37,059 nt of DNA from a virus. This document shows positions 1 through 37,059 of the stretch, piece by piece. Location: IMG/VR virus record IMGVR_UViG_3300046007_002748, positions 1-37,059 of that record, one strand, 5' to 3'. The notes below the pieces were generated by a model. The model worked only from the letters and a program-made list of their open reading frames with translations, did no database searches and was not told the origin of the DNA. The position numbers and the translations under genes were made by a program. The first letter of the stretch is position 1, and each line of letters starts with the position of its first letter.

Positions 1-2
1 CT

Positions 3-2783
3 GGAGTTACAACGGTAACTAGTCTAACCCAGTTAAATGGTCAAGCAATTGCAATGGGCACTGGTGTCAGAACCGCCGGCACTCAAAGAGTTACGATTGC
101 AACCGATGACACTGTTAACATTGGTTCAATTGGAGGTGCGATAACTCCAGGAACTGGTTCCAATAATTTAGGAAAACCAGTTGATGGGGCCGCCGGAGCC
201 ACCGACGTTGGTGTTTTAGCATTGGCTGTCAGAGATGATGCGCTAACCACACTTACTCCAGCCGATGATGACTATACACAACTTAGAGTAACTTCTCAAG
301 GTAGACTTTGGACTTCTGCGGTTATTGACACTGCACTTCCAGCAGGTACAAATAACATTGGTGATGTTGATGTTGCATCATTGCCTGGCACGGTTGCGAC
401 TGATATCACCGCGATTAAAACCGCGGTTGAAACATTAGATAATGCTGTATCAGGAAACGAATTTCAGGTTGATATTGTAGCCTCTCTTCCAGCGGGTACA
501 AATAACATTGGTGATGTTGATGTTGCCTCATTGCCTGGTACGGTTGCTAGTGATATAACCGCTATTAAAACTGCGGTTGAAATATTAGATAACACAGTAT
601 CAGGAAACGAACTTCAGGTTGATATTGTAGCCTCATTACCCGCAGGTACAAACTCGATTGGTAACGTAAACACGATAAGTGCAGTAACTACCGTATCAAC
701 CGTAACGAATCTAAGTCAATTAGGTGGTACAGCAATTTCAATGGGCACTGGCACAAGAGATGCTGGCACCCAGAGAGTTACTATCGCAACAAATGATGTT
801 GTTCCTATTTCAGATAATTCTGGATCGTTAACCGTTGATGCTCCAGTTGGAACACCAGTATTTGTGAGATTAAGCGATGGTTCTGCTGCAATTACTAACT
901 TAGCCACCAACTTAGCACAAGTTGGTGGAACTACAACAGTCACTGGCGGTACTAATGGAACACTTGCGATTGGAGGTGTTCAAGCGCACGACGCGGTGGC
1001 TTCAGGAAATAAACCCGTACTAATTGGTGGTGTAGCAAATACTTCATCTCCTCCTGCGGTTTCTTCTGGTGATGTATCTCAACTCTGGACAACAACTACT
1101 GGCGCATTAAATGTTGCTGATGGTGGTTCAAGTTTATCTATAGATGATTCTGGAGGCTCTTTAACCGTTGATGCTCCAGTTGGAACACCAGTATTTGTGA
1201 GATTAAGCGATGGTTCTGCTGCAATTACAACACTGCCTGTCAGCCTAGCTTCTCTTCCATCACTAGCGGCAGGGACGAATTCAATAGGTGATGTTAATAC
1301 GGTAAGTGCCGTAACAACTGTATCTACCGTCACGAATCTAAGTCAATTGGGTGGTACAGCAATTGCAATGGGTTCTGGAACAAGAAGTGCTGGAACTCAG
1401 AGGGTTACGATTGCTACTGATGATAGTGTGCCAGTTACGGGAACTTTCTGGCAAGCAACACAACCAGTTAGTTTAGCATTAGCCAAAGCAGAAGACGCCG
1501 CATCGGCCGATGCTGATTCTCTATTGCCTATAGCCGCAGTTAGACAAGACACAATAGCAGCAAGCACTAGTGCTGATGGTGATTATACCTGGCTAAAAAC
1601 TAATAATGTGGGAAGACTGTACGCAAGTGCAGCCATAGATACCGCACTTCCAGCGGGAACAAATAACATTGGTGACGTTGATGTTGCCTCATTACCTGGT
1701 ACAGTTGCCGCAGATATCACTGCAATTAAAACTGCGGTTGAAACACTAGATAATGCTGTATCAGGAAACGAATTTCAGGTTGATATTGTAGCCTCATTAC
1801 CCGCAGGCACAAATAACATTGGTGACGTTGATGTTGCCTCATTACCTGGTACAGTTGCCGCAGATATCACTGCAATTAAAACTGCGGTTGAAACATTAGA
1901 TAATGCTGTATCAGGAAACGAATTTCAGGTTGATATTGTAGCCTCTCTTCCAGCGGGTACTAATTCAATAGGTAACGTAAACACGATAAGTGCAGTAACT
2001 ACCGTATCAACCGTATCAACGGTTACAAACTTGAGTCAATTAGGTGGTACAGCAATCGCAATGGGTACTGGTGTCAGAACTGCTGGAACCCAGAGAGTTA
2101 CCATTGCTACAGACGATGTGGTTCCTATTTCAGATAATTCGGGATCGTTAACCGTTGATGCACCAGTTGGAACACCAGTGTTTGTTAGACTGAGTGACGG
2201 TTCTTCTGCAATTACTAACTTAGCCACCAATCTAGCACAAGTTGGTGGAACTACAACAGTCACTGGCGGCACCGCCGGTTCGCAAGGCATTGGTGGTATT
2301 CAAGCGCATGATGCTGCGGTATCAGGAAACAATCCTGTGCTTACTGGAGGTGTTGCAAACAACTCTGTTCCGACAGCAGTTGCGGCAGGTGATGTATCCA
2401 GACATTGGACTAATTTAAATGGTGCTATGGCCACCGCTGCGTATCCAGAAAACATATCAGCATTTGCTCCAACCAACGCATCTAGTACGGCACTTGCAAG
2501 CTCGTTGGTAGTTAAAGCCACTGCTGGCACACTGTATATGATAACAGGATATAGTGCTAGAGCCTCAGCCCAATTTATTCATGTTTACAATGCAGCAAGT
2601 TTACCGTCAGATGGCGGCGTTCCAGTCATGGTATTTACTGTACCTGCACAATCAAACTTCTCACTGGACCTTGGAATATATGGAAGACATTTTACTACAG
2701 GAATTGTTATCGGCAATTCTACTACAGCGGCAACAAAAACAATCGGCTCATCAGACTGCTGGTTTGATGTTCAGTACAAGTAA
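3..2783 (+). CDS. Repetitive virion fibre/adhesin protein, 5'-truncated by window edge
   Basis: The reading frame is open from base 3, and the residues before the first ATG at 54 (TSLTQLNGQAIAMG) repeat a motif found later in the same protein (TNLSQLGGTAIAMG). The gene therefore starts upstream of the window and about 927 residues are visible. They are low-complexity, rich in Ala, Thr, Val, Gly and Asp, and built from recurring modules: PAGTNNIGDVDVASLPGTV, GTQRVTIATDD, VDAPVGTPVFVRLSDGS and a RDDAL/LTPADDDY/LRV module often seen in phage structural proteins. The last 110 residues are not repetitive and may form a C-terminal cap. No enzyme motif is visible. Position just ahead of the other fibre genes supports a role in the tail fibre or adhesin apparatus. 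It ends 11 bases before the next gene. Virion location is inferred, not shown by a named domain. Confidence 0.75.
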   Translation, partial: GVTTVTSLTQLNGQAIAMGTGVRTAGTQRVTIATDDTVNIGSIGGAITPGTGSNNLGKPVDGAAGATDVGVLALAVRDDALTTLTPADDDYTQLRVTSQGRLWTSAVIDTALPAGTNNIGDVDVASLPGTVATDITAIKTAVETLDNAVSGNEFQVDIVASLPAGTNNIGDVDVASLPGTVASDITAIKTAVEILDNTVSGNELQVDIVASLPAGTNSIGNVNTISAVTTVSTVTNLSQLGGTAISMGTGTRDAGTQRVTIATNDVVPISDNSGSLTVDAPVGTPVFVRLSDGSAAITNLATNLAQVGGTTTVTGGTNGTLAIGGVQAHDAVASGNKPVLIGGVANTSSPPAVSSGDVSQLWTTTTGALNVADGGSSLSIDDSGGSLTVDAPVGTPVFVRLSDGSAAITTLPVSLASLPSLAAGTNSIGDVNTVSAVTTVSTVTNLSQLGGTAIAMGSGTRSAGTQRVTIATDDSVPVTGTFWQATQPVSLALAKAEDAASADADSLLPIAAVRQDTIAASTSADGDYTWLKTNNVGRLYASAAIDTALPAGTNNIGDVDVASLPGTVAADITAIKTAVETLDNAVSGNEFQVDIVASLPAGTNNIGDVDVASLPGTVAADITAIKTAVETLDNAVSGNEFQVDIVASLPAGTNSIGNVNTISAVTTVSTVSTVTNLSQLGGTAIAMGTGVRTAGTQRVTIATDDVVPISDNSGSLTVDAPVGTPVFVRLSDGSSAITNLATNLAQVGGTTTVTGGTAGSQGIGGIQAHDAAVSGNNPVLTGGVANNSVPTAVAAGDVSRHWTNLNGAMATAAYPENISAFAPTNASSTALASSLVVKATAGTLYMITGYSARASAQFIHVYNAASLPSDGGVPVMVFTVPAQSNFSLDLGIYGRHFTTGIVIGNSTTAATKTIGSSDCWFDVQYK
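336..635 (+). repeat. Two tandem 150-bp (50-codon) repeats in the fibre gene, first cluster
   Basis: Units at 336-485 and 486-635 each encode 50 residues, starting LPAGTNNIGDVDV and ending QVDIVAS. They differ at a handful of residues (for example ET/EI, NAV/NTV, EFQ/ELQ). A partial third unit follows at 636 and diverges after PAGTNSIGNVN. Confidence 0.85.
1647..1946 (+). repeat. Two tandem 150-bp repeats in the fibre gene, second cluster, nearly identical
   Basis: Units at 1647-1796 and 1797-1946 encode the same 50 residues. After the first dozen bases I see a single interior nucleotide difference (aaacactaga versus aaacattaga), which implies very recent duplication or gene conversion. The cluster lies exactly 1311 bp after the first one at 336 and is followed by the same downstream modules. 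Confidence 0.88.
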
Positions 2784-2794
2784 GGAAGAGTAGA

Positions 2795-3874
2795 ATGGCA
2801 TTACTAATTTCCGGCCCTTTAGGTACACTCACCTTAACTACGTCTGGAACGGGCTTGAGTGGAAGCACAACGTATAATGGTTCTGGTGCGACAACATTTA
2901 CTGTTGCGAGTAATGCAGCAACAACTAACACAGGAAACGCTATAGTTGCTAGAGATGCATCGGGAAATTTTTCAGCGGGCACGATTACCGCAACACTGAG
3001 TGGCTCAGCAACATCTGCCGGATCTGCTACAACAGCAACTACGGCAACAAATCTTGCAAGTGGTGCGCAAGGATCAATACCTTATCAAAATGGATCAGGA
3101 ACTACGCTATTCTTAGCGGCAGGAACATCAGGACAAGTTTTACGAACAAACGGCACCGGTGCCGCACCGACATGGCAAACCTTAGCAACATCAGCAACTA
3201 CTGACACAACCAGTGCCACTAATATTACATCAGGAACACTTCCTGGTGATCGTGGTGTAACTGCCGGCTCAAGTTCATCATCATTCGTCGAATATAATGG
3301 TACTACTGCTACGGCTGGACAATTTGACGGCGGAACAACAAATCCTTCTGGAACAACTAGATTAAACTATGGCGGGTACTTATACGCAACTAGATTTTAT
3401 GGTGATGGAAGTCAATTAACTGGTATTAGTGCTGGCGCGACAATTTCAGATGACACTTCAACCAACGCTACTAGATATATTCTTTGGGAAGATGCCACAT
3501 CTGGAACAGCAACTACGGTTGGCGTAAGTTCGACTAAATTGACTTTTAATCCAAGCACAGGAACAATTAATGCAACAATTTTCAATTCAACCTCTGATGA
3601 AAGGCATAAAAAGAATGTATCTAAAATTACTAATGCTACAGAGTTAATCAAGTTGCTTGAAGGTGTTGAGTTTGAATGGGTGGATAATGATAAAAAATCT
3701 TCAGGTTTAATTGCTCAATGGGTAGAAAAAGTTTTACCACATTTAGTTGACGAAACAAAATTAGAAGATGGCACAGAAACAAAAACTTTAAATTATTCTG
3801 GACTGATTGGGTATTTAATTGAATCTGTTAAAGAACTTTCTGATAGAATAGATATATTGGAAAACAAAAAATAA
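2795..3874 (+). CDS. Tail fibre with C-terminal intramolecular chaperone (peptidase S74) domain
   Basis: The protein has 359 residues. Residues 1 to about 260 are Ala/Thr/Ser/Gly-rich fibre sequence with typical trimeric-fibre motifs (LPGDRGVTAGSSS, FYGDGSQLTGI). The last ~95 residues match the endosialidase-type intramolecular chaperone: NSTSDERHKKNV (Ser267-Asp268), a FEWVDNDKKSSGLIAQ stretch, LNYSGLIGYLIESVKEL, then a short coiled-coil end. In this family the C-terminal domain drives trimerisation of the fibre and is then released by self-cleavage before the conserved Ser; Ser267 is the candidate. A GGAAG ribosome binding site precedes the ATG. The gene lies between the repetitive fibre and the RCC1 proteins, so it is a likely tail fibre or tailspike component. 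Confidence 0.85.
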   Translation: MALLISGPLGTLTLTTSGTGLSGSTTYNGSGATTFTVASNAATTNTGNAIVARDASGNFSAGTITATLSGSATSAGSATTATTATNLASGAQGSIPYQNGSGTTLFLAAGTSGQVLRTNGTGAAPTWQTLATSATTDTTSATNITSGTLPGDRGVTAGSSSSSFVEYNGTTATAGQFDGGTTNPSGTTRLNYGGYLYATRFYGDGSQLTGISAGATISDDTSTNATRYILWEDATSGTATTVGVSSTKLTFNPSTGTINATIFNSTSDERHKKNVSKITNATELIKLLEGVEFEWVDNDKKSSGLIAQWVEKVLPHLVDETKLEDGTETKTLNYSGLIGYLIESVKELSDRIDILENKK

Positions 3875-3902
3875 TTTTTTAATCAAATAGGAAAAAAATA
3901 AT

Positions 3903-5141
3903 ATGTCTATTAGGATTGGTGGACAAATCGTTTTTGACAATAAAGGAAATCCTATTTTAGGAAATTTACAAATTGCTCCGGCTTCACCATCGGCGGGAAC
4001 AATGTTTTTTAATGAAAATACTAGAACGGTCCAAGGTTGGAATGGAACGTCGTGGGTCGATTTAACCAGCACCAGCACTTCAAGTATATTCGGATGGGGA
4101 CTTAATACTTCTGGGCAATTAGGTAATAATACTGCAACTAACGCCAGCAGTCCAGTTTCTCTTGTTGGTGGATTTACCGATTGGATGCAAGTGGATCGAA
4201 ATGTAGCAATTCGTTCGAACGGGACCGCGTGGTGCTGGGGTCTTGCAACCAGTGGAAGGCTTGGCGACAACACTACTACACTTAAAAGCAGTCCGGTATC
4301 AACTCTCACCTCTTATGTTTTTAGTCAAGTTTCAGGCCATGCATCGCATGCTGGTGGTGTAAGAACAAATGGGTCTGTGGCCATGTGGGGCTTAAACACA
4401 TATGGAAGATTAGGTGATAGCAGTACAACTAGTAGAAGAACCCCTAATCCAATATCTGGAGGTCTTACTGATTTTGTGGAAATCAGTTGCGGATACGCTT
4501 TCACTTTAGGATTAAGATCGAATGGGGTTTTAATGGCTTGGGGTCAAGGAAGTTTTTTTCAAATAGGTGACGGCTTTAATAGTAATAGAACAAGCCCAGT
4601 AAGCGTCTCTGGAGGTATCACCAATTGGATTCAGCCAGCGGCTGGATATAGACATGCCGCTGCGCTTAGAGGAAATGGAAACATATATTGTTGGGGCATA
4701 AACACATATGGAAGGTTAGGTGACGGCACCCTGTCAAGTAGATCAACTCCCACAGCATTATTAGGAAATAATAATGATTGGGTTCAAGTTGCATCGGGAC
4801 AAGAGCACGGAGCCGCAGTTAAAGGAAATGGGACTTTATGGTGTTGGGGGAGAAACCATCAAGGACAACTTGGAAATAACAGTACAACAGACACTTCAAG
4901 CCCTGTTCAAGTCGCGGGTTCAATAACTAATTGGGCGCAAGTTTCTTGTGGTACATCTCACACCGGCGGCCTTACATCCGATGGAAAAATTTATTGTTGG
5001 GGAAGAAACGATCAAGGACAACTTGGAGACAATACTACATCTTCCAGATCGAGTCCAGTTTTAACAGTTGGTGGTGTAACAAATTGGGTTCAAATTGAGT
5101 GTAATGGTTCTTTAAATACTTTTGCTCTTAGATCGCTTTGA
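3903..5141 (+). CDS. RCC1-repeat tail fibre protein A (seven-bladed propeller)
   Basis: 412 residues. The N-terminal ~60 residues carry a short fibre-attachment type motif (PASPSAGTMFFN then VQGWNGTSWVDL), as in many phage fibre proteins. The rest is seven RCC1-type repeats, recognisable by WGLNTSGQLGNN, WGLATSGRLGDN, WGLNTYGRLGDS, WGQGSFFQIGDG, WGINTYGRLGDG, WGRNHQGQLGNN and WGRNDQGQLGDN. Seven repeats are what a closed RCC1 beta-propeller needs. In eukaryotes RCC1 acts on Ran/chromatin; in this setting the propeller is most likely a receptor-binding or fibre-tip domain (inference). First of three such genes; the second follows after 9 bases. Confidence 0.85.
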   Translation: MSIRIGGQIVFDNKGNPILGNLQIAPASPSAGTMFFNENTRTVQGWNGTSWVDLTSTSTSSIFGWGLNTSGQLGNNTATNASSPVSLVGGFTDWMQVDRNVAIRSNGTAWCWGLATSGRLGDNTTTLKSSPVSTLTSYVFSQVSGHASHAGGVRTNGSVAMWGLNTYGRLGDSSTTSRRTPNPISGGLTDFVEISCGYAFTLGLRSNGVLMAWGQGSFFQIGDGFNSNRTSPVSVSGGITNWIQPAAGYRHAAALRGNGNIYCWGINTYGRLGDGTLSSRSTPTALLGNNNDWVQVASGQEHGAAVKGNGTLWCWGRNHQGQLGNNSTTDTSSPVQVAGSITNWAQVSCGTSHTGGLTSDGKIYCWGRNDQGQLGDNTTSSRSSPVLTVGGVTNWVQIECNGSLNTFALRSL

Positions 5142-5150
5142 GGCGAAAAA

Positions 5151-6428
5151 ATGTCAATTCAAATTAATGGTACTACGGTAATAAATGCCCCTGATAGAAG
5201 ATTTATATTAGGATCAACGGCTCCAGCCTCGCCTGTACAGGGACATGTAAGATATAACTCTTCAACAAATAAATTTGAAGTTTACAATGGAACTTCATGG
5301 GTAGTTTTTCCTGCCGAAGTTATACCACCGCCAGCCTGGTCTTGGGGTAGAAATGTTGATGGATCATTAGGTGATAATACAACATCCGATAAAAGCAGTC
5401 CAATTTCTATTGTGGGCGGATTTACTGATTGGATACAGATCACTTCTGGGAATGATGCCAGTGCAGGGATTAGGGCAAATGGAACTGCTTGGTCATGGGG
5501 TTCGGTGAATTTTTTTGGTGTATTGGGTGACAACACAACCACGGCCAAAAGTAGTCCAGTGTCAGTTGTCGGAGGCTTTACAGATTGGGTTCAAATTTCA
5601 GTTGGTATATACGCCCATGCCGCAGCAGTTAGAGCAAACGGAACCGCGTGGTGTTGGGGAGATAACGCTCATGGACAATTAGGAACAAATAATTACATAA
5701 CAGCGAGTAGCCCAGTATCAGTTGTTGGTGGTTTTACAGATTGGGTTCAAATAAGTACAGGTGAACGTCACACCGCAGCAGTTAGAGCAAACGGAACCGC
5801 ATGGTGTTGGGGAAGAAATAACGCCGGACAGCTTGGGGATGGATCTCTTGCAAACCGATTAAGTCCTGTTTCCGTTGTTGGTGGTTTTACCGACTGGGTA
5901 CAAATTAGTGCTGGATGGCAACATACTGGTGCCGTAAGAGCCTCGGGCACTGCATGGTGTTGGGGATATAACGCTAACGGACAACTTGGAGATAATAGCA
6001 CGACTACTCGAAGCAGTCCAGTTTCAATACTCAGTGCAGGAGTACCAAGATGGGTTCAAATAAGCACCGGTGGCAAACTTTCGTCTGGAAGTCATTCTGG
6101 CGCAATAAAAAGCGACGGAACCGCATGGTGTTGGGGTTTCAACGGGGCAGGAAGATTAGGCGATAATACTACGACTGCCAGAAGCAGCCCCGTTTCTGTT
6201 GTTGGAGGATTTTTTGATTGGGTTCAAATTTCAACGGGAGCAAGGCAAACTGTAGCAATTAGAGCGAATGGAACAGCTTGGGGGTGGGGAAGTAATGACA
6301 GTGGAAGACTGGGCAACAATTCGTCTGGTAGCTATCACTCAAGCCCTATTTCCGTTGTTGGCGGCTTTACTGATTGGGTGAATATATCATCAGTATATAG
6401 GCACACGGTTGCGTTAAGAGCATTGTAA
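5151..6428 (+). CDS. RCC1-repeat tail fibre protein B (seven-bladed propeller)
   Basis: 425 residues. The N-terminus has the same fibre-type motif as its neighbour (PASPVQGHVRYN, FEVYNGTSWVVF). It is followed by seven RCC1 repeats with the core W(S/C/G)WG...LG(D/N)N; a GGFTDWVQIS linker recurs between blades. It shares long, nearly identical DNA stretches with the third RCC1 gene, so the two have exchanged sequence or duplicated recently. A GAGG ribosome binding site overlaps the stop of the preceding gene. Probable virion surface protein that contacts the host; the ligand is unknown. Confidence 0.85.
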   Translation: MSIQINGTTVINAPDRRFILGSTAPASPVQGHVRYNSSTNKFEVYNGTSWVVFPAEVIPPPAWSWGRNVDGSLGDNTTSDKSSPISIVGGFTDWIQITSGNDASAGIRANGTAWSWGSVNFFGVLGDNTTTAKSSPVSVVGGFTDWVQISVGIYAHAAAVRANGTAWCWGDNAHGQLGTNNYITASSPVSVVGGFTDWVQISTGERHTAAVRANGTAWCWGRNNAGQLGDGSLANRLSPVSVVGGFTDWVQISAGWQHTGAVRASGTAWCWGYNANGQLGDNSTTTRSSPVSILSAGVPRWVQISTGGKLSSGSHSGAIKSDGTAWCWGFNGAGRLGDNTTTARSSPVSVVGGFFDWVQISTGARQTVAIRANGTAWGWGSNDSGRLGNNSSGSYHSSPISVVGGFTDWVNISSVYRHTVALRAL

Positions 6429-6457
6429 AAAACATACAATATAGGGGGGTGTGTTAA

Positions 6458-7120
6458 ATGTATGTAGTAAAATATAAACAAATGGTAGTTATGGGTATAA
6501 TTCCATGGAATAGTCAATATATCATCGATGTTTTTAGAGTGAGATATCGAAAAACTGTTGAAGTTCCATATGATGAACCTAGTATTGAATCATTTCCTCT
6601 TAAATTGAGTGATGATATTACAATTTATCCTGCCGAAGAAAATCGAGAAAGAGAAATTAATCCTCTTTTTGAGGCTTATCACGGTCCCACGTGGGAATTT
6701 TTAGAAGAAAAAGTCATCGCCCATTATACAGTAGTTCAACATAATCTTGATACGATTAAAGAAAATTATCGTAAAATAGCGGCGAATTTACGATACGCCA
6801 AAGAAATTTCTGGAACCAGTATAAAAATAGACGAGGTTGATTATTTTATCAGAACATTTAGAGATGAAAAATATAAGTATGTCGAAAAATTGAGTGCGCT
6901 AGAAGATAATCAGACAATTAATTGGAAATTTGGCGACAACAACTGGAAAACGTTAACAAAATTTCAACTTTTGTCTATATTACGCGCTATAGATGCTCAT
7001 GTACAATCATCATTCGATTATGAATTAAATCTTAACAATCAAATTAATTCTGCGCAAAGCGTTGAAGAATTGATGAACATTGAAGAACTAAATAAACCTC
7101 AATTAATGTTATCATTATAA
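6458..7120 (+). CDS. DUF4376-like fibre-associated protein
   Basis: 220 residues, charged, predicted largely helical in its middle part. The C-terminal ~65 residues follow the DUF4376 pattern common in phage tail fibre accessory proteins: a Trp-containing start, LTKFQLLSILRAIDAHVQ, a Phe-x-x-Glu element, then INSAQSVEELMNIEEL. The N-terminal part is not recognised. A very strong purine-rich ribosome binding site (AGGGGGG, around 6443) precedes the ATG, suggesting high expression. It sits between two RCC1 fibre genes, 29 bases after one and 12 before the next, so it may be a fibre assembly factor or small structural partner. The family link is from motif memory only. Confidence 0.6.
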   Translation: MYVVKYKQMVVMGIIPWNSQYIIDVFRVRYRKTVEVPYDEPSIESFPLKLSDDITIYPAEENREREINPLFEAYHGPTWEFLEEKVIAHYTVVQHNLDTIKENYRKIAANLRYAKEISGTSIKIDEVDYFIRTFRDEKYKYVEKLSALEDNQTINWKFGDNNWKTLTKFQLLSILRAIDAHVQSSFDYELNLNNQINSAQSVEELMNIEELNKPQLMLSL

Positions 7121-7132
7121 AGAGGGTGTATA

Positions 7133-8509
7133 ATGCCATTTAACGTTTATTACGGTATAACTAGAATAACCGATGAGCGGGTATTGCGTTTGCCGGCAAA
7201 CTCTACTGGGCAGAGGCCCATCTATCCTTATCCTGGTCAACTATTTTTTGATACTACATTAAACAAATTGGTAGTTTGGGATGGTGGTAATTGGAGAGAA
7301 TCCGCCATATCTACTTTAAACACAGTTCCTCTTTGGTCATGGGGGGCCGCAAATAATGGGCAATTAGGAAACAATCAAGCAGTTACTGGAAGATCAAGTC
7401 CAGGTAGTGTTGTGGGAGGTATTGCAGATTGGACGCAAGTTTCTACTGGCGCCGGAGGTTGGGTTTCGTCGTTAAGAGCAAATGGCGGAATTTTAAATTG
7501 GGGGGCAGCAAGTCTAGGTCAAAATGGAACTGGTGCCGGTGGTGCGCGAAGTAGCCCAACTTCAATTGCCGGAGCAACCACTACTGGATGGTTTCAAGTT
7601 GCCGCCGGCTATAATCATGGAGTAGCCTTACGCTTTACAACAACGAGTTTATATAGTCAGGTCTGGTCTTGGGGAGGTAACAATTTCGGTCAACATGGCA
7701 CTGGATCTCTCAGCGCCAGCACAAGTAGTCCAACCATCACAAATAATTTTGGAGATACTATACAAGTTAGCGCCGGATATATGACAAGTGGTTTTCTTCG
7801 CTCTGGCATAGATGGTGGAATACTCATGACTTGTGGTGTGAATTTTTATGGTCAATTGGGTGACGGCACAACAAATTCTCGATCTGCTCCAACTACTGTT
7901 GTGGGGGGTTTTACAAATTGGACACAAGTGTCTATGGGCCATAATTTTTCTGCTGGCGTCAGAGCAAACGGAACCGCATGGTGTTGGGGTATAAATGCCT
8001 ACGGACAATTAGGTAATAACACTACAACTAACGCCAGCAGTCCAGTATCGGTTGTAGGAGGCTTTACAGATTGGGTTCAAATAGCCACCGGCGGAAACCG
8101 AACTATATTCAGCTCTTTAATTCCTCAATTTACTGGCGCAATAAGAGGAAACGGAACCGCATGGTGTTGGGGTAGAAATAACAATGGACAGCTTGGAAAT
8201 AATGCCACAACAAACGTTTCAAGTCCTGTTTCCGTTGTTGGTGGCTTTACCGACTGGGTTCAAATCTCCTGTGGAGATTCAACAACTATGGCAGTGCGTG
8301 CCAATGGAACAGCTTGGGGATGGGGGTCAAATGCTAATGGTGAAATAGGAGACAACACGACCACGGCTAGAAGTAGTCCAGTATCAGTTGTTGGTGGTTT
8401 TACGGATTGGGTTCAAATTTCAACCGGAAGAGCTTTAACTATTGGAGTGCGTGGACAGCCAAGAAGCACTACCATACGACAAAATAATTTAAGAAATACA
8501 TTTGAATAA
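7133..8509 (+). CDS. RCC1-repeat tail fibre protein C (seven-bladed propeller)
   Basis: 458 residues. The N-terminus shares the fibre-type motif (PYPGQLFFDTTLNKLVVWDG) but opens with a different lead sequence (MPFNVYYGITRITDERVLRL). Seven RCC1 blades follow. The early ones are divergent (LNWGAASLGQNGTG, WSWGGNNFGQHGTG, MTCGVNFYGQLGDG); the last three are close to those of the second RCC1 protein. The divergent first half and shared second half suggest a mosaic. An AGAGGGTG ribosome binding site precedes the ATG. Last gene of the adsorption block; a promoter-like region follows. Confidence 0.85.
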   Translation: MPFNVYYGITRITDERVLRLPANSTGQRPIYPYPGQLFFDTTLNKLVVWDGGNWRESAISTLNTVPLWSWGAANNGQLGNNQAVTGRSSPGSVVGGIADWTQVSTGAGGWVSSLRANGGILNWGAASLGQNGTGAGGARSSPTSIAGATTTGWFQVAAGYNHGVALRFTTTSLYSQVWSWGGNNFGQHGTGSLSASTSSPTITNNFGDTIQVSAGYMTSGFLRSGIDGGILMTCGVNFYGQLGDGTTNSRSAPTTVVGGFTNWTQVSMGHNFSAGVRANGTAWCWGINAYGQLGNNTTTNASSPVSVVGGFTDWVQIATGGNRTIFSSLIPQFTGAIRGNGTAWCWGRNNNGQLGNNATTNVSSPVSVVGGFTDWVQISCGDSTTMAVRANGTAWGWGSNANGEIGDNTTTARSSPVSVVGGFTDWVQISTGRALTIGVRGQPRSTTIRQNNLRNTFE

Positions 8510-8512
8510 TTA

Positions 8513-8541
8513 TTGACATAATATTTTTTTTAGTATAAATT
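8513..8541 (+). promoter_or_regulatory. Promoter candidate for the sulfotransferase/glycan cassette
   Basis: A perfect -35-like TTGACA (8513-8518) is followed by TATAAATT (8534-8541), which is both a -10-like TATAAA at 15-bp spacing and one base away from the T4 late octamer. It begins just after the RCC1 gene stop codon and ends 21 bases before the proposed start of the methyltransferase. The spacing is short for sigma70, so either host or late polymerase could use it. Confidence 0.5.
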
Positions 8542-8562
8542 ATATGTTTGAGGAGAGTGATT

Positions 8563-9120
8563 GTGAAAATAAACATTGGTGCCGGAACTAACAAAAAAAA
8601 CGATTATATTTCTATAGATTTTGACCGAGAAACAAATCCCGATTTTGTTTTAGACTTAGAAAAAGATAAACTACCATTCGATGACAATTCAGTAGAAGCC
8701 GTTATTGCACATCATGTTTTAGAACATATGGGAGAAGGATATTTTCATTGTCTAAAAGAATTATATCGAGTTTGTAAGCATGGGGCAATCATAGACATTA
8801 GAGTTCCTCATCCTAGACATGATACATATTTGGCAGACCCCACGCATCGTAGACCTATCACGCCGATGGGTTTGCAATTATTCAGCAAAAAAGCAAATAA
8901 ATTATATAAAGAACAGAATTTTGCATCATCTAGACTTGGTGATTTTTATAATGTAGATTTTGAAATCTTAAATTTTAATTATATTCCAGATGAGCAAAGT
9001 TTAATTACACTATCGAATTTATCTGAGAGTGAACTAGAAGAATATGCTAAACAACACAATAATATTATTCTTGAAATTAATATACAATTAATTGTGGTTA
9101 AAGATGAACAATATCAATGA
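8563..9120 (+). CDS. Class I SAM-dependent methyltransferase
   Basis: About 185 residues. I chose the GTG start at 8563 because GAGGAGAG (8550-8557) is well placed before it and the protein then begins MKINIGAGT, the methyltransferase motif I. A TTG start at 8548 would put the Shine-Dalgarno inside the gene. Motif I (NIGAGTNKKNDYISIDFD), an acidic DLEKDKLPFDDNSVEAVIA post-I/motif II stretch and HHVLEHMG (motif III region) are typical of type-11 SAM methyltransferases; PHPRHDTYLADPTHRRPIT follows. The substrate cannot be read, but the neighbours (glycosyltransferase, sulfotransferase) suggest a sugar or surface-glycan substrate. Its 3' end overlaps the next start by 17 bases, implying coupled translation. 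Confidence 0.75.
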   Translation: MKINIGAGTNKKNDYISIDFDRETNPDFVLDLEKDKLPFDDNSVEAVIAHHVLEHMGEGYFHCLKELYRVCKHGAIIDIRVPHPRHDTYLADPTHRRPITPMGLQLFSKKANKLYKEQNFASSRLGDFYNVDFEILNFNYIPDEQSLITLSNLSESELEEYAKQHNNIILEINIQLIVVKDEQYQ

Positions 9121-10465
9121 AATATTTTCACCATTACATTTAAAAACTACAATTTTAGATTTAATAGATGATGAAAAAAGAGAACTTGCATGGGAGCTAA
9201 TTGATCACTATTATTCTAAAGCATATGCACTGAAACATTTTGATGTGCTAGGATATGTCGCACACAAAGCAGATAAAAGAGATACATATCTAAAATGTGC
9301 TGAGGCAATATATTGTTTATGTGAAAATTCAGAACAATTATATATTGCGAGAGCAAATTTATACAAAGCATATAATTTAATGAATTATCCCGAAAAGGCG
9401 ATATTTTATATCGAAAAAAATCTTGAAATAACGCCAGATGATTTTGAAACCTTGTGTCATAAGGCATCGAATCTTTCTCTTATGGGAAAGAAAAAAGAAT
9501 CCGAAGAATTATTAGAATATGTAGAAAAATTATACCCCGAAAAAAAAGATAAGTTTGATTCTGGATTTTCTGGAAAATATTTGAGAGAAGGAAAAACTTC
9601 TAAAGGACTGCTTTCTTTTTTAGAGGCTGAAATTAAAGAACATTCTCTATTCGAAAAACAGTTGAAGATGAAAAAGTGGAATGGCGTAATAACTCCAGGA
9701 AAAATTTTATATGTTGATGCGTGCGGAGGCATAGGAGATCAAATAATAAACATAAGATTTTTTGAAAAAATTAAAAAATATGGAATGAGACCAATATTAG
9801 TTTCATCGGATACAAAGTTTTATCGTGATATAAATTCATTATTGGTGAGGCATGGTCACGAAATATTGACAGACAAAATTCTAATTGACAGAACACAAAA
9901 ATGGACGAGTATGATGACTCTTCCAGGATACTTAGGATTAAAGGAACATGAATTATGGAGTGGAACATACTTAACACCACTCAAAAATCCTAAAAATAAA
10001 ATTCCTGGAACCAAACCTAAAATAGGAATAAAATGTTCTGGTAATCCGTATTTTGCTCAAGATGAATATAGAAAAATTCCTATAGAAAAAATGCTAAAAA
10101 TATTACCAAAAGAGGCGGATATTTTTTATATTGATGAAAAACCGATAGATCATCCTGGCGTCATTGATTTATCGCATATGATAAACTCTTGGGAAGACAC
10201 GCTTGATATTATTGATCAAATGGATTGTATAGTTTCATCGTGTACAAGTTTGGTTCATGCTGCGGCCGCCATAGGAAAAACAACTTTTGTTGCAGTTCCA
10301 ATAGCAGAATATTATATTTGGACAACCACAAAAAAAGATGGATCGTCTCCATGGCACGGAAACAATCTCTTTGTGTCACGACAGACAAAGGTCAGAGATT
10401 GGGAAGAGCCACTTAACGTGATTGAAAATAAATTAAAAGATTTTTTAAGGATAAATTATGGATAA
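9104..10465 (+). CDS. TPR-containing glycosyltransferase (GT9/heptosyltransferase-like)
   Basis: 453 residues from the ATG at 9104; an in-frame TTG 12 bases upstream is less likely. Residues ~40-190 are helical with TPR-like repeats (YIARANLYKAYNLMNYPEKA; ETLCHKASNLSLMGKKKESE). Residues ~200-450 resemble GT-B glycosyltransferases of the heptosyltransferase type: VDACGGIGDQIINIRFF for an N-terminal nucleotide-fold loop and, near the C-terminus, DCIVSSCTSLVHAAAAIGK followed by a PWHGNNLFVSRQ stretch ending in DW. TPR plus such a domain is a known architecture in phages and bacteria. It would transfer a sugar from a nucleotide donor; acceptor and sugar are unknown. It overlaps the sulfotransferase start by 8 bases. 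Confidence 0.72.
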   Translation: MNNINEIFSPLHLKTTILDLIDDEKRELAWELIDHYYSKAYALKHFDVLGYVAHKADKRDTYLKCAEAIYCLCENSEQLYIARANLYKAYNLMNYPEKAIFYIEKNLEITPDDFETLCHKASNLSLMGKKKESEELLEYVEKLYPEKKDKFDSGFSGKYLREGKTSKGLLSFLEAEIKEHSLFEKQLKMKKWNGVITPGKILYVDACGGIGDQIINIRFFEKIKKYGMRPILVSSDTKFYRDINSLLVRHGHEILTDKILIDRTQKWTSMMTLPGYLGLKEHELWSGTYLTPLKNPKNKIPGTKPKIGIKCSGNPYFAQDEYRKIPIEKMLKILPKEADIFYIDEKPIDHPGVIDLSHMINSWEDTLDIIDQMDCIVSSCTSLVHAAAAIGKTTFVAVPIAEYYIWTTTKKDGSSPWHGNNLFVSRQTKVRDWEEPLNVIENKLKDFLRINYG

Positions 10466-11234
10466 AAAATTTCATTTCATAACTGGACTGCCTAGATCAG
10501 GATCCACTTTATTAAGTTCGATACTTAAACAAAATCCTAAATTTCATGCTTCGATAACAGACCCTCTAGCTAATTTATTTAAAGGTGTTATAGAAGTAAG
10601 TCAAGAAGGCCCTGGAATAAAATACGAAGTTCCAGAAAAAAGAAGATTTAATATTGCGAAGTCCATATTTGATGGCTATTATCAAGATGTCGATAAACCT
10701 GTAATTTTTAACACGAATCGAGCATGGACTATATTAACACCACAGATTGACGCTATTTTTCCTGAATCAAAACTTATTATTTGTGTGAGAGATATTGTCT
10801 GGATTTTAGATTCTTTTGAACTTGCTCACAGAAAAAATCCTTTAAGTATAAGCACGGTTACGGGAGGCCTTTCGGGCACAGTTTATTCTAGAGCAGATGG
10901 GCTAATGTTAGAAACTGGAGTTGTTGGATTTCCATACATAGGTGTAAAACAAGCAATAACTAGTTCAGAAAAACATAAATGTATCATTATAGAGTATGAT
11001 AATTTATGTAAAAATCCAGAATTAGTAGTAAAATCAATTTACAACTTCATAGATGAGCCATATTACAAACACGATTTCAATAATGTTGAGGCTTCGTGGG
11101 ATGAATATGATTCAGAAATAGGAATAAAACTTCATCATGTGAAAAAAAATGTTCAATACACAGAAAGAAAAACAATTCTTCCTCCCGACATTATTCAAAA
11201 ATATAAAAATATGGAAGTTTGGAGATTTCAATAA
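10458..11234 (+). CDS. PAPS-dependent sulfotransferase
   Basis: 258 residues. The N-terminal ITGLPRSGSTLLSSIL carries the 5'-phosphosulfate binding loop (PRSGST, residues 12-17). KLIICVRDIVWILDSFE (around 105-121) fits the 3'-phosphate binding motif with Arg111 and Ser119. Length is normal for a single-domain cytosolic-type sulfotransferase. The reaction is transfer of sulfate from 3'-phosphoadenosine-5'-phosphosulfate to a hydroxyl or amino group of a carbohydrate, protein or small molecule. The same operon encodes an APS-kinase-like protein that could supply PAPS and a glycosyltransferase that could supply an acceptor. It overlaps the glycosyltransferase end by 8 bases. Confidence 0.8.
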   Translation: MDKKFHFITGLPRSGSTLLSSILKQNPKFHASITDPLANLFKGVIEVSQEGPGIKYEVPEKRRFNIAKSIFDGYYQDVDKPVIFNTNRAWTILTPQIDAIFPESKLIICVRDIVWILDSFELAHRKNPLSISTVTGGLSGTVYSRADGLMLETGVVGFPYIGVKQAITSSEKHKCIIIEYDNLCKNPELVVKSIYNFIDEPYYKHDFNNVEASWDEYDSEIGIKLHHVKKNVQYTERKTILPPDIIQKYKNMEVWRFQ

Positions 11235-11251
11235 TTATAGGATTTGAGATT

Positions 11252-12202
11252 ATGAGTAGATCAATGGTTAAATTAATTCATGCTGATAATTTTTTTCCTG
11301 GAGACGAAGCAAACTCATTGAGAAAAATGGCCGAAAATTTTCAATTTGTTGAAACATGGCATGGAAAGGAAATGTTAAACTTTAATTTAATTTTTCCTGA
11401 CAGCGAGCAAATTTTTCACAAGGTATTGGGCGAAAGAGTTACTGTAGATACAAAACGATCTGGTGTAATTAGAAAACCTTTTCACAATTTAATTCATTTT
11501 GAAGAATTTGATTCTACAGAGGAATGGTGTTTCATGGTTGCTTTAGAGCCAACCACAGTAAATTTTTGGTATCATGTTGACGATACAAATAAAATGGGCG
11601 AGTTTGCAAAACCAAATGCAAAAAGTGCGCTAGAAGAAACAAATTTTAATTATCGAAATTTATTCGAATGGAAAATACACACTAATATTTTACTGGAAAC
11701 AAACCAATGTCTATTTTTCAGACCTTGGGTATTTCATTCTCTAGAAGAAGGCATGATACAATACTATCGACTACTTTCCGATAATAAATTCAGAATTTTA
11801 GTTATGGGATTACCAGAATCTTCTAAAAATAAAGTTTCTGAAAAATTGAACGATTTATTTCAAAGTTCTTCTATTTTAAATTCTATGAAAGAAAGGATTA
11901 GTAATAAGGATATTGATTTCAGCGTCGATGGTCAAATGCGACATTGTTATCGAATGTTAAACTTAGCAAGAAACTCTGAAACAGGAGTTACCATAATTAA
12001 TATGGTATGCCCCCTACCTAAAATGAGGCAAATATTAAATCCTGATATTATAGTTTGGGTTAGCGACAAAAAAGAATCTAAATATCCAGAACTGAATGAA
12101 ATTTATGTTCCTCCAGTTTATTATGATATAGAATGCACTGATGATAGTGATGAAAGTATTCAAAAAATAGTTAAAAGAATCTTTTCTAAAAGGATAACGT
12201 GA
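11252..12202 (+). CDS. Fusion: double-stranded beta-helix (2OG-oxygenase-like) domain plus degenerate APS-kinase-like domain
   Basis: 316 residues from the ATG at 11252; a TTG at 11219 is also open but overlaps the sulfotransferase. Residues 1-175 resemble the jelly-roll oxygenase/cupin type: IHFEEF, FMVALEPTTVNFWYH, then NILLETNQCLFFRPWVFHSL. An H-x-E in place of the usual H-x-D makes iron binding uncertain. Residues 180-312 align by eye with the first domain of the next gene: GLPESSKNK against GLPGAGKTY, DFSVDGQMRHCYRM against DFSREGRIRQSIRM, CPLPKMR against APLPEMR, and a PPVYYDIECT end. The P-loop has lost its two glycines and the NADEVR segment is missing, so kinase activity is unlikely. 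It probably arose by duplication and fusion. The next gene starts 2 bases downstream. Confidence 0.6.
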   Translation: MSRSMVKLIHADNFFPGDEANSLRKMAENFQFVETWHGKEMLNFNLIFPDSEQIFHKVLGERVTVDTKRSGVIRKPFHNLIHFEEFDSTEEWCFMVALEPTTVNFWYHVDDTNKMGEFAKPNAKSALEETNFNYRNLFEWKIHTNILLETNQCLFFRPWVFHSLEEGMIQYYRLLSDNKFRILVMGLPESSKNKVSEKLNDLFQSSSILNSMKERISNKDIDFSVDGQMRHCYRMLNLARNSETGVTIINMVCPLPKMRQILNPDIIVWVSDKKESKYPELNEIYVPPVYYDIECTDDSDESIQKIVKRIFSKRIT

Positions 12203-12203
12203 A

Positions 12204-13052
12204 ATGAAAAAAATCTTGATTATGGGTTTGCCAGGAGCGGGAAAAACATACTTTGCCGAAAGACTTAAAAAATTTCTTGAAGAAAACGGCACAATTCAAA
12301 ATCTATCTAGTATTAGACTTACTACGCTAGAAAGCGTACCTAGAAGTAATATTGTAAGTGTTCAGTGGTTCAATGCTGATGAAGTGAGAAAAAAATACAA
12401 TGATTGGGACTTCAGTAGAGAGGGTAGAATTCGACAAAGCATTCGCATGGCTGAGTTTGCGCTAACCTGTTCAGCCGACTATGTAATCTGCGATTTCGTT
12501 GCGCCATTACCAGAAATGCGACACAATTTCAAAGCAGATTGGACAATTTGGATTGATTCGATTGATGCGGGTAGATACGAAGATACCAATAAAGCTTTTG
12601 TTGCCCCCGACATTTATGATTTCAGAGTTACTGAACAGAATGCTGAGAAATGGGTTCCTTACGTCGGTGAAAGGATTCTAAAGAATCAAAGGCGTCCATC
12701 GTTTGATTGGAAAAAAGAAACTGTACAAATGCTTGGTCGCTGGCAGCCTTGGCATCCTGGACATCGTGCTTTGTTCGAACGTGCTTTATCTAAAACTGGA
12801 CAGGTGATTATTCAAATTCGAGACTGTCAAGGCTGGCAAGGAACAAACCCATTTGCCATAGAACAAGTCAAAAATTTCATTCGCAGAGACTTAGACCCTC
12901 TTTATCAAGGCCAATATGAAATTCAGGTCGTTCCTAATATTGTGAATATTACTTACGGTAGAGATGTCGGATATAAGATTGAGCAAGAAGTCTTTGATGA
13001 GTCTATTCACAGCATTTCTGCCACAAAAATAAGAAAGCAGATGGGAGTATAG
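12204..13052 (+). CDS. Adenylylsulfate (APS) kinase-like / nucleotidyltransferase bifunctional protein
   Basis: 282 residues in two domains. Residues 1 to ~165 are a P-loop kinase: Walker A GLPGAGKT (8-15), WFNADEVRKKY, DFSREGRIRQSIRMAEFA and DFVAPLPEMR, matching the order of APS-kinase motifs. Residues ~173-282 are a HxGH nucleotidyltransferase: GRWQPWHPGHRALFERAL (His184, His187) and a late ISATKIR motif (271-277) that closes the ATP site in this superfamily. APS kinase makes PAPS, the donor for the adjacent sulfotransferase. The second domain could act as ATP sulfurylase or as another adenylyl/cytidylyltransferase; its size and GRWQP motif look more like the NMN-adenylyltransferase type, so this remains open. 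End of the cassette; gene 13 follows after 49 bases. Confidence 0.7.
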   Translation: MKKILIMGLPGAGKTYFAERLKKFLEENGTIQNLSSIRLTTLESVPRSNIVSVQWFNADEVRKKYNDWDFSREGRIRQSIRMAEFALTCSADYVICDFVAPLPEMRHNFKADWTIWIDSIDAGRYEDTNKAFVAPDIYDFRVTEQNAEKWVPYVGERILKNQRRPSFDWKKETVQMLGRWQPWHPGHRALFERALSKTGQVIIQIRDCQGWQGTNPFAIEQVKNFIRRDLDPLYQGQYEIQVVPNIVNITYGRDVGYKIEQEVFDESIHSISATKIRKQMGV

Positions 13053-13054
13053 TT

Positions 13055-13099
13055 AGAATTTCCTCCAATTATAAATAGTATAAAAATGGAGGAAATTCT
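13055..13099 (+). promoter_or_regulatory. Inverted repeat enclosing the late promoter and masking the gene 13 RBS
   Basis: AGAATTTCCTCCA (13055-13067) and TGGAGGAAATTCT (13087-13099) are perfectly complementary over 13 bp with a 19-base loop. The right arm contains the gene 13 Shine-Dalgarno GGAGG (13088-13092), and the loop contains the late octamer TATAAATA. RNA reading through from upstream would fold and hide the ribosome binding site. RNA started at the late promoter (near 13083) would lack the left arm and be translatable. Confidence 0.8.
13070..13077 (+). promoter_or_regulatory. T4-type late promoter for gene 13
   Basis: Exact TATAAATA, the octamer recognised by the gene 55 late sigma factor in T4. 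It lies 24 bases before the gene 13 ATG, in the loop of a perfect inverted repeat. Confidence 0.8.
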
Positions 13100-13101
13100 C
13101 A

Positions 13102-13851
13102 ATGAGTTCATCAAGACCCGCAAACAGGGAAGAGTTTAAAGAATATTGCTTAAGACATTTGGGCGCACCTCTACTTGAAATCAATGTGGCAGATGAACAA
13201 GTAGACGATGCTGTAGATGAAGCTTTAGCGTATTATCAAGATTATCATTTCGATGGCACTCAAAAGGTATTCTTGGCTCACCAAGTTACTCAAACTGACA
13301 TAAACAATAGATATCTTTCTATATCTGAAGACATCATTGGCGTCATCAATATTTTTGACATTGGCAACAGTTATTCGACGAACAATCTTTTCAATCTGCG
13401 ATATCAGATTGCACTGAACGATTTGTTTGCGTTTAACTATGGGCCTTTTGCACCATACTATATGGCGCTGCAAAATGTTGCTTTGGCCGAAGAGATGTTT
13501 GTGGGCAAGCAGCCTCTGCGATTTAACAGACATACCGATAAACTCTATATTGATATGTCGTGGGGAGAAAAGATTGTTGTCGGAGAATACATCATCGTCG
13601 AAGCATATCAAATAGTAGACCCAGATACTTACAGTGATGTTTGGAATGATCGTTGGCTAAAGAGATATTGCACAGCATTAATTAAAAAACAGTGGGGAAC
13701 AAATCTTAAAAAGTTCGAAGGTATCGCAATGCCTGGTGGTGTGACATTCAACGGGCAAAAAATATATGATGAAGCAGACGAAGAATTGACCAAGCTTGAA
13801 GAAGAAATGATATCTTCATATTCATTACCCGTATCTGACATGGTGGGCTAA
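13102..13851 (+). CDS. 13: Neck protein gp13 (head completion)
   Basis: 249 residues, opening MSSSRPANREEFKEYCLRHL and continuing GAPLLEINVADEQVDDAVDE, the conserved start of gp13 in marine T4-like phages. gp13 joins gp14 to form the neck that closes the filled head at the portal and accepts the tail. The gene leads the 13-14-15-16-17 run, and gene 14 starts right after its stop codon. A late promoter lies immediately upstream and its ribosome binding site is inside an inverted repeat, so translation is likely restricted to late transcripts. Assignment rests on N-terminal motif, length and gene order. Confidence 0.88.
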   Translation: MSSSRPANREEFKEYCLRHLGAPLLEINVADEQVDDAVDEALAYYQDYHFDGTQKVFLAHQVTQTDINNRYLSISEDIIGVINIFDIGNSYSTNNLFNLRYQIALNDLFAFNYGPFAPYYMALQNVALAEEMFVGKQPLRFNRHTDKLYIDMSWGEKIVVGEYIIVEAYQIVDPDTYSDVWNDRWLKRYCTALIKKQWGTNLKKFEGIAMPGGVTFNGQKIYDEADEELTKLEEEMISSYSLPVSDMVG

Positions 13852-14664
13852 ATGGCCCGTAACGCATTCTTTAATCAATACACACAGATAAGACAAGAGC
13901 AAAATCTTGTCGAAGATTTAATTATAGAAGCCATAAAGATATATGGCGTAGAGGCATATTATCTACCAAGAACTCATGTTAATTTAGATAAACTGTATGG
14001 TGAAGATGCGTCAATGAAGTTTGATGATGCGATTCATTTAGAACTGTATATTAAAACATTTGATGGGTTCGTGGGCCAAGAAGATTTTCTTTCAAAGTTT
14101 GGTCTTCAAATCGACGAGTCGATTAATTTCGTAGTTGCACAAAAAAGATTTGATCAAGCACTCAAAACATCCATGTTAACAGAATATGGATATAATTTAA
14201 AACTTGAAGATGGTAATGAAATTTTAAACGAAGTAGCCTACGACTATGAATCAATCTTAAGACCAAGAGAAGGTGATTTGATTTGGCTGCCAATGGCAGG
14301 ATACATGTATGAAATAAAGTTTACTGAAAACATAGAAAACTTCTTTCAACTTGGTAAACTCTATACTCATGAGATTCGATGCGAACGTTATCGCTACTCA
14401 AATGAGAAAATTGATACTGATGTTCAAGAAATTGATAACATCGAAGAAATCTTTAGTCAATCTTCCGAATTTATTACCAAAGCACTACTGGAAGACGGCG
14501 ATCTATTACTGCTTCAAGATAGTACATATCTAATTGAAGAGGGTGTCCATATTGCAGAAAAAGACACTACGGCAGAGAATGAGTTCCTAATTGATGAACT
14601 TAATGAAAATGATGTTTTAGATTTTACAGAATACAATCCTTTTTCTGCGGTAAGGGAGTTTTAA
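13852..14664 (+). CDS. 14: Neck protein gp14
   Basis: 270 residues. Opens MARNAFFNQYTQIRQEQNLV and continues with VEAYYLPRTHVNLDKLYGED, characteristic of gp14 homologues in T4-like phages, including the LPR and hydrophobic/acidic pattern. gp14 works with gp13 in the neck at the head-tail joint. The ATG directly abuts the gene 13 stop codon, so translation is coupled. The acidic C-terminal ~60 residues are less conserved. Gene order 13-14-15 supports the call. Confidence 0.88.
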   Translation: MARNAFFNQYTQIRQEQNLVEDLIIEAIKIYGVEAYYLPRTHVNLDKLYGEDASMKFDDAIHLELYIKTFDGFVGQEDFLSKFGLQIDESINFVVAQKRFDQALKTSMLTEYGYNLKLEDGNEILNEVAYDYESILRPREGDLIWLPMAGYMYEIKFTENIENFFQLGKLYTHEIRCERYRYSNEKIDTDVQEIDNIEEIFSQSSEFITKALLEDGDLLLLQDSTYLIEEGVHIAEKDTTAENEFLIDELNENDVLDFTEYNPFSAVREF

Positions 14665-14665
14665 T

Positions 14666-15394
14666 ATGATGTTCGGTCACGATTTTTACAATGGAACAAT
14701 TAGACGATATGTTATTATGTTCGGTAACATATTCAATGAGATACAAGTCAAAAGATTTGACAATGCAGGAAACAAAATACAGACAATAAATGTTCCAATC
14801 GCCTACGGTCCAAAGCAAAGATTCATTACCAGAGTAACTGCCGATCCAACACTGAATAGAGCAACATCGATTACTCTACCAAGACTTGGATTTTCTATGG
14901 ACAGTATGAGTTACAATCCTATCAGAAAATTAAACTCTGGACATAGATTTGTAAAAGGCGTAAATACTGGTGGATTGGATTTTGCGAGAGCATATTCACC
15001 TGTGCCATACGACTTTAATTTCTCCTTAAATCTTTTCACTAAGAATGCTGAGGATGGTATACAAGTAATAGAACAAATTGTACCGTTCTTTACACCAGAC
15101 TTCACGGTTACGATGAAAGTTTTGCCAGAACTCAATATAAATTTAGATATACCGATTGAACTTTTGTCTGTTACATCAGATGATTCATATGAAGGATCGT
15201 TTGATGATCAAAGAGTATTGACATGGGACTTAGACTTTGTTGTAAAAGGATATTTGTTTGGTCCTGTCACCAAAAATAAATATATTAATAAAGCGACAAT
15301 ATCGTATTTTGAAGGTCTTGATGCAACTACACCCGATGCAATTCAAGTTTTTTCTGGAAACAGTGAATTTGAAATAGAAGAAACAACGACATGA
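14666..15394 (+). CDS. 15: Tail completion and sheath stabiliser gp15
   Basis: 242 residues. MMFGHDFYNGTIRRYVIMFG is the conserved start of gp15. Further motifs are PIAYGPKQRFITRV and ITLPRLGFSMDSMSYNPIRK. In T4, gp15 forms a ring at the head-proximal end of the tail that caps tube and sheath and binds the neck. The start follows gene 14 by one base, with GGGAG upstream. Its stop overlaps the gene 16 start in an ATGA. Confidence 0.88.
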   Translation: MMFGHDFYNGTIRRYVIMFGNIFNEIQVKRFDNAGNKIQTINVPIAYGPKQRFITRVTADPTLNRATSITLPRLGFSMDSMSYNPIRKLNSGHRFVKGVNTGGLDFARAYSPVPYDFNFSLNLFTKNAEDGIQVIEQIVPFFTPDFTVTMKVLPELNINLDIPIELLSVTSDDSYEGSFDDQRVLTWDLDFVVKGYLFGPVTKNKYINKATISYFEGLDATTPDAIQVFSGNSEFEIEETTT

Positions 15395-15780
15395 AAAAAA
15401 CAGTTGACGAAAAATTAAATACCGCGCTACAAATAGAGCCGACAGTTGAACTTTTGCCCGCAATAGAAGATAAAGAAGATGTGGCACAGGACGATTATGA
15501 GTATGCAAGAAACAATTTGCGAGGCCTAATAGAAAACGGCAAGCATGCAATAGAAAATATCATATTCTTAGCAAAAGAAGGTGAATCACCTAGAGCATAT
15601 GAGGTCGTTGGCCAACTTATTAAAACATTAGCAGAGACAAATAAAGATTTGTTAGACTTAGCGAAGAAATCAAAAGAACTTAAAGGCGAGGATAAATCTC
15701 AGCCTACGCAAGTAAACAATAATCTATTCGTTGGAAGCACAGCAGAATTGCAGAAGTTATTGAAAAACAATGGCGACTAA
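15391..15780 (+). CDS. 16: Small terminase subunit gp16
   Basis: 129 residues, acidic, largely helical. The central DDYEYARNNLRGLIENGKHA, AKEGESPRAYEVVGQLIKTL and LDLAKKSKEL segments match small terminase subunits of marine T4-like phages and predict the coiled-coil oligomerisation core. In T4, gp16 forms rings that recognise DNA and regulate gp17 during packaging. It overlaps gene 15 by 4 bases and gene 17 by 11 bases, which is strong positional support. Confidence 0.87.
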   Translation: MKKTVDEKLNTALQIEPTVELLPAIEDKEDVAQDDYEYARNNLRGLIENGKHAIENIIFLAKEGESPRAYEVVGQLIKTLAETNKDLLDLAKKSKELKGEDKSQPTQVNNNLFVGSTAELQKLLKNNGD

Positions 15781-17395
15781 AAATTATTTAGGTAATGCTA
15801 ACTTAAAAGCAATCAATGTTAGACTATCCTACACACTTGAACAAATAGAAGAATACAAAAAGTGTGCTGAAGATCCAATTTACTTTATTACAACGTATTG
15901 TAAAATAGTTACATTGGACCACGGTCTACAAACATTCAATTTGTATCCGTGCCAAGTAAATAAAATAAACGTTATTCATAATAATCGTAAAGTAATTTTG
16001 ATGGAAGGCCGCCAGCAAGGAAAAACTACATCATCGGCTGCCTACATCCTATGGTACACTCTGTTTCAAGAAAGCAAAACAGTTGCTATTCTGGCTAACA
16101 AAGCCGCTGCTGCTAGAGAAGTTTTATATCGATATCAGATCATGTATGAAAACCTTCCTATTTGGCTTCAGCAAGGCGTTAGCACGTGGAACAAAGGTGA
16201 CATTGCACTTGAAAACGGGTCAATTGTGTTCACCGCAGCAACAAGCCGCGCAGGTATTCGTGGTAAATCTGTTAACTTACTCTACGTTGATGAAACTGCA
16301 ATCATACCTAACAATTTAGCAGAAGAATTCTTTACCTCAGTGTATCCTACAATCTCTGCTGGTGAAACAACAAAGATTCTTTTATCGTCCACACCGCTAG
16401 GATATAATCATTTCTGGAAATTCTGGAACGATGCACAGAATGATCGAAATGGATTTGTGCCATTATTCATACCATACTGGGAGATTCCTGGGAGAGATGA
16501 GGCTTGGGCCGAAGAGCAGAGAAGACTTCTAGGGGAGTTACGCTTTAACCAAGAAGTTCTTTGTAATTTCTTGGGTTCCAGCATGACTTTGATTGCCGCA
16601 GATACAATAGGACAACTATCACCAGACGAGCCAATTTATAGCAAAGATGGATTAGATGTATACGAAAGAGTCGAAAAAAATAGAGTTTATGTTATAGTTG
16701 CAGATACTGCTAAAGGTGTAGACGGAGATTACTCAGCGTTCAACATCATCGATGTTACGTCAATGCCGTATAAGCAAATAGGAAAATTCAGAGATAACAA
16801 GATAAGCCCTCTTTTATATCCTTCTGTGATATACAAAGTAGCTAAAGAATTCAATGAAGCATATGTTCTAATTGAAATCAATAGTTCAGAGCAAGTTGCT
16901 GAAATTCTTTACAACGAGTATGAATATGAAAATATCATTTTTGTAAACAGAACTACCAATGGACAAGTAGTTTCTGGTGGATTTGGAGGAGGCAAAACTC
17001 AGTTGGGGGTAATTACAGACAAAAAAATCAAAAGAATTGGATGTTCGAACTTTAAATCTTTAGTCGAAGGCAAAATGCTTCTGATTAAAGACGCAGACAC
17101 AATATCTGAAATATCTACATTTATTCAAAAGAAAAACAGTTACGCTGCCGACGAAGGATATCACGATGATTTAGTTATGCCATTAGTTTTATTTTCGTGG
17201 CTCACTACCAACCCGTATTTCAAAGACCTTACAAATATAAATATACGCAAGGAATTATATGAAAAAAGAATTCAAGACATTGAAGAAGAAATGACTCCTT
17301 TCGGTATTATATCAACGGGACACGAAGAAGAAACTTTTACCGATGCTTCAGGCCAAGTTTGGCAAAAAGATGAAGATTTCGTTTTTTATAAATAA
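15770..17395 (+). CDS. 17: Large terminase subunit gp17 (packaging ATPase-nuclease)
   Basis: 541 residues. The ATPase domain has Walker A GRQQGKTT (80-87), Walker B NLLYVDETAI (Asp174-Glu175) and coupling motif LSSTPLG (~205-211). The RNase H-like nuclease has VIVADTAKGVDGD (Asp312), YVLIEINSSE (Glu369) and HDDLVM (Asp466/467), the expected acidic triad. The motor threads DNA into the prohead through the gp20 portal and cuts concatemers. No intein or split is visible. A TATAAATA late promoter for gene 18 overlaps its stop codon. Confidence 0.95.
   Translation: MATKNYLGNANLKAINVRLSYTLEQIEEYKKCAEDPIYFITTYCKIVTLDHGLQTFNLYPCQVNKINVIHNNRKVILMEGRQQGKTTSSAAYILWYTLFQESKTVAILANKAAAAREVLYRYQIMYENLPIWLQQGVSTWNKGDIALENGSIVFTAATSRAGIRGKSVNLLYVDETAIIPNNLAEEFFTSVYPTISAGETTKILLSSTPLGYNHFWKFWNDAQNDRNGFVPLFIPYWEIPGRDEAWAEEQRRLLGELRFNQEVLCNFLGSSMTLIAADTIGQLSPDEPIYSKDGLDVYERVEKNRVYVIVADTAKGVDGDYSAFNIIDVTSMPYKQIGKFRDNKISPLLYPSVIYKVAKEFNEAYVLIEINSSEQVAEILYNEYEYENIIFVNRTTNGQVVSGGFGGGKTQLGVITDKKIKRIGCSNFKSLVEGKMLLIKDADTISEISTFIQKKNSYAADEGYHDDLVMPLVLFSWLTTNPYFKDLTNINIRKELYEKRIQDIEEEMTPFGIISTGHEEETFTDASGQVWQKDEDFVFYK
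17387..17394 (+). promoter_or_regulatory. T4-type late promoter for gene 18
   Basis: Exact TATAAATA overlapping the gene 17 stop codon, 63 bases before the gene 18 ATG. A weaker match, TATAAATC, follows at 17438-17445 directly before the ribosome binding site. Confidence 0.75.
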
Positions 17396-17457
17396 AAAAG
17401 AATAATAATGATTGAACAATTTTTGAAGCATATAACATATAAATCAAGGAGAAGAAA

Positions 17458-19353
17458 ATGGCAATCAATTTAATCTCACCAGGAATCAAAGTCACAGAAA
17501 CTGATCAAATTTCATCAGTTCGTGTTGCTGGTACCATAACTGGTGGTTTTGCTGGGGAATTTAGATGGGGTCCAGTTGAACAGGCAGTTTTAGTTACAAG
17601 CGAAACTGAATTAGTAGAGAATTTCGGCGCACCCAATGCAACAAATGCAGTTGACTTTCTAACCGCTGCAAACTTTTTAGCATATGGTGCATCACTACAA
17701 GTTGTTCGTGCCGCAAACACAACTGGCGCACTCAATGCAACTGCCGAAGCAACAACAGGAAGCGCTACCGCTGGAACAGGAATTGCAATCAAGAATGATG
17801 CAGCATACGAATCTTATGTTGATGGTTCGGGTGATGTTGGTCCATGGGCAGCAAAGTATCCTGGCGCACTAGGAAACTCACTAAAAGTTTCTACATGCCC
17901 AAGTTCATCAGCATGGCAGTCAAATCTAACTGGAACCTTTACAGTTACCGCAGGCAGTACAACAGTTGTTGGAACTGGTTCATCAGCCAATACTCAGTTA
18001 GTTGTTGGTGACATTGTTGTTCTAGGCGGTCGTTCGATTGCAGTCGCATCAATTACAAATGCAACACATTTTACACTAGCATCAAAGCATTTGACTGGCG
18101 CAACAGGCGGATCGGCAGTTAGACGTTGGGAATTTTTCGGCAATTTCGATCAAGCACCAGGAACATCAACATTTGCAGCATCAAAAGGTTCAACAAATGA
18201 TGAAATGCACGTTGTTGTTGTCGATGAAGACGGTCTTATCACAGGAACAAAGAATACTCTTCTAGAAAAGTTTTCCGCAGTGTCAAAAGCTTCTGATGGT
18301 AAAACTACAAATGGTGGAAATAACTACTATAAGAATGTTATCAATGATCGTTCCAACTATGTTCGTTGGATGGATCAAGATGCCGCAGGAACAAATTGGG
18401 GTTCAGCACTTACTAGTGGATTAACATTCACCGCAGTCACTGGAGTCAAAAATTACAGCCTTGCCGGTGGCGCAGATGGTGCTTCACCAACAGACGGTCA
18501 GAAGATTACCGCTCTTGGATTGTTTGAAAATAAATCAAATCTTCCAATCTCTGTCATGCCAATGGGATCGGCTAGCGCAACAGTAATTAACTATGCAATT
18601 GGTGTTGCTGAAGATCGCAAAGACTTTGTTGTTTGCTTCTCTCCAGAATCTGCTGATGTTGTTAACAATGCAGGTGATGAAGTAGATGTCATTATTGCAT
18701 TTGCTGATACTGTCACCGCATCAACATACGGTATCATGGATGGAAACTGGAAATATCAGTACAACAAATACCTAGACAATTATGTTTACGTTCCATGTAA
18801 TGCTGATGTTGCAGGATTGCTAGCAAGAACAGACAGAGATCGTGCACCATGGTTCTCACCTGCTGGATACACAAATGGAAACATTCTAAATTCAGTTAAA
18901 CTTGCTTGGAATCCAAACGAAACAAATAGAGACCTTCTCTATAAGCGCGGCGTAAACCCAATCTTTACACAGCCTGGACGCGGAACAGTTCTATTTGGCG
19001 ATAAGACTTTCGTAACAACCGACTCTTCGTTCAATAGAATCAATATTCGTAGATTGTTCATCACCATCAGAGAATCAATCGGCGCATTTGCTGGTAACGT
19101 TCTATTTGAACAGAATGATGCACAAACTAGAGAGGCTTTCTTGAATGCTGTTGAGCCATATCTAAGAAGTGTCGTTGGTGGAAGAGGCATCACAGAATTC
19201 AGAGTTGTCTGCGACGAAAGCAATAATCCGCCAGCCGTTACTGAAGCAAATGAATTTGTTGCTGACATTTTTGTTCGCCCAATTTCATCGATTAACTTTA
19301 TTCAACTTAATTTCGTTTCAGTTAGAGGCGCATCTAACATTGCCGAAGTTTAA
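17458..19353 (+). CDS. 18: Contractile tail sheath protein gp18
   Basis: 631 residues. The N-terminus INLISPGIKVTETDQISSVR with FRWGPVEQ and LVENFG is the conserved start of myovirus sheath proteins. The C-terminal part (FTQPGRGTVLFGDKT, FNRINIRRLFITIRESI, VVCDESNNPP) is the conserved sheath core; the middle (~150-400) is the variable, surface-exposed portion. gp18 polymerises round the gp19 tube and contracts on infection. AAGGAG precedes the ATG. Codon use looks more regular than in the accessory cassettes, as expected for a highly expressed gene. Confidence 0.95.
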   Translation: MAINLISPGIKVTETDQISSVRVAGTITGGFAGEFRWGPVEQAVLVTSETELVENFGAPNATNAVDFLTAANFLAYGASLQVVRAANTTGALNATAEATTGSATAGTGIAIKNDAAYESYVDGSGDVGPWAAKYPGALGNSLKVSTCPSSSAWQSNLTGTFTVTAGSTTVVGTGSSANTQLVVGDIVVLGGRSIAVASITNATHFTLASKHLTGATGGSAVRRWEFFGNFDQAPGTSTFAASKGSTNDEMHVVVVDEDGLITGTKNTLLEKFSAVSKASDGKTTNGGNNYYKNVINDRSNYVRWMDQDAAGTNWGSALTSGLTFTAVTGVKNYSLAGGADGASPTDGQKITALGLFENKSNLPISVMPMGSASATVINYAIGVAEDRKDFVVCFSPESADVVNNAGDEVDVIIAFADTVTASTYGIMDGNWKYQYNKYLDNYVYVPCNADVAGLLARTDRDRAPWFSPAGYTNGNILNSVKLAWNPNETNRDLLYKRGVNPIFTQPGRGTVLFGDKTFVTTDSSFNRINIRRLFITIRESIGAFAGNVLFEQNDAQTREAFLNAVEPYLRSVVGGRGITEFRVVCDESNNPPAVTEANEFVADIFVRPISSINFIQLNFVSVRGASNIAEV

Positions 19354-19354
19354 G

Positions 19355-19362
19355 GATAAATA
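19355..19362 (+). promoter_or_regulatory. Late promoter-like octamer before gene 19
   Basis: GATAAATA, one base from the late consensus TATAAATA, two bases after the gene 18 stop codon and 30 bases before the gene 19 ATG. Confidence 0.55.
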
Positions 19363-19391
19363 AGGTCAACGAGACATAAAAGGAGACAATA

Positions 19392-19907
19392 ATGGCCAAC
19401 TTAACAGTATTAAGTACCATAAAACAATTGATAGGCGGCGGCGTTAGACCTAACTTATTCGAAGTAAATGTGCCAGGTGTTGGAATAACAATTTTATGTA
19501 AAGCAGCAGCCTTGCCAGGATCATCCATAGGAATCATTGAGATTCCTATGTCTGGTGGTAGAAGATATAAAGTTAGTGGCGATAGAACTTTTGCTGAATG
19601 GACTACAACAATTATTTTAGATCCAAAATATTCAACCAGACGGAGCTTCGAATTATTGCAGAGTGCTGCGGCAAACATTTCTTTTGAAGATAGCAATCTG
19701 TCTTCAGGAAAAAGAGAGTTGGGAGATGTCACTGTGAAGCAATTTCGGTATCAGGCAAACAGCCTTGAAGAAACTGCGGCAATTACTTATACATTAAAAA
19801 ATTGTTTTATTAGCGATATTTCCGCAATTGATTTATCTTACGATAGTACAGATGCTATTTCCGAATACACCGTAACATGGGTGTATGATTATCATACAAC
19901 GGCATAA
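19392..19907 (+). CDS. 19: Tail tube protein gp19, first copy
   Basis: 171 residues. RPNLFEVNVPGVGITILCKA, the strand GSSIGIIEIPMSGGRRYKVS, GDRTFAEWTTTIILD and the C-terminal DISAIDLSYDSTDAISEYTV are typical of the T4 gp19 tail tube family. It would polymerise into the inner tube through which DNA passes. GGAGAC precedes the ATG. A paralogue follows after 14 bases with the same motifs, so which copy builds the main tube cannot be decided from sequence. Confidence 0.9.
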   Translation: MANLTVLSTIKQLIGGGVRPNLFEVNVPGVGITILCKAAALPGSSIGIIEIPMSGGRRYKVSGDRTFAEWTTTIILDPKYSTRRSFELLQSAAANISFEDSNLSSGKRELGDVTVKQFRYQANSLEETAAITYTLKNCFISDISAIDLSYDSTDAISEYTVTWVYDYHTTA

Positions 19908-19921
19908 AGAAAGGAATAAAA

Positions 19922-20488
19922 ATGGCATTTAAACTATCACAATTTAAAACTGCATTAGAGCAAGGTTCTAGACCTAACAATTTTAAAATTATTTTTGGAA
20001 AACCGTCCACATTAGCAGATCCAAGTTTTACAACTCCCTTGGGTGGAACCGCACCAGATGCAACTCAGTATGCTATACTATGCAAAGCTGCGGCAATTCC
20101 AGCATTTACGATTGGTGTTGTAGAAATTCCTTTGCAGGGTGGAAGAAGAATGAAATTGCCTGGTGATAGAACGTATGGTGAATGGACGGCAACCTTTATT
20201 TCGGACGAATCTTTTGGGGTTAGAAAATTTTTCGAAAATTGGATAGGTGGTATAGCAACCAATAATTTCGAGTCTCTTACTAAATCTTCAATTACTGATT
20301 ATAAACAAAACATTGAAGTTCAACAACTTGATGTTTCTGGAAGTAATGTTGCTAGTGGTCTCTACGTTTTAAAAGATTCTTTTCCTACTGACATCTCTGC
20401 AATCGATTTGTCTTACGATTCTACTGATGCGATTGCTGAATTTTCAGTGACTTTCCAATATAGCTATGTTTCTTACACCGTTGTATAA
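19922..20488 (+). CDS. Tail tube protein gp19-like, second copy
   Basis: 188 residues. It repeats the motifs of the preceding gene: RPNNFKIIFG, ILCKAAAIPAFTIGVVEIP, GGRRMKLPGDRTYGEWTATF and DISAIDLSYDSTDAIAEFSV. It differs by a ~15-residue insertion near residues 30-45 and by a changed centre (VRKFFENWIGGI). The conserved ends with a diverged middle point to duplication followed by specialisation, for example as a second tube subunit or a ring at one tube end. GAAAGGA precedes the ATG. A terminator follows. Confidence 0.85.
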   Translation: MAFKLSQFKTALEQGSRPNNFKIIFGKPSTLADPSFTTPLGGTAPDATQYAILCKAAAIPAFTIGVVEIPLQGGRRMKLPGDRTYGEWTATFISDESFGVRKFFENWIGGIATNNFESLTKSSITDYKQNIEVQQLDVSGSNVASGLYVLKDSFPTDISAIDLSYDSTDAIAEFSVTFQYSYVSYTVV

Positions 20489-20499
20489 TTGAGTTATTT

Positions 20500-20520
20500 C
20501 GCAACATAAATATAGTTGCG
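20500..20520 (+). promoter_or_regulatory. Late promoter-like site inside a small inverted repeat upstream of gene 20
   Basis: CATAAATA (20505-20512) is one base from the late octamer and is flanked by CGCAAC (20500-20505) and GTTGCG (20515-20520), a perfect 6-bp inverted repeat. It lies upstream of, not downstream of, the terminator at 20535-20563. Confidence 0.5.
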
Positions 20521-20534
20521 TAATAGTGTTCACT

Positions 20535-20563
20535 AATAGGGGGCTATTACGCCCCCTATTTTT
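20535..20563 (+). terminator. Rho-independent terminator after the tail tube genes
   Basis: Stem AATAGGGGGC (20535-20544), loop TATTAC, stem GCCCCCTATT (20551-20560), with the T-run continuing to 20563. The 10-bp stem is perfect. It separates the tail genes (18, 19, 19-like) from the head gene set starting at gene 20. Confidence 0.85.
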
Positions 20564-20577
20564 ATGAGAGAGAATAA

Positions 20578-22134
20578 ATGGCAATAAAACTTTTTGGTTA
20601 TAAGATAGGTAAAGACGATCCGCAAAAAGAAGATAGTGCTAAATCTTTTGTGCCGCCAACAGACACAGACGATGCAGCAATATCTGTCGTTGGTAGTGGC
20701 GTCTATGGAACCTATGTTGATTTAGAAGGTCAAGTAAAAACTGACGCCGAATTAATTCGCAGATATCGTGAAATGGCAACACAAGCCGAATGCGATATTG
20801 CAATTGATGATATTGTTAATGAATCCATAGTCTATCAAGAAGATGGATATCCTGTTTCAATTGTTTTAGAGAACATGAAACAGCCAGACACCATTAAGAA
20901 AAAAATAAAAGAAGAATTCGAGCATGTTATGAAGTTGCTCGATTTTAACAACCAAGCGTATGATGTTTTCAGACGTTGGTATGTTGATGGTAGACTTTAT
21001 TATCATATGGTAATTGATGAAAAAAATCCAAGACTAGGTATCAAAGAAGTTAGATACATTGATCCAAGAAAAATTCGAAAAGTTAGAGAAATACCAAGAA
21101 ACAAAGGAACACCATTATCATCTAGTGCATATGTAAAGCCAATTGAATATTTTGTGTATTCAAATGTCGGATTTGCAAGAGATGCAAATCAAGGTTTAAA
21201 AATTGCAAAAGATTCTATTTGCTATGTGCATTCTGGATTAACAGATCGTGAAGGTAAAGTAATTATATCTTATCTACATAAAGCAATTCGTCCATTGAAT
21301 CAATTAAGAATGCTTGAAGATGCAACAGTCATTTATCGCATCTCTCGCGCGCCAGAACGTAGAATTTTTTATATTGATGTTGGTAACTTACCAAAAATTA
21401 AAGCGGAGCAATATCTTCGTGAGATTATGCAGAAATATAAAAATAAACTAGTCTATGATGCTCAGACAGGCGAAATCCGTGACGATAGAAGATTTCAAAC
21501 AATGCTTGAAGATTTTTGGTTGCCAAGAAGAGAAGGCGGCAAAGGCACAGAGATTACTACATTGCCAGCAGGACAAAACCTGGGAGAAATTGAAGACGTT
21601 TTATATTTTCAAAAAAAATTGTACAAGGCATTAAACGTTCCAATTTCAAGATTGGAATCAGATGCTGGATTTTCTCTAGGTCGTGCATCCGAAATTAGTC
21701 GAGATGAATTGAAGTTTTCTAAATTCATTAGCCGACTTCGTATGAGATTCTCTCACCTATTTGATAAGTTATTAGAAACTCAATTAATATTAAAAGGTAT
21801 CTGCACTAGAGAAGAATGGAAACAATTAAAAGAAGAAATTAATTATGATTTCGTAACAGATTCTCATTTTACAGAATTAAAAGATGCCGAAATATTAAAA
21901 GAGAGACTTACATTACTAACAGAAATAGATAATTATGTTGGAAAATATTTCTCTAAAAACTATGTAAGAACAAAGGTGCTTAAATTTACTGAAGAAGATA
22001 TTGAAAAGATAGAAAAAGAAATTGAGGAAGAGGCCGCACAACAGGAAGATGAGCCGGCGCCACAAACTAACAATGCGCGACCACCTCCTGAAGAACCACC
22101 TAAACCTATTCCTGTTGTTATACACAAAGAATAA
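20578..22134 (+). CDS. 20: Portal vertex protein gp20
   Basis: 518 residues. Conserved portal segments include AELIRRYREMATQAECDIAI, VNESIVYQEDGYPVSIVL, RRWYVDGRLYYHMVIDEKNP, YIDPRKIRKVREI and GGKGTEITTLPAGQNLGEIE, the classic T4-type portal region used as a marine phage marker. A dodecamer of gp20 forms the head vertex that initiates head assembly, docks the terminase and later binds the neck. The acidic, Pro-rich C-terminal tail (EEEAAQQEDEPAP onward) is low complexity. GAGAGAGAA precedes the ATG. Confidence 0.95.
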   Translation: MAIKLFGYKIGKDDPQKEDSAKSFVPPTDTDDAAISVVGSGVYGTYVDLEGQVKTDAELIRRYREMATQAECDIAIDDIVNESIVYQEDGYPVSIVLENMKQPDTIKKKIKEEFEHVMKLLDFNNQAYDVFRRWYVDGRLYYHMVIDEKNPRLGIKEVRYIDPRKIRKVREIPRNKGTPLSSSAYVKPIEYFVYSNVGFARDANQGLKIAKDSICYVHSGLTDREGKVIISYLHKAIRPLNQLRMLEDATVIYRISRAPERRIFYIDVGNLPKIKAEQYLREIMQKYKNKLVYDAQTGEIRDDRRFQTMLEDFWLPRREGGKGTEITTLPAGQNLGEIEDVLYFQKKLYKALNVPISRLESDAGFSLGRASEISRDELKFSKFISRLRMRFSHLFDKLLETQLILKGICTREEWKQLKEEINYDFVTDSHFTELKDAEILKERLTLLTEIDNYVGKYFSKNYVRTKVLKFTEEDIEKIEKEIEEEAAQQEDEPAPQTNNARPPPEEPPKPIPVVIHKE

Positions 22135-22156
22135 ACACCTTTAAAGTTTTGTTTTT

Positions 22157-22164
22157 TATAAATA
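22157..22164 (+). promoter_or_regulatory. T4-type late promoter before the 67-like gene
   Basis: Exact TATAAATA preceded by a T-run and 18 bases before the end of the leader; AAAGGAG and an ATG at 22183 follow. Serves the prohead core and protease genes. Confidence 0.75.
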
Positions 22165-22182
22165 ATTGAAAGGAGAATTATT

Positions 22183-22386
22183 ATGTCAGAACATATTGAA
22201 AATGCAGTATTAAATGCCTTATCGGCAGATGCAACAGAATTTAAAAACAACATTTTGTTGGCGCTAGATCAAAAGATTAATGATGTTTTATCAGCCAAAA
22301 AAATGGAAATAGCTCAGTCCTTCTTTAATCAAGAAGAGGATAATAATAACTCAGAGGATGAGGAAACCGCAAATGAAGAGTTTTAA
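22183..22386 (+). CDS. Small acidic prohead core protein (gp67-like)
   Basis: 67 residues, strongly acidic, with an amphipathic helical first half (IENAVLNALSADATEFKNNI) and an EEDNNNSEDEETANEEF tail. Its size, acidity and position between portal gene 20 and protease gene 21 match gene 67 of T4, which encodes a minor scaffold core component cut to peptides by gp21. Homology is not provable by eye at this length. GGAG precedes the ATG and the 3' end overlaps the next gene by 14 bases. Confidence 0.6.
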   Translation: MSEHIENAVLNALSADATEFKNNILLALDQKINDVLSAKKMEIAQSFFNQEEDNNNSEDEETANEEF

Positions 22387-22918
22387 AAATTTTCTTTTGG
22401 TAACGGAAGAAGAAGTTGAACAAGTTGATGAAGCAGAAAGTCATCAAGCTAAGACAACGATGAAGCACATCAAGAACCCTACTAAAGGTGAAAAAGAAGC
22501 TTCTAAACACATGAAGTCGGGGGTCGCTGGATATGGTGATCGTGTTGCAATGCTTAAATCTGCCGAAGCGCGCGGCGCACTGAAAAAAGAAGAAGTTGAA
22601 CTCGATGAGGCCGATTTTAGTAAACAAGAAACTAAAATGGCACACACCATCGGTAAAGAGTTCAAAAAGAAGGGTGTTGGTGATGAATCAAAAGGTGGAC
22701 CTTTTGCAGTAGCATCAGCAATGGTTCGTGACAAGCCAGAGGCTGCTAAAAAAGCATATAAAACAATCATGGCCAAAACAAAGAACGAAGAACATCAGTC
22801 GGCCTTAATTGCATTGTATGATTCTTTGAACGAAGAAAATCAAGAATTATTTCTAGAAAAAATTGAAGAAGACTTTGACAAGCTTTTAGAGTTTTCTCTA
22901 AACCTATTAGAGGAATAA
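22373..22918 (+). CDS. Prohead core-like protein upstream of the protease
   Basis: 181 residues from the ATG at 22373, which I prefer to the ATG at 22358 because MKSFKNFLLVTEEE is the usual opening of such marine phage proteins and GAGGATGAGG lies upstream. Highly charged and helical (Lys/Glu-rich), with a basic-Ala stretch KMAHTIGKEFKKKGVGDESK and FAVASAMVRDKPEAAKKAYK; the C-terminus is acidic. It overlaps the 67-like gene and ends one base before the next gene. Position and composition fit a gp68-like scaffold component, but I recognise no specific domain. Confidence 0.55.
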   Translation: MKSFKNFLLVTEEEVEQVDEAESHQAKTTMKHIKNPTKGEKEASKHMKSGVAGYGDRVAMLKSAEARGALKKEEVELDEADFSKQETKMAHTIGKEFKKKGVGDESKGGPFAVASAMVRDKPEAAKKAYKTIMAKTKNEEHQSALIALYDSLNEENQELFLEKIEEDFDKLLEFSLNLLEE

Positions 22919-22919
22919 A

Positions 22920-23369
22920 ATGGCTGATACCGTAACGTCACAAAAGTTGAAAGATCATGCCGCAGCATGGGCATATAAATTTACCAATGAATCAGACGGT
23001 ACCGGAGAGAACAATGTTCTTAAGGTTGATGTTTCTGGATTAACTGCCGTTGCAAATGGTTCAACAACAGATCAAAGAATTACCATAAATAAATTGACCT
23101 GGTCAATTGCCGGAGCAAATTCTAAGGTTAAACTTATGTGGTCAGGCGATTCGCCAAATACGATTGCATATCTCTCCGGCTCTGGAACTATGGATTTAGT
23201 AACCAACTTGACGGCACCAATAACAAATAATATTGCAAATACAAATGGTGACATTTATCTCTCGACATTAGGATTTACTGCTGGTGCAGGATATACAGTT
23301 ATTGTTGAGGGTAAGAAAACCGCTGGTTATACAAGTAGAGAAACAACCGACGATGGAGTTTCACCATGA
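22920..23369 (+). CDS. Putative virion structural protein, beta-rich, function unknown
   Basis: 149 residues, few charged residues, many Thr, Asn, Gly and hydrophobic alternations (YIVE-type strands such as AGYTVIVEGKKTAGY), predicted mostly beta. It begins MADTVTSQKLKDHAAAWAYKF. It is the only gene of the head block between the core proteins and the protease that I cannot match to a T4 gene. Its place among head genes suggests a capsid decoration or other head protein. It overlaps the protease start in an ATGA, so it is translated together with gene 21. Confidence 0.6.
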   Translation: MADTVTSQKLKDHAAAWAYKFTNESDGTGENNVLKVDVSGLTAVANGSTTDQRITINKLTWSIAGANSKVKLMWSGDSPNTIAYLSGSGTMDLVTNLTAPITNNIANTNGDIYLSTLGFTAGAGYTVIVEGKKTAGYTSRETTDDGVSP

Positions 23370-24016
23370 AACTAATCACAGAATTAAACGAAGAAATTAA
23401 ATTTATCACCGAGGCTTCAGAATCTGGAAAGAGAAATCTTTTCATCGAAGGCATTTTTATGCAATCTGAAAGACCTAACAGAAATGGTAGAATGTATTCG
23501 TTCGACATTCTAAACAGAGAAGCCACACGGTATATTAATGAGTTTGTTTCAAAAGGCCGAGCATTTGGTGAACTTGGACATCCAGATGGACCAACAATTA
23601 ATTTAGAAAGAACTGCACTTCTAATTAAAGAATTAAAAGCAGACAAAACAGATTTCTATGGTAAAGCTAAAATTTTAGATACACCTTATGGAAATATTGT
23701 CAAGAATTTAATTGAAGAAGGTGCTACTCTAGGCGTTTCCACAAGAGGTATGGGAACACTAGAAGAAAATAAAGAGGGCATAAAAGTTGTGAAAGATGAT
23801 TTCTATCTTGCAACTGCTGCTGACATTGTTGCGGATCCATCAGCGCCCGATGCCTTTGTAAGAGGTGTTATGGAAAATAAAGAATGGGTTTTTGTTGAAG
23901 GTCGCTGGATTGGCAAACACATAGAAGAAACTAAGAGAGTGATTCAAAAAACAAGTTCTAAGAATTTAGAAGAAGTTAAACTTAAAGTTTTTGAAGCATT
24001 CTTAAAAAGTTTATAA
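23366..24016 (+). CDS. 21: Prohead protease gp21
   Basis: 216 residues, T4 gp21 family (serine protease, herpesvirus assemblin-like fold). The catalytic pair is visible as ELGHPDGPTI (His72) and TLGVSTRGMG (Ser125), with FIEGIFMQSERPNRNGRMY near the N-terminus. It degrades the core and trims gp23 in the prohead before DNA packaging. An ITE/A sequence at residues 14-17 fits the (L/I)-x-E cleavage rule and could be the self-processing site. A late octamer for gene 22 overlaps the stop codon. Confidence 0.92.
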   Translation: MKLITELNEEIKFITEASESGKRNLFIEGIFMQSERPNRNGRMYSFDILNREATRYINEFVSKGRAFGELGHPDGPTINLERTALLIKELKADKTDFYGKAKILDTPYGNIVKNLIEEGATLGVSTRGMGTLEENKEGIKVVKDDFYLATAADIVADPSAPDAFVRGVMENKEWVFVEGRWIGKHIEETKRVIQKTSSKNLEEVKLKVFEAFLKSL

Positions 24017-24019
24017 ATA
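24012..24019 (+). promoter_or_regulatory. T4-type late promoter before gene 22
   Basis: Exact TATAAATA overlapping the gene 21 stop codon, 44 bases before the gene 22 ATG. Confidence 0.75.
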
Positions 24020-24063
24020 AGATAATGATTCATAATATGAATTAAAATAAAAGGAGAAGCAAT

Positions 24064-24834
24064 ATGTTAGTAGACAATAATAAAGAAGAAAGTTTGGAAG
24101 AGAAAAAGATCGACGTTAGTGATGTTGACGCTCTTTTCGCAGACGAAAATCTTTCAGAAGAATTTAAAACAAATGCCAAATCTATTTTTGAAGCAGCGGT
24201 TCTTGCCAAAGTAGATGAGCAGAAAGAAAAGCTTCAAGAAGAATTCGATCTAAAATTAGAAGAGCAAACAGAAGAGTTTGCCGCAGGATTAGTTGAAAAA
24301 TTAGATGAGTATCTTAACTACGTAGTTTCAGAGTGGTTAGAAACAAATCAAGTTTCAATTCAACACAATCTAAAAACTGAGATTGCCGAGGGCTTCATGA
24401 ATGGATTGAAAAATCTATTCGTTGAGAACTATATCGATCTTCCAGACGAAAAAGTTGATGCCGTTGAGCAACTTACGGTGAAACTTGATGAAATTCAGGC
24501 AGAATTGAACAAGGCCATTTCAACAAATGCAGAATTAACTGAAGAATTGAACGTTCACAAAATGAACGATCTAATCGAGACAGTTTCCGAGGGTTTATCA
24601 GAAATTCAAACTGAAAAACTTAAGTCTTTAGCAGAAAACATTGAATTTATTTCTGAAGAAGACTATAAGCAAAAACTTATTCTCACAAAGAAAAAGTATT
24701 TTGAGCAAACTAAATCCGAAGAAAAAGTTGAAGAGTCTTCAATAGATTCTGATGCCTCTACGACTCTCGATGAATCAGTTTCGCCAGCGATGGCTCATTA
24801 TGTTCAGAGCATTTCAAGAACACTCAAAAAGTAA
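24064..24834 (+). CDS. 22: Prohead scaffold (core) protein gp22
   Basis: 256 residues, acidic and almost entirely helical, with long Glu/Lys/Gln-rich stretches (EQKEKLQEEFDLKLEEQTEE) predicting coiled coil. FADENLSEEFKTNAKSIFEA is the conserved start region of marine gp22, and the C-terminus SPAMAHYVQSISRTLKK is also family-like. Major scaffold around which gp23 assembles; later degraded by gp21. GGAGAAGC precedes the ATG, and gene 23 follows with its own late promoter. Confidence 0.9.
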   Translation: MLVDNNKEESLEEKKIDVSDVDALFADENLSEEFKTNAKSIFEAAVLAKVDEQKEKLQEEFDLKLEEQTEEFAAGLVEKLDEYLNYVVSEWLETNQVSIQHNLKTEIAEGFMNGLKNLFVENYIDLPDEKVDAVEQLTVKLDEIQAELNKAISTNAELTEELNVHKMNDLIETVSEGLSEIQTEKLKSLAENIEFISEEDYKQKLILTKKKYFEQTKSEEKVEESSIDSDASTTLDESVSPAMAHYVQSISRTLKK

Positions 24835-24839
24835 AAAAT

Positions 24840-24847
24840 TATAAATA
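24840..24847 (+). promoter_or_regulatory. T4-type late promoter before gene 23
   Basis: Exact TATAAATA six bases after the gene 22 stop codon and 35 bases before the gene 23 ATG. A dedicated late promoter fits the need for large amounts of major capsid protein. Confidence 0.8.
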
Positions 24848-24882
24848 GTAACAGAGTTTTTAAATACTCAAAGGAGAAAAAT

Positions 24883-26199
24883 ATGTCAATCGAAGCTTTA
24901 GTAAAAAAATGGGCACCAGTTCTTGAACATACTGAGTTGCCATCAATCAAAGACTCACATAGAAAAGCAGTTGTTGCACAACTTCTAGAGAATCAAGAAA
25001 TTTCTTGCCGCGAAAATTCTTCTGGTGGTTATCGTTCACCAACTTCTCTTCTAACAGAAGATGCTCCAACCAACGCAATGAAGGGTTCTTCATCTGTTGC
25101 TGGTGACGGCGCCATTGATATCTATGACCCAGTTCTAATCAGCTTGGTTCGTAGATCAATGCCAAATCTAATTGCATACGATATCTGCGGCGTTCAGCCA
25201 ATGAGCGGTCCAACAGGACTTATCTTTGCAATGCGTTCACGCTACACCAATCAAGGTGGTACTGAAGCATTGTTCAACGAAGCCGATACAGATTTCTCTG
25301 GTACAGGCACACACGGCGGTCAAACACCAGTTGATGCAGACGTTGCAAACAACTACACAGTTGGTACAGGTCTTTCAACATACGCTGCTGAAGCATTAGG
25401 TGACGGTTCAAACACCTTCCCTGAGATGGCATTCAGCATCGAAAAGATTTCCGTCGTTGCAAAGAGCCGCGCTCTCAAAGCAGAATACACGATGGAACTT
25501 GCACAAGACCTTAAAGCAGTTCACGGTCTTGACGCAGAGCAAGAACTTGCCAACATTCTTTCAACAGAAATTCTTGCTGAAATCAATCGTGAAGTTGTTC
25601 GTCAAATCAATAGAACAGCAACAATCGGTGCACAAGAAAACGTTGCAACAGCAGGCACTTTCGATCTTGACGTTGACGCAAATGGTCGTTGGTCAGTTGA
25701 GAAGTTCAAGGGTCTAATGTTCCAATTAGAGCGTGAATCAAATGCAATCGCCAAAGCTACCCGTAGAGGTAAAGGCAACATCATGATTTGCTCATCAGAT
25801 GTCGCTTCTGCTCTTCAGATGGCTGGTGTTCTTGATTACACACCTGCACTTGCAAACAACCTACAAGTTGATGACACAGGCAACACATTCGCCGGTGTTC
25901 TCAATGGTCGCATTCGTGTTTACATCGATCCATACTTTGCAGCTTCTTCTGGCGTTCACTATGCCACAATCGGTTACAAAGGTACTTCAGCATTTGACGC
26001 TGGTCTCTTCTACTGCCCATACGTTCCTCTCCAGATGGTTCGTGCGGTTGGTCAAGATACATTCCAGCCAAAGATCGGCTTCAAGACACGTTATGGAATG
26101 GTTGCAAATCCATTCGCAACAACTGCTGCTGATGGCACAATCGTTTTTGCTAATAAGAACATCTATTACAGAAAGATCGCTATCACCAATCTAATGTAA
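24883..26199 (+). CDS. 23: Major capsid protein gp23
   Basis: 438 residues, shorter than T4 gp23 (521) and in the range of marine T4-like phages. Landmarks are LVRRSMPNLIAYDICGVQPM, GPTGLIFAMRSRY, the alanine-rich VAKSRALKAEYTMELAQDLK, and the C-terminal YCPYVPLQMVRAVGQDTFQP with FKTRYGM. A gp21-type processing site, LLTE/DAPTN, lies at residues 56-63, so the mature N-terminus is probably Asp60. HK97 fold, forms the capsid hexamers. Codon use is noticeably more C-rich and regular than in the accessory genes, consistent with high expression. AAGGAG precedes the ATG and a strong terminator follows the stop. Confidence 0.96.
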   Translation: MSIEALVKKWAPVLEHTELPSIKDSHRKAVVAQLLENQEISCRENSSGGYRSPTSLLTEDAPTNAMKGSSSVAGDGAIDIYDPVLISLVRRSMPNLIAYDICGVQPMSGPTGLIFAMRSRYTNQGGTEALFNEADTDFSGTGTHGGQTPVDADVANNYTVGTGLSTYAAEALGDGSNTFPEMAFSIEKISVVAKSRALKAEYTMELAQDLKAVHGLDAEQELANILSTEILAEINREVVRQINRTATIGAQENVATAGTFDLDVDANGRWSVEKFKGLMFQLERESNAIAKATRRGKGNIMICSSDVASALQMAGVLDYTPALANNLQVDDTGNTFAGVLNGRIRVYIDPYFAASSGVHYATIGYKGTSAFDAGLFYCPYVPLQMVRAVGQDTFQPKIGFKTRYGMVANPFATTAADGTIVFANKNIYYRKIAITNLM

Positions 26200-26225
26200 T
26201 TGATTAAGCCGAGGTTACATCGGTA

Positions 26226-26270
26226 GGGGGTCTGCGGGCCCCCGTTCAAGGGGCCTTCGGGCCCCTTTTT
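26226..26270 (+). terminator. Tandem-hairpin rho-independent terminator after gene 23
   Basis: The second hairpin is AAGGGGCC (26248-26255), loop TTCG, GGCCCCTT (26260-26267), then T-run to 26270; C(UUCG)G is an unusually stable tetraloop. A first hairpin pairs GGGGG (26226-26230) with CCCCC (26239-26243). It would stop major capsid transcription before the recombination genes. Confidence 0.9.
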
Positions 26271-26277
26271 CATTATG

Positions 26278-26285
26278 CATAAATA
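26278..26285 (+). promoter_or_regulatory. Late promoter-like octamer after the gene 23 terminator
   Basis: CATAAATA, one base from the late consensus, 8 bases after the terminator T-run and 18 bases before the next ATG, with AAAGGAG between. Confidence 0.6.
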
Positions 26286-26303
26286 GTTCTAAAAGGAGTC
26301 AAC

Positions 26304-26816
26304 ATGGCGACGCTACCAATAGAACCTACAAACAAAAGCTTTCTATCAAACAACAAATTCGACTTTGTTATTGATAGATTGCCAAACATTCAGTTTTTTA
26401 TTCAAACAATAAATTTACCCACAATAAGTTTAGGCATTGCAACAACACCAACTCCATTTGTTACAGTTCAAACTCCAGGAACTATTATAACATTTGAAGA
26501 AATAACAGTTTCATACATAGTTGATGAAGACATGAAATCTTGGTTTGAAATTTATGATTGGCTTCACGCATTGGCAGGCACAGAAGGATTTCCTAAGTCT
26601 ACTCTTAAAAATTCTCCTGGAAGTTATGAAAATTTTACCTCTAGTGCGACTCTCATCATAAAAACAAATTCAAACAATGCAAATGTCAAATTGAAGTTTT
26701 TTGATTTGTTTCCTACCAATCTAACAGGATTTCAACTGTCAGCTACTGAATCACATGATTTTATTACCTCTACAGTAACTTTCAACTATACCAAATACGA
26801 AGCAGATTATATTTGA
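26304..26816 (+). CDS. Tail tube-fold structural protein in the gene 3 position
   Basis: 170 residues. NNKFDFVIDRLPNIQFFIQT, INLPTISLG, the Pro/Thr strand TPTPFVTVQTPGTIITFEEI and VSYIVDEDMKSWFEIYDWLH form a pattern shared with gp19/gp54-like tube proteins, and the C-terminal LFPTNLTGFQLSATES fits the same fold. In marine T4-like phages the gene between 23 and uvsY is usually gene 3, the tail completion protein that ends the tube, and T4 gp3 has a similar length (176). The tube-like fold is visible; the exact gp3 name rests on position only. Confidence 0.6.
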   Translation: MATLPIEPTNKSFLSNNKFDFVIDRLPNIQFFIQTINLPTISLGIATTPTPFVTVQTPGTIITFEEITVSYIVDEDMKSWFEIYDWLHALAGTEGFPKSTLKNSPGSYENFTSSATLIIKTNSNNANVKLKFFDLFPTNLTGFQLSATESHDFITSTVTFNYTKYEADYI

Positions 26817-26841
26817 TTCTAATGCCGTTATGTGATATAAT
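26813..26841 (+). promoter_or_regulatory. Host sigma70-type promoter for uvsY-uvsW
   Basis: TTGATT (26813-26818), 17-bp spacer, perfect TATAAT (26836-26841) with an extended TG two bases upstream (26833-26834). It lies 25 bases before the uvsY start. It marks a switch from late-promoter genes to early or middle recombination genes. Confidence 0.75.
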
Positions 26842-26866
26842 GATTGTTTTGTAGTGGAGATATATA

Positions 26867-27304
26867 ATGACATTAGACCAGATTATGGAATCTTGGAGAC
26901 AAGATTCTAAAATTGATTCTACTGAACTCGGCGTCGAATCAACTAAGATACCTGAATTGCATAGCAAGTATATGAATATATACTTTGAAGAAAGACGAAG
27001 ACTTAAATCTTTTGAGTTTAAGTCGAAAGACCTAATGCTTAAAAAATATGAATACTATAACGGAAAGCTTTCTCAAGAGGAACTTGACGAATTGAAATGG
27101 GAGCCTTTCATGAAAAGGCTTATGAAAAATGAAATAGATATGTATCTAGAATCTGATAAAGACGTTATTGAAATTAACATGCGCATTTTTAATCAAAAAG
27201 AAAAACTAGATTTTATTGAAGAAATAATCAAGAATCTAAATCAAAGAAACTTTCAAATAAAAAATGCTATAGAATGGAAGAAGTTTACGCAAGGTGTCCA
27301 ATAA
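26867..27304 (+). CDS. uvsY: Recombination mediator UvsY
   Basis: 145 residues, close to T4 UvsY (137). TLDQIMESWRQDSKID, IPELHSKYMNIYFEERRRLK and the YYNGKLSQEELDELKWEPF segment are the UvsY family signature; the rest is helical and charged. UvsY helps load the UvsX recombinase on ssDNA coated by gp32. uvsX and gene 32 are not in this window. GTGGAG precedes the ATG and the end overlaps uvsW by 11 bases. Confidence 0.92.
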   Translation: MTLDQIMESWRQDSKIDSTELGVESTKIPELHSKYMNIYFEERRRLKSFEFKSKDLMLKKYEYYNGKLSQEELDELKWEPFMKRLMKNEIDMYLESDKDVIEINMRIFNQKEKLDFIEEIIKNLNQRNFQIKNAIEWKKFTQGVQ

Positions 27305-28748
27305 TCTATTCATCACTAAATTAAATGAAGTATACGTAAAAGTTCATTGCGAAAGAGGCGAAGCAATGGAACTTAGCGAATACTTCACATTCTATGTGCC
27401 TGGGTATAAATTTATGCCAGCATTTAGAAATAAAGTTTGGGATGGAAAGATCAGATTATTTAATACCTTTGATCACAAAATTTACTATGGGTTAATACCA
27501 TACATTAAACAATTCTGTGAAGAAAGAAACTACGGCATAGAGATAGATTCAAATGTAGATATTGCCAATGAATTTTCTGTTGCAGAAGCAGCAAGCTTTA
27601 TTGAACAATTGAATTCTCCCTTTGAGGTACGAGACTATCAACTAAAAGCTTTTCTGTATGCTATTCGAAATAAAAGAGGCTTACTGATATCACCCACAGC
27701 ATCCGGTAAATCATTTATTATCTATCTTATAACTAGATATCTCAACACGAAGACGTTGATTATTGTTCCAACAGTGTCTTTAGTGTCTCAGCTATACAAA
27801 GACTTTATAGATTACGGATTCGACAGTCAAACAAATATTCACCAAATACCATTTGATAAATCAAAAGATTCGAACAAACAAATCATTATAACCACTTGGC
27901 AATCAATATACAAGCAACCAAAAGAATGGTTTCAGCAATTTAATTTGGTCATAGGCGATGAAGCACATCTATTCAAAGCGCAATCACTAACAACAATCAT
28001 GACCAATCTAACAGACTGCGCATATCGTTTTGGATTGACAGGAACACTCGACGGTACTCAAACTCATAAGCTTGTACTAGAAGGACTTTTTGGTAGAGAA
28101 AAAAGAGTCACTACAACAAAAGAATTAATTGAAAAAGGTAATCTGTCAGAATTTAAAATTAAAGCCTTGATATTGAAATATGATGAAGAATCATGCTCAT
28201 TCTTGAAAAAGAGCAAATACAAAGACGAAATTGATTTTCTTGTTGCAAATCCAAAAAGAAACAAATTCATAAGAAATTTAACACTCAGTTTAAATGGCAA
28301 CACTTTAGTTCTTTATCAGCTAGTAGAAAAACACGGAAAGCTTCTGTACGATATGATTTGGGCAAAGTGTGGCGATAGAAAAGTTTTCTTTGTGCATGGA
28401 GGTGTTTCTGCTGAAGACAGAGAACTAGTTAGATCAATCACAGAAAAAGAAAACGATGCAATCATTGTTGCTTCATATGGGACGTTTTCAACAGGGATAA
28501 ATATACGTAATCTGCACAATATTGTTTTCGCATCACCAAGTAAAAGTAAGATTAGAACTCTTCAATCAATAGGTAGAGGTTTACGATTGGGAGACAACAA
28601 AGAATCAGCTACACTGTTTGACATTGCAGACGATTTAACTTATAAGTCTAGAAAAAATTTTACTCTAGATCATTTTATAGAAAGAATGAAAATTTATAAT
28701 GAAGAAAAGTTTGCCTACAAGATATATGAAATTAATTTAAAGGGCTAA
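27294..28748 (+). CDS. uvsW: UvsW-type recombination helicase
   Basis: 484 residues, GTG start inside the end of uvsY; the N-terminal ELSEYFTFYVPGYKFMPAFRN-type region matches the small UvsW N-terminal domain, which supports this start over the ATG at 27366. Helicase motifs: Q-like EVRDYQLKAF, Walker A SPTASGKS (133-140), DEAH (222-225), FGLTGTL, and motif VI QSIGRGLRLG near the C-terminus. SF2 helicase that migrates branched DNA and unwinds R-loops, switching replication from origin- to recombination-dependent in T4. Runs of the same operon as uvsY. Confidence 0.93.
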   Translation: MSNNLFITKLNEVYVKVHCERGEAMELSEYFTFYVPGYKFMPAFRNKVWDGKIRLFNTFDHKIYYGLIPYIKQFCEERNYGIEIDSNVDIANEFSVAEAASFIEQLNSPFEVRDYQLKAFLYAIRNKRGLLISPTASGKSFIIYLITRYLNTKTLIIVPTVSLVSQLYKDFIDYGFDSQTNIHQIPFDKSKDSNKQIIITTWQSIYKQPKEWFQQFNLVIGDEAHLFKAQSLTTIMTNLTDCAYRFGLTGTLDGTQTHKLVLEGLFGREKRVTTTKELIEKGNLSEFKIKALILKYDEESCSFLKKSKYKDEIDFLVANPKRNKFIRNLTLSLNGNTLVLYQLVEKHGKLLYDMIWAKCGDRKVFFVHGGVSAEDRELVRSITEKENDAIIVASYGTFSTGINIRNLHNIVFASPSKSKIRTLQSIGRGLRLGDNKESATLFDIADDLTYKSRKNFTLDHFIERMKIYNEEKFAYKIYEINLKG

Positions 28749-28750
28749 AC

Positions 28751-29125
28751 ATGGAAAACAAAGAGCTTTTAATTAGAAAAGTCTTTAAACTTTCTAATGG
28801 TGAAACAATCATTGCAAATGTCAAGAAAGAAACAGTCTCTTACATTGAAATAGATGATCCACTTAAATTTGTTATGTATATGACTAATTCTGGAAAACTT
28901 AGTATCACTATATTGAAATGGGATCCAACTTTCAATACTCAATATCCTGTTCGGATATATAAAACATCAATTGTTGCATGTGCTGAACCTACATCTGACA
29001 TAATCAAAAATTACGATGAGATAATTGACAGTGGACTTCATCTAGAAGAAAGGATTGAAGAAGATACTGAGGAAGAAACTCTAAAATCCTTGCTAAAGAC
29101 ACATAAATCTGATATCATTCATTAA
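28751..29125 (+). CDS. Small conserved phage protein, possible Sm-like barrel
   Basis: 124 residues. The first ~85 residues alternate hydrophobic and polar (VFKLSNGETIIANVKKET, YIEIDDPLKFVMYM, LSITILKWDP), predicting a small beta barrel. LSNGETIIA followed by a second strand is reminiscent of LSm/Hfq-like proteins, but this is only a visual impression. The C-terminal ~35 residues are very acidic. It starts 2 bases after uvsW and precedes gene 55, the usual place for a short conserved gene in marine T4-like phages. Function unknown. Confidence 0.6.
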   Translation: MENKELLIRKVFKLSNGETIIANVKKETVSYIEIDDPLKFVMYMTNSGKLSITILKWDPTFNTQYPVRIYKTSIVACAEPTSDIIKNYDEIIDSGLHLEERIEEDTEEETLKSLLKTHKSDIIH

Positions 29126-29206
29126 TTGATCCTTTATGTCTTAACCACAGGACACGACTATTATAGTTGTTTGTCAAGTAAAAAGCAACCCCCTCGGAGG
29201 TAAACT

Positions 29207-29767
29207 ATGGCTGGTCATTATGTAGATAATGCTAAATTCCTTTCGGAAATGGTAATTTATAAAAAGTCTGTGAACGAGTCCACTAAGAACAGTGGCGATA
29301 GACCCAGAGTTCCAGAATATATTGGAGTTTGTCTATTTAAGATTGCCACTCATTTGGCAAGAAAACCTAACTTTGCAAACTACACTTTTAAAGAAGATAT
29401 GATTTCCGATGGTGTAGAAAACTGTCTGTTATACATTGATAACTTTGATCCAGAGAAATCTGGAAACCCATTTGCATATTTCACACAAATCATATATTAT
29501 GCATTTCTTCGAAGAATTCAAAAAGAAAAAAAGCATATGTACGTGAAATATAAAAATATGGAGAATGAAGTAATTGCTGCATTGATTGAGAACAATGGAG
29601 AAGACATCGTAAACTCACATATCAATGGCATCATGCATGAGTCTTATAGCGACCATTTCATTCGTGATTTTATTACTACCTTCGAAGATACAAAGAGAAA
29701 AAAAGTATCTTCAAGAAAGAAAAAAGGAGAAACACAAAATGCAGACGCCATTGCCAGTGCAACTTGA
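29207..29767 (+). CDS. 55: Late-transcription sigma factor gp55
   Basis: 186 residues, like T4 gp55 (185). HYVDNAKFLSEMVIYKKSVN, PEYIGVCLFKIATHLARKPN, MISDGVENCLLYIDNFDPEK and NPFAYFTQIIYYAFLRRIQK are the conserved gp55 core; the latter resembles sigma region 2, which reads the -10 element. It directs host RNA polymerase to TATAAATA late promoters, found here before most head and tail genes. CGGAGG is a strong ribosome binding site. No clear promoter is seen in the 81 bases before it. The end overlaps the next small gene. Confidence 0.93.
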   Translation: MAGHYVDNAKFLSEMVIYKKSVNESTKNSGDRPRVPEYIGVCLFKIATHLARKPNFANYTFKEDMISDGVENCLLYIDNFDPEKSGNPFAYFTQIIYYAFLRRIQKEKKHMYVKYKNMENEVIAALIENNGEDIVNSHINGIMHESYSDHFIRDFITTFEDTKRKKVSSRKKKGETQNADAIASAT

Positions 29768-29936
29768 AGCATGGATTAAAAACGTACAAAATAAAAAAAC
29801 GCCTTTTGATGTTAGACAAACATCAATGACTCATTTAATTGTTATTCGTGATTTGCTAGACAAGGTAATTCGTTCGAGTCAGTCTAAGCCAGAGAAAGGA
29901 ACTAGATCAAAATATGAAAATATGTCTGCTCGGTGA
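29739..29936 (+). CDS. Small hypothetical protein bridging genes 55 and 47
   Basis: 65 residues from the ATG at 29739, which follows AAGGAG at a good distance. The frame is open further upstream, but that part is only a shadow of gene 55. MQTPLPVQLEAWIKNVQNKK, FDVRQTSMTHLIVIRDLL, then a Lys/Ser-rich tail. It overlaps gene 55 by 29 bases and gene 47 by 23 bases, which argues for a translated, coupled gene. Helical, no recognised domain. Confidence 0.65.
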   Translation: MQTPLPVQLEAWIKNVQNKKTPFDVRQTSMTHLIVIRDLLDKVIRSSQSKPEKGTRSKYENMSAR

Positions 29937-30996
29937 TACTCATTTTGGTGTGAGAAATGATTCATTAATCTTTCATGAATACTTCAAAAAATTCTTTAAT
30001 GATTATTTCTTTCCGTACTTATTAGATAATGATATAAAGACAATTATTCAACTTGGAGATTTGTTTGATCGTAGAAAGTATATTAATTTTCTTTCGTTGA
30101 CCGAAAGTCGAAAATATTTTTTCGATAGGCTTCTTGCTGAAGGTATTACTCTGCATGCATTGATCGGCAATCACGACATTTTCTGGAAGCATAGCCTAGA
30201 AGTTAATTCTCCAGACTTGCTGCTGAAAGACTATTCCAATATTGTCTTGTGGCAGAAGCCTGGAAAGTTAATGATTGAAAACATTTCTTTCGATATGATT
30301 CCTTGGATATGCAACGAAAATGAAAAAGAAGTTCATGAGTTTATCTCGCAATCGATTTCGCCATATTGTATAGGACACTTTGAACTAAGTGGATTCTCTC
30401 TGATGAAAGGTGTTGAATGTCATGATGGTATGAGTGATGATTTTTTGAAGAATTATGATCAAGTCTTTAGTGGGCATTTTCATACCAGGTCAAATGCCAG
30501 AAATGTCAATTACCTTGGCACACCTTATGAATTGTTCTGGTCAGATCATCGTGACGCAAAGGGCTTTCATATCTTCGACACAGACACAACTGATTTGACT
30601 TTCATAGAAAATCCGTGTAAAATGTTTCATAAAATTGCGTATGACGATTCAAATATGTCATGGGATCGTTTACGTAATTCGATTCGAAAAGAATTATACG
30701 AGAACACATACATAAAAGTTATTGTAGTAGCAAAAGAAGACCCATATATTTTTGATATGTTTATGGATGAATTGTATAAGCAAAACCCTGCCGATGTTGT
30801 TATCGTTGAAGATTTTAGTGAGGGTGATTCTGTGAATGATGATTCTGATGAAGTTGATCAGGCACAAGATACGATGACGATTCTGTCAAACTACATAGAT
30901 CAGCAAGACTTTAAAGAAGTAGATAGTGCAAAATTGAAAAATTTTATGCGAGAACTTTACATTGAAGCTATATCAGTTGAAGAGACTTTTGAATGA
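29914..30996 (+). CDS. 47: Recombination nuclease subunit gp47 (SbcD/Mre11-like)
   Basis: 360 residues. Metallophosphoesterase motifs in order: GDTHFGVRND (residues 7-16), QLGDLFDRR (~46-54), GNHDIFW (85-91), IGHFELSG and SGHFHTR. These bind two metals in the Mre11/SbcD family. With gp46 it forms the complex that resects double-strand ends for recombination-dependent replication and repair. The acidic insert near residue 310 (SEGDSVNDDSDEVDQ) is variable. It overlaps gene 46 by 4 bases, ensuring balanced synthesis. Confidence 0.94.
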   Translation: MKICLLGDTHFGVRNDSLIFHEYFKKFFNDYFFPYLLDNDIKTIIQLGDLFDRRKYINFLSLTESRKYFFDRLLAEGITLHALIGNHDIFWKHSLEVNSPDLLLKDYSNIVLWQKPGKLMIENISFDMIPWICNENEKEVHEFISQSISPYCIGHFELSGFSLMKGVECHDGMSDDFLKNYDQVFSGHFHTRSNARNVNYLGTPYELFWSDHRDAKGFHIFDTDTTDLTFIENPCKMFHKIAYDDSNMSWDRLRNSIRKELYENTYIKVIVVAKEDPYIFDMFMDELYKQNPADVVIVEDFSEGDSVNDDSDEVDQAQDTMTILSNYIDQQDFKEVDSAKLKNFMRELYIEAISVEETFE

Positions 30997-32705
30997 TTGT
31001 ATTTGAAAAAGTAAAATGGAAAAACTTTCTATCTACGGGAAATCTGTTTACTGAGGTACCTCTTAATCAGAATAGTTCCACGTTGATTGTAGGCACAAAC
31101 GGGTCTGGCAAGTCCACACTGCTAGATGCTTTGTGCTTTGGTCTTTTTGGAAAGCCATTTAGAAACATCAATAAGCCTCAGTTGATGAATAGCATCAATC
31201 AGAAAGATTGTTTGGTTGAGATTGAATTTTCTATCAAGTCTAAAAATTATAAAATTGTTCGTGGTATTAAGCCAGCAATATTTGAAATCTATGCAGACAA
31301 TGAACTAGTAAATCAAAATGCTGCAACGAAAGATTATCAGGAGTTTCTTGAGAAAAATATTCTCAAATTAAACTTTAAATCGTTTACGCAAATCGTAATC
31401 TTAGGCTCAGCATCGTTCGTACCATTCATGCAGTTATCGGCTGCTGATAGACGCGCAATCATTGAAGACCTGCTAGATATTCAAATCTTTTCTAAGATGA
31501 ATACTCTCATCAAAGAGAAGACTACAACAAACAAAGATGACATTCTCAGAAAGAAGAATCAACAAAATCTTCTAGAAAAGCTTTTGACAGTTCAATTGGA
31601 AAGACTTAACGAACTAAAGCAAAACAATGTCGATAGAATCTCTGAGTATGAGTTAGAGATTACCAATAATAATTCTTCTATCGTAGAATTGCAGAAGTCG
31701 AACGATAATTTAAAACGAGAGATTAATTTAAGACAAGAGATTGTGGACAGTCTACTTTCTGCAAAAACGAAAATTAAAAAGGTCACAAAGTTAGAATCTC
31801 AAATCGAAAACAATATTTCGAAGATAGACACCGACTTAACTTTCTTTGCTACTAACGATTCTTGCCCAACCTGTAAGCAGGCGATTCAGGATGCGTTTAA
31901 GCAAAACATTCTATCAGAATTAAATACAAAGAAAACTGAATGTCTTCATGGTCTTGAATTGTTGAAAAGCAAGATTGATGAAGAACAGAAAAAGATTGAA
32001 GAGATTAATACTGCACAAGAAGACATACAAAAATATCAAACTAAAATTGCAGTAAACAATACCAGCATATCATCTGCCAATGATCAAATTGCAAAACTTC
32101 AAAAGCAAATCGACACTGTTCGAAATTCTAAGAACGTTGATGATCTAGAGAAAAATGAAATTGCATCTTTGAAAGAACAACAGGTTTTGTGTGAAACTGA
32201 TTTAAAAAATCTAATGAACGAAAAGAAGTATCTTGATTTCGCAACGACACTATTGAAAGACGGCGGCATCAAAACAAAGATTGTCAGACAGTATTTACCA
32301 ATTATCAATCGACTGGTCAATCGCTATCTGTCTGCACTAGATTTCTTTGTGAATTTTAATTTAGACGAAGCATTCAAAGAAACAATTAAATCTAGGCATA
32401 GAGATGAATTTAGCTATGCGTCATTTAGTGAAGGCGAGAAGCAAAGAATCGATATGGCACTAATGCTTACTTGGCGTGCTGTTGCAAAAATAAAAAATTC
32501 TGCTAACACAAATCTTCTCATTCTCGATGAGATTTTTGATTCTTCACTAGATACAAATGGCACTGAAGAGTTAATGAAAATTTTGAACTTGCTAGAGAAC
32601 ACGAATCTCTTCATTATTTCTCACAAGGGTGATATTCTTCAGGATAAATTTAGAAATGTAATTCGCTTTGACAAAGTAAATAATTTTTCGAGGATAGTAA
32701 AATGA
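30993..32705 (+). CDS. 46: Recombination ATPase subunit gp46 (SbcC/Rad50-like)
   Basis: 570 residues. Walker A GTNGSGKST (34-42), a Q-loop region LGSASFVPFMQL, long coiled coil broken by a zinc-hook CPTC (291-294), then ABC signature FSEGEKQRI and Walker B LLILDEIFDSSLD. The coiled coil is short, as expected for T4 gp46 (560 residues) relative to cellular Rad50. Dimerises via the zinc hook and powers the gp47 nuclease. ATGA overlaps join it to gene 47 upstream and to peptide deformylase downstream. Confidence 0.95.
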   Translation: MIVFEKVKWKNFLSTGNLFTEVPLNQNSSTLIVGTNGSGKSTLLDALCFGLFGKPFRNINKPQLMNSINQKDCLVEIEFSIKSKNYKIVRGIKPAIFEIYADNELVNQNAATKDYQEFLEKNILKLNFKSFTQIVILGSASFVPFMQLSAADRRAIIEDLLDIQIFSKMNTLIKEKTTTNKDDILRKKNQQNLLEKLLTVQLERLNELKQNNVDRISEYELEITNNNSSIVELQKSNDNLKREINLRQEIVDSLLSAKTKIKKVTKLESQIENNISKIDTDLTFFATNDSCPTCKQAIQDAFKQNILSELNTKKTECLHGLELLKSKIDEEQKKIEEINTAQEDIQKYQTKIAVNNTSISSANDQIAKLQKQIDTVRNSKNVDDLEKNEIASLKEQQVLCETDLKNLMNEKKYLDFATTLLKDGGIKTKIVRQYLPIINRLVNRYLSALDFFVNFNLDEAFKETIKSRHRDEFSYASFSEGEKQRIDMALMLTWRAVAKIKNSANTNLLILDEIFDSSLDTNGTEELMKILNLLENTNLFIISHKGDILQDKFRNVIRFDKVNNFSRIVK

Positions 32706-33232
32706 TTGATCTGAATGAACTTAAATTGGTTGCCGAAAATCATCCTGTTCTCCTATCTGAACAGAAAGACTTTAATTTTGAAAATCCGCAATGTGATCCA
32801 ATCGAACTTGCTCAGAGATTGCATCAATGCATGGTCAGGAGTGATGGGCTTGGATTGTCGGCTTGTCAAGTTGGACTTCCAATTAAAGTGTTCGTTATTC
32901 GAACTGAAGAAGATAAGCCGTTTGCCCTCTTTAACCCTAAAATTATTAGCGAGTCGGAAAATCTAATTTCAATGAAAGAGGGGTGTTTGAGTTTTCCTCT
33001 GTTGTATATGAATGTCAAACGACCAGATTTTGTTCGGCTACGATATCAAAATGAAAAAGGTGAAACGAATACCGAAAGATTCATTGGCATGACTGCCAGA
33101 GTTGTCCTACATGAATTTGATCACATGAATGGCGTTTTGTTTCTAGAAAAAGTGTCGCGCATGGAAAAAGATCGCTCCTTGAGAAAGAGAGCGATCCTTA
33201 AAAGAAAAGTCAAAAAAATAGCGAAAAAATAA
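32702..33232 (+). CDS. def: Peptide deformylase
   Basis: 176 residues. The three motifs are present: GLGLSACQVG (49-58, the G-x-G-x-A-x-Q loop with Ser/Cys changes), EGCLSFP (93-99, metal ligand Cys95) and HEFDH (137-141; His137 and His141 as metal ligands, Glu138 as catalyst). It removes the N-terminal formyl group from nascent proteins. Phage-borne deformylases are known auxiliary genes in marine phages, thought to help processing of proteins in the infected cell. The last ~20 residues are Lys/Arg-rich. It overlaps gene 46 by 4 bases, and a minus-strand terminator is embedded in its 3' end. Confidence 0.93.
   Translation: MIDLNELKLVAENHPVLLSEQKDFNFENPQCDPIELAQRLHQCMVRSDGLGLSACQVGLPIKVFVIRTEEDKPFALFNPKIISESENLISMKEGCLSFPLLYMNVKRPDFVRLRYQNEKGETNTERFIGMTARVVLHEFDHMNGVLFLEKVSRMEKDRSLRKRAILKRKVKKIAKK
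33165..33196 (-). terminator. Minus-strand rho-independent terminator inside the deformylase 3' end
   Basis: Read on the minus strand: GATCGCTC (33196-33189), loop of 11 bases, GAGCGATC (33177-33170), then TTTTT (33169-33165). The plus-strand reading lacks a T-run after the hairpin, so the element is polar and serves the minus-strand gene at 33337-33233. Confidence 0.7.
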
Positions 33233-33337
33233 TTATTCCCACCCTCTATATTTCAGTCTTTCTTTTGCAACTAGCGTTCTTGTTTCGATGATACCATTGA
33301 AAACGTCTCGAATAAATGATAGAATAGAAGTTAACAT
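33233..33337 (-). CDS. 34-codon minus-strand mini-gene
   Basis: Reads MLTSILSFIRDVF, then NGIIETRTLVAKERL and KYRGWE on the minus strand. AAAAGG (33350-33345) is placed 7 bases before the ATG. It is an amphipathic, basic micropeptide with a hydrophobic first third, resembling the short orphan proteins often seen in phage genomes. It directly abuts the deformylase stop codon, has a TATAAATA octamer 55 bases upstream and a terminator 37 bases downstream. It is the only credible minus-strand gene in the window. Function unknown. Confidence 0.65.
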   Translation of the reverse strand: MLTSILSFIRDVFNGIIETRTLVAKERLKYRGWE

Positions 33338-33365
33338 TTGAATACCTTTTGGGTTGTTTAAAATA

Positions 33366-33388
33366 GGCGTGAAATTGTGTTTCACACC
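33366..33388 (-). promoter_or_regulatory. Leader hairpin of the minus-strand mini-gene
   Basis: On the minus strand GGTGTGAAA, loop CACAA, TTTCACGCC: nine pairs including one G-U. The same pair is an A/C mismatch when read as plus-strand RNA, so the structure favours the minus-strand transcript. It would lie at or very near the 5' end of RNA from the adjacent late promoter. Confidence 0.6.
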
Positions 33389-33391
33389 ACG

Positions 33392-33399
33392 TATTTATA
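33392..33399 (-). promoter_or_regulatory. Minus-strand T4-type late promoter
   Basis: Exact TATAAATA on the minus strand (TATTTATA on plus), upstream of the 34-codon ORF. The predicted start near 33386 gives a leader of about 50 bases. Confidence 0.65.
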
Positions 33400-33404
33400 C
33401 TGCA

Positions 33405-33536
33405 ATGCAACATTTTATATCAAAAATATTTTATACGTTTGTTTTTATTTTAATCCTGTTTGGGTTATCATTGATTATAATTCCAGCGTTCGGAATCGTA
33501 ATTGGTTTACTCATTGACATTATTTTTGGAAAATAG
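33405..33536 (+). CDS. Possible small membrane protein
   Basis: 43 residues from the ATG at 33405; an earlier TTG at 33354 is less likely. FISKIFYTFVFILILFGLSL followed by IIPAFGIVIGLLIDIIFG is one long or two short membrane segments with almost no charges. No Shine-Dalgarno is visible, which lowers confidence. The stop codon lies one base before the next ATG. It could be an inner-membrane accessory protein; it may also be non-coding. Confidence 0.4.
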   Translation: MQHFISKIFYTFVFILILFGLSLIIIPAFGIVIGLLIDIIFGK

Positions 33537-33537
33537 T

Positions 33538-33720
33538 ATGCAAATCAAAATTATTTCTCACGGAGATGGCATAGTCTGGTATGCAAATCATGTTGGAAAA
33601 GTCTTTGATGTTGTCAGAGAAGACAGGGAAACTTCTGACGTTTTTTGGGCAAGAGAACCAGAAGGATTCATTAATATAGTTTATAAAAAAGACGCTCAAA
33701 TAGTACAGGAGTCACAATGA
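33538..33720 (+). CDS. Small hypothetical protein
   Basis: 60 residues from the ATG at 33538; the frame is open upstream but the ATG directly follows the preceding stop. MQIKIISHGDGIVWYANHVG, VFDVVREDRETSDVFWARE and FINIVYKKDAQIV look like a small beta-rich fold, about the size of an SH3-like barrel. It overlaps the next gene in an ATGA, which supports translation. No function recognised. Confidence 0.6.
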   Translation: MQIKIISHGDGIVWYANHVGKVFDVVREDRETSDVFWAREPEGFINIVYKKDAQIVQESQ

Positions 33721-34814
33721 AAGAATGGCAATACGGATATGAATTAGATTATTTAAAAGAACTTGAGGCGAAGTATGCAGATTATAATGCATACACACTT
33801 TCGCCGTTCGCCAAGTTTAAAAAGAATAATATTGCAGAAGCCTTGCACAAAGGAACCCTTGTCAATCTTGGTGATGCAATGATGGAAATCTCAACTAGTA
33901 AATCTGCATCAGATATCACTATGCATGGGTCAACCGTGATTGCAAAAAAGCTAAAGGGTGACATTACGATTGGCAAATTGGTTGGAAACATTTCTACGAT
34001 AGAGTCTCAAATTAAAGCACTGAACGGAACTTCTTTTTGGATGTATGTCTGGGCCGAAAACAAAGAACACCGTAAGTTAGCAGAAGACTTAAGATTTTGT
34101 TATGTCGGTCCTAAGATTACCACATATGGAGAAATACATGCTATCTACTACAAAGGAACACAGAGAGCGTTTCCTAACGTTGATCCTGCTGAGTTCCTCT
34201 CTATTAAAAAGATTGGAAACGTGGATGAAAACTTTGTTTCATCGATTTATCAAAAACTAAATTCTCTACCACAGTTCACAAATCATTACAGTAACTATAA
34301 TAAAGATAATTCATGGTCTGCATTATCATTGAGAGGATACACTTCAGATCCATCGTTTATCACAAAGCCAATTGAGATGAATGATAAGTGGAAAGAAGAA
34401 AACAAAGATCAAGATTTTCGTTTACAAGATACTAAACTCTATGATCTTTTTCCTGAAGTACGAGAGTTTGTCAACACTCTAGGCACTGAAGTTCATCGAG
34501 TTAGATTTATGAGACTTAAGCCTGGCGGCGGTGAACTGGAAAGGCATACTGATCAAGTCGATCCTGATTCTGGTGGCAGCATGGGCAAGCTTGCAAGAAT
34601 TCATGTGCCAATCAAGACGAATGAGAATGTAGTTTTTACTGTTTGGAACACACAAGGTGTTCCACAGAAAATCAATATGAAGTTTGGTGAGTATTGGTTT
34701 CTCGATACTCGAAAAGCCCATCAAGCAATTAATGGTGGCGACGATGAAAGAATTCATCTTGTGATTGATGTTAAAGTTGAGAGGCCTTTGTATGACAAAC
34801 TTGTTAACGCCTGA
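33717..34814 (+). CDS. Aspartyl/asparaginyl beta-hydroxylase-like protein with extra N-terminal domain
   Basis: 365 residues. The C-terminal ~115 residues match the Asp/Asn beta-hydroxylase 2OG-Fe(II) family: VRFMRLKPGGGELERHTD (His277, Asp279), LARIHVPI, GEYWFLDTRKAHQAINGG and RIHLVIDV, giving the H-x-D...H metal site and a basic 2OG-binding segment. Residues 1 to ~200 are a separate domain (WMYVWAENKEHRKLAEDLRF, CYVGPKITTYGEIHAIYYKG), perhaps GNAT-like; this is uncertain. It would hydroxylate a protein side chain or small molecule. GGAG precedes the ATG; the end overlaps the next gene by 23 bases, starting the surface-sugar block. Confidence 0.72.
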   Translation: MKEWQYGYELDYLKELEAKYADYNAYTLSPFAKFKKNNIAEALHKGTLVNLGDAMMEISTSKSASDITMHGSTVIAKKLKGDITIGKLVGNISTIESQIKALNGTSFWMYVWAENKEHRKLAEDLRFCYVGPKITTYGEIHAIYYKGTQRAFPNVDPAEFLSIKKIGNVDENFVSSIYQKLNSLPQFTNHYSNYNKDNSWSALSLRGYTSDPSFITKPIEMNDKWKEENKDQDFRLQDTKLYDLFPEVREFVNTLGTEVHRVRFMRLKPGGGELERHTDQVDPDSGGSMGKLARIHVPIKTNENVVFTVWNTQGVPQKINMKFGEYWFLDTRKAHQAINGGDDERIHLVIDVKVERPLYDKLVNA

Positions 34815-35565
34815 ACACTATCTCGAATATGTCAAAGACTGGACTGATCCGAACCCTAAACCAATTGTAGAACGTCAAGATAAATTTTTTGTTGTTCGTG
34901 ATGATTTGTTAGGTTATGGTAGCAAAGTTAGATTCATTGATTATCTTATCAAGAATGATCCCGCTGAAGAATGGGTATTCGGTGGTGCAAATAAAGTAGG
35001 TTGGGGTCCAATCTCTCTCACGCATGTTTGCAATAGATATGGAAAGAAAGCAACATTCTTCATGGCAAAAAGAGAAACACCTACATGGCATCAGCAACAA
35101 GTTTTAGATATGGGTGGAACAATTCACTGGGTTAATATGGGCATGTTAAATGTGACATTGGCAAGAGCAAAAGCATATTGTGAAGAAAGTCCTAACACAA
35201 GAAAAACTTTGCCGCTGGGTCTAGAACATCCTAGTGTGTTGGGTAGTATTATCAAGATTGCCAGAGAACTGCCTTGCGCCTCTGAGATAAGCGAGATTTG
35301 GACTGTTGCAAGCAGTGGCACGTTAAATCGCGGTCTGCAAATGGCCTTTCCTGATTTGCCCGCACACGCGGTACAAATAGGTCATAAGATGAATGAACGC
35401 GAGCTAGGCCGTGCTAAATTATATGTGTCGAAATACAAATTTGACAAAGAAGTAAAAGAGAACGAGAGGCCACCATACCCCTCTGAAATCTTTTACGATG
35501 CAAAGATTTGGACTTTCGTAAATGAACATGCAAAAGAAAACTCTTTAATATGGAATGTAGCATGA
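34792..35565 (+). CDS. PLP-dependent enzyme-like protein (ACC deaminase / D-cysteine desulfhydrase / TrpB fold)
   Basis: 257 residues from the ATG at 34792, chosen because GAGAGG is 7 bases upstream. The protein follows the fold-type II PLP pattern: FVVRDDLLGYGSKVRFIDYL (Lys of GSK at the position of the PLP lysine), WVFGGANKVGWGPISLTHVC like the GG-x-Q/A-N substrate loop, ATFFMAKRE, ASSGTLNRGLQMA like the glycine-rich phosphate loop, and YDAKIWTFV near the end. It is shorter than cellular ACC deaminases (~330) and the phosphate loop is altered, so activity is uncertain. Substrate unknown. It overlaps both neighbours. Confidence 0.55.
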   Translation: MTNLLTPEHYLEYVKDWTDPNPKPIVERQDKFFVVRDDLLGYGSKVRFIDYLIKNDPAEEWVFGGANKVGWGPISLTHVCNRYGKKATFFMAKRETPTWHQQQVLDMGGTIHWVNMGMLNVTLARAKAYCEESPNTRKTLPLGLEHPSVLGSIIKIARELPCASEISEIWTVASSGTLNRGLQMAFPDLPAHAVQIGHKMNERELGRAKLYVSKYKFDKEVKENERPPYPSEIFYDAKIWTFVNEHAKENSLIWNVA

Positions 35566-35918
35566 AACTTTCTGGCAAAATTAATAAGGGTTGGGGCCAT
35601 GAACTCATATGGGTCACCAACGATAAGTATTGCGGAAAGCTTTTGAAGTTCAATACAGGTGCGAAGTTCAGCATGCACTTTCATTCCGAGAAAGATGAAA
35701 CTTGGTATGTGTTGTCTGGTAAATTCTTAGTTAGACACATAGATACAAAGACTGCTAAAATACATGAAAACGAATTGAATGTTGGAAATGTCTGGAGAAA
35801 CGAACCGTTATTGCCACATCAACTAGAGTGCTTAGAAGAAGGCACAATTATTGAAGTTAGCACGCCAGATAGTGTTGAAGATAATTACAGAGTTTATCCT
35901 GGAGATAGTCAAAAATGA
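35562..35918 (+). CDS. Cupin-type sugar-phosphate isomerase-like protein
   Basis: 118 residues from the ATG at 35562 (ATGA overlap with the previous gene). GKINKGWGHELIWVTND is the WGHE start typical of mannose-6-phosphate isomerase-like cupins, followed by FSMHFHSEKDETWYVLSGKF with the H-x-H...E metal motif, PHQLECLEEGTIIEVSTPD, and a YRVYPGD end. Single-domain cupin; metal-dependent sugar isomerase or epimerase is likely. The neighbours activate heptose-like sugars, so a sugar phosphate substrate is plausible. The stop overlaps the next start by 4 bases. Confidence 0.75.
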   Translation: MKLSGKINKGWGHELIWVTNDKYCGKLLKFNTGAKFSMHFHSEKDETWYVLSGKFLVRHIDTKTAKIHENELNVGNVWRNEPLLPHQLECLEEGTIIEVSTPDSVEDNYRVYPGDSQK

Positions 35919-36301
35919 AAAAAATATTTGTGAACGGAACTTTTGATGTAGTGCATTTTGGTCATATCAGTTTACTGAAACATGCAAAAAGTCTAGGCGA
36001 TTATTTACTAGTTGCAATTGATTCTGATATCAGAGTTAAATCATTGAAGGGTGAAAGCCGACCAATCAATAGTCTATTTGAAAGAATGACATTGATTAGA
36101 AATTTAAAATGGGTTGATGATGTCGTTGCTTTTGGTACAGACGAAGAATTAGAATCCATTATCTCATCGTATGAGCCAGACATTACGCTGCGTGGGTCCG
36201 ATCACAAAAATGCAAAAGTGCCTCACGGCGTCATTCAATTTTTTCCAAGGCTCAACACATATTCATCGACAAGCGAAATTGAAAAAATCAAAAAACTATG
36301 A
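35915..36301 (+). CDS. HldE/RfaE C-terminal-like sugar nucleotidyltransferase
   Basis: 128 residues. NGTFDVVHFGHISLLKHA holds the H-x-G-H catalytic motif. DYLLVAIDSDIRVKSLKGES and RPINSLFERMTLIRNLKWVD correspond to the nucleotide-binding and RP motifs of the ADP-heptose synthase nucleotidyltransferase domain, and LRGSDHK resembles the family's KGGDY. In bacteria this domain adenylylates heptose-1-phosphate for LPS core synthesis. A glycerol-3-phosphate cytidylyltransferase role is a less likely alternative. Here it is a separate gene, upstream of the kinase (4-base overlap), the reverse of the fused HldE order. Confidence 0.8.
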   Translation: MKKIFVNGTFDVVHFGHISLLKHAKSLGDYLLVAIDSDIRVKSLKGESRPINSLFERMTLIRNLKWVDDVVAFGTDEELESIISSYEPDITLRGSDHKNAKVPHGVIQFFPRLNTYSSTSEIEKIKKL

Positions 36302-37056
36302 GTAGAATTCTTTTGGTTGGTGATATCTGTTTAGATGTCTATCATTATGGAACATGTTCGAGACTTTCGCCTGAAGCACCAGTGCCTATCATGGACTATA
36401 AATTCAGTAAAGAATTTACAGGCATGGCATTCAATGTGTATCGAAACCTAAAGGCGTTCGATAACACAATTGATTTTGTGCATGGACCATTCTCGAAAAA
36501 AGAAAGATATATTGACATTCGAACAAGTCATCAACTACTCAGAATCGACACCAAGAGCTATGAAAGCGAACAGGTTGTTTTTCCTGTTGATAAATTTCTG
36601 CGGAATTATGATGCCATAGTCATATCAGACTATGATAAAGGCTTTGTTACCGAGGAACTTATTTGCCAAATCAAAGAGCGATGGCAGAATAAACCAATCT
36701 TCGTGGACACAAAGAAAAAGAACTTAAGCGTGTATAGTGGTTGCATTGTTAAGATAAATGAGTTAGAATATAATGAATCGACTGGTCATGAATTTCCAAA
36801 AGAGTTGATTGTCACACTAGGGGCAGATGGTGCAAAGAGAGCAGACAAACACTATGAAGCACCCAGTGTTTCTGTACATGATGTGACTGGTGCGGGGGAT
36901 GTTTTTCTTGCGGTTCTGTCTTCAGTGTATCTCGATACTGAAGATATGGACTATGCAATACGGTGTGCAATTAAGCTATCTACAGAATCAGTAAAACACT
37001 TTGGATCATATACTTTAACAGAGAAAGATATACATGAACATATTGATTACTGGTAA
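36298..37056 (+). CDS. HldE/RfaE N-terminal-like PfkB sugar kinase, compact
   Basis: 252 residues, PfkB family. The start RILLVGDICLDVYHYGTCSR and LSPEAPVPIMDY closely match heptose-7-phosphate kinases (HldE N-domain), and DVTGAGDVFLAVLSSVY is the C-terminal anion-hole/catalytic motif with its Asp. KINELEYNEST and VTLGADGAKR are also family-like. Cellular kinase domains are ~310-320 residues, so ~60 are missing, mainly in the lid region. It would phosphorylate the sugar that the preceding enzyme activates. The stop codon is 3 bases from the window end, so downstream genes of the pathway could follow. Confidence 0.82.
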   Translation: MSRILLVGDICLDVYHYGTCSRLSPEAPVPIMDYKFSKEFTGMAFNVYRNLKAFDNTIDFVHGPFSKKERYIDIRTSHQLLRIDTKSYESEQVVFPVDKFLRNYDAIVISDYDKGFVTEELICQIKERWQNKPIFVDTKKKNLSVYSGCIVKINELEYNESTGHEFPKELIVTLGADGAKRADKHYEAPSVSVHDVTGAGDVFLAVLSSVYLDTEDMDYAIRCAIKLSTESVKHFGSYTLTEKDIHEHIDYW

Positions 37057-37059
37057 CAA

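Follow-up and report, generated by a model that had tools for sequence, protein, structure and literature searches.

We report here that a viral gene at positions 11,252 to 12,202 encodes a 316-residue protein in which an Fe(II)/2-oxoglutarate (2OG) oxygenase-like domain is joined to a degenerate APS-kinase-like domain. The gene is found in a 37,059-base IMG/VR virus record (the window, by which we mean the whole of this stretch of DNA) that contains T4-like virion genes, and whose large terminase shares ~49% identity with that of Synechococcus phage DSL-LC02 and with those of myophages of Methylophilales and Pelagibacter. Both of the folds in the protein are already known, and it is their combination, an oxygenase with a conserved pseudo-APS-kinase, that is new. 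As the first-pass annotation of this DNA had supposed, no described protein of this architecture was found in Pfam, PHROGs, NCBIfam, PDB sequences, cultured phages, a genome scan or the literature covered, which includes little from subscription journals.

The fusion gene, its features, and the cluster of genes around it that are discussed below all lie on the plus strand of the window. The ATG at 11,252 is preceded by a Shine-Dalgarno-like sequence at a suitable spacing, and an ATG, GTG or TTG codon is present at the equivalent place in close relatives, which together back this choice of start. Residues are numbered from this ATG, whilst our alignments (A1-A7) number from the ATG at 11,264 and so run four lower. 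The search for the same fusion in other phages that had been suggested at the outset was successful: the fusion recurs in IMG/VR contigs, the nearest of which are 62–84% identical over the full length of the protein, and the reading frame is open in all relatives. Profile scans of IMG/VR identified 61 loci, 40 of them non-redundant. Because the scan patterns were drawn from conserved stretches of the N-terminal domain, architectures in which this domain has diverged may be missed. An AF2 model of the whole fusion, built on a 17-sequence alignment, has a pLDDT of 82.7 and a pTM of 0.73 and contains both an oxygenase fold and an APS-kinase fold, the two that the first-pass annotation had expected structure prediction to reveal.

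The N-terminal domain (residues 1–178; 11,252–11,785) is seen in the AF2 model as a run of jelly-roll-type strands, and the strand order and the Foldseek matches identify it as a double-stranded beta-helix oxygenase domain. It is in this sense that the term beta-helix, previously applied to this half of the protein, is correct. The Foldseek matches include ALKBH6 (E 4e-6, probability 1.00), NO66, MINA53 and KanJ, together with many cyanophage 2OG-Fe(II) oxygenases. With these Fe(II)/2OG enzymes the domain shares the double-stranded beta-helix, an H-x-D/E...H triad and, beyond the distal histidine, a basic residue, although the structural overlap is modest (TMt 0.42 for ALKBH6) and no single solved oxygenase overlaps with it more than modestly. 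The presumed Fe(II) triad begins with H82-x-E84 (11,495–11,503) and ends with the distal metal histidine, H162 (11,735–11,737); these three residues are the same in all 40 non-redundant relatives. The presumed 2OG-binding residue R173 (11,768–11,770), located at H162+11, is arginine in 36 of the 40 and lysine in the remaining 4. The R173 position sits at the last strand of the model (residues 165–172), and so provides the basic residue looked for in 2OG enzymes ~10 residues past the distal histidine, a placement that we take to be the same as in AlkB and the prolyl hydroxylases. The earlier description of this half as oxygenase-like is borne out by the 2OG oxygenase fold matches and the invariant triad. 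Judged from sequence conservation and the model, the domain represents a family not described before and is probably active as an Fe(II)/2OG oxygenase.

No model in Pfam, PHROGs or NCBIfam recognizes residues 1–178, and PDB sequence searches made with the single fusion protein and with a profile of the N-terminal domain returned nothing useful. NO66 and MINA53 are among the fold matches, yet there is no match to the JmjC family in Pfam. The domain was not found in cultured phages, in which there were weak mycobacteriophage matches at E 0.6, and a scan of bacterial and archaeal genomes found no relative. An Fe(II) oxygenase gene located slightly upstream of the kinase gene in phage DLP6 was considered as a possible relative and rejected, the two having no detectable relation. 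The best viral fold match is an uncharacterized phage protein of 164 residues with 41% identity, and the domain therefore also exists alone. PADLOC gave no defense match for the fusion.

The C-terminal domain (residues 181–316; 11,792–12,199) is assigned as an APS-kinase-fold pseudokinase on the basis of sequence, profile and fold matches. The first-pass annotation had remarked on a motif-by-motif likeness between this half of the protein and the first domain encoded by the following gene, and this likeness greatly exceeds what chance would give (BLASTP E 1e-16 at 25% identity; profile-profile comparison E 4e-28, 99.8%). The domain also matches a PHROG annotated as 'kinase' (E 8e-8) and, in a profile comparison, the APS kinase 2yvu (E 9e-5), and Foldseek matches it to the APS kinases 4rfv, 5cb8, 1d6j and 2ofw with a probability of 1.00. 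NCBIfam and Pfam gave no APS-kinase match for the fusion. In comparison with APS kinase (CysC; TIGR00455/PF01583) the domain has the same fold and the [D/N]xxxxR, DFS and SP/PL..R landmarks, but it is without the Walker A motif, the catalytic acid and the lid segment, and no family model fires.

The degeneration of the kinase site can be followed residue by residue. When aligned with GLPGAGKT of the neighboring protein and with other kinase domains, the Walker A motif (residues 186–193; 11,807–11,830) reads GLPESSKN, which does not match the consensus GxxxxGK[ST] and confirms the P-loop loss noted in the first-pass annotation. The same annotation considered the NADEVR stretch to be lost. The acid has indeed gone, M212 (11,885–11,887) occupying the catalytic-acid position (the D of NADEVR or DGDNVR), but the stretch is substituted, to NSMKER, and not deleted, and its arginine is kept. 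This arginine is one of the landmarks that largely remain in the domain, the others being D-x-D-F/Y-S/T, G..R...R and PL..R. In the fusion protein, glutamine replaces the canonical APS-binding arginine of the CysC 'FSxxDR' motif, and there is no APS-kinase lid segment; for these reasons a sulfonucleotide is not assured as the ligand of the domain. Since that arginine has been lost, we make no claim that a full APS-binding pocket is kept.

Across the 40 non-redundant loci, the oxygenase domain stands alone in 23, is followed by the pseudokinase in 12 and by a kinase domain with an intact Walker A motif in 3, and carries RCC1 repeats or a Cys-rich YkgJ-like tail in 1 case each. The RCC1 case is a direct fusion, identified with Pfam in one contig (L060, 5,872–7,461), and the YkgJ-like tail (L073, 6,001–6,864) was judged by eye from its CxxCxxCC-like cysteines. 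Walker A has been lost in 12 of the 15 non-redundant kinase-type fusions, and the catalytic acid has been lost together with it in all 12. These degenerate members have all lost the glycine before the P-loop lysine and nearly all have lost the Ser/Thr after it, and the position of the lysine itself is basic (Lys or Arg) in every fusion. The L056 and L057 fusions retain Walker A, as GRPGQGKT, together with an acid (Glu), and the L058 fusion retains Walker A (GLPHSGKS) and has lost the acid.

In a tree of the C-terminal domains, all of the fused domains form one clade (100/100) that has a long stem (1.83) and lies outside the clade of the neighboring kinase-nucleotidyltransferase (kinase-NT) proteins. 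The fusions group together in the tree of N-terminal domains as well (SH-aLRT 80), and within this tree the intact-kinase fusions are placed with one another (95). A single fused clade separate from the neighbors, taken with the N-domain tree, therefore favors one old fusion over a duplication of the neighbor, and on these sequences the P-loop, whose loss requires 1 change under parsimony, is lost within the fused lineage, since L056 and L057 are still intact. The history is accordingly best explained by one old fusion event and one later event of P-loop loss. Where dS is measurable and not saturated, the C-terminal domain has a dN/dS of 0.10–0.24, and by this measure is maintained by purifying selection. 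The clade and the selection together contradict the account given in the first-pass annotation, namely a tandem duplication of the neighbor's domain followed by decay; a recent tandem duplicate of the gene at 12,204 is rejected on the same tree, in which the domain does not group with the adjacent kinase. It is also barely credible that the domain is what remains of a pseudogene in decay, with a tandem copy of the neighboring kinase domain being read through by chance. The 25% identity to the neighbor and the eroded P-loop would suit such a remnant, but the open frame in all relatives, the low dN/dS and a single old clade that is not nested with the neighbor would not. A domain that is still a kinase, using ATP unusually despite its altered P-loop, is very unlikely: the basic residue at the lysine position of every fusion and the Walker A and acid kept in two relatives speak for residual activity, but the joint loss of the preceding glycine and the acid from all 12 degenerate members, and of the following Ser/Thr from nearly all, speaks against it. 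Since the ATP-gripping and catalytic residues have been lost and yet selection keeps the domain, we consider, from the sequences and by analogy, that it is probably a sensor or a dock instead of a kinase.

One clade thus contains intact (L056 and L057), half-lost (L058) and lost (the lineage of the window) kinase sites, and the loss of catalysis under continued selection is therefore directly testable. To our knowledge, it is rare in phages to see a pseudoenzyme alongside relatives that have the same fusion with the counterpart domain still intact.

The fusion gene is embedded among tail and glycan-modification genes. Directly upstream is a sulfotransferase (Sulfotransfer_3; 10,458–11,234), in agreement with the proximity pointed out in the earlier reading. 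This is preceded by two conserved neighbors, a TPR/glycosyltransferase-like protein that has no confident Pfam match (9,092–10,465) and a SAM methyltransferase (8,548–9,120), and by RCC1-repeat tail proteins that are candidate substrates of the oxygenase (3,903–8,509, comprising 3,903–5,138, 5,151–6,425 and 7,133–8,506; Pfam RCC1/WD40_RLD, E down to 5e-72). In the fetched DNA of the stand-alone loci, RCC1-type tail genes are present in 22 of 23 cases, being immediately upstream of the oxygenase gene in 16 and immediately downstream in 14. The same loci contain the TPR/glycosyltransferase-like gene (22/23), the methyltransferase (21/23) and the sulfotransferase (18/23), and stand-alone proteins of the PF03692 metal-chelating type are found near 12 of the 23 oxygenase genes (for example, L053 8,353–8,733). 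The RCC1 genes could, however, be nearby simply because the tail region is hypervariable and accumulates enzymes.

The surroundings of the fusions differ between clades. In clade A, which includes the window, a kinase-NT gene is found within a few genes downstream of the fusion in 5 of 5 non-redundant loci, immediately downstream in 3 of these, and an Mrp gene is absent. In clade B and among the intact-kinase fusions, the gene immediately upstream instead encodes an Mrp/ApbC-like ATPase that has a CxxC motif (10/10). This gene never occurs beside the stand-alone domain, and the fusions that have it are without a kinase-NT gene nearby. Four clade-B contigs of 181–329 kb, which may be incomplete, have a sulfotransferase and no kinase-NT gene anywhere. 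The Mrp/ApbC protein (NUBPL, PF10609) is an iron-sulfur-carrier-like ATPase, examples being L020 185–940 and L056 5,157–6,020. Putative iron-handling genes (Mrp, YkgJ) would be biologically sensible neighbors for an iron oxygenase.

The next gene in the window (12,204–13,052) is separated from the fusion gene by 1 base and encodes an intact P-loop APS-kinase-like domain followed by an NMNAT-like nucleotidyltransferase domain that carries WHPGH and ISATKIR motifs. With a score of 17 bits against the apsK model, for which the cut-off is 138.7, the protein is only APS-kinase-like, and it is without the CysC lid segment. Its AF2 model is only moderate and weaker than that of the fusion (pLDDT 69.6), with the nucleotidyltransferase half poor, and supports the APS-kinase fold of the first domain only; a phage PAPS synthetase could therefore not be shown. 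The protein may make PAPS for the sulfotransferase, and is possibly an unusual PAPS-synthetase-like enzyme or another nucleotide-activating enzyme. Only five relatives occur in cultured phages, those of Stenotrophomonas, Xanthomonas and Clavibacter. These cultured-phage kinases are represented by phrog_10255 'kinase' (Stenotrophomonas phages Suzuki, Bhz60 and DLP6, Clavibacter phage 33 and Xanthomonas phage AhaSv), which belongs to the lineage of the neighbor's kinase domain and, more remotely, to that of the C-terminal domain of the fusion. Unlike the fusion, the phrog_10255 proteins have an intact kinase and then a nucleotidyltransferase domain, and they have no oxygenase domain.

From the sequences, the model and analogy with known systems, we tentatively propose that the fusion is a tail- or glycan-modifying oxygenase whose non-catalytic APS-kinase-like domain senses a ligand or serves for docking. 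The partner hydroxylated by the oxygenase would come from the tail and glycan cluster, with an RCC1-repeat tail protein, or a glycan attached to one, as the likeliest candidate, and this hydroxylation would make or alter a group that is then decorated by the sulfotransferase, glycosyltransferases and methyltransferase of the cluster. The pseudokinase would no longer transfer phosphate; it would bind a nucleotide or sulfonucleotide ligand, or dock the enzyme to the sulfation machinery, and the binding or docking would switch or position the oxygenase. The putative scaffold role of the pseudokinase and its putative link to PAPS, both raised in the first-pass annotation, are plausible. A single role may not fit all of the fusions, because the fused domain of clade B adjoins the Mrp-type ATPase without a kinase partner nearby. 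In a more elaborate version of this proposal, a PAPS- or nucleotide-sensing pseudo-APS-kinase would gate the hydroxylation of RCC1-repeat tail proteins by an Fe(II)/2OG oxygenase, thereby enabling the phage sulfotransferase and glycosyltransferases to sulfate or glycosylate the virion. Taken with all its parts, this version is quite unlikely to be correct.

APS kinases are dimers, and the pseudokinase might be a partner subunit that heterodimerizes with the neighboring kinase-NT protein and so tethers the oxygenase. Such a partnership would be consistent with the kinase-NT gene close downstream of the fusion in all five clade-A loci, immediately so in three, and with the single base that separates the two genes in the window. 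However, clade-B fusions have no kinase-NT gene nearby, nor do the four large and possibly incomplete contigs have one elsewhere, and a heterodimer therefore cannot explain the whole family; we regard it as unlikely. We are rather doubtful that the substrate of the oxygenase is a small molecule, such as a nucleotide-activated sugar or glycan precursor carried by the C-terminal domain, and not a protein. This possibility draws on KanJ, an antibiotic-tailoring oxygenase, being among the fold matches, and on an ADP-heptose-like set of genes (rfaE-like nucleotidyltransferase and kinase, and cupin) that, together with an epimerase, separates the fusion from the kinase-NT gene in L008 (2,233–4,453), with such genes also near other fusions. 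In most loci, though, sugar-nucleotide genes are not adjacent, and the stand-alone domain is linked more tightly to RCC1 tail genes, with one relative actually fused to RCC1 repeats.

The sensing or docking function that we favor has a precedent in the ATP sulfurylase of Penicillium chrysogenum, in which PAPS acts through a non-catalytic C-terminal APS-kinase-like regulatory domain (PMC3734648; PMC4220642). In that enzyme, as in the fusion, a degenerate APS-kinase-fold domain is C-terminal to another enzyme, but the partner there is ATP sulfurylase where here it is an oxygenase, and the PAPS binding shown there is for the phage protein an analogy. The structure of this sulfurylase (1i2d) is included among the fold matches of the neighboring kinase. 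The human 2OG hydroxylase JMJD5 hydroxylates an arginine in an RCCD1 peptide in vitro (PMC5862942), and so likewise links a 2OG oxygenase to an RCC1-type protein; the common ground with the phage enzyme is the oxygenase fold, the comparison is an analogy only, and the phage substrate is putative. 2OG oxygenases are present in 14 of 16 T4-like cyanophage genomes (PMC3037559), and eleven RCC1-repeat proteins of unknown function are reported for the jumbo phage phAPEC6 (PMC7247149). If the link to tail proteins is true, it would provide evidence for an oxygenase dedicated to virion proteins, would hint at what the RCC1-repeat proteins that are numerous in some large phages do, and would explain the occurrence of sulfotransferase and glycosyltransferase genes among tail genes. 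If gating by the pseudokinase is also true, the fusion would be part of a regulated system for modifying the virion post-translationally.

Some minor features of the loci complete the description. The far end of the window (35,550–37,059) encodes an rfaE-like nucleotidyltransferase, a PfkB kinase and a lyxose-isomerase-like cupin, which form an ADP-heptose-like set. A 159-kb clade-B contig (L025/L097) has, at 43,507–43,857, a separate kinase-like stretch that is 50% identical to that of the neighboring protein and contains one in-frame TGA. Directly downstream of the fusion in L025 (7,906–8,136), and of other clade-B fusions, is a gene for a small conserved protein of about 76–116 residues ('KIYVIDRNGRMHL').
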